DNA of 64,000 nucleotides from the NCBI RefSeq assembly GCF_001543285.1, contig NZ_CP014164.1, forward strand, positions 1,116,001 to 1,180,000, given 5' to 3'. Both the position numbers and the translations under genes were made by a program. The notes beneath the pieces were generated by a model, which ran no database searches, was not told the DNA's origin, and worked only from the letters and a program-made list of their open reading frames with translations. Positions 1 through 64,000 of this stretch are shown one piece after another. Position 1 is the first letter of the stretch; the number at the start of each line of letters is the position of its first letter. This stretch comes from Aerococcus viridans. Its GTDB lineage: Bacteria > Bacillota > Bacilli > Lactobacillales > Aerococcaceae.

Positions 1-1
1 G

Positions 2-472
2 AAACAAATTTACGGGGATCATGTTCACTGCTTCTTTGCTCAACCAACTCATGTACCATCTATGTTACTAGGATTAATCTCTAAGAAATTTGCAGATATC
101 TCAGTCTATGACTTTGGGATTGATGGCTTAACCGTTATGGACGGTCTAGCAGTACCTAGAACCTCTCAAATCGTGGCTAAATTAATGTCAGGTATCTTTG
201 ATGGTGGTTATACATTGACTGACAAAGAGTCTAATCGCCTATTAACAACACTGAAAGATGTAGAAGATATTTTTGTAGAGCCAGCAGCCACAGCAGGATT
301 AGTTGGTCCACAAAGACTCTTCACTACTGAAGCAGGGCAAAACTATCTGCATCATAAGAACTTAACAGATAAAGTAGCTAACATGACCCATATCGCATGG
401 GCAACTGGTGGGTCAATGGTACCAGCAGATGAGCAAGTGTTATTCTACGAAAATGGTAAAGCCAATCAATAA
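2..472 (+). CDS. dsdA: D-serine dehydratase, C-terminal part (5' end outside window)
   Basis: This is the C-terminal ~156 residues of a PLP-dependent D-serine ammonia-lyase, which converts D-serine to pyruvate and ammonia in the cytoplasm. The reading frame is open from the window edge. The visible part begins with YGDHVHCFFAQPTHVP and includes GIDGLTVMDGLAV, AGLVGPQR and HIAWATGGSMVP, all recognisable DsdA C-terminal blocks. The PLP lysine lies upstream of the window and cannot be checked. The gene ends normally at TAA. A symporter fragment follows 46 bp later on the same strand, so the two may once have formed a catabolic operon. Confidence 0.88.
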   Translation, partial: KQIYGDHVHCFFAQPTHVPSMLLGLISKKFADISVYDFGIDGLTVMDGLAVPRTSQIVAKLMSGIFDGGYTLTDKESNRLLTTLKDVEDIFVEPAATAGLVGPQRLFTTEAGQNYLHHKNLTDKVANMTHIAWATGGSMVPADEQVLFYENGKANQ

Positions 473-518
473 TGTGAAACGATAAATCGAAATCACTATA
501 GAAGAAAAGGGTAATTGA

Positions 519-1016
519 GTGTCAAAGCTCACTTACTCTTTTTATTTTGCCCAATTTTTAGCAACAATTGCCACTGCAGGTATGACTTTTAGTGCCTTAT
601 TCATCGCATCATTTGTAAGTTCAATTACGAAAAAATTTGGTAAAAAAGAAGCCGGATCATTCGCACTAATCGGTGCAGGCTTCATCTATGTCCTTGCTTT
701 CGTATTAAGCATTCAAAATCCATTAGTATTTGCCATCTTACTTATCGTTGCGGGTATAGTTATGGGTTACTACACTATATCAATGCACGCTTACGTAACA
801 GACGTTATTGATGACTTCTACTTCAAACGTGGTACACGTAAAGATGGTACAATCTACTCAGTTTACTCATTTACACGCAAAGTAGGTCAAGCGATTGCTG
901 GTTTCTTAGCCGGTGCTTTACTAACACAAATTGGTTATTTTTCAGGTGCTGAACAACAAACTGCTGAAGTAGCGAATAGCATCTACTTGCAAAAAGCATC
1001 GAACCTTTCCAACTAA
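519..1016 (+). pseudogene. Fragment of a GPH-family (MFS) sugar/cation symporter
   Basis: The 165-residue product resembles the second half of glycoside-pentoside-hexuronide:cation symporters, which are about 450-470 residues long. Four or so hydrophobic segments are present, and the block AYVTDVIDDFYFKRGTRKDG followed by GTIYSVYSFTRKVGQAIAGF is characteristic of the family. The first six or seven membrane segments are missing, and so is the extreme C-terminus. The only available start is GTG at 519, preceded by a purine-rich GAAAAGGG. The last codons run into the stem of the hairpin at 994-1034 and the stop lies in its loop. I read it as a remnant left by deletion rather than a working transporter. 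Confidence 0.7.
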
Positions 1017-1034
1017 AGTGAAGGTTCGATGCTT
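991..1034 (-). terminator. Intrinsic terminator of the Crp-like gene
   Basis: A perfect 14-bp stem (994-1007 with 1021-1034, core GCATCGAACC) has a 13-nt loop. Read on the minus strand it ends in a run of five T. It lies 38 bp downstream of the Crp-like gene. Its other arm overlaps the 3' end of the symporter fragment on the plus strand. Confidence 0.75.
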
Positions 1035-1071
1035 ATAGACGTTTATGAAGTTGAATTTAACTCAATACTTC

Positions 1072-1659
1072 TCAACAAAAGACTTCAATCTGATGGTTAT
1101 GCCGTTCTTTAATCTTGCCTTCATCAGCTAATTGATGCAGGGACCGGCTAAGTGTTTCAGATGACATGCCTAAAAATCCTGCTAAAAACCGCTTCGTTTC
1201 CTCGTGATAGAATATTTGGTGGCCATTCACCAACTCGGCTTCCTTACAAATGAAATTGAATAACCGGTCTTTTGCGGTACAAGTAGATAACAACATGGAT
1301 TGCTCTTCTGAAGCGTGTAGGCGCTGAGACAGGGCTTCAATCATCTTAAGGGATAATTGCGGGTAGTCCACCAGCAGTTGTTTAAATTGTTGATTTTCAA
1401 TCAGGTAAATTTCACTTTTAACCATAGCTACGGCATGCGCCTTGCGGATACCTTCAAATAGGGCTAGTTCACCAGTAAATTCCATCGGTGCAATCATCCG
1501 GATGATTTGTTCGTTTCCCAACTCTGATAATCTAAAGATCTTTACTTTACCAGTTAATACAAAGAGAAAATAGCGGGCTTCTGTATTGGTTGCGTAGACC
1601 ACTTCATTTCGTTTGTACAAGCGTTTAGTAAAATAATGAAATATGTAGCAATTGATCAA
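1072..1659 (-). pseudogene. Crp/Fnr-family transcription regulator, N-terminus truncated
   Basis: The 195-residue frame has a cyclic-nucleotide-binding-like beta-roll (FLFVLTGKVKIFRLSELG, then FTGELALFEG) and a C-terminal winged helix (FLAGFLGMSSETLSRSLHQL). Family members usually carry 20-35 more residues before the first conserved strand. Here the frame opens at a TTG directly after an in-frame TGA, with no ribosome-binding site, inside the 3' part of the upstream DUF3307 frame. Both genes look shortened at the same place, as if a deletion joined them. Helix-turn-helix residues are intact, so a shortened product from re-initiation cannot be excluded. There is no Fnr-type cysteine cluster. 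Confidence 0.65.
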
Positions 1660-1957
1660 TCAGATAAATATAAGGAATCGGTTCTGCCTGGAATATCCAC
1701 TTCCGCTGTAGGGTCACCTTCAGTAAATCAATGATGATATGTCCTAGCCATACAGCTGAAAATAAGAGAATCATATTCGACTGCCAAGTGAGTAACCATG
1801 ATATAAACAAAAGTAATCCATGGATAGCTAGGTGTCTAGCAAGAGCGGCGTGACTCTTTCTCTTGGCTTCTGACAGTTTCTCACTTTGAAAATGGTAATC
1901 ACCTAGAAAGTGGGCAATTAATAATACGAGTGTGATGGCATTATGAATCAGTATCAT
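1625..1957 (-). pseudogene. DUF3307 membrane protein, C-terminus apparently truncated
   Basis: The 110-residue product starts with LVLLIAHFLGDYHFQ and contains a hydrophobic segment, LLLFISWLLTW, and WLGHIIIDLLK, typical of the DUF3307 N-terminal half. It ends abruptly after IDQLLHISLFY, where family members generally continue with a further domain. It overlaps the 3' end of satD by 17 bp and the opening of the truncated Crp frame by 35 bp. SatD and DUF3307 genes are commonly neighbours in Firmicutes, which supports both calls. Function is unknown. The shortened state is inferred from my memory of family length. Confidence 0.6.
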
Positions 1958-2606
1958 CGACCTCCTGAATGAAACGTGCCAGCTGTTCTTTTCCAGCTAG
2001 ATAGATTTTAATATTGGCTGAATTTAGTCGTTTACTTAAAGCTGAGGGTGATAATTCTAATTTTTTAGCAAGTGCTTTTTGATTAAATGATTGCTGGTAA
2101 ATCCCCGTCTCTAAAAGTCCATTGAAGACATATAGCTGGGTTTTAGTCCAACTTGACCGGATAGTATCCGTCAGTAAGAGCAGGGTATTGATGGTGTCAT
2201 CTTTTCCCTCTAGACCAGTAAAGACTTGACGTAAATTACCGCTGTAATCGTGTTGCTTGACTGATTCAATGGCGCTTCTAGCGTGCCAGTATGCAGGGCC
2301 ATCTGCGCCTATACTGACTTCAGGATCAATCTCTGTGGCTATTGACCCGTAACCAATCCCAAAGCGAATGGGGTGGGGAATGAGTCGTTGGATGTCATCT
2401 ATCATTTGAAACACTTGGTGATGAGGTTTAATCAACACTTGAAATTCATCACCTAAGGTTATCGTTAATTTTGAAGCGATGATGGCACCGTAGTTTTGGT
2501 TAATTGTAGCAAAACTTTCTAATAAGTTTTCTTGTAAGCTTTCTCGGTCAGCTGATTTTTTTGAATCAATTAAGTCACCGATAATCGCTATATAGTTTTT
2601 AGACAT
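1941..2606 (-). CDS. satD: SatD family protein
   Basis: The 221-residue protein has the SatD-type N-terminus (YIAIIGDLIDSKKSADRE), a central region with GDEFQVL and FGIGYGSI, and a C-terminal helix-turn-helix-like stretch (KALAKKLELSPSALSKRL). The name comes from a streptococcal acid-tolerance locus, and the biochemical role is not established. It is the first gene of a minus-strand cluster with a DUF3307 gene. The start at 2606 follows a GGAGGTG ribosome-binding site. The putative DNA-binding end, together with two inverted CCGTTAT motifs upstream, one across its own -10 element, suggests autoregulation (inference). Confidence 0.75.
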   Translation of the reverse strand: MSKNYIAIIGDLIDSKKSADRESLQENLLESFATINQNYGAIIASKLTITLGDEFQVLIKPHHQVFQMIDDIQRLIPHPIRFGIGYGSIATEIDPEVSIGADGPAYWHARSAIESVKQHDYSGNLRQVFTGLEGKDDTINTLLLLTDTIRSSWTKTQLYVFNGLLETGIYQQSFNQKALAKKLELSPSALSKRLNSANIKIYLAGKEQLARFIQEVDDTDS

Positions 2607-2624
2607 GAGGCACCTCCTTGATAT

Positions 2625-2698
2625 CCATTATAACGGAAATTATATTTAATTGCCAATATTACAGAAACTAAAACGATTAAAATATCCGTTATTTAGGA
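2625..2698. promoter_or_regulatory. satD promoter with two inverted CCGTTAT operator-like motifs
   Basis: On the minus strand, TTGGCA and TATAAT are 18 bp apart upstream of satD. The -10 is overlapped by the sequence ATTTCCGTTATAATGG (about 2625-2640). A related copy, ATATCCGTTATTTAGG, lies on the plus strand at about 2682-2697, in the opposite orientation; 13 of 16 positions agree. The arrangement looks like a pair of binding sites between satD and the divergent symporter gene. The binding protein is unknown; SatD itself is a candidate. Confidence 0.45.
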
Positions 2699-2913
2699 AA
2701 TTTATAAAAATTGTCTTTATTTCCGCCATACTTCACAATGTATGCACTACATCACATCTGTTCGGTAATTAATATGTTTCAATTTTAGACCAATAATGAC
2801 CGATATTCGATTATTTACTATAAAATCTTGAGTGCTATACTACGAGACAAGCTATTAGAGACCTATTGCTAACAAACTAAAGTAGGTCTTGATAAATGAT
2901 TGGAGGAATATGT

Positions 2914-4152
2914 ATGTTTAAAAAACCTAATTTATTGGTACAGATACTCATAGTTGCCATTTTAGGTATCGCCGTTGGGTACTTTTTCCCAGGCATCAGT
3001 GGTCATTTTGGTATTCTGGGGGAACTCTTTATGAACCTCATCCAAATGCTCGTCGTGCCACTCGTTTTCCCATTAATTGTCTTATCAGTGGTAGAAATCG
3101 GTGGTGGGAATCAACTAGGGAAGGTCATCTTTAAGGCAATTGGCTACTTTTTCCTCGTAACCACCTTTTTGATCGGCTTGACCTTGGTATTTGGTAGACT
3201 AGTGAATGTTGGTGGTGATGTAGCACTTGGTGAAATCTCTACCGAATCACTTGATGGGATTGCGACTGGGATTAACTTACAAGATTTCGTCTTGAGTATT
3301 ATCCCAAGCAATATCTTTCAAACTTTAGCTGATGGTAGCTTATTGCCAATCATTTTCTTTGCTATTTTCCTCGGTATAGGCCTAATCGCAATTGGTGATG
3401 AAGCAAAGCCAGTTATCGCTTTCTTTAATTCTTGGAAAACGGCCATCTTTAAAATGGTTGACTATGCCATACAATTTGCACCAATCGGGGTTTTCGGATT
3501 CCTAGCCTATGACGTTGCAATATATGGAATTTCAGGTATTTCTTCTGTATTCAGTTTCCTATTTTGGCTATACATCGCATACCTAACAGCCGCCTTAGTA
3601 ATCTATCCCATCATTGCTTACTGTTTCGGGGTATCCTATATTTCATTATTTAAATCCATCTCTGACTTGAGTTTTATCGCCTTTTTTACAGGCGGTTCAA
3701 GCGTGGTATTACCTTCACTTATCGAACGTTTAGAAGAAAATAAAGTCCCAAAAGTGATCTCATCTGGCGTAACGAGCCTAGGCTACACACTAAATCTAGG
3801 TGGTGCAGCTATCTATGTATCTTTGGCTATTTCCTTTATAATGAACATATATGATGCTTCATTAACAATTTCTGATTTTGTCGTTTTAGTAGTATTTCTT
3901 ACTTTTATTACTAAAACAATCGCTACAGTACCATCAGGGGCCATTGTCGTGCTTCTTGCTACGGCAAACCAATTAGGCTTACCATCTGAAGCAGTTGCCT
4001 TACTGGTATCCATTGATTTCTTCGCAAATGCAGGTAGAACAGCCTTAAATGTGGTTGGAAATGCTTTAGCAGCGACTATTATTGCCAAAACAGAAGACGC
4101 ACAATTGTCAGAATTCACTAAAATTAAAAAGAAAGAAGGCGCAAAAATTTGA
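2914..4152 (+). CDS. DAACS-family dicarboxylate/amino acid:cation symporter
   Basis: The 412-residue membrane protein has the GltP/DctA fold: N-terminal helices (LLVQILIVAILGIAVGYF), the FFTGGSSVVLPS re-entrant loop (usually TSSSAATLP), GYTLNLGGAAIYVSLA (usually NMDGTA), the ATVPSGAIV loop, and DFFANAGRTALNVVGN in the last substrate-binding helix. The substitution of NLGGA for NMDGT suggests a substrate other than ordinary glutamate or aspartate. ATG at 2914 is preferred over ATG at 2896 because GGAGG lies 7 nt before it. Its stop overlaps the next gene by 4 nt, so the transporter and the ATP-grasp enzyme are translationally coupled and probably handle the same compound (inference). Confidence 0.85.
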   Translation: MFKKPNLLVQILIVAILGIAVGYFFPGISGHFGILGELFMNLIQMLVVPLVFPLIVLSVVEIGGGNQLGKVIFKAIGYFFLVTTFLIGLTLVFGRLVNVGGDVALGEISTESLDGIATGINLQDFVLSIIPSNIFQTLADGSLLPIIFFAIFLGIGLIAIGDEAKPVIAFFNSWKTAIFKMVDYAIQFAPIGVFGFLAYDVAIYGISGISSVFSFLFWLYIAYLTAALVIYPIIAYCFGVSYISLFKSISDLSFIAFFTGGSSVVLPSLIERLEENKVPKVISSGVTSLGYTLNLGGAAIYVSLAISFIMNIYDASLTISDFVVLVVFLTFITKTIATVPSGAIVVLLATANQLGLPSEAVALLVSIDFFANAGRTALNVVGNALAATIIAKTEDAQLSEFTKIKKKEGAKI

Positions 4153-5081
4153 CCGATAAGAAAGTATATATCATCCACGAAAACGATGATTGGACAAAAC
4201 ATTTAACTAAACGACTAGACCAACTGTCTATTCCTTATGACACTTGGTTTCTAGACACAGGGATAGTGGACATTCAAGAGACACCACCAGTAGGCGTTTT
4301 CTATAATCGGATTTCTGCTTCGTCACACACAAGAGACCACCGCTATGCACCTGAATTAACTAGTCAAGTTTTACCATGGTTAGAAAGCCATCAGGCCACA
4401 GTGGTGAACGGTAGTCGCGCAATTGAACTTGAAGTCAGCAAGATTAAGCAGTATTTAGCCTTACAAAAAGCAGGTATCCAAACGCCTAAAACGATTGCTG
4501 CAGTTGGTAAAGAAGAAATTATCCAAGCAGCTAAAAAACTCGATACTTTCCCATTTATTATTAAACACAACCGGGCAGGTAAAGGGCTTGGGGTAAACCT
4601 ATTTGACCGAATTGAAGAGCTAGAAGACTATGTTAATAGTGATTTTTTTGAAGATTCAGTTGATGGGATTAGTTTACTTCAAGCCTACGTTAAGCCAGTA
4701 AATGGTAGGGTGTACCGGTCAGAATTTATTGGTGGTAAATTTCATTATGTTGTCAGCATCGATTCTTCAGATGGTTTTGAATTGTGCCCAGCAGATAATT
4801 GCCAAATTCCAAGTGAAGGGCAGGTCCAATCTACACCAGATAAATTCCAAATTGTTGAGGGGGTATTAAGCAAAGAAGAAATTCATAAAATTGAAAGCTT
4901 CCTAAAAGCAGAAAATATCCAGGTAGCAGCAGTAGAATTTATTGTAACGGCAGATGGACAAAAATGGGCTTACGACGTTAACACCAATACAAATTATAAT
5001 GCAGACGCAGAAGAAGTTGCACAAAAATTTGGCATGTTAGCACTAGCTGAATATCTAGGCGACTTATTAGCGAAAATATAA
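4149..5081 (+). CDS. ATP-grasp domain protein, RimK-like ligase
   Basis: The 310-residue cytoplasmic protein has a pre-ATP-grasp N-terminal domain and then an ATP-grasp fold: VSKIKQYLALQKAGIQTPKT, the nucleotide-lysine block FPFIIKHNRAGKGLGVNLF, and the metal-binding end AVEFIVTADGQKWAYDVNTN. Such enzymes join a carboxylate to an amine or thiol through an acyl-phosphate. It is closer to RimK/amino-acid ligases than to biotin or purine enzymes, but the substrates cannot be named. The start is a TTG in the overlap TTGA with the symporter stop, behind a GAAGG-like site. The gene is the last of a two-gene operon followed by two hairpins. Confidence 0.75.
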   Translation: MTDKKVYIIHENDDWTKHLTKRLDQLSIPYDTWFLDTGIVDIQETPPVGVFYNRISASSHTRDHRYAPELTSQVLPWLESHQATVVNGSRAIELEVSKIKQYLALQKAGIQTPKTIAAVGKEEIIQAAKKLDTFPFIIKHNRAGKGLGVNLFDRIEELEDYVNSDFFEDSVDGISLLQAYVKPVNGRVYRSEFIGGKFHYVVSIDSSDGFELCPADNCQIPSEGQVQSTPDKFQIVEGVLSKEEIHKIESFLKAENIQVAAVEFIVTADGQKWAYDVNTNTNYNADAEEVAQKFGMLALAEYLGDLLAKI

Positions 5082-5109
5082 ACAAAGAATATAGCAAATG
5101 AATATACTT

Positions 5110-5143
5110 TCTATGTCTGCTAATTACCCTTAGCGGACATAGA
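5110..5143 (+). other. Strong hairpin after the symporter/ligase operon
   Basis: TCTATGTCTGCTAA (5110-5123) pairs with TTAGCGGACATAGA (5130-5143) across a 6-nt loop, with one wobble. It lies 28 bp after the ATP-grasp stop. There is no T run after it, so it may be an RNA-stabilising stem rather than a terminator. Confidence 0.5.
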
Positions 5144-5223
5144 AGAGGAATTAAAATAGCAAACGTATGCCCTAGCTATTTATAAAAAGTCATTCCATCA
5201 TTTATTCAATATCTTCAGTAAGT

Positions 5224-5259
5224 GCCCCCCAATTCTATTATTAAGAGAGGGGGGCTTTT
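5224..5259 (+). terminator. Intrinsic terminator
   Basis: GCCCCCC (5224-5230) pairs with GGGGGGC (5249-5255) and is followed by TTTT. It would end the plus-strand symporter/ligase transcript before the convergent recombinase gene. Confidence 0.7.
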
Positions 5260-5270
5260 GTGGTTACTGA

Positions 5271-6341
5271 TTAGGGATTTCGCAAATTGTTATCTTTACT
5301 TTTATCTTCTAAATCTTTGAGAATTCTTGATTGGTCAATAAGATCTTCAATCAACTGACTAGAAGTATTCAAGTCTTCATTTAAATCTTGGGCATAGATT
5401 TCGGTCGTTCGAACACTAGAATGTCGTAGCAATTTTTGCGTTTCCCGTAAGTTACCGCCGTTAATTAAACTTAAGGTTGCAGCGGTATGTCTCAGTGAAT
5501 GTGGCGTAATTTTAGATGAATGAATCCCAACAGCTTCATAAGCATTCGCGATCACTCTAGAAATTGACCGAGCTGACATACGACCACTTTTATTACGATT
5601 ACCGTGTGAAGCAAATAATGGCGCTAAGTCGGTATTAATCATGATACCTTGGTCCTCACGGAAGCGTGTATAATCTCTTACAACTTCCTTGGTTTTACGG
5701 GGAATTATGACGAATTCATCTTTTTCACGGCGACCTTTACCTTGTACATAGATTACAGTGTTCAAACCGCGGCGTTGCACGTCTTCAAAATTGGCTCTAC
5801 TGAGTTCAATGGTCCTTAACCCAGTAGTGACAGCAAGTAATATAAGTGCATAATTACGTTTGCCGATTAGTGTATCAGTGGTTGATTTAAGGTAATCTAG
5901 CAACTTTTCAACGTCCTCAATATCTAGTGCATCCTTAGCGTGTCCGTGTGGTACAGGGATATTATTATTGGCTCTAGCCACAATATTCTCATATAGATTT
6001 TCCCGTTCTAACCATTTAAAGAACTGGTTGAGCATGTTACGGTATGACTTAATGGTCCGATCTTTATAGCGAAACTGGTCCAGTGCACGACGTTGCTCCT
6101 CAGAGACCTCATCATAATCTATATCATTGATTAAGATATAGGTCTTACTTGGATGATTGATTAAATCATCAAAATAGCGTTCAATGTCATGATAAGTTGG
6201 ATGCACGATCGCTTGTTTTTCCAGATAAATAAAGAATGGTTTGATATTCTTCAAATAGCTTTCCTTAGTGCTGGATTGCTTCTGTGATAGATAGTCGGCG
6301 TATAGTTCGTAGAAAGATTCCTTATCAAAGTAATTGTCCAT
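5271..6341 (-). CDS. Tyrosine-type recombinase/integrase
   Basis: The 356-residue protein has an N-terminal SAM-like core-binding domain and a C-terminal catalytic domain. The catalytic set is visible: Arg in GLRTIELSR, Lys in VQGKGRREK, His/Arg in HSLRHTAA, His in LLRHSS, and the nucleophile Tyr in TTEIYAQD. ATG at 6341 is chosen because AAGGAG lies 8 nt upstream; an earlier in-frame start lacks a site. Its length equals that of streptococcal XerS, but the N-terminal sequence does not look like XerS, and a separate XerC-like gene occurs at 27.2 kb. No phage genes or obvious attachment sites flank it. It could be a chromosomal Xer-type enzyme or a remnant of a mobile element. Confidence 0.85.
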   Translation of the reverse strand: MDNYFDKESFYELYADYLSQKQSSTKESYLKNIKPFFIYLEKQAIVHPTYHDIERYFDDLINHPSKTYILINDIDYDEVSEEQRRALDQFRYKDRTIKSYRNMLNQFFKWLERENLYENIVARANNNIPVPHGHAKDALDIEDVEKLLDYLKSTTDTLIGKRNYALILLAVTTGLRTIELSRANFEDVQRRGLNTVIYVQGKGRREKDEFVIIPRKTKEVVRDYTRFREDQGIMINTDLAPLFASHGNRNKSGRMSARSISRVIANAYEAVGIHSSKITPHSLRHTAATLSLINGGNLRETQKLLRHSSVRTTEIYAQDLNEDLNTSSQLIEDLIDQSRILKDLEDKSKDNNLRNP

Positions 6342-6816
6342 ATATAAAACTCCTTCAAATACTACAAATAAGTATACCAAACATACGTTCTAAATCATAG
6401 ATTGATAGCACCGAATAGATAAAGAAGTTGATTAGAATTGCTGAAAATCAATTAAATCGAGAACTTTAACGCTATAAAGTATCGTAATTGAAGTGAATAG
6501 CACAAAAATAAAAACATGCTTTGTTGGAAAGCTGATGGTAAATCTAAAACAGTCTATGACAGTGATCCATATAAACAAAGCTAAAATGCGTCAGAAATCG
6601 TCTGTGTAGCCATGAGTATCCCTGTAGATATTTGTTTACATATTTTAGTTTACATAACATATATTATTTAAAGTAACATGCATTTTAAATACCAAATCTC
6701 TATGTCCAATTTATGATGTGTTCTACCTATCATCCGTTGACAATATTTTGTATTAGCCTCATTTAATCTCTAGTGATATGATGGTATTAAACTAAAAAAG
6801 TTAGGAAGATCTTTTT
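6342..6816. other. 475-bp intergenic region between recombinase and acetyltransferase
   Basis: No convincing gene is seen. It holds the divergent upstream regions of the recombinase and the GNAT gene. On the plus strand TGATATGAT at 6774-6782 looks like an extended -10 element 34 bp before the GNAT start. A TTGACA at 6737-6742 is too far from it to be a matching -35. No dif-like site could be recognised. Confidence 0.4.
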
Positions 6817-7377
6817 ATGACAGACCCTTTATCTTATACTGAAACGACTATAGATACTATAGAAAATGATCAAGTGCTCATCCGTCCTGCTGAACTTGCT
6901 GATGCAGCTCAGTTAACGGCTATCTACAATTATTACATTCAAAATACTACCATTTCTTTTAGAATCGCCCTAACTGACGTTTCCTTAAAGGAACAACAAA
7001 TTACTGAACGTATTGGGATCAATCCCTTTCTAGTGGCTGATTATGAGGGCCAAGTCATCGGTTTTGCTTACACCTCTGACGCTGGTGCCTATGAAGGCTA
7101 CCGACCTTCTAAAGAGATTTCTATCTATCTAGATGCTCATGTTAAGGCTAAAGGCATTGGTAGTCGCTTATATCAAGCGCTAGAACAAGAAGTCATCGAC
7201 AATTACCCTGATATCTATAAACTCGTGTCACAAGTCACAGGAACCAACGAATCATCGTTAAAATTCCACAAGAAACACGGCTTTGAACAATTCGGTGTCT
7301 GTAAGAACATGGGCTACAAATTCGATCAATGGCTAGACGTCGTCTACCTGGAAAAAGACATTCGCCCTCTTGATTAA
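6817..7377 (+). CDS. GNAT acetyltransferase, phosphinothricin/methionine sulfoximine type
   Basis: The 186-residue cytoplasmic acetyltransferase has an N-terminal IRPAELADAAQLTAIYNYYI and the block ISFRIALTDVSL, which resembles PAT/Bar/YncA enzymes that acetylate phosphinothricin, methionine sulfoximine or similar amino-acid analogues. The acetyl-CoA loop is KAKGIGSRLYQAL, followed by TNESSLKFHKKHGFEQFG. The roughly 17-residue extension before the first strand is unusual but in frame with a weak AGGA site before ATG 6817. It is a single gene, followed by a bidirectional terminator. The native substrate cannot be decided. Confidence 0.8.
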   Translation: MTDPLSYTETTIDTIENDQVLIRPAELADAAQLTAIYNYYIQNTTISFRIALTDVSLKEQQITERIGINPFLVADYEGQVIGFAYTSDAGAYEGYRPSKEISIYLDAHVKAKGIGSRLYQALEQEVIDNYPDIYKLVSQVTGTNESSLKFHKKHGFEQFGVCKNMGYKFDQWLDVVYLEKDIRPLD

Positions 7378-7396
7378 AATGTAAAAATAACCAAAC

Positions 7397-7429
7397 AAAA
7401 AATCCAGAACAAACGTTCTGGATTTTTTC
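7397..7429. terminator. Bidirectional intrinsic terminator between GNAT gene and glpF
   Basis: AATCCAGAAC (7401-7410) pairs with GTTCTGGATT (7415-7424) around a 4-nt loop. It is flanked by an A run on the left and TTTTTT on the right, so it can serve both convergent genes. Confidence 0.85.
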
Positions 7430-7445
7430 TATACTTGAAATTTTA

Positions 7446-8150
7446 TTATAATACCAAGTTATATACTAAGGCTGCAATGATTGCACCAATGATAGGACCT
7501 ACAATTGGAACCCAAGCGTAGCCCCAGTTAGAACCACCCTTACCTGAAATTGGTAAGAAGGCATGGGCAATACGAGGGCCTAAGTCACGTGCTGGGTTGA
7601 TGGCGTATCCTGTAGGACCACCTAGTGATAGACCTACCGCCCCTACTATGATACCAACAATCATCGGGTTTAAACCGTCTGAAATTTGGTTTGCACCTAA
7701 GGCCATAACACCGATCACTAATACTGCAGTACCGATGATTTCAGTCATCAAGTTCCATACAGGACTTTCAACTTGCGGACCAGTTGCGAAGGTACCTAAG
7801 ATTGAACCTTCTTCGTTAGTTGCTTCAAATTGCTCGTGGTAAGCTAACCAAACTGTCACAGCACCTAAAATTGCCCCAATCATTTGACCAGCGATATAAG
7901 GCACAACTTCAGCCCAAGCAAATGAACCATTTACGGCAAATGCGATTGTAACGGCTGGGTTTAAGTGGGCCGCTGATAAGAAACCAGAAGCGTATACACC
8001 GATTGTAACGGCTAAAGCCCAACCCATAGTAATGACAATCCATCCACTTTCTTTGGAATTCGATTTGTTTAAGTTTACACCAGCATTAACCCCACACCCT
8101 AATAAGATCAGTAAAAAAGTACCAATTAATTCACCAATAAATCCATCCAT
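7446..8150 (-). CDS. glpF: Glycerol uptake facilitator (aquaglyceroporin)
   Basis: The 234-residue MIP-family channel has both NPA boxes: HLNPAVTIAFA in the first half and AINPARDLGPR in the second, with six hydrophobic segments. It admits glycerol by facilitated diffusion across the membrane. It is the last gene of a glpK-glpO-glpF operon, 68 bp after glpO. The start at 8150 follows an AGGAGG site. The operon order and the neighbouring kinase make glycerol the likely substrate rather than water. Confidence 0.92.
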   Translation of the reverse strand: MDGFIGELIGTFLLILLGCGVNAGVNLNKSNSKESGWIVITMGWALAVTIGVYASGFLSAAHLNPAVTIAFAVNGSFAWAEVVPYIAGQMIGAILGAVTVWLAYHEQFEATNEEGSILGTFATGPQVESPVWNLMTEIIGTAVLVIGVMALGANQISDGLNPMIVGIIVGAVGLSLGGPTGYAINPARDLGPRIAHAFLPISGKGGSNWGYAWVPIVGPIIGAIIAALVYNLVL

Positions 8151-8218
8151 ATTAAAACCTCCTGTGTTTTTATTAATAATAATATATTATTTATAGAATA
8201 TTTGCAATAAAATATAAA

Positions 8219-10054
8219 TTATTTTAAGTACTGTAATTCAGCCTTAGCAATTTCTTCATCTAGTGCTGTTTTCTGTTGATCCGCAGTGGCTTGATCTAAA
8301 CCAAAGTAATCGACAATCGTTTGGCTAACCGCCTCTTTAACTGCAAGCATTTTGTCATGTTGGAACAGCATGAAGGTTGTACGACGAGCGAAGAAGTCTA
8401 ATGGTGTGTATACCCCTTCTTCCTCTAAGGCATAAATTAGACTGACAGCAATATCAACTGGATAGTCATATTTAGCTGCATATTCTTTGGCTACTGGTAG
8501 GTATGAAATCACACGGTTCATATTTGAACCATATAACTTAGCTAAATTAAGTGATTGACCATAAGTTAAACCACGAGCTACTCCCACATTTGCAAATTTT
8601 TCCATAGCAGTTTCATAGCTATTTGGATCAAATTGACCACCAGATATAGGGTAAGTTGATGACTGAACCAATTCGTAAGATTTACCTGTGATGTCAGTTA
8701 CAACAGGTATAATTCTTTCCATTGCCCCTTTAGCCATTTTTCGGTAGTCAGTAATTTTACCACCAGCAAGAGTGAATAGACCTGATGGAGCTACTGATAA
8801 ATCAGATCCTCGAGATACGCTTGATGGACTGCCATCACCACGTTCTGATGTATTAGAACCTAAATCTTGCAACTTATCTTCAACAGTACTACGTTCAACT
8901 TTATCTTTGCTGTAGTCATCGAATAAAGCCACTAATTCGTCAAATGTACGTTCTGATAAACGACCAGCGTCACCACCATTGTAGTCAGAGGCGTTATTAG
9001 AATCGATTAAGGGACGTAAGCCTGCCCAGGAAGCTTCAATATCATTGATAGATAAGTTGGCATTTGGGAAGCGGTGGTTAACAACACGTAATAGGTAATC
9101 AACGTCTTCTTGAGTCACTGTTGGGTGTTCAAAGTCACCTGTGTAGTCAGTATCTGTTGTACCAAAGTAGGTTTTATTTTCACGAGGTAAAACAAAGACC
9201 ATACGGCCATCTTGTTCGCCTGTATCAAAGTAAATTGGTTGCGATACTGTTAATTTAGATTTATCTACGACAAAATGCACACCTTTTGTTGGACGCATTT
9301 GCGCTGGTTTCTTATCAGACCCGTCTAATTGACGGATTGTATCTGACCAAGGACCAGTCGTGTTAATCACAACATGAGATTTCACTGTAAATGTCTCACC
9401 AGATAGTAAATCTTCAACTTTAACAGCAACTATTTTGTCATTTTCATATTCGAAACCAACAACCTTTGCGTGGCTTAATAAATCAGCGCCATCATCATTT
9501 GCTTGTTTGATATTTTCAATCACTAAACGTGAGTCATTGTTGTTGAAATCTAGGTATTTACCACCACCGATTAAACCTTCAGCCATTAAGTCTGGTTGAC
9601 GGCTCAATACTTCATCTTTAGACAACATTTCGTTGGCGTATTGTGAATCTTTTACACCAGCTAGTGAGTCATAGATATCCATAGCGATTTGTAAGCGTAA
9701 TGGATTGAAAGTCACTTTTGGTTCGTCATATAAAGGCATTAACATTGGATCTGGTTGCGGGATATGTGGTGCAATGTTATGTACAGTTGCACGCTCAGTT
9801 ACTGTATCTGAAACCACTTCTAGGTCGAAGTTTTTCAAGTAACGGATACCACCGTGTACTAATTTAGTTGAACGACTTGAAGTTCCTTCAGAGAAGTCTT
9901 GCATGTCCACTAAGGCCGTTTTTAGGCCTGATGCAGCGGCTTGAATCGCTACACCTGCACCTGTGATACCGCCTCCAATAATGAATAAATCATATTGGTT
10001 TTCTTTTAATTGTTCGACTGTTTCTTTTCTATACTTAAATGATAATTTAGACAT
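8219..10054 (-). CDS. glpO: Alpha-glycerophosphate oxidase
   Basis: The 611-residue FAD enzyme oxidises sn-glycerol 3-phosphate to dihydroxyacetone phosphate. The N-terminus has the dinucleotide fold IIGGGITGAGVAIQAA and the DAO signature FSEGTSSRSTKLVHGGIRYL. Around residues 375-415 there is an extra polar stretch (DDYSKDKVERSTVED, then serine/glycine-rich) that is characteristic of GlpO oxidases of lactic acid bacteria, compared with respiratory GlpD. The oxidase form uses oxygen and yields hydrogen peroxide. It lies 21 bp downstream of glpK and is co-transcribed with it. The oxidase-versus-dehydrogenase call rests on this insert and on the overall lineage. Confidence 0.9.
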   Translation of the reverse strand: MSKLSFKYRKETVEQLKENQYDLFIIGGGITGAGVAIQAAASGLKTALVDMQDFSEGTSSRSTKLVHGGIRYLKNFDLEVVSDTVTERATVHNIAPHIPQPDPMLMPLYDEPKVTFNPLRLQIAMDIYDSLAGVKDSQYANEMLSKDEVLSRQPDLMAEGLIGGGKYLDFNNNDSRLVIENIKQANDDGADLLSHAKVVGFEYENDKIVAVKVEDLLSGETFTVKSHVVINTTGPWSDTIRQLDGSDKKPAQMRPTKGVHFVVDKSKLTVSQPIYFDTGEQDGRMVFVLPRENKTYFGTTDTDYTGDFEHPTVTQEDVDYLLRVVNHRFPNANLSINDIEASWAGLRPLIDSNNASDYNGGDAGRLSERTFDELVALFDDYSKDKVERSTVEDKLQDLGSNTSERGDGSPSSVSRGSDLSVAPSGLFTLAGGKITDYRKMAKGAMERIIPVVTDITGKSYELVQSSTYPISGGQFDPNSYETAMEKFANVGVARGLTYGQSLNLAKLYGSNMNRVISYLPVAKEYAAKYDYPVDIAVSLIYALEEEGVYTPLDFFARRTTFMLFQHDKMLAVKEAVSQTIVDYFGLDQATADQQKTALDEEIAKAELQYLK

Positions 10055-10075
10055 TTAAACTATACCTCCTATGTA

Positions 10076-11602
10076 TTAGTCGTTTGCTTCTTCTTTAAAG
10101 TATTGTGAGTAAGCACGTGTTGCACGGACTGCGTTAGTCCAACCCGCATATAAATCTTCTTTATGTGAATTGTTCATCTTAGGTTCGAAAGTTTGTCCTG
10201 GTTGAGTAAACGATTTCAATTCATCAATGTCTTTCCAGTAACCAACAGCTAAACCAGCTAGATAAGCAGCACCTAAGGCTGTTGTCTCAAGGTTAGCAGC
10301 ACGAGCAATCTCAATACCAGTAATGTCTGATTGGAACTGCATCAAGTAACCATTCATCGCTGCGCCACCATCAACTTTTAGCAATGGAATATCGATACCA
10401 GTATCCTTATTCATTGTATCAGTAATGTCGCGAACTTGGTATGCAATTGATTGTAAAGTCGCTTTTACAAAGTCAGCTTTTGTTGTCCCGCGTGTGATAC
10501 CAAAGGCACCACCACGTGCATCAGAATCCCAGTATGGTGCACCTAAACCAGTAAAGGCTGGAACTAAGTATACCTCATCTTCATTTGTAGATTGGTTAGC
10601 TAAAGCTTCAGTTTCAGAAGCGTTATCAATTAACTCTAAACCATCGCGGATCCATTGAATAGCTGAACCAGCCACGAATACAGACCCTTCTAAGGCGTAA
10701 GTTACCTTGTCACCAATCACGAAACCTACTGTTGTTAAAAGGTTATTTTGAGATAATTTTAACTCACTACCAGCATTCATGACAATGAAGGCACCAGTAC
10801 CGTAAGTTGATTTCACTGTACCCTCTTCAGTTGCTAATTGACCAAATAATGCCCCTTGTTGGTCCCCTACCATACCAGAAATTGGTACTTCGTAGCCATA
10901 GAAATGGAAGCCAACAGTATGTCCGTAAACCTCTGAGTTTGAGCGAATTTCTGGCATCATGGCTTTTGGAATGTCTAACATAGCTAACATTTCATCGTCC
11001 CACTCCAGCTTTTCAATGTTCATTAGCATCGTACGAGAAGCATTTGAGTAGTCAGTAGCGTGAACTTCTCCATTAGTTAATTTCCAAAGCAACCAAGTAT
11101 CGATTGTACCAAATAGCAATTCACCTTTTTCAGCACGCTCTTGGGCACCTTCAACGTGGTCTAAAATCCAACGAATCTTAGTAGCAGAGAAATAAGCGTC
11201 AACCACTAGACCAGTATGTTGTTGAATTTTGTCTTTTAACCCTTGCTCAATTAAGTTATCACTAATTGGCGCGGACTGACGAGACTGCCAAACAATTGCA
11301 TTATATATTGGTCGACCGGTATCCTTTTCCCATACAACTGTGGTTTCACGTTGATTAGTGATACCAATACCAGCGATTTGATCAGGACGTAAACCACCAT
11401 CAATAAATGCACCAGCGATTACTGCCTGTACTGAGTTCCAAATTTCAATCGCATTGTGTTCTACCCAACCAGATTTAGGGAAAATTTGCTCAAACTCTTT
11501 CTGACTTGAAGCAATAGGTTCGGCCTTATGGTTGTAGATTACTGCACGTGATGAAGTTGTCCCTTGGTCAATCGCCATGATATATTTTTCTTGTTCACTC
11601 AT
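10076..11602 (-). CDS. glpK: Glycerol kinase
   Basis: The 508-residue FGGY-family kinase phosphorylates glycerol with ATP. It shows the N-terminal phosphate loop ([20 protein letters not shown]), the substrate region [12 protein letters not shown], and C-terminal [13 protein letters not shown] and [11 protein letters not shown] histidine in [10 protein letters not shown] at about residue 233 corresponds to the site phosphorylated by HPr in enterococcal GlpK, suggesting PTS activation. It is the first gene of the glpK-glpO-glpF operon. The start at 11602 has AGGAGG 7 nt upstream. A cre-like sequence just before it suggests CcpA repression. Confidence 0.95.
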
Positions 11603-11634
11603 TATAATTCCTCCTACTTAATAAAAAATTGCTA

Positions 11635-11662
11635 AATAAGCGCTTTCATTACAAAGTGAGTA
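11635..11662 (-). promoter_or_regulatory. glpKOF promoter -10 and cre (CcpA) site
   Basis: On the minus strand TATACT (11657-11662) can act as a -10 element. It is followed at 11635-11648 by TGAAAGCGCTTATT, which matches the cre consensus TGWAARCGYTWNCW except at one position. The cre would cover the start of transcription, the usual repressing position for CcpA. Upstream TTGACC at 11694-11699 is too far to be the -35. Confidence 0.6.
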
Positions 11663-11762
11663 TACGCTATGTAAATAAAAAATGCTAGAGATTGGTCAAT
11701 AAAAATACAAATGTGCATTGCAAAAAATTGACGTCAAGTCCCAAAAGTGGCGATAAACCTAT

Positions 11763-11820
11763 AAAAAAGGGATGCGCTTAAATAGCGCAACCCCGTTTGT
11801 TTTAACCAGATTAAAACAAA
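11763..11820 (-). terminator. trkH terminator plus an adjacent perfect inverted repeat
   Basis: GGGATGCGC (11769-11777) pairs with GCGCAACCC (11785-11793) with one mismatch; on the minus strand a run of six T follows. Between this and the trkH stop is a second perfect 10-bp inverted repeat, TTTGTTTTAA (11796-11805) with TTAAAACAAA (11811-11820). Together they form a tandem-hairpin 3' end for the trkA-trkH transcript. Confidence 0.7.
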
Positions 11821-11840
11821 ATTGTATATACAAGTGGTGG

Positions 11841-13292
11841 TTAGAATTTTCGCCAAGTGGATCTGGATAATAAAATGACCACTGGATAAATTTCTAGACG
11901 GCCGATAATCATCCCTACTGACATGACGATTTTTGAAAAATCAGACAAGGACGCATAATCTTGTGACGGCCCTAGTAAATCAAGGGAGCCACCGATATTT
12001 GAGATAGTGGCAATAGTCGCTGAGAATGCGGATGAAAAATTCTGTGCATCAAATGACAGGACCACCAGGATTAAAACGAATACGGCTAGATAGGTCATCA
12101 GATAGTAAACAATTCCGTAGTGGACATTTTTCTCGATACGTTTGCCGTTATAGGTCATAGGAATCACCCTATTTGGTGCAAGTAAATGCTGGATTTCACG
12201 TTTAATAGACCGCAAATAAATGCCTATACGGATAACTTTAAGACCGGACGCTGTAGACCCTGACATGCCACCGACAAACATCAACAATAGAATGGTGGTA
12301 TGGGCAGCTGTCGGCCATTGCAAGATATCTACGGTGGTATAAGCAGTAGTTGACATGATGGACACGATATTAAAGAGCACATCGTGTATCATACGGAAGA
12401 AGTTATCGTAATAAGGGATTAAGGCAAAGGAAATAATGGCTAAGGCCCCTAAAATGATATAAATATACCATTTCAACTCTTCGTCTTTAAGGATTTCCTT
12501 CCAACGCCTTTCGTAAGCAAGGTAGAAGAAGTTGAAATTTAAACCAAAGGTAAACATGGCGACCAACAAAATCGTTTCAACAGCCCTTGAATCGTAATGA
12601 GCGATGGAGCTAGGATAGATGTTAAAGCCCCCTGTTCCGGCCGTACCCATAGACAGTAGCATGGATTCAAACCATGGTACACCGGCCATCCAAAGTAAGA
12701 CCGCGAATACGACCGTTAGAAATAGATAAATAAAGTATAAGATATAAATCGATGAAGAGACCCTAGATTCAAGCTTACCTGTCGTTGGTCCCGGTAACTC
12801 CGCTCGCATGACGTATACCCCTTTTGCTCCCATATTTGGGACGATATAAAGGAGGAAAATCAACATCCCCATACCCCCTACCAGTAAGGTAAAGGACCGC
12901 CAGAACATCAAGGATTCGGGTAATACATCAAGTGTGTCGACTAGGACACTGGCCCCAGTGGTGGTAAAACCGGATACCGCTTCAAATAAGGCGTCGACAA
13001 AGGAATAGACAGCGCCTGACAAATAGAATGGTAAGGCCCCAAACAAGGAAATCAAAAACCAAGATAAGGAGACTAATACGAAACCTTCTCGGGCAAAGAA
13101 CACGTCTTTCTCTGGTTGTCTAAAGGACATGACTTTACCGACAATAAAGGTAATGACCATGGAGATGACAAAGGATAAGATCACTTTGATACCGTTTTGG
13201 TAGATGACAGCTACTAATAATGATGGCAGCATCAATAGCGACAAGACCATGAGTAGCCGGCCAATTAAATATTGAATGTAGGGCCAATTCAT
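11841..13292 (-). CDS. trkH: TrkH/KtrB family potassium uptake protein, membrane subunit
   Basis: The 483-residue membrane protein carries the repeated pore-loop pattern of the Trk/Ktr/HKT superfamily: FEAVSGFTTTGASVL, MGTAGTGGFN, SMSTTAYTTV-like and ATISNIGGSLDLLG segments each supply a selectivity glycine. It moves potassium inward. Its ATG overlaps the TGA of trkA (ATGA), so the channel and its cytoplasmic gating subunit are translationally coupled. The 483-residue length fits TrkH better than the shorter KtrB. Confidence 0.9.
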   Translation of the reverse strand: MNWPYIQYLIGRLLMVLSLLMLPSLLVAVIYQNGIKVILSFVISMVITFIVGKVMSFRQPEKDVFFAREGFVLVSLSWFLISLFGALPFYLSGAVYSFVDALFEAVSGFTTTGASVLVDTLDVLPESLMFWRSFTLLVGGMGMLIFLLYIVPNMGAKGVYVMRAELPGPTTGKLESRVSSSIYILYFIYLFLTVVFAVLLWMAGVPWFESMLLSMGTAGTGGFNIYPSSIAHYDSRAVETILLVAMFTFGLNFNFFYLAYERRWKEILKDEELKWYIYIILGALAIISFALIPYYDNFFRMIHDVLFNIVSIMSTTAYTTVDILQWPTAAHTTILLLMFVGGMSGSTASGLKVIRIGIYLRSIKREIQHLLAPNRVIPMTYNGKRIEKNVHYGIVYYLMTYLAVFVLILVVLSFDAQNFSSAFSATIATISNIGGSLDLLGPSQDYASLSDFSKIVMSVGMIIGRLEIYPVVILLSRSTWRKF

Positions 13293-14668
13293 TCGCTATC
13301 TCTCCTATTCTTGTTTACCACGATGTCATTAAAGTTCCGAATTTGGTCTTCGGTATCGATAACTAGGACATGGTCACCAGGAATAAAGGTATCGTCCCCA
13401 CTTGGAATAACCATTTCCTTGTTGCGGACGATTAAACCAATCATCAAACCTGGTCTAAAAGTCATATCTTTGATCGGTGTGCCAAGGATTTTACAATCTG
13501 GGCTCAACACGAATTCTAGGACGGCTGTTTTATTGTCTGATAAACGGGCATAGTGCTCTAACTTATCGGATTGAGTAGAGGCAATTGAGCGAACATGACG
13601 GGTTACCGCATCTACAATTGCCTTTCTAGGAGATAAAATCACGTCTAGTTTACTATCATCAATCAACCGGATTAACCCTGGACGGTTGACCTTGGTAATG
13701 GTTTTGCGAACGCCGGCATTTTTCCCGTATAAAGACACCATCAAGTTCTCTTCGTCTGAGTTGGTTAGGGTCAGCAAGAGGTCAAAATTTTCTACTCGCT
13801 GTTCATTTAAGACATACTGGTCAGTTCCATCATCATAGATAACTTCTGTATTAGTAAATTGATTAGCTAATTCAGAAGCCCGGTTCTTATCCAGCTCGAT
13901 CAAACGGGTATGAATCCCCCTAGCATGGAGTACTGGAATCAGATAGTGGTTAATCCGGCTTCCCCCAACAATTAGGGCGGATCGATATCGTTTGACTTTC
14001 TTATGGCCAGCAGCAACGAAAAAGTCCTGTAAAGCTTTACGTTTGGCGAAAATCTCTACAAAGTCCCCTGATAATAAGATTGAATTTCCATCTGGAATAA
14101 GGGTTTCCCCGTTACGTTCAACTGCCACCACAATCACTTCTGGAATAAAACGACGAATGTCTCGAATATACTGGTTGACGATTCGTGACTTCTCCATAAT
14201 CCGCACTTTAATCAGGTGCATACGGTCATGGTAGAAAGGCTCCACAAAGGTTGCTGACGGGTAATCGATGACTTGAATAATATCATTTGCTGCAGCCCTA
14301 TCCTGGTTAATCAGGTAATCAATGCCAAGGTTGGATTGGATAAAACCTTGTTGCGCTGTAAAGGCCTGGTTACGCACGCGGACAATTAAAAACTCTGCTC
14401 CCAAAGTTTTGGCAATCATGGCAGAAATAATATTGACCTCATCATGAGGAGAAGCCGCAATAAACACTTGGGCGTTTTGAACATTGGCTTGACGTTGGAC
14501 TTCAACGTCAACACCGTTACCCACTACCCCCTTGATATCCACCTCATCTATTAAATCATCAATGACCCTCGGATCGTTATCAATTAAGGTCAGGTTGTGA
14601 CCTTCTTTAATTAACCCATGAAGGATATCCTCCCCGAGTTTTCCCCCTCCTACAACGACAATATCCAT
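13289..14668 (-). CDS. trkA: Trk potassium transport regulatory subunit, two RCK domains
   Basis: The 459-residue cytoplasmic protein contains two TrkA-N/TrkA-C units. The first nucleotide-binding fold is DIVVVGGGKLGEDILHGL with LIDNDP; the second begins near residue 230 with SALIVGGSRINHYLIPVL and LIELDKN. The C-terminal RCK-C part is SPDCKILGTPIKDM. It binds NAD(H) or ATP and gates TrkH. The duplicated architecture is that of TrkA, not of single-domain KtrA. It is the first gene of the trkA-trkH pair, with a terminator from ppaC upstream. Confidence 0.92.
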   Translation of the reverse strand: MDIVVVGGGKLGEDILHGLIKEGHNLTLIDNDPRVIDDLIDEVDIKGVVGNGVDVEVQRQANVQNAQVFIAASPHDEVNIISAMIAKTLGAEFLIVRVRNQAFTAQQGFIQSNLGIDYLINQDRAAANDIIQVIDYPSATFVEPFYHDRMHLIKVRIMEKSRIVNQYIRDIRRFIPEVIVVAVERNGETLIPDGNSILLSGDFVEIFAKRKALQDFFVAAGHKKVKRYRSALIVGGSRINHYLIPVLHARGIHTRLIELDKNRASELANQFTNTEVIYDDGTDQYVLNEQRVENFDLLLTLTNSDEENLMVSLYGKNAGVRKTITKVNRPGLIRLIDDSKLDVILSPRKAIVDAVTRHVRSIASTQSDKLEHYARLSDNKTAVLEFVLSPDCKILGTPIKDMTFRPGLMIGLIVRNKEMVIPSGDDTFIPGDHVLVIDTEDQIRNFNDIVVNKNRRDSE

Positions 14669-14711
14669 ATGTCCTCCTAAAACTTGCGATAAAAGTTATG
14701 GTGAGAATGCA

Positions 14712-14745
14712 CAAAATGCCTCCTAAACATATTGTTTGGAAGGCA
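14712..14745 (-). terminator. Intrinsic terminator downstream of ppaC
   Basis: On the minus strand TGCCTTCCAAACA pairs with TGTTTAGGAGGCA around a short loop (14717-14745) and is followed by TTTTG. It separates ppaC from trkA. Confidence 0.75.
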
Positions 14746-14772
14746 CTTCGCGATTTTACCTAAAAATCTTAA

Positions 14773-15702
14773 TTAAAATGTTGCTTCTAATGGTGGTACA
14801 ACTTGTTTTTTTCGAGATACAACGCCTGGTAAAGAAATTTGGTTGTCATTCACTTGACCGCCAAAGGCTTGTTCAGCATGTTTCATAAAGTCTTCAGAAC
14901 CTACTAAAAGACCTTCTGAATCACTTGTTAAAATGTTTGTCACCACTAATAAGAATGCAGCATATTCGTTTTCAGATACTAAGTCTTTCATTGCTGAAAT
15001 CACTTCGTCTTTACGTTTCAAGACATCGTCAACATCGACAACATTGATTTGACCAATACGTACTGGTTTACCGTCCATTTCAAACGATTTGGCATCGCCA
15101 TCAGCAATTTCACTTGCAGATTTAGCGTCTACGTTTGTACCTGATTTCAATAAAGCTAAACCGTAAGCTTCAACATCGACGCCAGCAATCTCAGCTAAAG
15201 CTAAACCAACTTTCTTATCTTTTTCAGTTGTTGTTGGTGATTTGAATAATAAAGTATCAGAGATGATAGCCGATAGCATTAAACCAGCGATTTCTTTAGG
15301 GATTTCGATGCCTTTTTCTTGGAACAATTCGAAAATAATTGTTTGAGAACAACCGTATGGTTTTGCAATGAAAGTTAATGGTGCGGCACTTGTGAAATCA
15401 CCGATTTTGTGGTGGTCAACAACTGAATGCACTTCAACTTCTGCTAAGTCGGCAACTGATTGTTGCGACTCGTTGTGGTCTACTAAAGCAACTGTACCTG
15501 TTTGCGTTCCAATAGATTCAATTACACGTGGTGCCTCTTGACCAAATTCATTCAAGGCATAGGCAGTTTCTTCGTTAACTTGTCCTAAGGCAACCGCTTC
15601 TGCTTCAAGTCCTTGTTTGTTTAATAAATAAGCATATGAAATAGCAGATGTAATGGCATCTGTATCTGGATTTTGATGTCCGAAAACTAAAATTTTATTC
15701 AC
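14773..15702 (-). CDS. ppaC: Manganese-dependent inorganic pyrophosphatase (family II)
   Basis: The 309-residue DHH-family enzyme hydrolyses pyrophosphate to drive biosynthesis. Metal-binding motifs are in order: FGHQNPDTDAI at the N-terminus, ALVDHNE at about residue 75, and SVVDHHKIGDF at about residue 95. The C-terminal DHHA2 domain contains the substrate-binding SRKKQ motif near the end (GVVSRKKQVVPPL). Length and motif order match ppaC exactly. It is a single gene with its own terminator. Confidence 0.95.
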   Translation of the reverse strand: MNKILVFGHQNPDTDAITSAISYAYLLNKQGLEAEAVALGQVNEETAYALNEFGQEAPRVIESIGTQTGTVALVDHNESQQSVADLAEVEVHSVVDHHKIGDFTSAAPLTFIAKPYGCSQTIIFELFQEKGIEIPKEIAGLMLSAIISDTLLFKSPTTTEKDKKVGLALAEIAGVDVEAYGLALLKSGTNVDAKSASEIADGDAKSFEMDGKPVRIGQINVVDVDDVLKRKDEVISAMKDLVSENEYAAFLLVVTNILTSDSEGLLVGSEDFMKHAEQAFGGQVNDNQISLPGVVSRKKQVVPPLEATF

Positions 15703-15756
15703 GTTTATTGCTCCTTTTTGAATTCAATGATAATCACATTTTAACATAGATTAATT

Positions 15757-15798
15757 CGAAAAAAGGAACTTTTCGAAAAATCCGAAAAATTCCTTTTA
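15757..15798 (-). terminator. Intrinsic terminator of the aldo/keto reductase gene
   Basis: AAAAGGAAC-TTTTCG pairs with CGAAAAA-TTCCTTTT across a short loop. On the minus strand the second arm is followed by a run of T. It lies about 40 bp after the reductase stop. Confidence 0.7.
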
Positions 15799-15834
15799 AG
15801 TTGATTTTTTGACTATATTTCAGGTCATACTTGC

Positions 15835-16686
15835 CTAAAATTCTTGGTACACCGCTGGATCTTGGTTGGCTGCGCGGCCATCTGGCTTATCTAAACGGTC
15901 AAATACGGCCAAGTCTTCTTCATCCAGTTTGAAGTCAAAGAAGTCTAAGTTTTCAATTTGACGCGCTTTCTTGCTTGATTTAGGGATTGGCATAGCCCCT
16001 AATTGCGTTTGCCAACGTAAAATTGTTTGACCAGCCGACTTACCGTATTTAGCACCAACTGCTTTGATGTCTTCATTTTCTAAAACTGATTCATCAATTT
16101 TTTCATTTGCCCGAACAAAAGGTGACCAAGATTGAGTAATAATGCCCTTCTCCTCATGGTAAGCGCGTTGTGCTTTTTGTTGGAAGTAAGGGTGCATTTC
16201 TACTTGGTTAACCACTGGTAAGACGCCAGTTTCACGCTCAATGCGGTCAATATGTTCTGGTAAGAAGTTGCTGACACCTAGATTTTTGATGTAGCCACGA
16301 CTTTGGGCTTCAATCAGTGCTTGCCAAGCTTCAACATAGTGGTCTTCTTTTGGATTTGGCCAGTGAATCAAGTAAAAATCATAGTGGTCTAAGTTAGCCC
16401 GCATTAATGATTCTTGAATAGTCACTAGGGCATCATCGTATTTGTGGTAACGACCAGGTAATTTTGAAGCCACTTGAATCTCGTCTCTTGGAATACCAGA
16501 TCGGCGAATAGCTTCACCTACTGTTGCTTCATTTTCATAGTTGTAGGCTGAATCTAGGTAACGGTACCCTGCTTCTAAGGCTGACTGGATAGATTCTACC
16601 CCATCATATCCTTTAAGTTTGTAGGTACCAAAACCGATTTGTGGGACTTTGGTCCCATCATGCGCTGTATAAGTTGGTATTGTCAT
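15835..16686 (-). CDS. Aldo/keto reductase
   Basis: The 283-residue NADPH-dependent TIM-barrel enzyme reduces aldehydes or ketones. The catalytic tetrad is visible: Asp and Tyr in YLDSAYNYENE, Lys in ASKLPGRYHKY and His in FYLIHWPNP. The cofactor-binding end is AMPIPKSSKKARQIENL. It resembles the diketogulonate-reductase-like enzymes common in lactobacilli and bacilli (YtbE/YvgN type). It stands alone between ppaC and the thiolase gene, with its own terminator. The physiological substrate is not evident. Confidence 0.9.
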   Translation of the reverse strand: MTIPTYTAHDGTKVPQIGFGTYKLKGYDGVESIQSALEAGYRYLDSAYNYENEATVGEAIRRSGIPRDEIQVASKLPGRYHKYDDALVTIQESLMRANLDHYDFYLIHWPNPKEDHYVEAWQALIEAQSRGYIKNLGVSNFLPEHIDRIERETGVLPVVNQVEMHPYFQQKAQRAYHEEKGIITQSWSPFVRANEKIDESVLENEDIKAVGAKYGKSAGQTILRWQTQLGAMPIPKSSKKARQIENLDFFDFKLDEEDLAVFDRLDKPDGRAANQDPAVYQEF

Positions 16687-16806
16687 CGAATAGCTCCCTT
16701 CAAATTCTAAGTTATAATCTTAGTTTACCATGGACTCATTTGAGACCAAATCATTTGCTTGTGCAGGACTTTAAAGGTTGAAAAAGGTGCAAGTGCACAC
16801 TACTTG

Positions 16807-17988
16807 TTAAACTTCTTGTTTTACAATGACGGATACCCCTTGACCGCCGCCCACACATAGGGTCGCTAAACCATAAACTGACTGACGTTTTTGCATTTCA
16901 TGGATCAAAGTTACCAAGATACGGGCGCCTGACGCACCAATCGGATGACCAAGAGCAATTGCCCCACCGTTCACGTTAACCTTTTCAGCTGGCAATTCTA
17001 GGCTTGTGGTTACACATAAAGCTTGGGATGCAAAGGCTTCATTGGCCTCAATTAAATCTAGGTCTCCTGCTGTAATATTGGCCTTTTCTAAGGCCTTGAT
17101 CGTTGTTGGGATTGGGCCTGTCCCCATAATAGAAGGATCTACCCCACCCGTTGCGTAAGAAGCAATAGATACCATGGGTTTAAGCCCTAGTTCATCAGCC
17201 TTACGCTTAGACATCAAGACAAGCATTGCTGCTCCATCATTGATACTTGATGAATTACCTGCTGTCACTGTTCCCTCCTCTTTAAAGGCTGGTTGCAATT
17301 TACCCAAACGTTTTGCTGTAATACCCGAACGTGGCCCTTCATCTTCAGCCACCACTTGCGTGCCATTTTTTTGTTGGATAGTCACTGGGACAATTTCTTC
17401 TGCAAAACGATCAGCCTCTTTCGCTGCTACAGCCTTGACTTGGCTAGCGGCTGCAAATTCATCTTGGGCTTCACGGGAAATCCCGTACTGGTCCGCAATA
17501 TTTTCTGCTGTAATCCCCATCGCATCGTTTGAGAAGGCATCAGTTAGCCCATCGTGTAGCATAGTGTCAATCATTTGACCGTTACCCATACGCTGACCCC
17601 AACGAGCGGAATCAACCACGTATGGTGCGCGAGTCATATTTTCCGTACCACCTGCGACAACAATATCAGCGTCACCAAGCATGATAGCTTGTGCGCCCAT
17701 CATGACAGTACGCAATCCTGAACCACAAACTTGGTTAATGGTTACGGCAGTTGATTCATTAGACAAACCTGATTTTAGGGCGACTTGGCGCGCAACATTT
17801 TGGCCAAGTCCTGCACTTAATACATTCCCCAAGATCACTTGTTCAACTTTTGTTGGGTCTAAGTCAATTGAAGCGAGTGTTTCTTTTAATACTTCTACCC
17901 CTAATTCAACTGCTGAGATGCCTTTAAATTGGCCACCAAATTTTCCAATTGCAGAACGTTTCGCTGCAACAATGACTACTTCTTCCAT
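16807..17988 (-). CDS. Acetyl-CoA acetyltransferase (thiolase)
   Basis: The 393-residue biosynthetic-type thiolase condenses two acetyl-CoA to acetoacetyl-CoA. The nucleophile Cys is in INQVCGSGLRTVMMGAQAI, the His in ALGHPIGASGARI and the second Cys in TLCVGGGQGVSV. ATG at 17988 is favoured because AAGGAGAG lies just upstream; an upstream in-frame start has no such site. It may supply the mevalonate pathway, but no mvaS or mvaA homologue is visible nearby. An ISL3 element lies 150 bp upstream of it, in what was the parC terminator. Confidence 0.93.
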   Translation of the reverse strand: MEEVVIVAAKRSAIGKFGGQFKGISAVELGVEVLKETLASIDLDPTKVEQVILGNVLSAGLGQNVARQVALKSGLSNESTAVTINQVCGSGLRTVMMGAQAIMLGDADIVVAGGTENMTRAPYVVDSARWGQRMGNGQMIDTMLHDGLTDAFSNDAMGITAENIADQYGISREAQDEFAAASQVKAVAAKEADRFAEEIVPVTIQQKNGTQVVAEDEGPRSGITAKRLGKLQPAFKEEGTVTAGNSSSINDGAAMLVLMSKRKADELGLKPMVSIASYATGGVDPSIMGTGPIPTTIKALEKANITAGDLDLIEANEAFASQALCVTTSLELPAEKVNVNGGAIALGHPIGASGARILVTLIHEMQKRQSVYGLATLCVGGGQGVSVIVKQEV

Positions 17989-18140
17989 AAAACTCTCCTT
18001 TATCAACTATTCATTTTCTTGATCGAGATACGCGAATAAATGTTCATATCTTTCATTATAGCGAAGACTGCTACTAATATCTAGTTATGAATACTAAATT
18101 AAGTAATTATCGTTTTTCTCTAAGCTCAGCCTATAACAAA

Positions 18141-18152
18141 ACGCCTACCAAA
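18141..18152 (-). terminator. Distal half of the parC terminator, split by ISL3 insertion
   Basis: ACGCCTACCAAA at 18141-18152 is complementary to TTTGGCAGGCGT at 21680-21691 on the other side of the ISL3 element. With the element and one 8-bp duplication removed, the two arms form a 12-bp stem with a short loop, followed on the minus strand by a T-rich TTTTGTT. This is the expected terminator after parC. The insertion moved the arms 3.5 kb apart. Confidence 0.75.
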
Positions 18153-18176
18153 ACAATAAAAATTGGTTCTATAATA

Positions 18177-18220
18177 AATAGTGTTGGTGAGATTTCATGT
18201 TGAATCTCATTGACACTATT
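18177..18220. repeat. Long palindrome at the left end of the ISL3 element
   Basis: AATAGTGT (18177-18184), part of the terminal repeat, recurs inverted as ACACTATT at 18213-18220. Inside, TGAGATT (18188-18194) pairs with AATCTCA (18203-18209). The right end lacks this structure. It may give the left end a second transposase site or form a hairpin in the leader RNA that blocks translation from outside transcripts (inference). Confidence 0.6.
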
Positions 18221-18293
18221 TTTGTGTACGCAAAAAGGACATGATATCCTTAATGCATGTAAACTACGACGAATACAGAAAGAAGGAAAGATC

Positions 18294-19643
18294 ATGTCCC
18301 ATACATCTATTATAAAACAACTCTGCGGTATTTTCGACAATAATATCGATATTACAATACCAAAATCTATGCATCTGTTGCCACTTGAAAAGTATCATGA
18401 AATAAATCATTTCGTTTTACATGGGGTTCTTACGTACAAGCCTAAGGCTTGTATGCACTGTGGTGTAAAGAATACTGGTAATCAAGATATCATCAAACAT
18501 GGCTTTAAACCAGCTATCATTAGATTACCGAACACAGCTACTAATCCTGTTTTACTTAAATTACAGAAGCAACGCTTTTATTGTAAACACTGTGCACAAA
18601 CTTTTATCGCTGAAACACCATTAGTTGAAAAATTTTGCTGTATTTCTAAAACCATTAAAAGTCAAATTAGCTCCGAATTGATTGAAACGCAATCTATGCG
18701 GTTAATCGCTAAACGTTATCATGTCTCTTCTCCAACAGTGGCCAGAACTTTAATGAAAGCAAGTATGGGACTATCACCTAAGGGAAATTATCTCCCGAAT
18801 CACCTCGGTGTAGATGAGTTTAAATCGACTAATCGTGTAGCCAATGCAATGAGTGCTGTCCTTGTGGACACGCATAATAGAAGGCTAATTGATATTGTCG
18901 TTGATAGAAAACAAGCGTCGCTCATCGATTACTTTTCTTCTTTTACCTGGACTGCCCGAAACAGCGTGAAGACAGTTTCGATTGATTTATATACACCTTA
19001 TCTAGAGGTCATTCGCACATGTTTCCCTAATGCGAAGATTGTCATTGATCGATTCCATATAGTAAAGCTGTTGAATGAAACAATCAATTCTATTCGTATT
19101 AAAGTGATGAATGCTATCAAAACAAGCCGTCCATCGGACTACAAAAAACTCAAAAAACTCAAAAAACAATGGAAATTGTTGTTAAAGAATGCTGAAGATT
19201 TAAATTTCACGGATACACATTATGTTCGTCAATTTGGTGAAGCAATATCAGAACAACGTATTGTTGATTATCTTTTGAGTATCTCACACGAACTTTTAGT
19301 TACTTATACCCTGATGAATGAATTAAAATATGCCATTTCAACTCATGATATCAATATTTTTAATGAAATCTTACATGGGACTAAGAACCACACTTTGCCA
19401 AGTCGTACGAGAAGAACCATCAAAACATTAGTCAAATTCTTGCCTTATATACACAACGCCTTAAAATATACTGTATCAAATGGTCCTACCGAAGGTATTA
19501 ACAATAAAATTAAATTAATTAAACGAACAGGTTTTGGATATTCGAACTTCCATCATTTACGTGCAAGAATTTTAGTCCAATTCAAATTAAATTACAAACC
19601 ATCCAATCCTAAACCATATACATTTGAGGGGATAGCAAGTTAA
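18294..19643 (+). CDS. ISL3-family transposase
   Basis: The 449-residue protein has an N-terminal zinc-finger-like pair of CxxC motifs (CMHCG, then YCKHCAQTF), a helix-turn-helix (MRLIAKRYHVSSPTVARTL) and a DDE catalytic domain: NHLGVDEFKS, VSIDLYTPYLEV...VIDRFHIVKLLN, and the distal glutamate in VSNGPTEGINNKIKLIKRTG. This is the DUF/ISL3 (IS204/IS1165) pattern. ATG at 18294 follows an AGAAGGAAAG site. The gene is intact. About 280 bp of element DNA without a gene follows its stop before the nested IS. Confidence 0.93.
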   Translation: MSHTSIIKQLCGIFDNNIDITIPKSMHLLPLEKYHEINHFVLHGVLTYKPKACMHCGVKNTGNQDIIKHGFKPAIIRLPNTATNPVLLKLQKQRFYCKHCAQTFIAETPLVEKFCCISKTIKSQISSELIETQSMRLIAKRYHVSSPTVARTLMKASMGLSPKGNYLPNHLGVDEFKSTNRVANAMSAVLVDTHNRRLIDIVVDRKQASLIDYFSSFTWTARNSVKTVSIDLYTPYLEVIRTCFPNAKIVIDRFHIVKLLNETINSIRIKVMNAIKTSRPSDYKKLKKLKKQWKLLLKNAEDLNFTDTHYVRQFGEAISEQRIVDYLLSISHELLVTYTLMNELKYAISTHDINIFNEILHGTKNHTLPSRTRRTIKTLVKFLPYIHNALKYTVSNGPTEGINNKIKLIKRTGFGYSNFHHLRARILVQFKLNYKPSNPKPYTFEGIAS

Positions 19644-19659
19644 CCCAGGGATAGTGGTA

Positions 19660-19905
19660 TATTTTTGAATAAAGAGAATAAAGAGGACTGAAAGTATACG
19701 TCCTTAGCCGTGAACAAGCATGAAATCGAGACTAAGGCTCGATTTCAAAGTAGAGAGACCTTGGCTCTCATTGGTGCCACGGCTTTTAAGGAACGTACAC
19801 TGAAGGATAAAACACCATTTGTTAGAAATGTTATCTCATTGGTCACTTCCCTTGCCTAAAGGCAAGTAAAAAGCCAAACACATCACAGCGTGCATGGCTT
19901 TAACT
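19660..19905 (+). ncRNA. Candidate structured RNA in the 3' region of ISL3
   Basis: This non-coding stretch directly after the transposase gene folds well by eye. A long outer stem joins 19694-19712 (GTATACGTCCTTAGCCGTG) with 19778-19800, with small bulges. It encloses a 9-bp hairpin (GAAATCGAG 19722-19730 with CTCGATTTC 19738-19746) and a 5-bp hairpin (GAGAG 19753-19757 with CTCTC 19765-19769). Two further hairpins follow: CTTGCC/GGCAAG (19851-19866) and AAAGCCA/TGGCTTT (19870-19901). The loop CTAAGG of the first hairpin is complementary to CCTTAG in the outer stem, so an alternative fold is possible. Role unknown. Confidence 0.5.
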
Positions 19906-19936
19906 TTATTGATTTCTTAATTATTCCTGAATAATT

Positions 19937-19964
19937 CATAGCTCTAAATTTAAGCTATTTTTTT
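19937..19964 (+). terminator. Hairpin with T run at the left end of the IS1380 element
   Basis: ATAGCT pairs with AGCTAT around a short AT-rich loop and is followed by a run of seven T on the plus strand. It would stop transcription entering the element from the ISL3 side, against the minus-strand transposase gene. Confidence 0.5.
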
Positions 19965-20126
19965 GAACAAAGTGCCTATATTTAAATTAGGCTGATACAT
20001 TCTTCCAAAATAATGTGTTTTCGAACAGGATATCTACGGAAGAAGGCTATAATAAAAATTATTTGTCTATTTAAGGGCAGACTGACCCCTTGGAAAAATA
20101 GATTAAAAATTTTTACGATAACTAGC

Positions 20127-21446
20127 CTAAATCCATTGCCTAAATCGCCGTAGGCGTTCAAAAACCTTATAAAATTCAGTTTGATACACATGATAACTCG
20201 ACAGTTTGAGATAGACTTGTCTACCTGTTTTAATGAGTTTTCCGGCAACTTTAAGCAATGTTAGTCGGATGGAATGAATAGTCATCCCTTGGTTCTTTTT
20301 ATCAAAGCCGATAGTCTTTAGACAGTTGATGAGGTTGTATGCAAGCAGACTAATCATCATTCTGACATGATTTTCTAAGAAGCGTGGACTATCTGTTTTA
20401 TCGAAATAAAAGCCACCTTTCGCTTCTTTGATGAAATTCTCCATTGTCCCTCGCTTGCCGTAAAGAGAGAATATGACTTCAGGTGAGACATTATCGGATA
20501 GATTAGTCACAATGAATGCGTGTTGAAAGAGGAGTTCTCCTGCTTCACGGATTGATCGAATACAGACACGACGGGGGTTCGACCATGATTGTGCTTGATA
20601 AGGCATTGAAAAATACTGAACTTCCCGATCTTCCCATTTTTGGTTATCCCCGTAAAGAACGGATTGCTCAGCTAATTGACTTAACCTCCGATTGTTCTTT
20701 AATCGGATCACATACTGACTTTCATTTTCTTCACAAGACTCATACACCTCTGGTGTTGCGAAGCCGCTGTCTCCACGAACCAATATGTCACTATTCGGTA
20801 TGGATTCATTGTAGTGGTGTAACAATGGGTCGATAAAGGCTTTCACCCCTTTAGATGTGTACTGATTACCTGAACGCAGTTCAGCTTTTAAGAAATCTCC
20901 AGTCAGTCCGTCAAAGGCAACTAATGGGTGGTAGCCGTAGGTTTGATAATGTGCATTATAATCTGTTTGTTCTTGATGGCCAAAGGTATCTGAATGAGTG
21001 GAATCGAGATCAATGATTAACTCGGTGTCATTGCGAATCAAACGCGCTTTATCAATGAGCGACTGATTTAATGATTGTAATTGACCCACATTTTCTGTGG
21101 TGAAACGATCCAGAAACCGTGAAATTGACGATTGTGAGGCTAATTGTTTTCTGCCTAACACCATTTGAAAGACTGGATCATGTCGTAACAGATTAGCTGA
21201 CGAGTCTGCCGAATAACCAGCAATCAGTTGCATAATGAGCTGTTCTAATATCGCTAAATTATCATGCGTGTAGTAAGCACGGTTGTCTTTAATGTCCAGA
21301 AGTGATTTTGCCAAATCAGAAAACTTGAAGGTATCCATTACTTCTTTAACTAAGACTAAACCCGAATCACTCGATAAACGACCACCTGTATGCGAAATGA
21401 TTATGTTTGAATTGAATTTTACCTGGTTTTTGTGTAAGCTAATCAT
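20127..21446 (-). CDS. IS1380-family transposase
   Basis: The 439-residue DDE transposase has the first aspartate in LIIDLDSTHSDTFG, the second in VRGDSGFATPEVY and the glutamate in YGKRGTMENFIKEAKGGF, the YREK-like block of the IS4/IS1380 group. The N-terminal part begins with the family-typical TGGRLSSDSGLVLVKEV. The gene is complete, with AGGAG before ATG 21446. It lies on the opposite strand to the ISL3 transposase. Confidence 0.93.
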   Translation of the reverse strand: MISLHKNQVKFNSNIIISHTGGRLSSDSGLVLVKEVMDTFKFSDLAKSLLDIKDNRAYYTHDNLAILEQLIMQLIAGYSADSSANLLRHDPVFQMVLGRKQLASQSSISRFLDRFTTENVGQLQSLNQSLIDKARLIRNDTELIIDLDSTHSDTFGHQEQTDYNAHYQTYGYHPLVAFDGLTGDFLKAELRSGNQYTSKGVKAFIDPLLHHYNESIPNSDILVRGDSGFATPEVYESCEENESQYVIRLKNNRRLSQLAEQSVLYGDNQKWEDREVQYFSMPYQAQSWSNPRRVCIRSIREAGELLFQHAFIVTNLSDNVSPEVIFSLYGKRGTMENFIKEAKGGFYFDKTDSPRFLENHVRMMISLLAYNLINCLKTIGFDKKNQGMTIHSIRLTLLKVAGKLIKTGRQVYLKLSSYHVYQTEFYKVFERLRRFRQWI

Positions 21447-21679
21447 GAAGAGAACTCCTTTCTTATGGTTGGTTTAGACACCTTTACCATATCAGAATGG
21501 GGTTCTTTTTTCATCACTTAATAGGTGAAAATGAAAAAGTAAATTTAAGCTGCCGTTAGGCAGTTGGCACATGTTTTCAACGAAAAGTATGAATTGTTCA
21601 GGTTATTATTAAAAACTAAAAAACGTATTCGTGTGCTTTGAAATTATTTACCAACACTATTTGTAAAAGAACCTAAAAA

Positions 21680-21691
21680 TTTGGCAGGCGT
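21680..21691 (-). terminator. Proximal half of the parC terminator, split by ISL3 insertion
   Basis: TTTGGCAGGCGT lies 21 bp after the parC stop and is the partner of 18141-18152. Because ISL3 separates them, parC transcripts now enter the element on its minus strand unless another stop exists there. Confidence 0.7.
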
Positions 21692-21711
21692 TCGGATTCT
21701 TAATTGAAAAT

Positions 21712-24174
21712 TTATTTTTCCGGATCAAAAGACGTGAAGTCGATTAACGGTGTTACTAAGCTAATTTGACCATGGTCTTTCTCATCTACAAGCATAGATC
21801 CGTTTGAATAACGGTTGGCAATTGCCACGTCACCAGCTCTAAACATTTCTCGATGAGATTGACTTGTAACAACTTCAAATATTTGATTAGTATCAATGAC
21901 TTCAAAGGCAGCAACAAAACGATGCGGGTTTGATTTCAATTCTTTTAAGGCCACTAAACCACGCTTAGCACGACCAAGAACGTTAATTTCAGCCCATTTC
22001 AATCGTTTCATATGCCCTCTCTGGGTCACCATCATCAATTGCAAGTTATCATCTGGAACGGCTGCGTATGACAATCCAACCACATAATCATCTTGTTTCA
22101 GGTTAATGGATTTAACACCTTTAGCACGCACACCAATAATTGAAATTTCATCAATGCTGTATCTTAAGGTAAAACCAAAATGCGTCACTAAAATGACTTG
22201 GGCTTGGCTTTGGTCAGTTGCGCCGTCAATACGGTAGACACCAATTACTTGGTCAGTGTCAGAAGATAAATTCATCGCTAAAGATGATTTGTTTTTATAA
22301 CCGCGGAATTCTTTGAATTCTGACAAGGCCGTTTGTTTAATCATACCAGCCGCTGATGCGAGCAAGAGGTTATCTTTGCTGTTTTCATCGTATTTAAAGA
22401 CACCGATAATTGATTCGTCACTCGCAAAAGCAATTCTTTGCGAAACATGCTCCCCTAAGTCTTTCCAACGGATGTCTTGTAATTCATAAACTGGTTGGAA
22501 GATGTAGTTCCCTTTATTGGTTATGAATACTAATTGGTCCAAAGTAGACATTTTTTCAAGGAATTGGACATGGTCTCCGTCTCGTAAACCAACTTCTTCA
22601 ATACCAGAAGCTTTAAACGACCGCAGACTAGATCGTTTGATATAACCACCACGGGTTACAACAACGACAACATCCTCCTCAGGAATTAATAATTGTTTCT
22701 TAACGATGACTTCTTGGATTTCATCTTGAATCTCGGTACGACGTTCAGAAGCGTAAGCTTTCTTAATCGCTTTGAGTTCAGACTTCATTCGGCCATATAG
22801 GACTTTGTCGTCAGATAAGATTGCTTGGTAAGCAGCAATATCCTCATTTAATTGCAGTCGTTCATTCTCCAAGGCAGTAACGTCTGTATTGGTTAAACGG
22901 TACAATTGTAGGCTTACGATGGCTTCTGCTTGGGCTTCTGAAAAATCAAAAGCTTCAATCAAGTTGTATCTAGAGTCTGATTTGTTCTTAGAGTTTCTAA
23001 TCGTCGCAATCACTTGGTCTAAAATAGACATGGCTTTGACCAATCCGTCTACGATATGTAAACGACGTTGGGCCTTGTTTAAATCAAAGGTTGTCCGGCG
23101 ACGAATAATTTCATACCGGTGGCCGATATAAGCATTTAAAGCTTCTCTAATCCCGACTAATTCAGGACGTTGGTCATTAATGGCCACCATGTTGAAGTTA
23201 TAGTTAATTTGCAGATCAGAATTTTTGTAGAAGTAGTTTAGGATGGCATCAGAACTCGCATCCTTTTTCAATTCAATCACGATTTGTAGGCCGTTACGAT
23301 CTGTTTCATCGCGGACTTCTTGAATACCGTCAATTGACCGGTTCAACCGTAACTCATCCATCCGGCGCACTAGGTTAGCCTTATTCACTTCATATGGAAT
23401 TTCCGTGATCACGATTTTCTCTTTACCACCGCGGTCTGTTTCAATATGGTGTTTAGACCGAACAACGACTTTCCCGCGTCCAGAAGTATAAGCTTTCTTC
23501 AACTCTTCTTTCCCTTGGATAATAGCCCCTGTTGGGAAATCTGGTCCAGGAACAAAGTCCATCAACTTGTTGATTGTGGCATTTGGATGGTCGATTAAAT
23601 AAGTTGTTGCATCAATAATTTCACCTAGATTATGCGGCGGAATTTCAGTGGCGTAACCCGCTGAAATACCAGTTGCCCCGTTAACCAAAAGGTTTGGGAA
23701 ACCTGCCGGTAAAACAGTTGGTTCTTCAGCCGTGTCATCAAAGTTTAGGATCATTTCGACCGTGTCTTTATCAAGATCACGCAATAATTCATCAGCAATC
23801 TTCGATAAACGGGCTTCTGTATACCGCATGGCAGCTGCAGAGTCACCGTCCATAGACCCGTTATTCCCGTGCATTTCTACTAAAACTTCACGGTTCTTCC
23901 AGTCTTGAGACATACGGACCATGGCTTCATAAACTGATGAATCACCGTGTGGGTGGTAGTTACCAATTACATTACCGACTGTTTTGGCCGATTTACGGAA
24001 GTTTGAAGAAGAAGTATTCCCCTCTTGAAACATCGCGAATAAAATCCGGCGTTGAACTGGTTTTAATCCATCCCGAATATCAGGTAGCGCCCGGTCTTGG
24101 ATGATGTATTTAGAATACCTTCCAAAACGGTCACCCATTACCTCTTCTAATGTTAATTTTTGAATTTCAACCAT
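21712..24174 (-). CDS. parC: DNA topoisomerase IV subunit A
   Basis: The 820-residue subunit cuts and religates DNA to decatenate daughter chromosomes. The active-site Tyr is residue 118 in [12 protein letters not shown]. The quinolone-resistance region reads [17 protein letters not shown], with Ser79 and Glu83, the unmutated type. The C-terminal half has the repeated beta-pinwheel blades. Its ATG shares one base with the parE stop (TAATG), so the two subunits are coupled. Pairing with parE and the divergent plsY distinguish it from gyrA. Confidence 0.95.
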
Positions 24175-26297
24175 TAATAATCACCATCTTCATCAAATAA
24201 ATTAATTTGCCCACCAGCTAAGTCATCCACATCTTCATTAGCAGTGACACTGGTTTGATTTTGGTTTTCTAAAATCTCGACAACTTCCTCCTTGTCGCCA
24301 GCATCATTATCTGAGGCATTTTCAAGTAGGGTATCTTCTTCATCCATGGTGAAGGCCACATTGTCTTCAATCCATTTCCGTCTAGGTTCAACCTTATTCC
24401 CCATTAAAACAGATACCCGTTTTTCAGCTAGGGATAAATCGTCAATTGTTACCCGGACTAGGGTACGTGTTTCAGGATCCATAGTCGTTTCCCATAATTG
24501 GTCCGCATTCATCTCACCCAAACCTTTGTAACGTTGTAAGATATAGCCTTTGCCGACTTTATCAGTCACAGCTTTTAACTCGTCATCCGTCCAAGCGTAT
24601 TCAGTGATCTCGTTTTTCCCTTTACCCTTAGACACCTTATACAAGGGTGGCATAGCAAGATAGACTTTGCCCGCCTCTACTAAAGGTTTCATATAGCGGA
24701 AGAAAAAGGTCAACAGTAGCACCTGGATATGGGCCCCATCGGTATCGGCATCGGTCATGATGATGACTTTATCGTAGTTGGCATCCTCAACCTCAAATTC
24801 AGCCCCTACACCTGCACCAATGGTATAGATAATGGTGTTCAACTCTTCATTTTTTAAAATATCTTGTATGCTGGCTTTTTCAGTGTTTAATACCTTACCA
24901 CGTAATGGCAAGATCGCCTGGAATTTACGGTCCCGCCCTTGTTTAGCCGAACCGCCGGCAGAATCCCCCTCCACTAGGAACAGTTCATTCTTCTTGGCAT
25001 TACGGCCCTGTGCCGGCGTTAATTTACCAGATAATAGGACTTCCTTACGTTTCCCCTTAGCGCCACGTGACGCTTCACGGGCTTTACGGGCAGCATCTCT
25101 CGCTTCACGTGCTTTTAAAGCTTTGCGGACCAGCATTTGTGCTGTTTCCCCGTTTTCAATTAGGTAAACCGCTAAGTTTTCAGATACGATTTTATCAGAA
25201 GCTGAACGCGCTTGTGGTGTCCCTAATTTAGACTTGGTTTGCCCTTCAAACTGCAAGATTTCTTCAGGAACCCGTAGCGATAAGACAGCTGTATACCCTT
25301 CTCGTACGTCAGATCCTTCAAGGTTCTTTTCTTTAGTCTTCAACAAGTCCACCTTACGGGCGTATTCATTGAAAGACTTAGTTAAACCTGTTCGCATCCC
25401 CGATTCATGGGTCCCGCCATCTGCAGTTCTTACGTTATTGACGAATGATAAGACTGTTTCCGAATAACCATCGTTATATTGGAAGGCCAATTCGATTTCA
25501 ATCCCGTTTTCAACCCCTTGGAAAAAGACGACATCATGTAAAACGTCCTTGTCTTCATTTAAGTAATCGACAAAGGCCTTAATCCCTTCTGCATAATGGA
25601 AGGTTTCCTCAGTTTCGTTGATTTCATCAATAAAGTCGATACGTAAGTCTTTTAATAAAAAGGCTGATTCCCGTAAGTGTTCCCGAATAGTTGACGGGTC
25701 AAATTTAATATTGCCAAAAATTTCAGCATCCGGATAAAATTGGATTTTAGTGCCGGTGTTTTTGCTTTTAAAGGCTTTTGTTTTGGGTTTGCCTGGTTTA
25801 CCACCATTGGTAAATTCCTGGTAGTATTCCTTGCCGTCCCGGTGAACTGTGGCAATAAATTTGCTGGACAAGGCATTTACTACAGATGAACCTACACCGT
25901 GTAGACCCCCTGAAGTTTTATAGCCTGAACCACCGAATTTACCACCCGCATGAAGGACCGTTAAGATGACCTCAACAGTCGGCTTACCGCTAGTATGTTT
26001 ACCAATCGGCATCCCACGTCCATTATCGGTAACAATTGCTGAACCGTCTTTAGCAAGGGTTACTGTAATATGGTCAGCATATCCACTAAAGGCCTCGTCA
26101 ATTGAGTTATCGACAATCTCATACACTAAATGGTGTAAACCACGTGCATCTGTTGACCCGATATACATACCAGGACGTTTTCTAACTGCTTCCAGGCCTT
26201 CTAATACCTGGATCGAACTTTCATCATAAGTTGATTTATTATTTTGGTTTGTTGGTTTGGCCAAATCGTTTACCCCACTTTCAATCTTTTTCATCAT
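24174..26297 (-). CDS. parE: DNA topoisomerase IV subunit B
   Basis: The 707-residue GHKL ATPase subunit shows [17 protein letters not shown], the glycine-rich lid [23 protein letters not shown] and the Toprim motifs [17 protein letters not shown] and [13 protein letters not shown]-terminal acidic tail of about 60 residues ([18 protein letters not shown] onwards) extends beyond the compact family length. It is the first gene of the parE-parC operon, divergent from plsY. The ribosome-binding site before ATGATG at 26297 is weak. Confidence 0.95.
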
Positions 26298-26535
26298 ATA
26301 TTAAAACCGCTGATTTGCCAAATAGAATCAATATCAATAGGCCCATTTATTTGCGGGTAACTCATCCATTATAGCCTAAAATATTCGAAAGAAAGAAAAT
26401 ATTCTTGGGAAAATTTTGATTTTCATAACTAGCTAATTAGGTTTGCAATATTTAAATTTGTCTCATATAACTGTATTCTTTCCAATTAATGATATAATGT
26501 AAGGAGTCCATAGATTTATTGAAAGGAATTAAATC

Positions 26536-27138
26536 ATGTTAACGATTCTATTACTAGTCATCGCTTACCTATTGGGATCTATTCCCTTTGGTTTAGTTAT
26601 CGGCAAACTCATCTATAAAAAAGATATTCGCCAATTCGGCTCAGGAAATATCGGTACGACAAATGCCTTCCGAGCTTTTGGGACCACTGGAGGCGTCCTT
26701 GTTTTCATCTGTGATATGGTAAAAGGGGCAATACCCGTCTTACTAGCCATCCGGTTGAATCTTGGCTTACACCCTTTACTATTTGGTGGTATGGCCATCG
26801 TTGGTCACTCATTCCCACTATTCCTGAAATTTAATGGTGGTAAAGCAGTAGCAACCTCATTTGGTGTAGTTTTAGCCTATCATCCGGTATTTGCCTTGAT
26901 TTCAATCGCATCATTCTTTGTATCCTTATTCATCACGAGTATGGTAAGCTTCTCCTCTATCTTTGCGGTGATTTTTGCAACGATTTTAAGCTTATTCTAC
27001 CAAGACTTGGGTTTAACAATTGCGGCTGTTTTAGTCTTAATCCTGGTTGTTGTCCGTCATAAAGATAACATTAAACGGATTCGTCAAGGGACAGAGTCAA
27101 AAGTGCCCTTTGGTTTAAACAAAGCCAAGAAAAAATAA
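26536..27138 (+). CDS. plsY: Glycerol-3-phosphate acyltransferase
   Basis: The 200-residue integral membrane enzyme transfers an acyl group from acyl-phosphate to glycerol 3-phosphate, the first step of phospholipid synthesis. Conserved loops are visible: GSIPFGLVIGK, FGSGNIGTTNAFRAFG, GHSFPLFLKFNGGKAVATSFG and the C-terminal RHKDNIKRIRQGTESK. Length and order match PlsY. It starts behind GAAAGGAA and is divergent from parE, the usual Firmicute arrangement. Confidence 0.95.
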   Translation: MLTILLLVIAYLLGSIPFGLVIGKLIYKKDIRQFGSGNIGTTNAFRAFGTTGGVLVFICDMVKGAIPVLLAIRLNLGLHPLLFGGMAIVGHSFPLFLKFNGGKAVATSFGVVLAYHPVFALISIASFFVSLFITSMVSFSSIFAVIFATILSLFYQDLGLTIAAVLVLILVVVRHKDNIKRIRQGTESKVPFGLNKAKKK

Positions 27139-27160
27139 ATGAATCAAAATCAATAAAATA

Positions 27161-27214
27161 AAGAGCGATCCCAGATTAGCACTTCAACAAGCTAATCTTT
27201 GGGGTGCTCTTTTT
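27161..27214. terminator. Bidirectional terminator between plsY and xerC
   Basis: AGAGCGATCCCAGATTAGC pairs with GCTAATCTTTGGGGTGCTCT across a 10-nt loop, with small bulges and a T run on the plus side. The right arm overlaps the last codons and stop of xerC. Confidence 0.85.
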
Positions 27215-28127
27215 TCTGCTTGGCATGAGGATGAAACTGTAGGTAATTATCCCGCAATTTTTCCTTAGATAAATGGGTGTAGATTTGTGTCGTGGATAAG
27301 GAAGCATGGCCTAGTAGCTCTTGAACAGTTCTTATATCCGCCCCATTGTTGAGTAAATGAGTGGCAAATGAATGCCTTAATTTATGGGGATGGATGGACA
27401 AAGTGGTGGCTGAATTTTTGACAATTTGGTCTAAAATGTAAGCAATCCCCTGGCTAGTCAACTGTTCGCCCTTGTAATTGACGAACAAAAACACATGTTC
27501 GTTATCCTCGTAATGGCCCTTAGCCATGAGCTGGCTTCTACCATTTTCCAGGTAATCTACTAAGGCGTCGTGGCAAAATGATCCAATTGGTACATATCGG
27601 TCTTTGTTGCCTTTCCCACGCAAGAGGACCATATCGGCTGTTAAGTCTACTTGATTGATGGCTAAGTCTCTTACTTCAGAAACCCGGGCTCCTGTCCCAT
27701 ACAAGAATTCTAACAAGGCACGGTTTCTAAGGGCAATTGGATCGCTTCCTTGGACAGAATCAAATAATGACTGAATTTCTGATTCGTAGAAAAAATCAGG
27801 CAATTTAAGGCCAGTTTTAGCAGTTTTTACATAATTAAATGGGTTTTCACTGACCAATTCACGATCAAGCAGCAAATTGTAGGCAGAACGCAAACTGGAT
27901 AGGTGGCGGGAAATAGATTTCCTTGACAGACCACCCCGCTGCAAATTACCTAGGTAGATCCGGATATCCCTGTAAGCCACTTGGTCTAATTGGGCTATAC
28001 CCGCATCCTTCATAAATGCCTGAAAGTTGTCTAAATCAGCCATGTAAGCCTTGATGGTTTCTGGTGAATATTGTTTTTCATGGGTTAAATAGTCGCTGAA
28101 TAAATTTTTAATGTCATCTTTTGGCAT
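27192..28127 (-). CDS. xerC: Tyrosine recombinase XerC
   Basis: The 311-residue recombinase resolves chromosome dimers. The N-terminal domain has YLTHEKQYSPETIKAYMADL. Catalytic residues are Arg in YGTGARVSEVRDL, Lys in RGKGNKDRYVP, His/Arg in HPHKLRHSFATHLL, His in LLGHASLSTTQ and the nucleophile in IYTHLSKEKL. It lies directly downstream of topA, the common Lactobacillales position of xerC. It differs clearly from the recombinase at 5.3 kb. Confidence 0.93.
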   Translation of the reverse strand: MPKDDIKNLFSDYLTHEKQYSPETIKAYMADLDNFQAFMKDAGIAQLDQVAYRDIRIYLGNLQRGGLSRKSISRHLSSLRSAYNLLLDRELVSENPFNYVKTAKTGLKLPDFFYESEIQSLFDSVQGSDPIALRNRALLEFLYGTGARVSEVRDLAINQVDLTADMVLLRGKGNKDRYVPIGSFCHDALVDYLENGRSQLMAKGHYEDNEHVFLFVNYKGEQLTSQGIAYILDQIVKNSATTLSIHPHKLRHSFATHLLNNGADIRTVQELLGHASLSTTQIYTHLSKEKLRDNYLQFHPHAKQKKEHPKD

Positions 28128-28133
28128 AAAAAA

Positions 28134-28186
28134 ACACCCTCTCTATTAGTGGCTAAAATATACCACAACAAAAAGGATGTTTTCAA
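28134..28186 (-). terminator. Stem-loop between topA and xerC
   Basis: On the minus strand AAAACATCC pairs with GGGTGTTTT, enclosing a second stem (TGGTATATTTTAGCCA), and a T run follows. It lies between the topA stop and the xerC start and may reduce read-through. Confidence 0.55.
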
Positions 28187-28210
28187 ATTTTGACATTATT
28201 TTTAGAAGGC

Positions 28211-30289
28211 TTACGCTTCTACTGCTTCACCTTTTTGCACGTCTTCTTCGTAGTCACCGTTTGGACAAACGATTTGTTTACCACCACGGATTTTCTTCTC
28301 AACCAAGTAATGGTCACATTTTGGACATGCACGACCGATTGGTTTGTTCCAGTCAGTGAAGTCACAGTCTGGGTATCTAGAGCAACCGTAAAAGATACGA
28401 TTTTTCTTCGATTTACGTTCAACTACTTGACCTTCATGACATTTCGGACAAGTTACACCTATCTCTTTCACAATAGCTTCGGTGTGGCGACAGTCTGGGA
28501 AGTTGGCACAAGCATAGAATTTCCCAAAACGACCCATTTTAATGACCATTTCACCGCCATCAACTGGACATTTAAAGCCAGCTGGTTCATCTTTGATTTC
28601 AATTTTTTCCATTTCCACTTCTGCTTTTTCAAGCTCTTTTTGGAATGGTTTAAAGAAAGAATCGATGACTTCAACCCATTCTTTTTGGTCTGTTTCAATT
28701 TCATCTAATTCTTTTTCAAGATCAGCTGTAAATGATGTATCCACGATTTCTGGGAAGAATTCAGCGATCATCTTATCGACAATTTCACCTAGTTCAGTTG
28801 GTTCAAATCGTTTGGCTTCTAATTTTACGTAGTAGCGCTTGATCAGTGTTTCGATGGTTGGTGAGTATGTTGACGGACGGCCAACACCATCTTCTTCTAG
28901 TTTTTTGATTAAAGAAGCCTCAGTATAGCGAGCTGGTGGTTGGGTGAAGTGTTGACTTGGTTCTAAGTCTTTAGACTTCACTGTTTCACCGTTGACTAAT
29001 TCTGGTAATATATTGTCTTTGTTGTTAGCTTCTGTATAAACTTTTTGATAACCTTCAAACTTAATTTTAGAACCATTTGCTCTAAAAGTCGCTTGATTTT
29101 GTACCAAATCAGCAGATACAGTGTCATAGATAGCTGGTGCCATTAGACTGGCCATAAAACGAGACCAAATCAATGAATACAAACGGAATTGATCACGAGA
29201 CAAGTAATCTTTAACAGCATCCGGTGTCCGGTCAGCTGATGAAGGACGAATCGCTTCATGGGCATCTTGTGACCCTTGGGCTTGCTTACTTGCTGCTTGG
29301 TAACCTAAGTATTCCTTACCATAAGTATTGGTAATATATGATGTTGCACCGGCTTTAGCTGAATCAGAGATACGGGTTGAATCGGTACGCATATAAGTAA
29401 TCAAACCAACTGGCGCTCCGCTACCTAGTTTGATCCCTTCATATAGTTGTTGGGCTACCATCATAGTTTTACGGGTCCGGAAGTTTAATTTTTTTGCCGC
29501 TTCTTGCTGCATTGATGAGGTGGTAAAAGGTTTTTGCGGATTACGCTTACGTTCTTTTTCCGTCACGTTTTCAACTGTGAAGTCTTGGGTTTTAATTTCC
29601 GCCATGAACGCTTTTACATCCGCTTCGTTTTTCAAATCAAGTTTTTTTCCCTTGAATTTTGAAGCATTAGCTTTAAATGTCTTACGGTCTTTAATAAATG
29701 ACCCTTCAACTGTCCAATACTCTTCAGGTTTGAAGGCACGAATTTCATTTTCCCGGTTTATAATCATATGTAAAGCAACGGATTGTACCCGACCAGCGGA
29801 TAACCCTTTCTTTACTTTCTTCCATAACATCGGGGATAAATTGTAACCTACTAAACGGTCTAACACACGGCGAGCTTGTTGAGCGTCTACAAGGTCCATA
29901 TTAATTGGACGTGGGTTTGCGATTGCCTCTTTAACAGCTTCTTTGGTTACCTCATTATAGGTTACACGGATTGGGTCTTCAGGGTTTAAGCCTAAGATGT
30001 GGGCTAAATGGAAGGCAATTGCTTCCCCTTCACGGTCCGGGTCACTCGCAAGAAAGACTTTTTCAGCTTTCTTTGCATCTTTGCGTAACTCTTTAATCAA
30101 AGGGCCCTTACCACGGATATTGATGTAGTCTGGTTGATATTCATTTTCAATATCAATACCCATACGCGATTTTGGTAAATCACGTAAATGACCTTTGCTA
30201 GCTACAACTCTATAATTTCTACCTAAATACTTATCTATAGTTTTGGCTTTCGTCGGAGATTCTACGATTACTAAATATTTATATGCCAA
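28211..30289 (-). CDS. topA: DNA topoisomerase I
   Basis: The 692-residue type IA enzyme relaxes negative supercoils. The N-terminal Toprim part is [18 protein letters not shown] with [17 protein letters not shown]; the active-site Tyr is in [14 protein letters not shown]. Three C-terminal zinc-ribbon blocks begin at [16 protein letters not shown] and CPKCDHYL; the last appears to lack its fourth cysteine (CPNGDY). TTG at 30289 is preferred since GGAG lies 7 nt upstream; TTG at 30295 is too close to it. Confidence 0.95.
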
Positions 30290-30484
30290 CGACAAGCTCC
30301 TTTCTGATATCCATTTCTAAATCGCTTTACATATTATGCTAGAAGATTAGCATTTGTCAAATACGAAAATTAATAGCTACAAATGAATATATAACCTAAA
30401 GATAAAATAAGCAAGCAATATATGCACATTTCATATAGAAGAAAGTTATTTGTTGACAAATTGAAAGGCAAAAATTAAGTTTTT

Positions 30485-31405
30485 CTATACATTGAAAAAC
30501 AAGTCGCGCAAAATTTCTGAAGCTTTTAATGCCGGCGTTGCGCCGTAGTAAATTAATTGGTTGGTACCCACAGATAAAGCATTCGAAATAGGCCCTGGTA
30601 CGGCAAAAACTAGTCTATTTTCTTGTAAGGCATAATTAGCCGTAATCAACGAACCAGATTTTTCTGCCGCCTCAATGACCATAGTTGCTTGACTGAGTCC
30701 TGCAATAGCTAGATTTCGGTAAGGGAAATGCCAGCGTTGAATTTTAGCGTGGTTGGGTAGTGGTGAAACGAGCAAATGGTCTTGGGCAATTACTGCCTGC
30801 AACTTATAGTGGTCACTTGGGTATGAAGTCAACAAGCCCGTGCCAATAATGGCAATAGTATCTCCATGTGCCATCGCTTGTTTGTGGGTATAGGCGTCCA
30901 CCCCTTTAGCTAAGCCAGAGACAATGACTACTGCTTCACTTAATTCAGGGATTAATTGGTCAATAGCTGATTTACCGTAAGCAGTCATTTGTCTAGACCC
31001 CACAACAGCCATAGCAGTTTTTTGAAAAAGAGCTAAATTCCCCTGACAAAATAAAACTAAATTAGGTTGGTAGGTTTGCAGTAAGGCCTTCGGATATGTT
31101 AGCGTATCAAGGATGGTCACCGGATGAATATGGTAGCGCGTGTACAATTTTCTAAAATAAGCAAGTGAATACTTTTGCTTGAATCGTCCCCAAGCCTTTG
31201 ATTTCTGTGTATCTTGAAGACCTTGTATATGCCTGTCTAATTCTTCAAGTGTTGTCACTTGGGCTTGAATAATATCGGCCAATTCCCGGTAGGTAAATAT
31301 ACCAGATTCAAAGGCATAAACCAGCATAGATTCCGTCATAGCTAAGACATCTTCCTCGTTTTTTAACATCATATCAATATACGGATTTTCAATTTCAAAT
31401 AACAA
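30485..31405 (-). CDS. dprA: DNA processing protein DprA
   Basis: The 306-residue protein loads RecA onto incoming single-stranded DNA during natural transformation. The extended Rossmann fold shows AVVGSRQMTAYGKSAI, VIVSGLAKGVDAYTHKQAM, TIAIIGTGLLTSYPSDH, FPYRNLAIAGLSQATMVIEA and KSGSLITANYALQENR. The start is TTG at 31405 behind AGGGGTGG. It sits downstream of rnhB in the usual rbgA-rnhB-dprA-topA order. Other competence genes are not in the window. Confidence 0.93.
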   Translation of the reverse strand: MLFEIENPYIDMMLKNEEDVLAMTESMLVYAFESGIFTYRELADIIQAQVTTLEELDRHIQGLQDTQKSKAWGRFKQKYSLAYFRKLYTRYHIHPVTILDTLTYPKALLQTYQPNLVLFCQGNLALFQKTAMAVVGSRQMTAYGKSAIDQLIPELSEAVVIVSGLAKGVDAYTHKQAMAHGDTIAIIGTGLLTSYPSDHYKLQAVIAQDHLLVSPLPNHAKIQRWHFPYRNLAIAGLSQATMVIEAAEKSGSLITANYALQENRLVFAVPGPISNALSVGTNQLIYYGATPALKASEILRDLFFNV

Positions 31406-31472
31406 AAAACCACCCCTTTACATGTATATACGTAGGAGGTGGTTGAATTTGACTAATTAGATTGACTGATCT

Positions 31473-32282
31473 TTATAAATAATTTTTAACTGGGGCAAAA
31501 GTCTTGCGATGAATGGGACTTGGACCGTATTTTTTTAAACCGTCTAGATGTTGTTTAGTACCGTACCCAGCATTGGCTTCAAAACCGTATCCTGGATATA
31601 GGTCTGCATATTCCGCCATCAAGTTATCCCGGTATTCTTTGGCATAAATGGACGCTGCTGCAATGGCATAAACCGTCGCATCTCCCTTAATAATAGCTTC
31701 TTGAGGTGCCTTCTTGTAGTCATTCAAATGGACCGCGTCGATTAAGACATAATCAGGTGCCGGATGCAATTGGTTTAAAGCAGACATCATGGCTTGCTTT
31801 GTGGCAATTAAAATATTGCTTTGGTCAATGTCTTCAGCCGTTTGGATCCCGATTGTTTTTGCGATAGCATATTTTTCAATGTCTGCCACCAAAGCTTGGC
31901 GTTTTGTATGAGATAACTGTTTAGAGTCATTAAAGTAGACAGGCGGCATGTCACTAGGCAAAATAACGGCACTAGTGACAACCGGACCTGCTAAGGGACC
32001 ACGTCCAACTTCATCCACCCCAGCAATCAATTGGTAGCCTTGTTGACGTAATTCGTTTTCTCGCGTTTTTAGCTGTTCAATCTGGTCTAAGATCGCTTGT
32101 TGCTTAAGTAAGGCTTTGTCATAGCGTAATAAGGCATTTTGCACTCCTTTACGGCTATCTTCTCGTAAAGCTTGTACGTAGACTGGGTCAACTTCATTTG
32201 AGGCCAAGTAGGTTTGAATTTGACCGATTTTTAAATCACCTAAGTCTGCGAGGTTAAAAGCTCTCTTTTTCTCGTCAGTCAT
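31473..32282 (-). CDS. rnhB: Ribonuclease HII
   Basis: The 269-residue nuclease removes ribonucleotides from DNA. It has an N-terminal extension of about 80 residues and then the catalytic core: LIAGVDEVGRGPLAGPVV (Asp and Glu), YFNDSKQLS, and DYVLIDAVHLN with the third Asp. The C-terminal block is YPGYGFEANAGYGTKQHL. Its ATG directly abuts the rbgA stop (TAAATG), so the two are coupled. Confidence 0.95.
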   Translation of the reverse strand: MTDEKKRAFNLADLGDLKIGQIQTYLASNEVDPVYVQALREDSRKGVQNALLRYDKALLKQQAILDQIEQLKTRENELRQQGYQLIAGVDEVGRGPLAGPVVTSAVILPSDMPPVYFNDSKQLSHTKRQALVADIEKYAIAKTIGIQTAEDIDQSNILIATKQAMMSALNQLHPAPDYVLIDAVHLNDYKKAPQEAIIKGDATVYAIAAASIYAKEYRDNLMAEYADLYPGYGFEANAGYGTKQHLDGLKKYGPSPIHRKTFAPVKNYL

Positions 32283-33158
32283 TTAATCACTTACCTCAAT
32301 ATTTTCTGAAATTTGATATTCTTCAATCCGGTCTAGGGTCATACGACCCAATTTACCGTCTCTGTAGTCACGGATAATCTTGTCTGATGCCCGGTCGTAG
32401 TCTTCTAACATGCCCATACGCTTGGTTAAGGCCATCAATAGGTCTGGATACGGTGGGTGGACGTCCTCAGCCTTGATTGGGTAGTGGTTGCTGATGGCAT
32501 CCGGGTAATAATGTAGGAAGAATTCTAGGGCGAATAAAGCGACGTCATCCTTGTAGAAATGGGTGTCTTTAATGCCACCAGTTAGGGCCAATTTATCGGC
32601 AACTTCCTGGTCTTCAAATTTCGGCCATAAGATACCTGGCGTGTCCAATAGTTCAAAATCTTTATCGATTTTAATCCATTGTTGGCCTTTTGTAACCCCT
32701 GGTTTATTCCCTACTTGGGCTTTCTTTTGCTTGGTGAACTGGTTGATAAAGGTTGACTTACCAACGTTTGGAATCCCAATAACCATTACCCGGATTGACT
32801 TGTGTAGAATGCCCTTGTTGCGCCATTTGTCTTGGATGTCTTGGGTAAAATCTTTTAATGCTTGGCGGAAAATTTTCATATCGCCTAGTTTTTTAGAATC
32901 CAAAGCGATAGCTAATTTGTTTTCGCCGCTAAGGGCTTTGACCCATTCTTTGGTTTGTTGGGGGTCGGCCAAATCTTGTTTATTTAAAACAATCATGTGG
33001 CGTTTATTTTTAATAATTTCATCTAACATGGGATTCATACTAGCTGTTGGAATACGGGCGTCCCTAATTTCAAGGACGATATCCACTGCGTTAAGTTGAC
33101 TTTGAACCTCTTTTTTCGCCTTAGCCATATGGCCAGGATACCATTGAATATGTGCCAT
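32283..33158 (-). CDS. rbgA: Ribosome biogenesis GTPase YlqF/RbgA
   Basis: The 291-residue circularly permuted GTPase acts in late 50S subunit assembly. Motifs appear in permuted order: G4 VLNKQDL, then G1 GIPNVGKSTFINQ, G2 KPGVTKGQQ and G3 LLDTPGILWP. The N-terminus IQWYPGHMAKAKK is diagnostic. AAGGAG precedes ATG 33158. It heads the rbgA-rnhB pair. Confidence 0.95.
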   Translation of the reverse strand: MAHIQWYPGHMAKAKKEVQSQLNAVDIVLEIRDARIPTASMNPMLDEIIKNKRHMIVLNKQDLADPQQTKEWVKALSGENKLAIALDSKKLGDMKIFRQALKDFTQDIQDKWRNKGILHKSIRVMVIGIPNVGKSTFINQFTKQKKAQVGNKPGVTKGQQWIKIDKDFELLDTPGILWPKFEDQEVADKLALTGGIKDTHFYKDDVALFALEFFLHYYPDAISNHYPIKAEDVHPPYPDLLMALTKRMGMLEDYDRASDKIIRDYRDGKLGRMTLDRIEEYQISENIEVSD

Positions 33159-33178
33159 GGTTAAGCTCCTTTCATTTA

Positions 33179-33207
33179 AAAAAGTTGGCTAAGTGCGCCA
33201 ACTTTTT
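33179..33207. terminator. Terminator between lepB and rbgA
   Basis: AAAAAGTTGGC pairs with GCCAACTTTTT around a short loop (33179-33207), with A and T runs on the two sides. It follows the lepB stop on the minus strand. Confidence 0.8.
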
Positions 33208-33244
33208 AATGCATATTTGTGACTGTTTTTATACCTACCTATTA

Positions 33245-33805
33245 CTATTGTACACTACCGAAGTCGGAAAATGGCCAATATCTAAAGTGCGTTGTTCCTT
33301 CCACGCTGTCAGCATCAATAAAACCGAAGTAACGAGAGTCATGAGACACTTCCCGGTTGTCTCCTAATACGAAGTACATGCCTTCTGGAACAGTTGTTTC
33401 GCCGGTAATTTCTTCAAGGGTGAAGTCATTGGTAAAAGTTGTATCATCTGGGAATCGTTCAAAGTAGTCTTCTTTAATAGAATCTAAATAAGGCTCATCA
33501 ATTGCTTCGTCGTTGATATATAAAACATCATCTTTGTATTCAATTGTGTCACCTGGAACCCCGATAATCCGTTTCACATACTCGTCGCCAGACCCATCTG
33601 GTGCAGGGAAAACGACAATATCTGATTGGTCAATTTCATCTGTTAAACTTAGGACAAACCGGTCCCCATCTATCATTGTGTTGGCCATTGAATCGCCGTC
33701 TACTCTAAAGGGATAGAAGAAATATGTTCTAACCACCCAGAAGATAACAAGCGCGATCACAACTGAAATCACAACTGAAAATACTTCATCAAAAAACTTT
33801 TTCAT
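33245..33805 (-). CDS. lepB: Signal peptidase I
   Basis: The 186-residue membrane-anchored Ser/Lys protease cleaves signal peptides of secreted proteins. One N-terminal membrane segment is followed by VDGDSMANTM with the nucleophile Ser39, DEYVKRIIGVPGD with the general-base Lys78, and GDNREVSHDSRYFGFI. ATG 33805 is chosen over a GTG six codons earlier because AAAGGA lies just upstream of it. It is the last gene of the thyA-to-lepB stretch. Confidence 0.93.
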   Translation of the reverse strand: MKKFFDEVFSVVISVVIALVIFWVVRTYFFYPFRVDGDSMANTMIDGDRFVLSLTDEIDQSDIVVFPAPDGSGDEYVKRIIGVPGDTIEYKDDVLYINDEAIDEPYLDSIKEDYFERFPDDTTFTNDFTLEEITGETTVPEGMYFVLGDNREVSHDSRYFGFIDADSVEGTTHFRYWPFSDFGSVQ

Positions 33806-33899
33806 AAGGTCAATCCTTTTCACTGGGTTCTATTACCCATTCTTTTAGCATATTTATTTATATCTATAGCACCCTACCATTTTGCCGCTTTTGTTTTTA

Positions 33900-35471
33900 T
33901 TATTCCAGAACTTCTACTGCTTTGTCTAGTTGGGTGTCATTAGAAGCGATCAATGCTTGGATAGCCGAAATCATGGCACTCGCTGTTTCCGTATCAATCA
34001 CACCTGTTTCAGGAAGTCCTTGGTCCGCTTGTAAAGCTAGTACAGCACTGGTTGTATCCTCTGCAAAAACAGCATCCGCTTCGCTATCTTGGTAACCTAA
34101 GGCCACTAGGATCGCTTCAATATTTTTAATTGCTCCTGAAGCATCGCCTTCTTGGTAGGTTTGACTCGTATCAATTAAAGTTAAAGAAGCATAATCCGGT
34201 AAGTTGGCTTCAACATCCGGCGTTACCCCTGTTTCATTGATCCAAGTACCATTTGGTGTTAACCATTTAGCAATAGTAATTTTCAGTTCAGAATCAGATT
34301 CAAGAGAGAATATATTTTGCACAGTCCCCTTACCAAAGGTTTGGCTACCAACAACTGGTATGCCTGCAGATTCTTGTAGGGCTGCAGCTAGGATTTCTGA
34401 AGCTGAAGCAGACCCTTCATTTACTAATAAGACCACGTCTTCATCGACTTGGAAGTCGCCGTAATCCGCGTCTGACGCTTCATATACATAAGGATCCGCA
34501 TCTTTTTCTTGAACTTGCATGATGGTATCTCCATCATTTAAGAACATATTGGCGATCTGTAAGGCAGAAGTTAATAAACCACCTGGGTTGCCGCGAACGT
34601 CTAAGACAAATTTCTCCGCCCTTTGTGATCTTAAGTCTTCAATAGCTGCAACCAATTCGTCGTAAGTTGGGGTTGAAAAACTCGTGATTTGAACATAACC
34701 AGTACTTTCTTGTCCTTCTAACATTTCGTAATAAACGGTTTGAATTGGAACGGTATCTCTTGTGACAGTCACATCAAAAGTATCTTCACCACGTTGAATC
34801 GTTAAAACGACATCACTGCCCGCTTCACCGCGGATTAAAGCGACTGCCTCCGTTGCGGAATAGCCTTGAATAGACTCTCCGTCAACGGCTTTGATGATAT
34901 CATTGGCCATTAGGCCGGCTTCTTCAGCAGGAGACTCTTTAATTGGGCTGATAATTTGAATGTAGTCATCTTTTTCCATGATTTCAGCCCCGATACCTTC
35001 AAATGACCCTTCGATGGTTTCATCCAATTGTTGGGCTGATTGGTCGGTTAAATACTGAGAATATGGATCTTCTAGAACTTCTGTCATACCGGATACAGCC
35101 CCGTCAACCACCGCATCACGGTCCACATCTTCCACGTAGTCGCCCAAAATGGTGGAGAATGCAGCTTGAATTTTTTTGATTTCACTGGTGGTTAAAGCCG
35201 TACTTGAAGACCCTGTGATAATACTTTGACCAGGTAAACGGCCAGTTAAGACGTAAGATGTCCCAACAAACGTTACCCCACCAACGATAAGGATGGTCAG
35301 GATATAAACTAGCCAAGAAACGCCGCGTTTTTTAGGTTTTTGGTCATTATCAAGCTCATATCCGTCTAGACCATTTGAATGGATTTCTTCCTCAGTAACT
35401 GCTCTGTTATGTAATTCTTCAGCACTATTTTTGTTATCTTCTTTATTTTTTAAATCTTCATTTTCTGACAT
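33900..35471 (-). CDS. ctpA: S41-family C-terminal processing peptidase with PDZ and peptidoglycan-binding domains
   Basis: The ~523-residue protein has a polar N-terminus, one membrane segment (WLVYILTILIVGGVTFVG), a PDZ domain (IQIISPIKESPAEEAGLMAND), the S41 core with Ser in LLVNEGSASASEILAAAL and Lys in GSQTFGKGTVQ, and a C-terminal peptidoglycan-binding-1 domain (QEGDASGAIKNIEAIL onwards). It acts outside the membrane. The start is uncertain; ATG 35471 was taken. Downstream lepB and upstream yozE are on the same strand. Confidence 0.9.
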   Translation of the reverse strand: MSENEDLKNKEDNKNSAEELHNRAVTEEEIHSNGLDGYELDNDQKPKKRGVSWLVYILTILIVGGVTFVGTSYVLTGRLPGQSIITGSSSTALTTSEIKKIQAAFSTILGDYVEDVDRDAVVDGAVSGMTEVLEDPYSQYLTDQSAQQLDETIEGSFEGIGAEIMEKDDYIQIISPIKESPAEEAGLMANDIIKAVDGESIQGYSATEAVALIRGEAGSDVVLTIQRGEDTFDVTVTRDTVPIQTVYYEMLEGQESTGYVQITSFSTPTYDELVAAIEDLRSQRAEKFVLDVRGNPGGLLTSALQIANMFLNDGDTIMQVQEKDADPYVYEASDADYGDFQVDEDVVLLVNEGSASASEILAAALQESAGIPVVGSQTFGKGTVQNIFSLESDSELKITIAKWLTPNGTWINETGVTPDVEANLPDYASLTLIDTSQTYQEGDASGAIKNIEAILVALGYQDSEADAVFAEDTTSAVLALQADQGLPETGVIDTETASAMISAIQALIASNDTQLDKAVEVLE

Positions 35472-35529
35472 ATGATTCACTACTTTCTGATAGACATGTT
35501 GGTCTCAAATATTTACCCAATATTTCCTC

Positions 35530-35766
35530 CTACACTTGGTATTTATCGGCATAGGATTGCCAAACTTCATCAAATGTCGATACGTAGTCAGAATAGCGTT
35601 GGTTTAATTCAATATAATTGCTAATTGTTTCAAAGTCGCTAGCTGATTTCGGAAAATCGCCATCTAAAAAGACCAGCTCAGCAAACTGCGCCTGCTGGTC
35701 ACTCTCTAGTAAATCGGCATTTCTAAATATTTGTACATAATGATAAAAGGACTGCGTAATCATCAC
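35530..35766 (-). CDS. YozE (UPF0346) family protein
   Basis: The 78-residue protein resembles the YozE SAM-like fold family: an N-terminal SFYHYVQIFR, a central LVFLDGDFPKSASDFETISNYIELN, and TFDEVWQSYADKY at the end. No biochemical role is established. It lies between ypmS and ctpA, as in other Lactobacillales. Confidence 0.88.
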   Translation of the reverse strand: MMITQSFYHYVQIFRNADLLESDQQAQFAELVFLDGDFPKSASDFETISNYIELNQRYSDYVSTFDEVWQSYADKYQV

Positions 35767-35787
35767 TCTTTCTAATTGTTGACTATC

Positions 35788-36441
35788 TTACTGGTTACCT
35801 TTCGCCCCTGTCTCGATTTGTTTCTCGATATAGTTCAATGGCACATCCAGTAAGATGTTGATTTCATCGTTAGCTAAGTCAATATCACTGGCCCGAATAG
35901 CGAAATCCATGTTTTCAGACACTTGGTCCAATCGGATAATAATTTGCGCATCAGCGGATAATACTTGTAGGGGTAAATCGGTAGGTAGGGTCAATTGGAA
36001 AATAGCCAATACTGTTGAGGTCGGCAATTGTAAGCCCGCTAATTCAATATTGGTCACGTCAAGGGCGATATTCCCATCTTCCATGACTGACGGCTGCCCT
36101 TGCATGGTATAAGCCACTTCAGTCCCCAATGCGTCTATTAGACCAGCAAATGACACCTGGTCATCTACCGTTAACTGATAAGGCACATCATCCCCACCGA
36201 TCACTGCTGATACTAGTCGGTTGAAGGAAACAGTCGACAGGTTGGCTTCTGCTGTGATTGTTTCATCATTCACTTCTCCTGTCGTTACTGGTTCACCCAA
36301 ACTGTTAGTTTCTTGATCTGTTGTTTGAATATACAGATAAAAAGCAACTACAGGTAGCAAAATTGCCAATAGTAATAACCAAAAAGCCCACTTCCAAGGA
36401 TTTAATGGTTTCTTCGTATTCATATTCGTTTGTTTAGCCAA
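35788..36441 (-). CDS. YpmS-like DUF2140 membrane-anchored protein
   Basis: The 217-residue protein has one N-terminal membrane helix (PWKWAFWLLLLAILLPVVAF) and an exported beta-rich domain. The placement between dfrA and yozE and the pattern NPWKWAFWLLL...LSTVSFNRLV and DDQVSFAGLIDALGTEV match YpmS of Bacillus and relatives. Function is unknown; an envelope or lipid role is often guessed. Confidence 0.8.
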   Translation of the reverse strand: MAKQTNMNTKKPLNPWKWAFWLLLLAILLPVVAFYLYIQTTDQETNSLGEPVTTGEVNDETITAEANLSTVSFNRLVSAVIGGDDVPYQLTVDDQVSFAGLIDALGTEVAYTMQGQPSVMEDGNIALDVTNIELAGLQLPTSTVLAIFQLTLPTDLPLQVLSADAQIIIRLDQVSENMDFAIRASDIDLANDEINILLDVPLNYIEKQIETGAKGNQ

Positions 36442-36458
36442 ATAACCTACTCCTCCTT

Positions 36459-36962
36459 CTAATCCTCATCCACTTTTCGGTAGAATACGAATTTGTGTGG
36501 ATAGGCATTCTTCTCATCCACGACCCCTTCAATCACCTCATACGCTTCGAAGTCATCTAGGTTCGGGTCAAAATGGACATCCCCATCAAATTCATGGTGA
36601 ATTGTTGTCACACGTAATTCAGAAATATAAGGCCAAAATAGGCGGTAAATAGAATGGCCACCCATAATGATCACGTCTTCTTTTTCAGCTAGCGCCAAGA
36701 TGTTATCGATAGAATCGGTTAATTCAACATCCGTTTGGTCATAGTCTGATTCAAAAGGTGATTTCTGGCGAGTAATGATAATATTGTGACGATTTGGTAA
36801 TGGTTTATAATCCAAACCTGCGTATGTCTTACGCCCCATCACAACAGTCTTACCAACTGTTTGGTCTTTAAAGAACTTCAAGTCATTTGGTAAGTGCCAA
36901 GGTAGTTTGCCACCTTTTCCGATTAAATGGTTGATATCTTGTGCCCAGATTGCAATTAACAT
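36459..36962 (-). CDS. dfrA: Dihydrofolate reductase
   Basis: The 167-residue NADPH-dependent enzyme regenerates tetrahydrofolate. Seen are LIAIWAQDINHLIGKGGKLPWHLPNDLKFF in two pieces, with the Asp of the active site in PNDLKFF, GKTVVMGRKTY for the cofactor, and MGGHSIYRLFWPY. It lies just downstream of thyA and serves the same folate cycle. AGGAGG precedes ATG 36962. Confidence 0.95.
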   Translation of the reverse strand: MLIAIWAQDINHLIGKGGKLPWHLPNDLKFFKDQTVGKTVVMGRKTYAGLDYKPLPNRHNIIITRQKSPFESDYDQTDVELTDSIDNILALAEKEDVIIMGGHSIYRLFWPYISELRVTTIHHEFDGDVHFDPNLDDFEAYEVIEGVVDEKNAYPHKFVFYRKVDED

Positions 36963-37017
36963 AGTAATTCCTCCTTATCAACTTGTGACAGAAATAGGTC
37001 TTGATTATTATCTATTA

Positions 37018-37971
37018 TTAAACCGCTACTGGTGCCTTAATGGCATCATGAGCTTTATAACCTTTAACTTTAATATCATCTTTTTCTAGATCAAAGATTG
37101 ATTTGCCTTCGCCACCAATTTCTAAAGTCGGTAGGTCAAGTGGTTGACGGCTTAATTGTTCATATACTTGGTTAAAATGGTTGTTGTAAATATGCGCATC
37201 GCCAAAGGTATGAACATAGTCACCAACCTCTAAACCTGCCTCACGTGCCAATAAATGTGTCAATAAAGCATAAGAGGCAATATTAAATGGTACACCTAGG
37301 AAGGCATCGCCAGAACGTTGGTAGAGTTGGCAAGATAACTTCCCATCTTGAACGTAGAATTGACTCATTGTATGACAAGGTGGTAAAGCCATATCTGGCA
37401 CATCTTCTGGATTCCAAGCTGAAAGTATTATCCGCCGTGAATCTGGGTTATGTTTCAATTGGTCGATAATATTAGCGATTTGATCAATGGAATCACCCTC
37501 ACGTGTCTCCCAATGACGCCATTGTTTACCATAAACATTCCCTAATTCACCAAACTCTCTAGCGAAATCATCATCTTCTAAGACGCGTTGGCAAAATGCT
37601 TGTTTAACTTCTTGGTAGACCTTTTTAAATTCTGGGTCGGCGTCAGCTCGTAAACCGAAATCCGTCATATCTGGTCCTTGATAAGCATCTGATTCAACCC
37701 AGCGTTTAAAGGCCCATTCATCCCAGATATGGTTGTTATTTTCTAATAAATAGCGGATATTGGTATCCCCTTTTAAAAACCATAACAGTTCACTCTTGAT
37801 TAAACCAAAAGGGACTTTTTTAGTCGTTAATAAGGGAAATCCTTCGCTTAAATCAAAACGCATTTGGTAACCAAAAACTGATCTGGTTCCTACACCCGTA
37901 CGGTCGCTTTTATCTTGTCCGTTATCTAAAATGTGTTGTAAAAAATCTAAGTATTGCTTTGCCAAAATCAT
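37018..37971 (-). CDS. thyA: Thymidylate synthase
   Basis: The 317-residue enzyme makes dTMP from dUMP with methylene-tetrahydrofolate. The catalytic Cys is in [14 protein letters not shown]; substrate-binding blocks are [20 protein letters not shown] and [12 protein letters not shown]. An insertion of about 50 residues in the first third ([18 protein letters not shown] to GNVYGKQWR) makes it the long Lactobacillales form rather than the 264-residue form. It precedes dfrA on the same strand. Confidence 0.96.
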
Positions 37972-38032
37972 TGCCCCCTAATTTAATTTGCATCGACTTC
38001 TTGCTTTTTATGTCATCATAAAAAATCTCATA

Positions 38033-39946
38033 CTAATTCTCTAATGTAGATAGGTGCTCCCAGTAAGTCATTTTTTCAAGCAAATCATTTTCTTTGCTAT
38101 CTTTCTCTAATTGCAATTCAGAAAGTTTGCCGTAATCATTTCCGTTTTCGTTCATTGCCTGGTCAATAGCCTCAATAGCCATTTCCAATTGCTCAATTTC
38201 ACTCTCAATAACGGCCCAATCCTTCTTCTCTTGCCATGACATCCGCTTAGCTTTTGGCACCTCTTCTGTCACTGGCTCAGCAGCTTGCTTATTTTGTTCA
38301 TTTTGACTAACCACTTTATGCGATTGACTGGATTGATTTTTCGCTTCTTTCATTGCGTCTCTATAGTCATGGTAGTTGCCGTAGAATAATTGTACTGTAT
38401 TATCCAAGCTATCCACAATAATAAGTTTCTCAACCACCTTGTCTAGGAAATACCGATCATGAGAAACGGTAATCACAGTTCCATGGAAGGTCTCTAGGTA
38501 GTCTTCTAAGACAGATAAGGTATCAATATCTAAATCGTTTGTCGGTTCGTCCAAAAGTAAGACATTGGGTCTAGTCATCAATATCTTCAATAGGTACAGT
38601 CGTTTTCTTTCCCCACCTGATAGCGTGCCAATTAACATGCCATGCGATTCACGGGGGAACAAGAATTGCTCTAGCATTTGTGCGGCAGATGCTTGGGTCC
38701 CGTCATCATAAACGTACTCAGAAGCGATTTCCTGCACGTAGTTGATCACCCGCTTGTCTTCTGGTAGGTCAGTAGGGATTTGTTGGAAGTAGGCGATACG
38801 GACCGTTTCACCCGTTTTTACTTCACCTGAAAGTGGTGCCTGAATGCCAGCAATCGTATTTAGGAATGTCGTTTTACCAGCCCCGTTATCCCCAATTATC
38901 CCGACACGTTCTTTATTCTGTAATAATAGATTGATATTGGTAATTAAAGGCTTATTTGGGTAACCTACCGTTAGGTTATCGAATTCAAGGACTTTATTAC
39001 CCAATCGTTGAGTATCCAAGTCCACTGTTAATTCGCTATCGTCTGTTGTTTGACTGACTTTTTCTTTCAGGTTTTCAAAACGGTGAATACGGGCTTGTTG
39101 TTTCGTAGTTCTAGCTTTTGCTCCTTTACGCATCCAAGCCAATTCACTCTTATACAATTTCTTCTGTTTCGCCATGGTTGCTGCTTCTATTTCATGCTCA
39201 GACTGCAATTTTTCCAAATAAATTTGGTAATTACCCTCGTATTGCTTCAAGTCACCCCGGTCCAAAGCAAAGATATGTGTCGTGATTTGGTCTAAGAAGT
39301 ACCGGTCATGGGTTACAACTAGGACTGATTTCTTGTAATTAGCAATGTAGTTTTCTAACCATTCCACCATGTCAAAATCCAAGTGGTTGGTAGGCTCGTC
39401 CATCAGTAACAAATCCGGTTCTTCAATCAAAACTTTAGCCAAACCGACCCGTTTCCGTTGGCCCCCAGACAAGACTTTCACTTCTTGGGTTAGGTCATGA
39501 ATACCTAATTTAGATAAGATCGTTTGGATTGTCGTATCCAAAGTCCAAGCGTTTTGCGCATTCATTTCTTGCTCAATCTGCTGAAATTTCTTTTGTAATT
39601 GGCTATTTTCTGGATCTAATTGCAAGTCCAAGGTAATTTCTTCATACCGACCAACTAATTGGACGATGGGACTTTCAGAGTGATAAACGGCCTCAAAAAT
39701 CGTTTGGCTTTCATCTAGCTCTGGATCTTGAGTGACAATGCCCACTGTAAAATCTTTTGGATGTTCGATCTGCCCTTGATCTAGGCTAGATTTCCCCGCA
39801 ATAATATTTAATAAGGTGGTCTTACCTGAACCATTGGCCCCAACCAAACCAACGTGCTGCCCTTCTCTAATTAAAAAGGAAACATCATTCAATAGTTGTT
39901 TCATACCATATGTTTTCGACCAATTTAACGCTTTATAATCTTTCAT
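38033..39946 (-). CDS. ABC-F family ATPase, Uup-like
   Basis: The 637-residue soluble protein contains two ABC ATPase domains without membrane segments: Walker A GANGSGKTTLLN and GDNGAGKTTFLN, signatures LSGGQRKRVGLA and LSGGERKRLYLL, and Walker B LLLMDEPTNHLD and VLLLDEPTNDLD. The inter-domain linker is rich in Lys and Arg. A C-terminal coiled coil of about 90 residues after position 540 is the Uup-type extension, which binds DNA or ribosome. It likely acts on the translating ribosome. It is upstream of thyA. Confidence 0.9.
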   Translation of the reverse strand: MKDYKALNWSKTYGMKQLLNDVSFLIREGQHVGLVGANGSGKTTLLNIIAGKSSLDQGQIEHPKDFTVGIVTQDPELDESQTIFEAVYHSESPIVQLVGRYEEITLDLQLDPENSQLQKKFQQIEQEMNAQNAWTLDTTIQTILSKLGIHDLTQEVKVLSGGQRKRVGLAKVLIEEPDLLLMDEPTNHLDFDMVEWLENYIANYKKSVLVVTHDRYFLDQITTHIFALDRGDLKQYEGNYQIYLEKLQSEHEIEAATMAKQKKLYKSELAWMRKGAKARTTKQQARIHRFENLKEKVSQTTDDSELTVDLDTQRLGNKVLEFDNLTVGYPNKPLITNINLLLQNKERVGIIGDNGAGKTTFLNTIAGIQAPLSGEVKTGETVRIAYFQQIPTDLPEDKRVINYVQEIASEYVYDDGTQASAAQMLEQFLFPRESHGMLIGTLSGGERKRLYLLKILMTRPNVLLLDEPTNDLDIDTLSVLEDYLETFHGTVITVSHDRYFLDKVVEKLIIVDSLDNTVQLFYGNYHDYRDAMKEAKNQSSQSHKVVSQNEQNKQAAEPVTEEVPKAKRMSWQEKKDWAVIESEIEQLEMAIEAIDQAMNENGNDYGKLSELQLEKDSKENDLLEKMTYWEHLSTLEN

Positions 39947-40118
39947 ATATAACCTAGTCCTCTCCGTTCATTCTGTTTTATTTTACCATATAACAGAGGC
40001 TATTCAGAATGCTTTAGCAATTCTTATCTTTAAGGCTGACAAATAATGACTATCATTTTCCAAAATTACAATAATCCGGTATAATAAACCAACTAATTCC
40101 TATTGGAGGTGACCACTC

Positions 40119-40478
40119 ATGAATAACAAACGTCGTGTCTATGTATACAACGGGTCCTCAGGTTTAGGCTGTCTCGGTCTGATTCTGGTCTTAGCCCTAC
40201 TCATTTTCCTATTCATATTCTTCACGAAATTATTTATCCAACTCTTCCCGACATTATTATTGATTCTGTCAATCATCTTACTAGTCAGCAGTATCTATAA
40301 CTTATGGCAATGGCGGAAAAAGGACAAGCATGCACAAGCTGGCGGCTTTATCGAAGTTGATGGCGTCATCGAACCCATCGAAGCGCCAGATAATCAAGCA
40401 AAAGACTACCATATACAAAGAATTTTCACATCAATTGCCGGTATCATCCTAGCCCTATTACTGATGAAATACCTATAG
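40119..40478 (+). CDS. Small membrane protein of unknown function
   Basis: The 119-residue protein is not recognised. It has two adjacent hydrophobic segments near residues 15-60 (GLILVLALLIFLFIFF and LFPTLLLILSIILLVSSIY), a charged loop (QWRKKDKHAQ), an acidic stretch (EVDGVIEPIEAPD) and a third segment at the C-terminus (IAGIILALLLMKYL). The start is supported by GGAGGTG 9 nt before ATG 40119. It is followed 15 bp later by a broken gene. Confidence 0.65.
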   Translation: MNNKRRVYVYNGSSGLGCLGLILVLALLIFLFIFFTKLFIQLFPTLLLILSIILLVSSIYNLWQWRKKDKHAQAGGFIEVDGVIEPIEAPDNQAKDYHIQRIFTSIAGIILALLLMKYL

Positions 40479-40493
40479 TATGGAGGCATTAGA

Positions 40494-40992
40494 ATGCAAA
40501 ATAAAGATATATCCACTAACACTGAAGAATACCAGTCCCAAATACAAGCGTAAAATTTAAAGAAACCATCCGAAAGATTACTTATGTGGTCGTTGCCCTG
40601 CTAGCCCTTGTTTTATTCGCTGGCTACTGGCTAGTCTGGTTTGGTTCTGCCGAATCACTTAAAAACTTCGCCCTCAATATGGGCTGGACCGGATTCTGTG
40701 TAAATAACATTGTCGCTGTTATTCAATGTAACTTACCCGGTTTAGTCATGTTCTAGCCTACGGACCCGTTGCTGACTTTGCCGCATTCGTGACCTTTCTT
40801 ATCATCGGGTCCTTCCTATGCTTTTTGATCTTTAGGCATTACGGCGACCTATTCCTCCAAGCTTTTATTCCTGAGCGAGTTTACCAAAAATCTGTTCTGT
40901 CCTTCTCTAAACCACTACCTACATTCATCTATTTTGCAGGTGCTACAGGTTTGGGAAATGTCTTGATTAATTGGCTACCTACTATAATGTAG
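40494..40992 (+). pseudogene. Decayed TVP38/VTT-domain-like membrane protein gene
   Basis: An ATG at 40494 opens a frame that stops after 18 codons. Downstream are the segments YVVVALLALVLFAGYWLVWF, then in another frame AYGPVADFAAFVTFLIIGSF, FLIFRHYGDLFLQAFI and ATGLGNVLINWLP. The order and the pattern GP..x..GSF..FLIFRHYG resemble VTT (TVP38/TMEM64) proteins, which are 200-220 residues. Internal stops and at least one frameshift mean it is not functional. The family call is moderate. Confidence 0.5.
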
Positions 40993-41030
40993 TTGAAATC
41001 TTTCAAAATAAACCTTAAAAAGGGGCTGGG

Positions 41031-41174
41031 ACAAAAGGTCTCTCAAAAAAATACACTCCCAAAACTATGAACTTTTTCGTTCAGTAGTGGGAGTGTATTT
41101 TTCTATATCTTTATAAAAATAAACGAAAGTTGGACTACTTTTTTCGCAAAAGTAGTTTTGTCCCAGCCTCTAAA
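41031..41174. repeat. Structured intergenic repeat, complete copy
   Basis: The ends are complementary (GGCTGGGACAAAA at about 41035 and TTTTGTCCCAGCC at about 41157). They enclose a long hairpin with stem AAAATACACTCCCA/TGGGAGTGTATTTT and a second perfect hairpin CTACTTTT/AAAAGTAG. The right half is found again at 47783-47850. The element looks like a small non-coding mobile or structural repeat that can also serve as a transcription stop. Confidence 0.75.
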
Positions 41175-41195
41175 TAGTTTTATTAGGAGGAAAAC

Positions 41196-41306
41196 ATGTC
41201 TACAGAAGAATTAAATAAACAACCTGATGGTGTCATTGTAAATAATCAATTAATTACAACTGATGAGATCATTGAGAGAACTAAAGTTTTTTTAGAGATA
41301 GAATAG
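41196..41306 (+). CDS. Short hypothetical protein (36 residues)
   Basis: ATG 41196 follows TAGGAGGAAAAC, a very good ribosome-binding site. The product is hydrophilic, with VIVNNQLITTDEIIERTKVF. It resembles nothing I recognise. It lies between the structured repeat and the convergent riboswitch-controlled genes and overlaps the last of those by 15 bp. The strong initiation site is the only reason to call it. Confidence 0.4.
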   Translation: MSTEELNKQPDGVIVNNQLITTDEIIERTKVFLEIE

Positions 41307-41525
41307 CTGCAAACCATGTACTCTATCTTTCTCTGTTAACATTTCTTCAGACACTGGTAGCATAAATATATCTTCAATAGTTCTTATTAACTCATTATAT
41401 TTATGGTAATCCTTATAAGCGTGGTACCCTACGAATACAAGCGCCAATTGTAAAATTAAGCTAGACAAATAAAAAAGAGAAACTGTTGTAAATAAGTACA
41501 CTAGTTTCTCTTCGGTTTTATTCAA
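41292..41525 (-). CDS. Small membrane protein of unknown function, in the SAM-riboswitch operon
   Basis: The 77-residue product has a hydrophobic region at residues 8-36 (VYLFTTVSLFYLSSLILQLA then LVFVGYHAY), enough for one long or two short membrane helices, followed by a charged tail. It begins with TTG inside the 3' end of the preceding small gene (8-bp overlap), so translation is probably coupled. No family was recognised. Both genes would be controlled by the upstream SAM-I riboswitch. Confidence 0.5.
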   Translation of the reverse strand: MNKTEEKLVYLFTTVSLFYLSSLILQLALVFVGYHAYKDYHKYNELIRTIEDIFMLPVSEEMLTEKDRVHGLQLFYL

Positions 41526-41739
41526 TATAATTTCTTTTATCCTTAATATCTTCTAACATTTCAATAGTTTCTTCAATTTTAGGAAGAATTTCTTCGTACC
41601 AAGACAATCTTTTCCTACGGATTAAAACACCTACAGCGTGTGGCCTTGGATCAATTTCTTCCCAATAGGATTGTCGTTCCAATACGACTTTTTTAAGATC
41701 CACAAAATACTCTTTAACTTCAACTGCACTTACTTCCAT
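41518..41739 (-). CDS. Small soluble protein of unknown function, first gene after a SAM-I riboswitch
   Basis: The 73-residue product is charged and mostly helical in appearance (VKEYFVDLKKVVLERQSYWE, then WYEEILPKIEETIEMLEDIK). I do not recognise it. AAAGGAG lies 11 nt before ATG 41739, just after the riboswitch terminator. It has no link by sequence to methionine or sulfur metabolism. It could be a recent neighbour that replaced the original riboswitch target, or part of a real SAM-responsive small-protein pair. Confidence 0.55.
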   Translation of the reverse strand: MEVSAVEVKEYFVDLKKVVLERQSYWEEIDPRPHAVGVLIRRKRLSWYEEILPKIEETIEMLEDIKDKRNYIE

Positions 41740-41770
41740 TACAACAAAATCTCCTTTTATTATTTTGCAA

Positions 41771-41808
41771 TAAAAAAAGCGCCACTTAGTAATTAAGAAG
41801 TGTTCGCC
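41771..41808 (-). terminator. Riboswitch expression-platform terminator
   Basis: On the minus strand GGCGAACACTT pairs with AAGTGGCGC around an AT-rich loop and is followed by TTTTTTT. It lies between the SAM aptamer and the small genes and is the expected off-state stop. Confidence 0.8.
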
Positions 41809-41819
41809 TGAATGTTTTA

Positions 41820-41919
41820 CTTATTTTTCAAGTTTACACTTGTTGGATTTAGCACCGTTCCCTTAAGGTCGGTTGCTGAAGCATCATCGGGCCAATTCCC
41901 TCCACTTTCTCTTAATAAG
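41820..41919 (-). ncRNA. SAM-I (S-box) riboswitch aptamer
   Basis: Read on the minus strand, the sequence has P1 CTTATT, then AAGAGAAAGTGGAGGGA, TTGGCCCGATGATGC, TTCAGCAACC, and GGTGCTAAATCC before the closing P1 AATAAG. These are the conserved SAM-I core blocks in correct order (GGAGGGA, GGCCC-GATGA, CAGCAACC, GGTGCTAA). SAM binding would favour the terminator at 41771-41808 and switch the downstream genes off when SAM is plentiful. Confidence 0.93.
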
Positions 41920-41942
41920 TTTTGCTATTCTATTGTCAATAT

Positions 41943-41971
41943 AAAATAGCAAAATTTCTTTAAAATGTCAA
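41943..41971 (-). promoter_or_regulatory. Promoter of the SAM-riboswitch transcript
   Basis: TTGACA (41966-41971, minus strand) and TATTTT (41943-41948) are 17 bp apart, placing transcription start about 15-20 bp before the aptamer. Confidence 0.6.
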
Positions 41972-42055
41972 TACTATGGTCGCTAAACTCGTAGTTACAG
42001 ATTTCCTATTAAATTTCGTAGTTAGCTTATTTACCCTGTACAGCTATTTTATAAC

Positions 42056-42409
42056 TCAAAGATAAAAAATTAATACTTTTCCAACTATAGGAGTTAAATT
42101 TATAATATTTGAATCTACCATAATTAAATTCTCCTTAAATCCGACAGTATTATAAAAAATGACAGGTATCTCAACTTTAATGACCGGTTGAATTGCTCTG
42201 TATAACGGATAGAGAGCGTATCCTTCTGAAATATCATAACGACTGTAAACTTTGCGATACTCATTCCCAGCTAACAAACAATCATCGAATAAGCCGTGGT
42301 TTATTTTTCGTCTTAAACCACGGTTAAAAATCTTTTTCATGTGGCTTCTGTTGTACTTATTTCTAGGAAATTTACGAAAACTCCTACTCCCATTAAGTCC
42401 CCCTTTCAA
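42056..42409 (-). CDS. Hypothetical protein
   Basis: A frame of 117 codons with only a TTG at its beginning; an internal ATG at codon 24 (MKKIFNRGLRRKINHG) is as likely a start. The product is basic at the N-terminus and has no membrane segment or motif that I recognise. Upstream AAAGGGGGA sits in a place that fits neither start well. It may be a remnant or a gene that came with the island. Confidence 0.35.
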   Translation of the reverse strand: MKGGLNGSRSFRKFPRNKYNRSHMKKIFNRGLRRKINHGLFDDCLLAGNEYRKVYSRYDISEGYALYPLYRAIQPVIKVEIPVIFYNTVGFKENLIMVDSNIINLTPIVGKVLIFYL

Positions 42410-42478
42410 AGGTGCCTAATGGAGCTTCATTAGCCAGAACATAACAGTTCGCTCCTTTTTAATTGCTGTAATATTAAT

Positions 42479-42868
42479 CTATTTTGAATGCACTTCGAGC
42501 CATGAAGAAATAGCTTCCCATGTAAGGTCTTTATCTGTAGCAATCGCTACCGTATAGTCTTCTATTTCTTTATTGCTAACGTTTAACGTCACACCGTTTA
42601 AACGTAAAAATGTATGAACCGCAACCAATGCGGTCCGCTTATTGGCATTGTAAAGACAGTGTTTCTGAACTAGTTTTTGGTACAATATGGCTGCTTTATC
42701 AAACAGAGTCGGATAAAGTTCTTTATCAAATACAGCCTGTTTCGGTAAAGCGACACACATATTCAAAGCGGTTGGCTCCTTTACGCCGATCTGCTCCTCA
42801 GGGCTGTAGCGTTGAATCTGCAGCGTATTAATCATAACTAATTCCCGTTCAGTTAAATAACGGATCAT
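42479..42868 (-). CDS. Doc/Fic-type toxin (death-on-curing family)
   Basis: The 129-residue protein has the Doc motif HCLYNANKR at residues 70-78, the active loop of Fic-fold kinases that phosphorylate elongation factor Tu. The flanking helices EPTALNMCVALPKQAVFDKE and NKEIEDYTVAIA also fit. It overlaps the antitoxin stop by 4 bp (ATGA), the usual toxin-antitoxin coupling. It would arrest translation if unopposed. Confidence 0.88.
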   Translation of the reverse strand: MIRYLTERELVMINTLQIQRYSPEEQIGVKEPTALNMCVALPKQAVFDKELYPTLFDKAAILYQKLVQKHCLYNANKRTALVAVHTFLRLNGVTLNVSNKEIEDYTVAIATDKDLTWEAISSWLEVHSK

Positions 42869-43098
42869 CGGCTAACGAGTCCTTCAAGTGCAACAGTGTA
42901 GTCATCCATCACTGCGTTAACCGTTGCTAAAAAATCGTCTTCTTTTTCGGCAGCTTTACGGATTTCAACGCGACCACCTTTGATAACATATTCAATGGGA
43001 TCACCCACGTTTAAGTTGAGTTGCTGTAAGACATCGGGTGGGAGTGTCGTAATCACGCTGTGTCCCGATTTACGTGTACTTCTTTGAATCATTTTCAT
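42865..43098 (-). CDS. AbrB/MazE-type antitoxin of the Doc system
   Basis: The 77-residue protein begins with a SpoVT-AbrB swapped-hairpin DNA-binding domain (RKSGHSVITTLPPDVLQQLN then VGDPIEYVIKGGRVEIRK) and ends with an acidic tail that would bind the toxin. ATG 43098 follows GAGGTGAT; an upstream in-frame start has no site. It is the first gene of the pair and lies directly behind a duplicated 18-bp motif, expected to be its own operator. Confidence 0.85.
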   Translation of the reverse strand: MKMIQRSTRKSGHSVITTLPPDVLQQLNLNVGDPIEYVIKGGRVEIRKAAEKEDDFLATVNAVMDDYTVALEGLVSR

Positions 43099-43118
43099 AT
43101 TTATCACCTCATACATAT

Positions 43119-43164
43119 AGTATATACGTATGTATTAAATGATCCAAGTATATACGTATGTATT
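43119..43164. promoter_or_regulatory. Duplicated operator of the toxin-antitoxin operon
   Basis: The 18-bp sequence AGTATATACGTATGTATT occurs twice, at 43119-43136 and 43147-43164, 28 bp apart start to start. Each copy contains the near palindrome ATACGTAT. They lie directly upstream of the antitoxin start, where AbrB-type antitoxins bind to repress their own operon. Confidence 0.7.
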
Positions 43165-43221
43165 TTAATAGCTTAATTCTGTTTGACTGGTTCTCTCACG
43201 CGTCTCTTTCATAAAATGATT

Positions 43222-44033
43222 TGTTCTGTTGCAAAGTTTTAAATCTACTATCAAATAAGGTAGCATAATAGAAAAAGATAGCAGGAGGAATGACGATGAA
43301 TCATTTTAAAGGAAAGCAATTTCAGTAGGATGTGATTATTGTAGCCGTGGGCTACTATCTTCGTTATAACCTTAGCTATCGTGAAGTTCAAGAAATCTTA
43401 TATGATTGTGGCATTAACGTTTCTCATACGACGATTTATCGTTGGGTGCAAGAATATGGCAAACTACTCTATCAAATTTGGAAAAAGAAAAATAAAAAAT
43501 CCTTTTATTCATGGAAAATGGATGAAACGTACATCAAAATTAAAGGAAAATGGCATTATTTGTATCGAGCCATCGATGCAGATGGTTTAACCTTGGATAT
43601 TTGGTTACGTAAAAAACGGGACACACAAGCAGCCTATGCTTTTCTTAAGCGGTTAGTGAAGCAGTTTGATGAACCGAAGGTTGTAGTCACAGATAAAGCC
43701 CCCTCTATTACAAGTGCCTTTAAGAAACTAAAAGAATACGGTGGCTTTTATCAAGGGACAGAACATCGTACCATTAAATACCTGAATAATTTGATTGAAC
43801 AAGACCATCGTCCAGTAAAGAGACGCAATAAATTCTATCGAAGTTTACGCACTGCCTCTACCACGATTAAAGGCATGGAAGCCATTCGAGGATTATATAA
43901 GAAAACCCGAAAAGAAGGCACTCTCTTCGGGTTTTCGGTCTGTACTGAAATCAAGATATTATTGGGAATCCCAGCTTAAATCATAGATACCGTAAGGGAT
44001 TTTATTCTTTATTTAAAACTTTGCAACAGAACC
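43222..44033. mobile_element. IS6-family (IS1216/ISS1-like) element
   Basis: The ends carry inverted copies of GTTCTGTTGCAAAGTTTT (left 43223, right 44016-44032). The outermost base differs at the left end. Length, about 812 bp, is that of ISS1/IS1216. The 8 bp on either side do not match, so the element is not in a simple insertion state; IS6 elements often recombine and leave mosaics. Its right end abuts the T run of the terminator behind the quinone-oxidoreductase gene. Confidence 0.9.
43296..43979 (+). pseudogene. IS6-family transposase with nonsense mutation at codon 11
   Basis: The frame starts at ATG 43296 behind AGGAGG with MNHFKGKQFQ, but codon 11 is TAG (43326-43328). The rest is intact: helix-turn-helix YREVQEILYDCGINVSHTT, DDE residues in WKMDETYIKIKGKW, VVVTDKAPS and the Glu in YLNNLIEQDHRPVKRR. 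The normal residue here is Lys or Gln in ISS1/IS1216 relatives. Re-initiation at GTG 43332 would lose 12 residues. It is probably inactive or weakly active. Confidence 0.85.
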
Positions 44034-44039
44034 AAAAAA

Positions 44040-44077
44040 AGCAAGTAACATAGCAAGGAATTACTATGATACTTGCT
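44040..44077 (-). terminator. Terminator of the ohr-oxidoreductase operon
   Basis: AGCAAGTA-CATAG pairs with CTATG-TACTTGCT around a 10-nt loop. On the minus strand a run of seven T follows and then the IS6 end begins at once. Confidence 0.8.
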
Positions 44078-44096
44078 ATTCGTGATCATTTTTGAC

Positions 44097-45059
44097 CTAA
44101 TATGCATTTGATTCAGTTTCAGCAACTAGCACGATTTTTCCTACTGCATGGTGCGTTTCACTGAGTTCATGTGCAGCATAAATCCCCGCTTGGTTCAGCG
44201 GAAATTCAGCGCCAATCACGCTTTTTAGTTTCTTTTCAGCCATCAGCTTAACTAAGGATGCTAATTCTTCGCCATTTGGTTTCAGCCAGATAGCCTCAGC
44301 ATGATTCCCTTTTTTTTGAATCCGTGGATCTTCGTCTATCGAAAGAATACTGATTAAACGTCCTTCAGGCTTCAGTACAGTGATGCTTTTTCGTTGTACC
44401 TCTCCTGCCATTGTGTCAAGAACCAAATCAATCTCACTTAAAGTAGTCTCAAAATCAGTCGTATGATAATCAATCACTTCATCAGCACCTAATTCTTTTA
44501 ATAGCTGATGATTTTTCGGACTAGCCGTAGTAATTACATACGCGCCAGCTTCTTTCGCTAATTGAATCGCATATGTTCCCACGCCACCAGCTCCAGCATG
44601 AATGAGCACCTTTTGTCCTGCTTGAAGTTTCCCATGGGTAAATAGTGCTTGATAAGCGGTCAAACCAGCTAAAGGTAGTGCACCTGCATCTTTAAATGAT
44701 ACTTCTTCCGGTAATTTTGCTAGAAGATGATCATCAACAATTGTGTGCTCTGCATACGTACCAAACCGAGTCGTATCTGGTCTAGCGGCAACCCTATCAC
44801 CAACTTTCCAGTCAGAAACCTGTGAACCTACCTCTTCAATGATACCTGCAACATCCCAGCCTAAAATAATCGGGAATTCCCATGGCATCATTTGTTGCAA
44901 ATATCCTTCACGTAACTTCCAATCAAGTGGATTTACCGAAGTTGCTTTTACTTTAACCAACACTTGATGAGCGGATAACTCAGGTAACGTCACAGTTGCA
45001 TCTGTCAGTTGTTCTTTCCCGCCGTATTGATTAATTACGACTGCTTTTGTCGTTGTCAT
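44097..45059 (-). CDS. NADP-dependent quinone oxidoreductase-like MDR protein
   Basis: The 320-residue zinc-free medium-chain reductase has LDWKLREGYLQQMMPWEFPI, GWDVAGIIEEVG, and the cofactor fold VLIHAGAGGVGTYAIQLAKEAGAYVITTAS. No catalytic zinc cysteines are present, as expected for quinone-oxidoreductase types. It lies 24 bp downstream of the ohr gene and is transcribed with it, suggesting a role in oxidative or electrophile stress. GAAAGGAT precedes ATG 45059. Confidence 0.88.
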   Translation of the reverse strand: MTTTKAVVINQYGGKEQLTDATVTLPELSAHQVLVKVKATSVNPLDWKLREGYLQQMMPWEFPIILGWDVAGIIEEVGSQVSDWKVGDRVAARPDTTRFGTYAEHTIVDDHLLAKLPEEVSFKDAGALPLAGLTAYQALFTHGKLQAGQKVLIHAGAGGVGTYAIQLAKEAGAYVITTASPKNHQLLKELGADEVIDYHTTDFETTLSEIDLVLDTMAGEVQRKSITVLKPEGRLISILSIDEDPRIQKKGNHAEAIWLKPNGEELASLVKLMAEKKLKSVIGAEFPLNQAGIYAAHELSETHHAVGKIVLVAETESNAY

Positions 45060-45083
45060 CTTGCTTCATCCTTTCAAATAAAA

Positions 45084-45497
45084 TTAGATTGCTTTTACTG
45101 ATACTTCAATATTTCCACGAGTTGCACGAGAATAAGGGCATGTTTGGTGTGCGATTTCTAATAATTCTTGGCTTTTTTCTAAAGTAATTCCTTCAATGCG
45201 GCCTTCGATTTCAACACCTAATTGAACATCAGGTAATGCAGTTTGGCTCAAATTGTATAGTGAAACAGTTACTTCAATAGTTGATTCACCATCTACTTGT
45301 GCTTGTTTTTTCACATAATCCAAAGCACTGTTAAAACAAGCACTATATCCAGCTGCAAATAATTGTTCTGGGTTTGTCGCACCTGCTACTTTGTGTCCTG
45401 GAGCAACGATTGTCATTTCAAAAGAATTATCAGGAGAATGAACCTCACCGTTACGTCCGCCTGTATTAATCATTTTTGTTGAAAAAACTTTTTTCAT
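45084..45497 (-). CDS. ohr: Organic hydroperoxide resistance protein (OsmC/Ohr family)
   Basis: The 137-residue thiol peroxidase reduces organic hydroperoxides. Both active cysteines are visible: AAGYSACFNSALDY and AHQTCPYSRATRGN; the N-terminus has TGGRNGEVHSPDN. ATG 45497 is supported by GTAGGAAT upstream; an upstream in-frame start is not. It is divergent from a MarR/OhrR-type regulator across a palindrome that resembles the ohr operator. Confidence 0.93.
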   Translation of the reverse strand: MKKVFSTKMINTGGRNGEVHSPDNSFEMTIVAPGHKVAGATNPEQLFAAGYSACFNSALDYVKKQAQVDGESTIEVTVSLYNLSQTALPDVQLGVEIEGRIEGITLEKSQELLEIAHQTCPYSRATRGNIEVSVKAI

Positions 45498-45549
45498 ATC
45501 TATTCCTACTTTCTGACATTTGTTTGGTTTTACCTTACTGAATACATTG

Positions 45550-45566
45550 TACACAATTTAATTGTA
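45550..45566. promoter_or_regulatory. OhrR operator-like palindrome
   Basis: The sequence TACACAATTTAATTGTA contains the perfect palindrome ACAATTTAATTGT (45553-45565). It is close to the TACAATT-AATTGTA operator known upstream of ohrA in bacilli. It lies between ohr and ohrR. Confidence 0.7.
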
Positions 45567-45617
45567 TTTGAGAAATAATTTGTTTCTGTTAAAATAAAAA
45601 GAAAGGAGTTGCTTCAA

Positions 45618-46052
45618 ATGAACGCAAATGACAATCCATTACAAAATGAATTATGTTTTCAACTTTATGTTGCTTCAAAAGAAAGCATTCGCATGTACAA
45701 ACCTTTCTTAGATGAAGTCGACTTGACCTACACAGGCTTTATTACCTTAATGGCTATCGAGGACAACTTATCTGTAAAACAAATCGGTGAGCGGCTATTT
45801 CTAGACTCGGGCACGCTAAGCCCTTTATTAAAAAAGATGGAAAAACAAGGACTATTGCATCGCATACGAGCTAGCACCGACGAACGGCAATTGGTTATTC
45901 AGCTGACCGAGAAAGGAAAATCACTGCAAGAAAAACTTCCGTGCATTTCACGTGATGTCTACCAATCAATAACCAAATCAAGTGAATCTGGTGTATATGG
46001 CAATCTGATTTCACAATTAATTCAGCTAAACCAAAGCTTCCGTGAGGTTTAA
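45618..46052 (+). CDS. ohrR: MarR-family peroxide-sensing regulator (OhrR-like)
   Basis: The 144-residue winged-helix repressor has an N-terminal NELCFQLYVASKESIRMYK, where Cys13 matches the reactive cysteine of OhrR. The DNA-binding part is LSVKQIGERLFLDSGTLSPL and wing ASTDERQLVIQLTEKG. ATG 45618 follows AAAGGAG. Oxidation of the cysteine by organic peroxide would release the ohr promoter. Confidence 0.9.
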   Translation: MNANDNPLQNELCFQLYVASKESIRMYKPFLDEVDLTYTGFITLMAIEDNLSVKQIGERLFLDSGTLSPLLKKMEKQGLLHRIRASTDERQLVIQLTEKGKSLQEKLPCISRDVYQSITKSSESGVYGNLISQLIQLNQSFREV

Positions 46053-46227
46053 TCTACAAAAATGAAACTGAATTTGCTAGAATAAAAAATCCATAAACTC
46101 CATTAGTTTGCGATATAGTGGACCCAAAAAGTTAGACTAAATTTTATGAGAGTTGACCGATTGGTCAGCTCTTTCTTAATACATGCAATTTGGCTTAATT
46201 CCTGTTGTCGACAATACTTCTCATAAA

Positions 46228-46275
46228 TTTCAATCTGTCAAGAGTAGTAGCGGAGCGACTCTTGATAGATTGAAA
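46228..46275. repeat. Long hairpin inside the IS3-family element
   Basis: TTTCAATCTGTCAAGAGT (46228-46245) pairs with ACTCTTGATAGATTGAAA (46258-46275), 18 bp with one mismatch and a 12-nt loop. A smaller hairpin with stem TTGACC/GGTCAG lies at about 46148. They fall between the orfB stop and the left end and may insulate the element from outside transcription. Confidence 0.6.
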
Positions 46276-46287
46276 CTTTGTGTGAAA

Positions 46288-47133
46288 CTATGAAAAGACA
46301 ATGGAATTAGTATATTGGCTGCGATACTGGACGGGGCTTAGCCATTCTAGTTTCTCTTTAATTCGTTCTTCATTATAATAGTTAATATAGTTGGTAATTG
46401 ATTCGGCCAATTCTTCAAAACTATGATAAGTTTGACCATAATACATTTCTTGTTTGAGTATACTAAAGAAATTTTCCATTGGTGAATTGTCATAACAATT
46501 CCCTTTTCTAGACATACTTTGGAAGATATCATTATCTTTTAAAGTTTTTGAATACCGTTTCATTTGATAAGCCCAGCCTTGGTCTGAATGAAAAGTTCTT
46601 CTGAATATGCAATCATTTGTACGTTCTATAGCTGCCTTCAAAGCTTCCATCATACTTTCACCGTTAGGCCGTTTTGTTATTTGAAAACTGATGATTTCGC
46701 TATTGAATAAATCCATATAAGGATCTAAATAAAGTCTGCCTGTCTGAGTGTTGCCTAACTGGTCCATATAATAGTATTTGAATTCAGTTGTATCAGTCGT
46801 AATTTTTTGATGTGGAACTGATGTGTTAAAACGTCGTTTTAAACGATTTGATGCTACTTTCCCTACAGTTCCCTTATAAGACTTATACTTTCTGCTTTTG
46901 TGTGAGAAGGTAGTTACAAGAATGCCTAATTCACGCATTAAGCGTAATACTTTCTTCCGATTTATATGATAACCTAATTTTTTTAACTCGGGAGTCAGTC
47001 TTTTATACCCATAATCTTTATTTTTCTCTCTTAGTTTTAGTAATGCGTCTTTGTAAACCTTATCCTTGTCTGGGCGTTTAGATTGCTTCCTAATATAGTG
47101 ATAAGTTGCCTTTGGAAAGCCAGTTACTCTCAA
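46288..47133 (-). CDS. IS3-family transposase, OrfB (catalytic)
   Basis: The catalytic subunit has the rve integrase core: KITTDTTEFKYYY, FHSDQGWAYQMKRYSK and the Glu in NSPMENFFSILKQEMYYG. The N-terminal HTH_21 block is DKVYKDALLKLREKNKDYGYK. The start given is a TTG; the frame stays open upstream into the end of orfA, so the natural product may be an OrfAB fusion by frameshift. No canonical A6G heptamer was found in the overlap. Confidence 0.9.
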   Translation of the reverse strand: MRVTGFPKATYHYIRKQSKRPDKDKVYKDALLKLREKNKDYGYKRLTPELKKLGYHINRKKVLRLMRELGILVTTFSHKSRKYKSYKGTVGKVASNRLKRRFNTSVPHQKITTDTTEFKYYYMDQLGNTQTGRLYLDPYMDLFNSEIISFQITKRPNGESMMEALKAAIERTNDCIFRRTFHSDQGWAYQMKRYSKTLKDNDIFQSMSRKGNCYDNSPMENFFSILKQEMYYGQTYHSFEELAESITNYINYYNEERIKEKLEWLSPVQYRSQYTNSIVFS

Positions 47134-47186
47134 AATATCAACTAATTTGAATTTACTAATAGTATGGAGATTGTAGATTGCTGGAA

Positions 47187-47732
47187 CTATTTGTTTCTTT
47201 GTTGCTGTTTCTCTGCTTCCTGCAATCTCCCTAATTCCTTTAAAAATTCATTCTCGATTCTCAAATCACGATTTTCGTTTTCAAGTTGTCTCAGACACTC
47301 AACGTTTACATCTTCTCTAGTTATATTCTTTGGATCCTGAAATACTTTCTTATCAGCTTTCTTCCGTTTACCCATTTTCGGTGGCCTACCTCTCTGTTCT
47401 GATAAGCCATCGGCGCCTTTCTTGAGGATAGTAGTACGCCAATTACAAATTAAACTAGGGTTATTCATCCCTAATGAATTGGCTACTTCTCGATAACTCA
47501 TCTCTGTTGTTTCATATAATTTTACAGCACTAAGCTTAAAATCAACAGCGTAATGAGTTTGATTCTTACTACGTTTTAGTCCTTCGATTCCAAATTGTTG
47601 ATAGCTATTAACCCATCTTCTTACAATAGAATCTTGTATATTATATTTCTTTGCTACCGCTAGGTAGCCACCATAGTTCCCCAGATAATGTTTTACAATT
47701 TCCAATTTAAATTCTAGTGAATATTTTGCCAT
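47187..47732 (-). CDS. IS3-family transposase, OrfA (DNA-binding)
   Basis: The 181-residue protein has two helix-turn-helix units (FKLEIVKHYLGNYGGYLAVA and FKLSAVKLYETTEMSYREVA) and a C-terminal leucine-zipper-like stretch (VECLRQLENENRDLRIENEF), the OrfA pattern of the IS150 group. It is intact and begins just inside the right end of the element. Confidence 0.9.
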   Translation of the reverse strand: MAKYSLEFKLEIVKHYLGNYGGYLAVAKKYNIQDSIVRRWVNSYQQFGIEGLKRSKNQTHYAVDFKLSAVKLYETTEMSYREVANSLGMNNPSLICNWRTTILKKGADGLSEQRGRPPKMGKRKKADKKVFQDPKNITREDVNVECLRQLENENRDLRIENEFLKELGRLQEAEKQQQRNK

Positions 47733-47782
47733 AAAAATAAACCCCCAAAAGTTAGATTTTTGGTCTAACTTTTGGGGGCCTC

Positions 47783-47850
47783 TACACTTTATAAAAATAA
47801 ACGAAAGTGGGACTACTTTTTTCGCAAAAGTAGTTTTGTCCCAGCCTCTT
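47783..47850. repeat. Structured intergenic repeat, right half only
   Basis: This copy matches the second half of the 41031-41174 repeat nearly base for base, including the hairpin CTACTTTT/AAAAGTAG and the end TTTTGTCCCAGCC. The left half is missing; an IS3-family end takes its place. It also lies directly after ftsH and ends in a T run, so it may stop ftsH transcription. Confidence 0.75.
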
Positions 47851-47862
47851 TTTTATTACTTG

Positions 47863-49749
47863 TTATTTATTTAAAATTTGCATGAATTGTTGACCGGTAA
47901 TGGTTTCTTCTTGAATTAAGTATTCAGACAGCTCATCCAATTTTTCGCGGTTATTCATCAAGATTTCGCCGGCTTCTTGATGGGCACGTTTGATCAATTC
48001 AATGACTTCTTGATCTGCTTTTTCAGCGGTACCACCGGATACCTGACTCTGTGTATTGTCAGACAAGTAACGATTAGTGCGACTTTCTAATTGCATCATG
48101 CCGAAAGTATCCGACATCCCGTATTGAGTGACCATAGAACGGGCAATTTTCGTCATTTTTTCAATATCATTTGAAGCTCCGGTAGTGATTTCACCAAAGA
48201 CCACTTCTTCAGCGGCACGTCCACCTGCAAGGGTCATCAATTGATTGTACAACTCTTGTTTGGTGTAAAGTGATTTCTCACCAGTTTCAACCTGCATGGT
48301 ATACCCAAGGGCACCTGACGTACGCGGTATAATCGTAATCTTCTCAACTGGCGCTGAACCAGATTGTTGGGCCGCAACAAGGGCGTGACCAATTTCGTGG
48401 TAAGAAACGACGCGACGTTCTTCTGGTGATAAGATATCGTTCTTCTTGATTTGACCAGCCAAGACAACATCTACCGATTCATCTAAGTCAATTTGGCTAA
48501 TTTCCTTGTGTTTGTTGCGAACGGCACGTAGCCCCGCTTCGTTAATGATGTTGGCAAGGTCGGCACCGGATGCCCCAGCAGTTGCACGTGCAATGTAACG
48601 GTAATCGATATTTTGACCCATCTTATATTCTTTAGCGTGGACACGAAGAATTTCTTCACGGCCTTTTAAGTCAGGCAATTCCATAGACACTTGACGGTCA
48701 AAACGGCCAGGACGTAACAAGGCTTTATCTAATGATTCAGGGCGGTTAGTTGCAGCTAGGATGATAACACCCTTGTCGCCTTCGAACCCATCCATTTCAG
48801 TAAGCAACTGGTTTAAAGTCTGCTCACGTTCGTCATTGGTTGAATAAGAATTGTCACGAGATTTACCAATAGTATCAATCTCATCAATGAATACGATACA
48901 TGGCGCTTTATCGTTGGCTTGTTTAAAGAGGTCACGCACTTTAGCTGCCCCTCGTCCAACAAACATCTCAACAAATTCAGAACCTGCGATAGAGAAGAAT
49001 GGGACACCAGCTTCACCAGCAACGGCTTTGGCCATCAAAGTTTTACCTGTCCCTGGAGGTCCTACTAGTAAGACACCACGCGGTGCTTGGGCACCAATTT
49101 CTTGGTATTTCTTCGGTTCCTTCAAGTAATCTACCACTTCAACTAAAGACTCTTTGGCTTCATCTTGACCAGCCACATCTTTAAAGTTTCGTGAATTATC
49201 TGATTTTACATACATTTTGGCATCTGACTTACCAAAGTTCATACCACCAAATCCACCACCAGATAGGTCGATTTTAGAATCGGAACCACCTGTCATCTTC
49301 CGCATTAATTTACCCATTAACCAGTAGATAACGGCAAATGGTAAAATAAAGGTTAATAAGAATGAGATGATCGGCGAAGTTGGTTGGTAGATTTCCGTTT
49401 GGTAGGTCACATTGTTCGATTCCAAACGGTTAACTAAATCAGGATCATCCACCTTACCAGTTGTATATACTTGCGTTTCGCCGTCCGTTTCAGCGGTCCA
49501 AGTTAAATCATATTGATTAATTTCAACACTTTCTACCTGGCCAGCATCTACTTGGCTCACAAATGAAGAATACGGCACTTCTTCCACCTGCATCCCAGTA
49601 ATGGCTGGGAATAATAAATTCAAACCAAGGATTACCAATATAATCCACCAGAAGGCATTCATAAAGTTGAAATAACCACCACCATTAGGTGAGTTCCCAA
49701 AATTAAACCCTTTCTTCCGATTTTTATTCTGTTTTTTATTTTTGCTCAT
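47863..49749 (-). CDS. ftsH: ATP-dependent zinc metalloprotease FtsH
   Basis: The 628-residue membrane-bound AAA protease degrades misassembled membrane proteins and regulators. Two N-terminal membrane segments ([18 protein letters not shown] and [20 protein letters not shown]) flank an exported domain. Next come Walker A GPPGTGKT, Walker [13 protein letters not shown], the SRH region and the zinc site [13 protein letters not shown] 49749 is preferred because GGAGTG lies just before it; earlier in-frame starts lack a site. It is separated from its usual tilS/hpt neighbours. Confidence 0.95.
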
Positions 49750-49888
49750 ATATTCACTCCTACTCATTTTGTCAAAAATATATAAGTTATTTAGACCTGA
49801 CATCCTTGTCAGATTCTACACTCCTTAACTACAAATATATTATAACGCATACAAAGTCAGGTTTGGTCAAAGCACACTTGCTTTCACA

Positions 49889-49914
49889 AAAAAAGCCATA
49901 TTCATGGCTTTTCT
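49889..49914 (-). terminator. Intrinsic terminator of dcd
   Basis: AAAAGCCAT (49891-49899) pairs with ATGGCTTTT (49904-49912); on the minus strand a T run follows. It lies about 30 bp after the dcd stop. Confidence 0.8.
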
Positions 49915-49944
49915 TCATAGAATATTCATAATTACCTTAATATC

Positions 49945-50466
49945 TTATTGGATGAAATCTTGGTACAAGCGTGATTCTTGAATCCCTTGGTTGTTGGCAT
50001 ATTTTCCAGAAGAATATAAATTATATTCACCGTTAATTGTATGATAGTAAATCTGGCAAATTTCAACATTTGGATAGATGCGGATTGGCTGTAAACAGTG
50101 CATTTCTAAGGTCCAGTAACCAGAGAAACCAACATCCCCAAACCCAGCCGTCACATGGATATACAAACCTAAACGACCAATTGATGAACGGCCTTCAAGC
50201 ATGGGTACATATTTATCCGTTTCAGTATATTCCACTGTACGGCCTAAATACAATTTGCCTGGTTCTAATAAATAACCTTCTTCAGGAATTTGAATCGATT
50301 TCAAGGTTGGTTTTTTCTTCATATCCAACACATCATCTTCGTAATAGGCCAATTCATTTGAAAGTCTCAAGTTATAAGAATTGGGATTAACCTGACTTTC
50401 ATTAAATGGCGTTATTTTAATGCCAATTCCTTGCTCTTCAGCAATTTTCTTACCTGATAAAATCAT
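49945..50466 (-). CDS. dcd: dCTP deaminase
   Basis: The 173-residue trimeric enzyme deaminates dCTP toward dUTP or dUMP for thymidylate synthesis. Visible motifs: PNSYNLRLSNELAYY, MLEGRSSIGRLGLYIHVTAG and the catalytic Glu in GYWTLEMHC. Whether it also has dUTPase activity cannot be told. It stands alone with its own terminator. Confidence 0.92.
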   Translation of the reverse strand: MILSGKKIAEEQGIGIKITPFNESQVNPNSYNLRLSNELAYYEDDVLDMKKKPTLKSIQIPEEGYLLEPGKLYLGRTVEYTETDKYVPMLEGRSSIGRLGLYIHVTAGFGDVGFSGYWTLEMHCLQPIRIYPNVEICQIYYHTINGEYNLYSSGKYANNQGIQESRLYQDFIQ

Positions 50467-50574
50467 ATACTCACCCTTTGTTCACTATTTTATTTCATTA
50501 TACCTTTAATTTGGCAAAAAGAAAGATGGTTTCGAGCTAGTGATTTTTGGAAATAGGACACATGCAAGTAAAAA

Positions 50575-50598
50575 CCGGAAGCTATTCACTTCCGGCTA
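50575..50598 (-). terminator. Terminator after the M20 peptidase remnant
   Basis: CCGGAAG (50575-50581) pairs with CTTCCGG (50589-50595); TTTTT follows on the minus strand. Confidence 0.7.
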
Positions 50599-50608
50599 AC
50601 AACATTTA

Positions 50609-50876
50609 TTATTTTAAATAGGCTTTGATAGCATCTTTGAATAAAACGATTTTTCCTAAATAGTCTTCAACACATACATATTCGTTTAATTGATGGGTAA
50701 TTTTTCTTCACCAACTGTACCAAGGACTCGGATGCTACAATTTGTTGGGTTTCAATATCATATCTTGCAAACAGGTCAGCTAGGTAATTAGCCACTTCTT
50801 TCTCATTGGCATTGACCAATTTAATTTTCACAATATCTTGCAAGAGTTGAATTCGTTGTTCTTTTTCCAAAATCAA
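50609..50876 (-). pseudogene. Remnant of an M20-family peptidase (ArgE/DapE type)
   Basis: The N-terminal 45 residues (EKEQRIQLLQDIVKIKLVNA, then EKEVANYLADLFARY) match the start of an ArgE/DapE-like deacylase of about 380-400 residues. In another phase come IRVLGTVGEEK, a middle-domain piece, and THQLNEYVCVEDYL to the C-terminal end IKAYLK. About 300 residues are missing between the pieces, and the frame shifts once. It has an apparent ribosome-binding site but cannot encode an enzyme. Confidence 0.75.
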
Positions 50877-50978
50877 ACTCCCTAAGTTTTTATCACATCT
50901 ATCATATGAATCTAATCCTTGTCAAAGACTATTCAGACCGTATACAGGTGAATCATTTAGGGGGAAATGGTAATTTAG

Positions 50979-52013
50979 TTATTCAGAAATAACGAGTAAA
51001 GATTTAATGGCACGGCGTTCGTCCATTGCTGCATAAGCTTCTTGCACGTCATCTAAATCAAAGGACATGTTGAATACCTTACCTGGATTGATGCGCCCAT
51101 CAAGAACGGCATCTAATAAGACTGCACGGTCATGGGTTGTCACAGCTGCACGGCCACCACGAAGGCCGATGTTTTTCCAGAATAATTTATTGGTATCTAA
51201 TTCATCGATATGTGGCACACCAACCCGGCCAACGACGGCACCTGGACGCGCCAATTGGACGGCAGTTTCAACGGCTAATTGTGAACCGACACACTCTAAA
51301 ACAGCGTCAGCACCTTCGCCAGTCAATTCCATGATTCGGTTGATCCCTTCGTCTCCACGCTCAGAAACAATGTCAGTTGCCCCAAATTCAAGGGCTAAAT
51401 CTTGGCGATCTTTGTGACGACTCATGATAATGATGCGTTCAGCTCCTAATAATTTAGCCCCGATAACACCACACAAACCAACTGCCCCGTCACCCACAAC
51501 GACTACTGTATCGCCAGCTTTCACTTCAGCAGTGACAGCGGCATGATAACCGGTAGCCATAACGTCTGCCAAGGTGGTAAATGACTTCAACATATCTGCA
51601 GAATAGTCACTAGGTTGGCCAGGAATTTTCACAAGCCCCCAGTCTCCTGATACATAACGTAGGTATTCAGCTTGGAAACCTAAGGCGCCACCTGTAAAAG
51701 TCGTGCAATCGCCGTCAAATCCTGCCTTACATGCAGCGCAGTGTCCGCAACCATTGGTAAATGGTACGATAACAAAGTCACCTACTTGGACATTTTTAAC
51801 TGCTGCCCCAACTTCTTCGACAATTCCAATCGCTTCGTGGCCTGTTTGCGAGCCTGAAGCCTTGTCATTAATACCTCGGTACCACCATAAGTCGGATCCA
51901 CAAACACATGCACGCACAACGCGGATAATGGCATCGTGTGGTGCTTGAATTTGCGGTCGGTCCATGTTAGTGACGCTCATATTTCCTGGTTCATTAAAAA
52001 TTGCTGCTTTCAT
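50979..52013 (-). CDS. Zinc-dependent alcohol dehydrogenase family protein
   Basis: The 344-residue MDR enzyme keeps the catalytic zinc ligands (Cys in RACVCGSDLWWY, His in GHEAIG) and the structural zinc cysteines (NGCGHCAACKAGFDGDC). The cofactor fold is VVVVGDGAVGLCGVIGAKLL. It lies 67 bp downstream of a broken SDR gene and may be expressed from the MerR-type promoter before that gene. An aldehyde or alcohol substrate is likely. Confidence 0.9.
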   Translation of the reverse strand: MKAAIFNEPGNMSVTNMDRPQIQAPHDAIIRVVRACVCGSDLWWYRGINDKASGSQTGHEAIGIVEEVGAAVKNVQVGDFVIVPFTNGCGHCAACKAGFDGDCTTFTGGALGFQAEYLRYVSGDWGLVKIPGQPSDYSADMLKSFTTLADVMATGYHAAVTAEVKAGDTVVVVGDGAVGLCGVIGAKLLGAERIIIMSRHKDRQDLALEFGATDIVSERGDEGINRIMELTGEGADAVLECVGSQLAVETAVQLARPGAVVGRVGVPHIDELDTNKLFWKNIGLRGGRAAVTTHDRAVLLDAVLDGRINPGKVFNMSFDLDDVQEAYAAMDERRAIKSLLVISE

Positions 52014-52080
52014 ATTATTACGCCCTTTCTGATTTTAAAATATTCTTTATCAAAATGATTTCGTTTGGTTATTCGCTAAA

Positions 52081-52896
52081 TCAACCGCCATAATAAAAAG
52101 TTGCTGTTACCCCGCCGTCAATCAAGAAATCTGATCCGGTAATAAAGGCACCATCACTGCTCATTAAGGTTGACGCTAGATTAGCCACTTCATCCGCCGT
52201 TCCTGGACGACCTGCTGGATTCTTCGCGAACATATCTTTATAGAAATCGCCGCGTGGGTCGTTAAATTAGTCAAGTGCTAAGGGTGTGACAATAATACCA
52301 GGTGAAATCTCATTAATACGGGCACCCTTTTTAACCCATTTAAGGGATTCAGCTATGACCCGTTTCTCATTTCCTCGTTTAGCCAATTGGTAGGCGTGTA
52401 GCGAGTCCTTGACTTTGTCAGTTTGCAACAAGTCTAAAGTCAACAATTGGTCTATTGGTGTTGTCGCTAGTAACCGGTCCTCTTCGGCGGTTAAGGCTGG
52501 CATCCTGTAGCCTGACTGACTAGAAATAGTGACGCCACTACCACCTGCTTTGATGACTTTACCCACTTCTTCTAACAACACAGCCGTCCCATACAAATCT
52601 ACCTTGAGGATAGGTTCAATGGATGCTTGACTTGGGGACACCCCTGCTGCGTTAATCAACAGGTCAATTTCCCCGTAGGATTGCCCTTTTTCAATAAAAG
52701 TGACGATTGAATTCTTATCAGCAATATCAATTTCAGTGGCTACAGTATCAAATCCAGCCCCCTTCAAATTATCCGCAATCACGATGGCATTGTCAAAGTT
52801 TTTGTCACCAATTAGAATCTTATGGTTAATGCCGACACGACGGGCAATGGCCATCCCTATCTGACCAGCACCTACTAACAATAGTACATCTTTCAC
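52081..52896 (-). pseudogene. Short-chain dehydrogenase gene with an in-frame stop
   Basis: GTG 52896, behind AGGAGG, opens a frame with the cofactor loop LLVGAGQIGMAIARRVG, LLINAAGVSPSQAS, SSQSGYRMPA and a YQLAKRGN catalytic block, typical of SDR enzymes. The frame stops at TAA 52267-52269 after TPLALD, then continues in the same frame with FNDPRGDFYKDMFAKNPAGR and ends in GSDFLIDGGVTATFYYGG at 52081. One base change (probably GAA or CAA to TAA) explains it. The truncated product lacks the C-terminal fifth. Confidence 0.85.
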
Positions 52897-52972
52897 TTTA
52901 ACCCTCCTAGCAAAACCGTGATCATTGCAATACGAGATGAGGAACTTTGATTCTTTCCTCATGTCTAGGACA

Positions 52973-53003
52973 ACTATACACCTTAGAGTGCACTCTAAGG
53001 CAA
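52973..53003 (-). promoter_or_regulatory. MerR-family-type promoter with 20-bp palindrome
   Basis: TTGCCT (52998-53003) and TATAGT (52973-52978) are 19 bp apart on the minus strand, the long spacer typical of MerR-controlled promoters. The perfect palindrome CCTTAGAGTGCACTCTAAGG (52981-53000) fills the spacer. It resembles AdhR/NmlR-type operators used by aldehyde-responsive regulators. No merR gene is adjacent. Confidence 0.75.
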
Positions 53004-53091
53004 GAGGTTATTAAAGTGATTTGAAAATAAAAAAGCATGCTAGCTAGCCAACACCCCTTCAACAAATGATACTTTAAAAATCAAAAATGAT

Positions 53092-53126
53092 AAAAAAGAG
53101 ACTAATGACATTTATCGTCATTAGTC
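53092..53126 (-). terminator. Intrinsic terminator of lepA
   Basis: GACTAATGAC (53100-53109) pairs perfectly with GTCATTAGTC (53117-53126); a run of six T follows on the minus strand. Confidence 0.85.
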
Positions 53127-53164
53127 CCAAAGTGATTGGTATCATAAATATACCATTTTAAATT

Positions 53165-54988
53165 TTATTCTTCGCCCATATCTAAGATGGCTAAGAAGGC
53201 TTCTTGCGGTACTTCGACTGAACCTATAGCCTTCATACGTTTCTTACCTTCTTTTTGTTTCTTCAATAGTTTTTGACGACGGGTAACGTCACCACCATAC
53301 AACTTAGCCGTAACGTCTTTACGTAAGGCTTTAATATTTGTACGGGCAATAATTTTATGGCCAATTGCTGCTTGAATTGGTACCTCAAATTGTTGCCTTG
53401 GGATAACGTCTTTCAACTTGCTAACTAAAGTACGACCGCGGCTTTCAGCGAAATCTCTATGTACAATAATTGACAAGGCATCGACAACGTCACCGTTTAA
53501 TAAGACATCTAATTTCACTAAGTTAGATTTTTGGTAGCCACCTAATTCATAATCTAAAGAAGCGTAACCTTTAGTATTTGATTTCAATTGGTCAAAGAAG
53601 TCAAATACAATCTCAGATAATGGCAATTCATATTTAACATCAACACGAATATCATCCAAATAGTCCATAGTGATAAAGTTTCCACGTTTACGTTGGGCTA
53701 ATTCCATTACGGCACCAACATATTCTTGCGGAACCATGATATTAGCTTTTACAATAGGTTCTTCAATAGATTCAACATAAGTCGGATCTGGCATTTCAGA
53801 TGGGTTAGCCACCTCAACCATTGTGCCGTCTGTTTTATGAACATGGTAAATTACCGATGGTGTTGTCGCAATCAAGTCAATATTGAATTCACGTTCAATA
53901 CGCTCTTGGATAACGTCCATATGTAACATACCTAAGAAACCACAGCGGTAACCAAAACCTAAAGCTTGAGAAGATTCCGCTTCGAATTCTAATGAAGCAT
54001 CGTTTAATTGTAATTTTTCCAAGGCTTCACGCAAGTCAACATAGTCTGAAGAATCCACTGGATATAAACCACAATAGACCATTGGGTTCATTTGTTTGTA
54101 TTCAGCTAATGGTTGGGTTGCAGGATTGGTCGCTAAAGTGATCGTATCCCCAACCCGTGTATCTTGGATAGTCTTAATAGAGGCAGTAATATAACCAACG
54201 TCCCCGGCCATCAAGTAGTCACGCGGAATTGGTTTTGGTGACATAATCCCAACTTCAGTAACATCAAACGTTTTCCCATTTGACATGATTTGAATTCGGT
54301 CACCATTACGGATAACACCATTTTCCACACGGACACTCAAAACAACCCCACGGTAGGCATCGTATACAGAATCAAAAATCAAAGCTTGTACAGGTGCTTC
54401 AATTTCACCAGTTGGTGCAGGTACTTTCTCAACGATTTGTTCTAATAACTCATTGATACCGATGTTGGCTTTAGCTGAAGCTAATACAGCATCAGAAGCG
54501 TCTAAACCAATCACGTCTTCAATTTCTTGTTTCACTTTTTCTGGATCAGCTGCCGGTAAGTCAATCTTATTGATGACTGGTACAATTTCTAAATCATTTT
54601 CAACAGCTAGGTATACGTTAGCAAGTGTTTGGGCTTCAATCCCTTGTGCTGCATCCACAACTAATACGGCCCCTTCACAGGCTGCCAAAGAACGTGAAAC
54701 TTCGTATGAAAAGTCTACGTGTCCTGGTGTATCAATTAAATGGAAAATATAAGTTTCCCCATCGTTCGCTTTATATTCTAACTCGATGGCATTCAACTTA
54801 ATCGTGATACCACGTTCTTGTTCAAGATCCATAGAATCTAACATTTGGTCATGCATCTCGCGATCAGAAACCGTCCCTGTATTTTGTAGGATGCGGTCCG
54901 CTAAAGTAGATTTACCATGATCAATGTGCGCGATGATGGAAAAATTTCTGATTTTTTCTTGTCTGTCTTTCATTTCTTGGATATTCAT
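53165..54988 (-). CDS. lepA: Translation elongation factor 4 (LepA)
   Basis: The 607-residue GTPase remodels stalled ribosomes. G motifs: [42 protein letters not shown]. The LepA-specific C-terminal domain ends with [20 protein letters not shown] and [17 protein letters not shown] 54988 is preferred over an upstream in-frame TTG because GGGGGATGG lies just before it. It is the last gene of the chaperone region, separated from dnaJ by an IS. Confidence 0.96.
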
Positions 54989-55015
54989 TTTCCATCCCCC
55001 TCTTATTTTCAGCAA

Positions 55016-55383
55016 TTATCATTATAGCAAAATTACCCCACTACCACAACATTTTGCCCGCTTTAAGATCAACAAGTCCATCTGTAGTAATAAGTAAATG
55101 CTAGATTGAATTTTTCAGCTATTTTTCGAATAAAAATCAGTTGAAAAGTATGGCATCCTAGCCTTAATAAAGTTTCTGTACCAATTAATATAGTGAATGA
55201 ATTCAAATTCATTTAAATGATGTTGATGAATTTCCGATGACCAATTGAAAGTAGCTAAGAAAGCCCTCACTATTAGCGACGATAGATTCTATCCACTGGC
55301 AATAGGAGGCCTCCTTCAGATTTTAAGCCCCAAAACTAAGCCCTCCTAAACGAATAACGAAAAAAAAGTAGCACCAGTCAGAT
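55016..55383. other. Upstream region of lepA
   Basis: About 370 bp without a gene. It should hold the lepA promoter, though no strong -35/-10 pair stands out. A 12-bp palindrome AGGAGGCCTCCT occurs near 55307 without an assignable role. At its right end is one arm of the dnaJ terminator, cut by the IS3-family element. Confidence 0.4.
55369..55380 (-). terminator. Distal arm of the dnaJ terminator, split by the IS
   Basis: GTAGCACCAGTC, just outside the element, pairs with GACTAGTGCTAC at about 57074-57085. After removal of the IS and one GAT the loop is five bases, and on the minus strand a T run of eight follows the stem. Confidence 0.75.
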
Positions 55384-55442
55384 TGATATGCTCCCCCTAA
55401 AGTAGACACTTAAAAAAGAAAAATTACTTTAGGGGGATTTTT

Positions 55443-56198
55443 ATGCGTTCAAACAGTAAACATACAACTGAAGAAATCGAAAGATATATTTTGATGTATC
55501 TGAATGAAGGAATCAGTTTCAAAGAATTAAAAGAAGCCTATGGTTTATTAATTAATTGGACGTCCTTTTGGGATAAAGTCTTAAGATACCAAGAGCATGG
55601 AATTAGTGGGATTCAAGTTAAATCTAAGTACAATAAATATAGCAAAGAATTTAAGGACTTAGTTGTGAAAGAATATTTAGAAGATAGATTACCTATAGGT
55701 CAGCTAGCTGTTAAATATAATATCCCAAAAGTTGATACTGTCAGGAGCTGGATAAACAAGTATACTAAAGGGGAAGAAATGAGGAGCTATTCTCCAAAAT
55801 CCGAGGTGTATACGATGACAGATAAAAAATCAACACAAGAAGAAAAAATCAAAATAGTCCAAGACTGCCTAGCTAATAGTTTATCTTATAAAAAAACTGC
55901 TGAGAAGTATCAGGTATCCTACAATAACGTGTATTCATGGGTTCAAAAATATAAGAAGCATGGTCCTGACGGACTAGTAGATGGACGAGGTCGCGGCAAA
56001 CCAAACTCTGTTCAAACGGAAGAAGAAAGAATCCGGGCTGAAAATGCAGCTTTAAGAGCACGAAATGAGTATCTAGAAACGGAGAACGTAGCGTTAAAAA
56101 AGTTAGAAGAAGTGGAAAGAGAGTTGATGTCACGCAAACGAGGTATGAAGCGGAATACCAAACGATCAAGAAACTACAAAAAGAAGGATACAAAGTAA
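55443..56198 (+). CDS. IS3-family transposase, OrfA
   Basis: The 251-residue DNA-binding subunit has two or three helix-turn-helix units (FKDLVVKEYLEDRLPIGQLA, then KIKIVQDCLANSLSYKKTAE) and a coiled-coil tail (ERIRAENAALRARNEYLETE). AGGGGGA precedes ATG 55443. A slippery A6G heptamer at 56096-56102 lies where the frame should shift to orfB. Confidence 0.9.
   Translation: MRSNSKHTTEEIERYILMYLNEGISFKELKEAYGLLINWTSFWDKVLRYQEHGISGIQVKSKYNKYSKEFKDLVVKEYLEDRLPIGQLAVKYNIPKVDTVRSWINKYTKGEEMRSYSPKSEVYTMTDKKSTQEEKIKIVQDCLANSLSYKKTAEKYQVSYNNVYSWVQKYKKHGPDGLVDGRGRGKPNSVQTEEERIRAENAALRARNEYLETENVALKKLEEVERELMSRKRGMKRNTKRSRNYKKKDTK
56096..56102 (+). other. Slippery heptamer for programmed -1 frameshift
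   Basis: AAAAAAG in the orfA frame A-AAA-AAG. A shift of -1 here joins orfA to an open frame that reads through to the start of orfB without a stop (…TRYEAEYQTIKKLQKEG…), giving the OrfAB transposase typical of IS3. Confidence 0.7.
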
Positions 56199-56215
56199 TC
56201 CATCTCTGTGATGCT

Positions 56216-56989
56216 TTGGGTGTGAGCAGAGCGGGTTATTATAAGTGGTTGAAACGCAAGCCGACTGCGTCGGAAAAACGGCTTCGAAAGCTTGTTGAAT
56301 TAATCCTTCAAGTCTATGAAAAGCATAAAGGTATTTATGGCTATCGTCGAATAACTATCTATCTGAACTACTTCATGAACGCTAAAGTAAACCATAAGTG
56401 TGTCTATCGTTTGATGAAATTACTGAACTTGAAAGCTGTTATCCGTCGGAAACGATATCGTTACAAGCCCCACAATCCTGCACATATCGCCGATAATGTC
56501 CTCAATAGAGAATTCCGAAAGGACTATCAATCGATGGAAGTCTTATTAACCGATGTGACTGAATTTAAGTATGGAGAGAACGCCAAAGCTTATCTTAGTG
56601 CCATATTGGATTATGGCGAAAATAAGATCGTAGCCTTTAAACTATCGAAACGTAATGATAATGCCTTAGTTCGTGATACAGTTCGCCAAATTGAAGACAA
56701 GATTATATCAACCCAAACGCTTATTCATAGCGATCGGGGATATCAATACACGTCATACGACTTTAATAATTTTGTGAAGAAACATCAACTCACCCACAGT
56801 ATGTCTCGTGTGGGGAAATGCATTGATAACGGTCCAATGGAGAACTTTTGGGGAATTATTAAAGAAGAAATGTATCGGCTGAAGACTTATGTGAGCTTTG
56901 AAGAATTAGAGAATGATATTAAACAATATATTGGGTTTTATAACACTCAACGGGTGACGTTAAAAATGGGCTTAAGCATTCCGGCATAA
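56216..56989 (+). CDS. IS3-family transposase, OrfB (catalytic)
   Basis: The integrase core is visible: LLTDVTEFKYGENAKAYLSA, IHSDRGYQYTSYDFN and the Glu in NGPMENFWGIIKEEMY. The coordinates give the frame from a TTG; it is open further upstream to the frameshift site, which supplies IKKLQKEGYKVIHLCDALGV. The C-terminus ends in VTLKMGLSIPA, shorter than the usual SPxxYR ending, but still compatible with a working enzyme. Confidence 0.9.
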   Translation: MGVSRAGYYKWLKRKPTASEKRLRKLVELILQVYEKHKGIYGYRRITIYLNYFMNAKVNHKCVYRLMKLLNLKAVIRRKRYRYKPHNPAHIADNVLNREFRKDYQSMEVLLTDVTEFKYGENAKAYLSAILDYGENKIVAFKLSKRNDNALVRDTVRQIEDKIISTQTLIHSDRGYQYTSYDFNNFVKKHQLTHSMSRVGKCIDNGPMENFWGIIKEEMYRLKTYVSFEELENDIKQYIGFYNTQRVTLKMGLSIPA

Positions 56990-57073
56990 AAAAAGCCATG
57001 GATGAAAAGTATCATACATGGCACAAAAATTTTGTTTATTTACCTGTCTACTTGACAGGGTGCAGTTCAGATC

Positions 57074-57095
57074 GACTAGTGCTACTTTTTTCATT
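57074..57095 (-). terminator. Proximal arm of the dnaJ terminator, split by the IS
   Basis: GACTAGTGCTAC lies a few bases after the dnaJ stop and is followed on the plus strand by TTTTTT. Its partner is on the far side of the IS3-family element. Confidence 0.7.
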
Positions 57096-57097
57096 TA

Positions 57098-58276
57098 TTA
57101 AGAAAATGCGTCTTTCAATTTATCAAAGAAACCTCTGTCTTCTTCACTTACTTCGTCTTTTGAAGCTTTAGCGAAAGCTCTCAATGAAGCTTTTTGTTCT
57201 TCATTTAGATTCTTAGGTGTAACCACTTTAACAGTTACTATTTGGTCACCATTTGAATTACCATTTAATTTAGGTGCACCCTTACCGCGTAGACGGAATT
57301 TCGTACCTGTTTGTGTACCAGCTGGCACTTTCATCGATACTTTACCGTGAACAGTTGGGACTTGAATTTCAGCACCTAAAGCCGCTTGGGCGAAGTTAAT
57401 TGGTAAGACATAGCGGATTTCTGCCCCTTCACGCTCGAATATTTCAGAAGGTTTCACATGGAAAACGATATACAAGCTTCCTGCTGGTCCATTATTTTTA
57501 CCAGCATTTCCTTGCCCGCTTAGACGCATGCTTTGACCATCTTCAACACCGGCTGGTACGTTAACTTTCACTTTATGTGTTACAGTTTCACGTCCAGCAC
57601 CGTGGCAGTGGTGGCAAGCTTGGTCGAATACTTTCCCTTTACCTGAACATTCATGACATACAGATTGAGAAACCACACGACCTAATGGTGTTTGTTGGTA
57701 AACTTTTTCAACACCAGAACCAGAACATGTTGGACAGGTATGCACTGCTGTACCTGGTTCAGCACCAGATCCTTCACATACTGTACAGTCTACTTCACGA
57801 CGGTAAGAAATCGTTTCTTCCGTCCCGAAAATAGCTTCTTCAAATTCTAGGTCCATATTGTATTGTAAGTCATCACCTTGTTGCGGTGCATTAGGGTTAA
57901 CCGTACGGCCGCCTCCACCGAAGCCACCACCGAAACCGCTGAAGCCTCCGCCGCCTCCACCAAAGAATTGCTCAAAGATGTCTTCAAAGCCAGAGCCGCC
58001 GTAAGATTGGTAACTACCACCACCAAATCCGCCGCCTCCACCGAAGCCACCGTCAGTAGCTGCGTGACCGTATTGGTCATAGGCTGCACGTTTTTGGTCA
58101 TCACTTAAGACTTCGTATGCGTCAGAAATTTCTTTAAATTTGTCTTCCGCATCCGCTTCTTTGTTGATATCTGGATGATATTTTTTTGATAATTTTCGAT
58201 AGGCTTTCTTTATTTCATCCTTACTTGCGGTCTTTGACACGCCAAGGACTTCATAGTAGTCTCTTTTTTCAGCCAC
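57098..58276 (-). CDS. dnaJ: Chaperone protein DnaJ
   Basis: The 392-residue co-chaperone stimulates DnaK. The J domain has the HPD loop in [11 protein letters not shown] glycine-rich region (GGGGFGGG repeats with a large G/F content) follows to about residue 130. Four zinc repeats are [24 protein letters not shown] and CHHCHGAG. The C-terminal peptide-binding part is intact. It lies directly after dnaK. Confidence 0.96.
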
Positions 58277-58324
58277 ACTGTACTCCCCCTTGAATCATGC
58301 GTTATGCAGTCCATCATAACATAA

Positions 58325-58356
58325 GAAACCCCGCCCTCATAGAAGACAGGGTTTGA
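58325..58356 (-). terminator. Stem-loop between dnaK and dnaJ
   Basis: On the minus strand AAACCC pairs with GGGTTT around an inner CCCT/AGGG stem, followed by TTTCTT. It is weaker than the other terminators here and may only attenuate dnaJ expression. Confidence 0.45.
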
Positions 58357-58366
58357 AACTTATGGA

Positions 58367-60217
<1,851 letters not shown>

Positions 60218-60271
60218 TTAATCTATCAATTTAAATGAATTTATCTGTGGTTATAATATATGTTAAATGAA

Positions 60272-60859
60272 TTATTGTGCAATAGAAACCATCGCAGGTC
60301 TTAGTACACGATCTTTTAATACATACCCTTTTTGGAAAACAGCCACTACTTCTTCAGCTTGCTGTCCTTCTTCAGCCGGTACCGCACTCACAGATTGGTG
60401 GAAGTTTGGATCGAAGATTTCACCTTTAGGGTCAATGACTTCAACACCTTCCTCTGATAAAGCTTGTAATAAGCTTGCGTGTACCATTTCGATACCTTTC
60501 ACTAATTGCTGAGATGACTCATCATCCTTAGCTAATTCTAAAGCGCGTTCCAAGTTATCGATAGCTGGTAAAATACTCTTAGCTAAATTCTGAGATCGAT
60601 ACTTTGAAGCAGCTTCACGTTCATTTTGGTTACGACGGTGCATGTTTTGAATTTCAGCAGATAGACGCATAATTTGGTCATCTTTAGCCGCTAATTCAGC
60701 TTGAAGAGAGGCTAATTCGCTATCTTCTTCAGTTACTGTTTCAACTTGCTCGTCTTGAACGTCAGTTTCATTGACTTCTTCATTGATTTCTTCATTGATT
60801 TCTTCATTGATTTCTTCATCAACATTTAAATCTTGTTGTTTGTCGTCCATTTTTGTCAA
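60272..60859 (-). CDS. grpE: Nucleotide exchange factor GrpE
   Basis: The 195-residue dimeric factor releases ADP from DnaK. After an acidic N-terminal tail comes a long coiled coil (DDQIMRLSAEIQNMHRRNQN) and the beta domain (FDPNFHQSVSAVPAEEG, LKDRVLRPAMVSI). TTG 60859 is the probable start, 8 nt after AGGAGG; the ATG three codons on is too far. The tail contains an EEIN repeat encoded by 12-bp DNA repeats. Confidence 0.94.
   Translation of the reverse strand: MTKMDDKQQDLNVDEEINEEINEEINEEVNETDVQDEQVETVTEEDSELASLQAELAAKDDQIMRLSAEIQNMHRRNQNEREAASKYRSQNLAKSILPAIDNLERALELAKDDESSQQLVKGIEMVHASLLQALSEEGVEVIDPKGEIFDPNFHQSVSAVPAEEGQQAEEVVAVFQKGYVLKDRVLRPAMVSIAQ
60776..60823. repeat. 12-bp tandem repeat in grpE
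   Basis: TTCTTCATTGAT occurs three times without change (60776-60811), then a fourth copy with changes. It encodes the EEIN repeats in the acidic tail of GrpE. The unit is a multiple of three, so copy-number change would keep the frame. Confidence 0.85.
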
Positions 60860-60871
60860 TTGATAGACCTC

Positions 60872-61924
60872 CTAAGATTTATAATAATTGTCCAGGTATC
60901 TAACCATTTCTTTTGAAATACTTTGGAAAAGCTGCGCCATACGAATGTAGGACATACTTTCCGGACCGAGTACCGCAAAAGTGATTAACTTACCTGATTT
61001 TACAGTACCCATGCTAGTAGACATTAAACTCATATTCTCCAATGTCGGATCTTTAAGTTCCTTACCCACCCTCACTTGGATACCTTGGTCTGTGGTATTA
61101 ATCAGTGAAGTAATCACTGATTGGTCCTCTAGTAATTGACTTAATTGTGCAATACTAGTCCCATTAGCTGAATCAGCTAATGAAGAAAATAAATAATTTT
61201 GACCATTTACCCTCATGCTATCACTATTGAATTGATTCATAAACCGGTGAATCAAAAGATTACTGTCTTCATCAGACCGGTTCATTTGCTCAATATCTTT
61301 TAAATAGTGTGTTTGCAGCCTTTCAATCACCGTTGCAAGCTCAAGGCCCACAAGTTCTTGATTCATAATCACTGCAATACCCTCAATCAATTCCGGTGTA
61401 ACCACCTCGTTGAATGTCACAATTTGATTGCGAATGACACCTTTATCCGTCACCAATATGACCATTGCTTGGTCAGCGGTTAAAGACAATACTTGAAAAT
61501 TGGCCAATCGTTGCCTTGTAATATCTGGCCCCATCGAAATAACGGCGCTTTCTGAAAGCGAGGCTAAAGTCGCAGCCGTTTTTCGAATCACTTGACTCAA
61601 ATCGTTATAAGGATCGTGGAATATCTCTCTAAGTAAAGCATCTTCCTCTTCCTCGAGCTCTAAATCAATCAATCCGCCATAATATGGCATGATGTGATTA
61701 ATATAGTAACGATAACCCGCCTCAGCTGGCACTCGTCCAGATGATGAATGGGTTTTGGAAATCAAGGATAAATCTTCAAGTCTGGCTAATTCATTACGTA
61801 TTGTAGCAGAACTTGCGTTTATTTCTTGATGTTGAGATAAAGTTTTCGAACCGACTGGTAATTGATGTTTTGAATAATGATCAATTACCGCCTGTAAAAT
61901 TAAACTTTGTCGTTTTGTTAACAT
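60872..61924 (-). CDS. hrcA: Heat-inducible transcription repressor HrcA
   Basis: The 350-residue repressor begins with the winged helix LTKRQSLILQAVIDHYSKHQ and INASSATIRNELARLEDLSLI, followed by the family block KTHSSSGRVPAEAGYRYY. The C-terminal part has LGPESMSYIRMAQLFQSISK. It binds CIRCE and controls its own operon together with GroE. ATG 61924 is next to the CIRCE. Confidence 0.95.
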   Translation of the reverse strand: MLTKRQSLILQAVIDHYSKHQLPVGSKTLSQHQEINASSATIRNELARLEDLSLISKTHSSSGRVPAEAGYRYYINHIMPYYGGLIDLELEEEEDALLREIFHDPYNDLSQVIRKTAATLASLSESAVISMGPDITRQRLANFQVLSLTADQAMVILVTDKGVIRNQIVTFNEVVTPELIEGIAVIMNQELVGLELATVIERLQTHYLKDIEQMNRSDEDSNLLIHRFMNQFNSDSMRVNGQNYLFSSLADSANGTSIAQLSQLLEDQSVITSLINTTDQGIQVRVGKELKDPTLENMSLMSTSMGTVKSGKLITFAVLGPESMSYIRMAQLFQSISKEMVRYLDNYYKS

Positions 61925-61936
61925 CTTATCACCTCA

Positions 61937-61963
61937 TTAGCACTTAACAACTCTGACTGCTAA
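61937..61963. promoter_or_regulatory. CIRCE element upstream of hrcA
   Basis: TTAGCACTT, nine bases, then GACTGCTAA. The consensus is TTAGCACTC-N9-GAGTGCTAA; each arm has one difference. It ends 13 bp before the hrcA start. No second CIRCE was found before dnaK or dnaJ. Confidence 0.85.
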
Positions 61964-62105
61964 CATGTCTATAATATAGCACCTATCATTTCTTTTGTCA
62001 AGAATAGTCAAACTTTTTTTTGACTTTTTTTGACTTTTGAATCTTCATTCAAGATTTCAAGCTTTTGGAACTGGTTAGGTTGGCTATTTTACACAATAAT
62101 TCTAT

Positions 62106-62142
62106 AAAAAAAGACACCAAACTATTTGTAATAGTGCGGTGC
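62106..62142 (-). terminator. Terminator of the M20 amidohydrolase gene
   Basis: GACACC-ACTATT pairs with AATAGT-GGTGCC (62113-62142) with small bulges, and a run of seven T follows on the minus strand. Confidence 0.75.
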
Positions 62143-62172
62143 CCTTTCGATTGGCATAATTTTTCGATACCC

Positions 62173-63360
62173 TTATTTGTTGTCACGTAACCAGTTAGTT
62201 GCTGATGTTGCTAAGGTAGCAGATCCAACAATTAATGCTTCTTCGTTGAATTGTACTAATGGGTGGTGAACAGGGTATACTTCGCCATTGTCATCTGGTA
62301 ATGGACAACCAATGAAGAAGTATGTTGATTCTGGCAATTTGCTAGCAATGTGTGCGTAGTCTTCAGAAGCTAAGTATGGTGGTACGTTCACCACGTCATA
62401 TTTATCATCTAAAGCTTCTTTAGCAGAAGCCATCACTTGTTCAGCCATTTCTTCAGAGTTGATTAATGACGGACAGTCAGCCAATACTTCATATTCAGTT
62501 TCAGCACGGAATGCTTTACCAATATGTTCAACGATTTCTGGTAAACGTTTTGAAACGTGTTCTGCTGATTCTGGGAATAATGAACGAGAAGTTCCTTCTA
62601 AGACTACTTTATCAGGAATCACGTTGATGGCACCACCTGGCGCATTGATGTAACCCATAGATAATGACGCACCCTTGTTAGATGGTAATTCTCGAGCTAA
62701 AATGCCATTCGCACCATTAATGATTTGGCTAGCCACAAAGACTGGATCGATACCGTTGTTTGGCATTGCACCATGAGCACCTACACCTTTAATAGTGATA
62801 CGAAAGTTTAAAGCAGATGCTAAAGCCTCTTTTTTGTGGATCTCAACGTCCACTTTGTCACCATTTGGCCACATATGCAATGCCATACCAGCGTCTGGTA
62901 CTGGGCTTTCTAAAATACCTTCTTCAACCATTACACGTCCACCATTTAAAGTTTCTTCTGCTGGTTGGAATAAGAATTTGATTTGACCTTCTAATTGGTT
63001 TTCGTTTTCTTTCAACATTTTTAAAACCATTAGTAAAATAGTGGTGTGCATGTCATGACCACATAAGTGTCCATTTTCATTTTTAGATGTACATGCTGAT
63101 TGAGATTTTTCGGTAATGGCTAAAGCATCCATGTCTGCACGTAACAATAAAGTTTTACCCTTAGCAGAATCACCCAATGTACCTGTAATTCCGTATGTAT
63201 CACCTACGTTTTCGTATGCAATTCCAAACTCATCAAGTTTTGATTTCACAAGTTTAGTTGTTTTTGGTAATTCGAAACCAACTTCAGGGTTTTCGTGTAA
63301 ATGACGACGAACCTTTACTGCATCATCAAAAATTTCTTTAGCACGATCCAAATATGCCAT
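62173..63360 (-). CDS. M20-family amidohydrolase
   Basis: The 395-residue metallohydrolase has VRRHLHENPEVGFELPKTTK, LLLRADMDALAI, GHLCGHDMHTTILL, FLFQPAEETLNGG and DYAHIASKLPESTYFFIGCP. These match the hippurate/N-acyl-amino acid amidohydrolase (HipO/AbgB/YxeP) group, which splits acyl-amino acid bonds. The metal ligands (His in CGHD, Glu pair in PAEE) are present. It is monocistronic with an AGGAATG site before ATG 63360. Confidence 0.9.
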   Translation of the reverse strand: MAYLDRAKEIFDDAVKVRRHLHENPEVGFELPKTTKLVKSKLDEFGIAYENVGDTYGITGTLGDSAKGKTLLLRADMDALAITEKSQSACTSKNENGHLCGHDMHTTILLMVLKMLKENENQLEGQIKFLFQPAEETLNGGRVMVEEGILESPVPDAGMALHMWPNGDKVDVEIHKKEALASALNFRITIKGVGAHGAMPNNGIDPVFVASQIINGANGILARELPSNKGASLSMGYINAPGGAINVIPDKVVLEGTSRSLFPESAEHVSKRLPEIVEHIGKAFRAETEYEVLADCPSLINSEEMAEQVMASAKEALDDKYDVVNVPPYLASEDYAHIASKLPESTYFFIGCPLPDDNGEVYPVHHPLVQFNEEALIVGSATLATSATNWLRDNK

Positions 63361-63505
63361 TTTGACATTCCTCCAATATTTTTTATTTCCTATTCCATTC
63401 TACTACTATTCTAAAAATTGTCTGATCGAATCTATAAAAACGATTAACTAAAAACCTTTTATATCAACGCTTCCCATTTTCTTGATTGTACTTGCACACT
63501 TTTTG

Positions 63506-63540
63506 TCAAAAAAAACGCCAAAGACAAATCCCTAGCGCTC
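63506..63540 (-). terminator. Possible terminator of ribF
   Basis: AGCGC and GCGTT-like arms surround a loop, followed on the minus strand by eight T. The stem is short, so the call is tentative. Confidence 0.4.
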
Positions 63541-63576
63541 ATTTCAAAGTCATATTTTACATATTTTGCAAAAATA

Positions 63577-64000
63577 CTATTTTTGCAAACTTTCTAAATA
63601 ATTTTCAGCATCAACCGCATCCTGATCCATTTGTTTAATCAACCCTTCAATTCCATCAAATTTAAGTTCAGGTCTAAGGTATTTATGCCAATAAACCGTT
63701 ACGTATTCACCGTAGATTTCCCCTTTAAAATCTAAAAGATGGATTTCTACTGTACGCTTGCGGTTTTCCCCGAAGGTAATATTAGTCCCAATTGAAGCAA
63801 CACCTGGGTAGACTTGCCCATTCAACAACATCTCAACCACGTAGACACCCTCAACTGGAATCAATGATTCTGCTGCAACCATTAAATTAGCTGTTGGATA
63901 CCCTAGCTCACGGCCGCGTTTTTCTCCATGAACAACGATCCCGTCGATTGAATAGATATAGCCCAGTTGTTGGTTAGCTTTGTCAATTTGACCAGTATTC
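63577..64000 (-). CDS. ribF: Bifunctional riboflavin kinase/FMN adenylyltransferase, C-terminal part
   Basis: The frame is open to the window edge on the right, so only the C-terminal ~140 residues are present. They show GIVVHGEKRGRELGYPTANL, the riboflavin kinase substrate block, then GVYVVEMLLNGQVYPGVASI and EIHLLDFKGEIYG. The N-terminal adenylyltransferase domain lies outside. It makes FMN and FAD. The nearby position before hrcA is common in Lactobacillales. Confidence 0.9.
   Translation of the reverse strand, partial: NTGQIDKANQQLGYIYSIDGIVVHGEKRGRELGYPTANLMVAAESLIPVEGVYVVEMLLNGQVYPGVASIGTNITFGENRKRTVEIHLLDFKGEIYGEYVTVYWHKYLRPELKFDGIEGLIKQMDQDAVDAENYLESLQK

Follow-up and report, generated by a model that had tools for sequence, protein, structure and literature searches.

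A putative single-gene SAM-I riboswitch unit in Aerococcus viridans and the pairing of SAM-I leaders with orphan small proteins in the Aerococcaceae

A 64-kb stretch of the Aerococcus viridans genome (2.2 Mb, one contig), hereafter the window, gives one RNA match only when scanned in full with cmscan at gathering thresholds, namely a SAM-I (S-box) aptamer on the minus strand (41921-41818), which covers model positions 1-108 of RF00162 at 81.4 bits (cut-off 44.4; E 1.3e-17). The second SAM-I site of this genome is located at G000:C1:1893542-1893639. The aptamer in the window is preceded by a promoter-like site, TTGACA-17-TATTTT (41943-41971, minus strand), with a TG before the second hexamer and 10 of 12 matching positions, and is followed by an intrinsic terminator with a U7 tail (41772-41809, minus strand; -8.3 kcal/mol), a Shine-Dalgarno sequence, a gene for a 73-aa protein (41739-41518, minus strand; hairpin group A below) and, as seen by eye, another intrinsic terminator (41512-41471, minus strand). 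A preliminary description of this DNA, made without database searches, had proposed a complete SAM-I aptamer, a promoter with 17-bp spacing and a seven-T terminator, and all three were recovered. Upstream on the same island are genes for a MazE-like antitoxin and a Doc/Fic toxin (42479-43116, minus strand), which occur in the same order on an Aerococcus suis contig (L031), and an IS6/IS240-type transposase gene (43332-43979, plus strand); the A. suis contig is flanked by fragments of this element. A 117-aa ORF upstream of the unit (42056-42409, minus strand), for which no family match exceeds the cut-off, is also common to A. suis, and a MITE-like segment with the terminal inverted repeat GGGGCTGGGACAAAA...TTTTGTCCCAGCC lies beside the small-gene region (41022-41171).

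The leader has the sequence and structure of the SAM-I aptamer and, like other members of this class, a putative transcription-termination platform, but its target is one orphan small protein, which is not recognisable as a product of methionine, cysteine or SAM metabolism genes. The number of promoter-like sites in this region is what chance would give (8 observed vs 8.3), and the support for this one is therefore the recurrence of TTGACA and its spacing in the A. suis and Enterococcus faecium copies (L031 and L032, by eye). The leader terminator is absent from the output of a generic terminator scan, and the predicted fold of the 236-nt leader region is not notably more stable than those of shuffled sequences (z -1.15; 27 of 200 shuffles equally good). 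The Shine-Dalgarno sequence is kept in all seven group A leaders, and a terminator was identified by the rule used for the site table in six of the seven units, including the broken one of G020; that of G190 was missed by the rule. In all seven leaders, three of which are nearly identical, the minimum-energy fold of the local segment is an antiterminator, formed by pairing of both strands of P4 with the 5' side of the terminator. When longer transcripts of the leaders were folded, the probabilities of the central antiterminator pairs were 0.16-0.38 in four of the seven, 0.01 in G190, and 0.79 and 0.99 in the other two, and the probability of P1 was about 0.01 or less in all seven. An initial antiterminator model lacking the 5' strand of P4 was weak (-1.9 kcal/mol).

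The 77-residue membrane protein that the preliminary description regarded as a co-translated partner of the 73-aa protein does not belong to the unit, as judged from the sequence comparisons. This frame (41292-41525, minus strand) starts with a TTG and shares its first 8 nt with the end of the 73-aa frame, and its codons 1 to about 28 consist of the intrinsic terminator (41512-41471) and a solitary 36-37-nt end of an IS30-family element (41477-41441). The copies of the window, of A. suis, and of the two E. faecium plasmids are alike through the hairpin and the sequence TTTTACAAT[CT]GGCG and then diverge; the final 36-37 nt before the divergence are the IS30 end, copies of which adjoin an IS30 transposase in L032 (a 36-nt copy) and in plasmid pRBWH1.1. 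Only the first 28 or so codons are thus found in L031, L032, and L033, and the remainder (41440-41292) is unrelated DNA, to which nothing corresponds in A. suis or on either E. faecium plasmid. In four genomes of another family, the ~140 nt behind the 73-aa gene contain nothing like the frame. Of 72,556 plasmid records, 581 match the 634-nt unit in some part, and 15 of the 20 plasmid matches listed cover the IS30 end alone. The 3' part of the frame together with half of the hairpin is present in the Aerococcus urinaeequi plasmid pT4302 (182 of 186 nt identical), with other neighbours and ends and without a riboswitch or an annotated gene. A separate membrane ORF may exist in that plasmid, but not as a demonstrated partner of the riboswitch gene.

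The 73-residue frame proposed in the preliminary description is, in contrast, a conserved gene. A search of 5.8 billion proteins yielded 19 relatives, two of which are marked as the window's own and none of which has a Pfam domain. The gene is present in 3 of 76 Aerococcaceae genomes and in 7 of 395 genomes of the order, i.e. A. viridans, G006, G040, G101, G190, G210, and, as a broken copy, G020; G040, G101, G190, and G210 represent one genus of another family. It was also found in two of the 72,556 plasmid records, both from E. faecium, and in none of 50,697 phage records. SAM-I lies directly upstream in all seven genomes and in E. faecium NZ_LR134110.1, whereas in E. faecium NZ_CP110295.1 an IS1216 copy replaces the leader and the first residues of the gene. 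The window unit shares 98.5% DNA identity with A. suis over 1,959 bp and 93.7% with plasmid NZ_LR134110.1 over 635 bp, and the 73-aa sequence encoded on the A. suis contig is identical to that of G006. The four other-family genomes have the whole aptamer-terminator-RBS-gene unit, at a protein identity of 53-55%. The distance from aptamer to start codon is 76-78 nt in eight intact loci, two of which are from the same species, and a terminator-like hairpin follows the gene in the relatives, with a different sequence in the four other-family genomes. The dN/dS ratio of the window gene was 0.20 against G040 and 0.17 against G101, at dS values of 1.6-1.8 that are near saturation; against G190 and G210, dS came out as infinite (saturated). 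Among the three mobile copies the ratio was 0.5-0.9 on 5-10 changes, which are too few for selection to be demonstrable there.

Searches of Pfam, NCBIfam, PHROGs (E up to 1), and PADLOC gave no match for the 73-aa protein, and its best match by sequence in the PDB has an E value of 0.34. The protein is predicted to form a two-helix hairpin (AlphaFold2, pLDDT 88.6), an arrangement likewise found among proteins of the PDB, and its invariant residues (W26, E28, D30, P33-V38, R44, L45, W47, and Y48 in 18 aligned rows) are placed around the turn. The preliminary description had offered undescribed SAM-regulated small proteins as one of two readings; the recurrence of the same unit in relatives favours this for the 73-aa gene and not for the 77-aa frame. 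It had also named an arrangement that would speak against it, relatives in which a methionine gene directly follows the aptamer and both frames are missing; this is not the case for the 73-aa frame, and the 77-aa frame is indeed absent from these relatives. On sequence grounds, the riboswitch thus appears to control a single gene, the 73-aa ORF at 41739-41518(-).

The targets of SAM-I were then compared across the family and the order. SAM-I was found at 61 sites in 41 of the 76 Aerococcaceae genomes and was not found, with strict filters, in the remaining 35, so that the response would be dispensable. A table of 74 sites was compiled from 56 of the 61 Aerococcaceae sites and 18 from elsewhere in the order; outside it are five weak sites of genus g5 (G086:C1, G088:C92, G092:C29, G093:C5, and G094:C1), four loci at 33-47 bits (L125 and L126, both with metK by eye, L129 with a 113-aa ORF, and the interrupted L127), and family f7 and other weak matches among those listed for the order. 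Among the 56 Aerococcaceae sites, 43 precede three small-protein groups (hairpin, 9; B, 20; and D, 14), with broken copies counted, and nine precede classical or SAM-related genes (three metK and six Orn/Lys/Arg decarboxylase genes). For the 74 sites, the downstream genes are hairpin (17), B (20), D (18), and others (19). The hairpin group comprises A (73 aa), F (60-62 aa), C (102-119 aa), and C2 (79-86 aa); B proteins have 104-108 aa, and D proteins have about 80-110 aa with GGPK or GGPR followed by AM..H. The other targets, named by eye with the decarboxylase tested for one of six, are metK (4), the Orn/Lys/Arg decarboxylase (6), a 135-aa protein (2), metN, a permease, a 92-aa protein, a 63-aa protein, an unassigned frame in G298, and two sites without a clear ORF. 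Broken units (G020, G021, and G069) and units with in-frame stops (G028 and G084) are included in these counts. None of the three small-protein groups has a Pfam match above cut-off. SAM-I in the Aerococcaceae thus seems to be largely dedicated to orphan small proteins. Family f7, probably the Listeriaceae judging from its classical regulon, has readable targets at five of six sites (three genomes), which are metE, metQ, and metN by eye.

A terminator was identified by the table rule in 16 of 17 hairpin units, 20 of 20 B units, and 14 of 18 D units. The four D units without one come from f3 genomes, in which the Shine-Dalgarno sequence abuts the 3' strand of P1, whereas D units of family f1 have a terminator platform; group D therefore carries two expression platforms for one protein group. 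A DUF488-like gene (by eye) stands behind D in several genomes of g5 (L007, L051-L054, and L057), and another precedes D in G083 (L138). In the second SAM-I site of genus g5 (L077-L082), a weak SAM-I of about 44 bits precedes the Orn/Lys/Arg decarboxylase gene, and in L078, the one decarboxylase tested, 21 residues near the N-terminus align to the N-terminus of MetK, as if a leader and the start of metK had been captured.

The small proteins are tightly linked to SAM-I. A B profile gave 24 match rows in 18 of the 76 Aerococcaceae genomes; all 18 full-length copies, two of them with an in-frame stop, lie directly behind SAM-I, as do three of the six fragments, the other three (G017:C29, G070:C39, and G084:C3:66629) having no listed SAM-I in front. 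All 14 matches of a D profile in whole genomes, and 16 of 18 matches of a hairpin (A/F/C/C2) profile in 385 genomes of the order, are directly behind SAM-I. The two exceptions, in G286 and G137 (E 4e-5 and 4e-4), lack a SAM-I aptamer in the 3-kb loci around them, overlap longer, seemingly unrelated frames, and are probably chance matches. In 299 genomes of the class, the hairpin profile found the A. viridans genome alone. As most of the sequences behind the profiles were themselves neighbours of SAM-I, these searches probe for unlinked copies, and the counts are not independent observations, given the shared descent of the genomes. Within the hairpin group, a candidate superfamily, hhalign probabilities were 82% for A-F, 34% for F-C, and 96% for C-C2, each reached by none of 100 column shuffles, and were 3, 0.8, and 6% for A-C, A-C2, and F-C2, respectively; AF against CC2 gave 0.9%, with 2 of 100 shuffles as good. 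B and D showed no relation to A by any comparison made, and the predicted structures of A and B have no meaningful structural match. B is predicted to be an alpha-beta protein (pLDDT 83.1) with invariant H38, C59, and C62 and near-invariant D39, H54, and C61, which possibly form a metal site.

Other sensors of methionine and SAM were identified in the same genomes. The metK gene was found in all 20 genomes checked and is preceded by SAM-III (SMK box) in 15, including A. viridans (RF01767, 56.1 bits; cut-off 45); in G006, G010, G302, G081, and G014, no SAM-III match before metK exceeds the cut-off. SAM-III also senses SAM, but it is a different RNA with a different target and works beside the SAM-I unit in A. 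viridans. The metY gene of A. viridans (TIGR01326, 633.6 bits; cut-off 495.1) is located behind a T-box, the specifier of which reads AUG in the alignment and is thus read as Met-specific. This resembles the Met-specific T-boxes of the Lactobacillales; T-boxes sense tRNA charging, not SAM. Control by T-boxes is the preferred mode for methionine biosynthesis genes in this order (PMC3771891), and the passages of that paper considered here do not mention SAM-I units with small proteins. Other sensors therefore cover metK and metY in A. viridans, and both SAM-I sites of this genome precede small proteins (A and B, respectively), the B gene ending 1.1 kb upstream of metY. Second metK copies are present in G018, G024, G081, and G210, and the metK gene of G083 is split into two pieces.

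Taken together, these data point to a self-contained, monocistronic SAM-I unit in the window, belonging to a SAM-I regulon of mainly orphan small proteins in the Aerococcaceae and a neighbouring family, a reading to which we assign a probability of about 0.75. When SAM is plentiful, the aptamer would fold with P1 and P4 formed, leaving the 5' arm of the terminator free so that transcription stops; when SAM is low, the P4 strands would pair with this arm as an antiterminator, and the 73-residue helical-hairpin protein would be made. We infer this OFF logic from the antiterminator/terminator arrangement, and SAM binding by analogy with the known riboswitch family. As for the protein itself, the most likely role is that of an effector made at low SAM, which would bind a host protein or RNA involved in the supply or use of methionine or SAM and adjust its activity; this role is proposed tentatively and is more doubtful than probable.

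The setting of several units raises the main alternative, that the small proteins serve the mobile elements carrying them, in maintenance, timing, defence, or anti-defence, with SAM as a read-out of the host state. The window copy has an IS30 end, a toxin-antitoxin pair, and an IS6-type transposase gene in its vicinity, the A. suis contig is bounded by IS6-type ends, and the E. faecium copies are on plasmids; genes for recombinases or integrases (G024, G081, G065, and G222), a C5-methylase (G030), and GmrSD (G079) are present at distances of up to 4 kb from the unit. The latter genes come from a set of nine neighbours picked by eye in 16 neighbourhoods, one of the nine being without a family, and other copies are surrounded by seemingly ordinary chromosomal genes (by eye). 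Moreover, A, B, C, and g5-type D had no match in the 50,697 phage records and B, C, and f3-type D none in the 72,556 plasmid records, and PADLOC gave no match for the six proteins tried. We regard this alternative as unlikely. The IS-rich surroundings, with an IS30 end directly behind the gene, could also suggest, as in the other reading of the preliminary description, that the real target was lost when the island was reshaped by IS elements, in which case the 73-aa frame would be incidental. The recurrence of this arrangement in six further intact copies (those of A. suis, of one E. faecium plasmid, and of the four other-family genomes), the constant spacing behind the aptamer, the low dN/dS against two of these copies, and the terminator-like hairpin behind the gene indicate that the target was not lost, and we give this explanation hardly any credence.

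Some SAM-I RNAs of Listeria are reported to act in trans as terminated leaders, and the window leader looks more similar to its other-family counterparts than the protein does (by eye), as would be expected if a terminated RNA acting in trans were the product that matters and the ORF were secondary. The low dN/dS of the coding sequence and the Shine-Dalgarno sequence kept in seven of seven leaders are at variance with this, and it is very improbable. A search of an open-access library by titles and the beginnings of abstracts revealed nothing on this topic in the SAM-I or riboswitch literature on Aerococcus and Facklamia.

A tree of the aptamers (45 rows and 105 columns, the bootstrap not having settled) places the A, B, C, C2, F, G, and H aptamers in one group of 33, together with the permease, f3, metN_G252, and g14 metK aptamers; the aptamers of A, B, C, F, and H, many of them on short branches, fall into a single poorly resolved group that also contains permease, metN, and metK aptamers, and the f1-type D, I, and decarboxylase leaders are outside the group of 33. 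The aptamer of the 92-aa protein G is nested inside the C2 group (support 99/87; nested fork 90/77), and the protein itself misses the hairpin profile. This topology fits a repeated change of the downstream gene without proving it. SAM-I leaders may accordingly be portable low-SAM cassettes that have repeatedly been paired with unrelated small proteins, including hairpin, B, D, and rarer ones, in a dedicated response separate from methionine metabolism, a proposal that we place a little short of even odds; it may be a case of an RNA switch moved between genes. Riboswitch targets reveal what a metabolite means to a cell, and an intensely studied riboswitch class here points to several undescribed, tightly linked protein groups. 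Pairing with small proteins instead of methionine genes hints at an unstudied response to low SAM, and the partners of these proteins would show low-SAM behaviour beyond making more methionine. Each unit is small, with one ligand, one promoter, and one protein of 60-120 residues.

Inspection of the 16 neighbourhoods by eye showed no common neighbour of the small-protein units. A GldA-type gene, followed by an aminotransferase gene and a MetQ-like gene, is 1.3 kb from the A unit in G101, and the GldA-type gene of G040, at 3 kb, carries a T-box, the specifier of which is read as AUG; as this arrangement is missing in G190 and G210, it was not used as evidence. G194, from another family, contains three identical 3.1-kb copies (L127, L130, and L131) exactly 73,123 bases apart, which hold an A-unit promoter and the first half of a SAM-I aptamer interrupted by IS3-like sequence (by eye) and may be an assembly or amplification effect. 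The A. suis contig additionally carries an M-box magnesium riboswitch (L031:3785-3955, minus strand) followed by mgtE (2262-3650, minus strand; TIGR00400), so that two riboswitch-controlled genes, this one and that of the SAM-I unit, are present on one IS-bounded segment.
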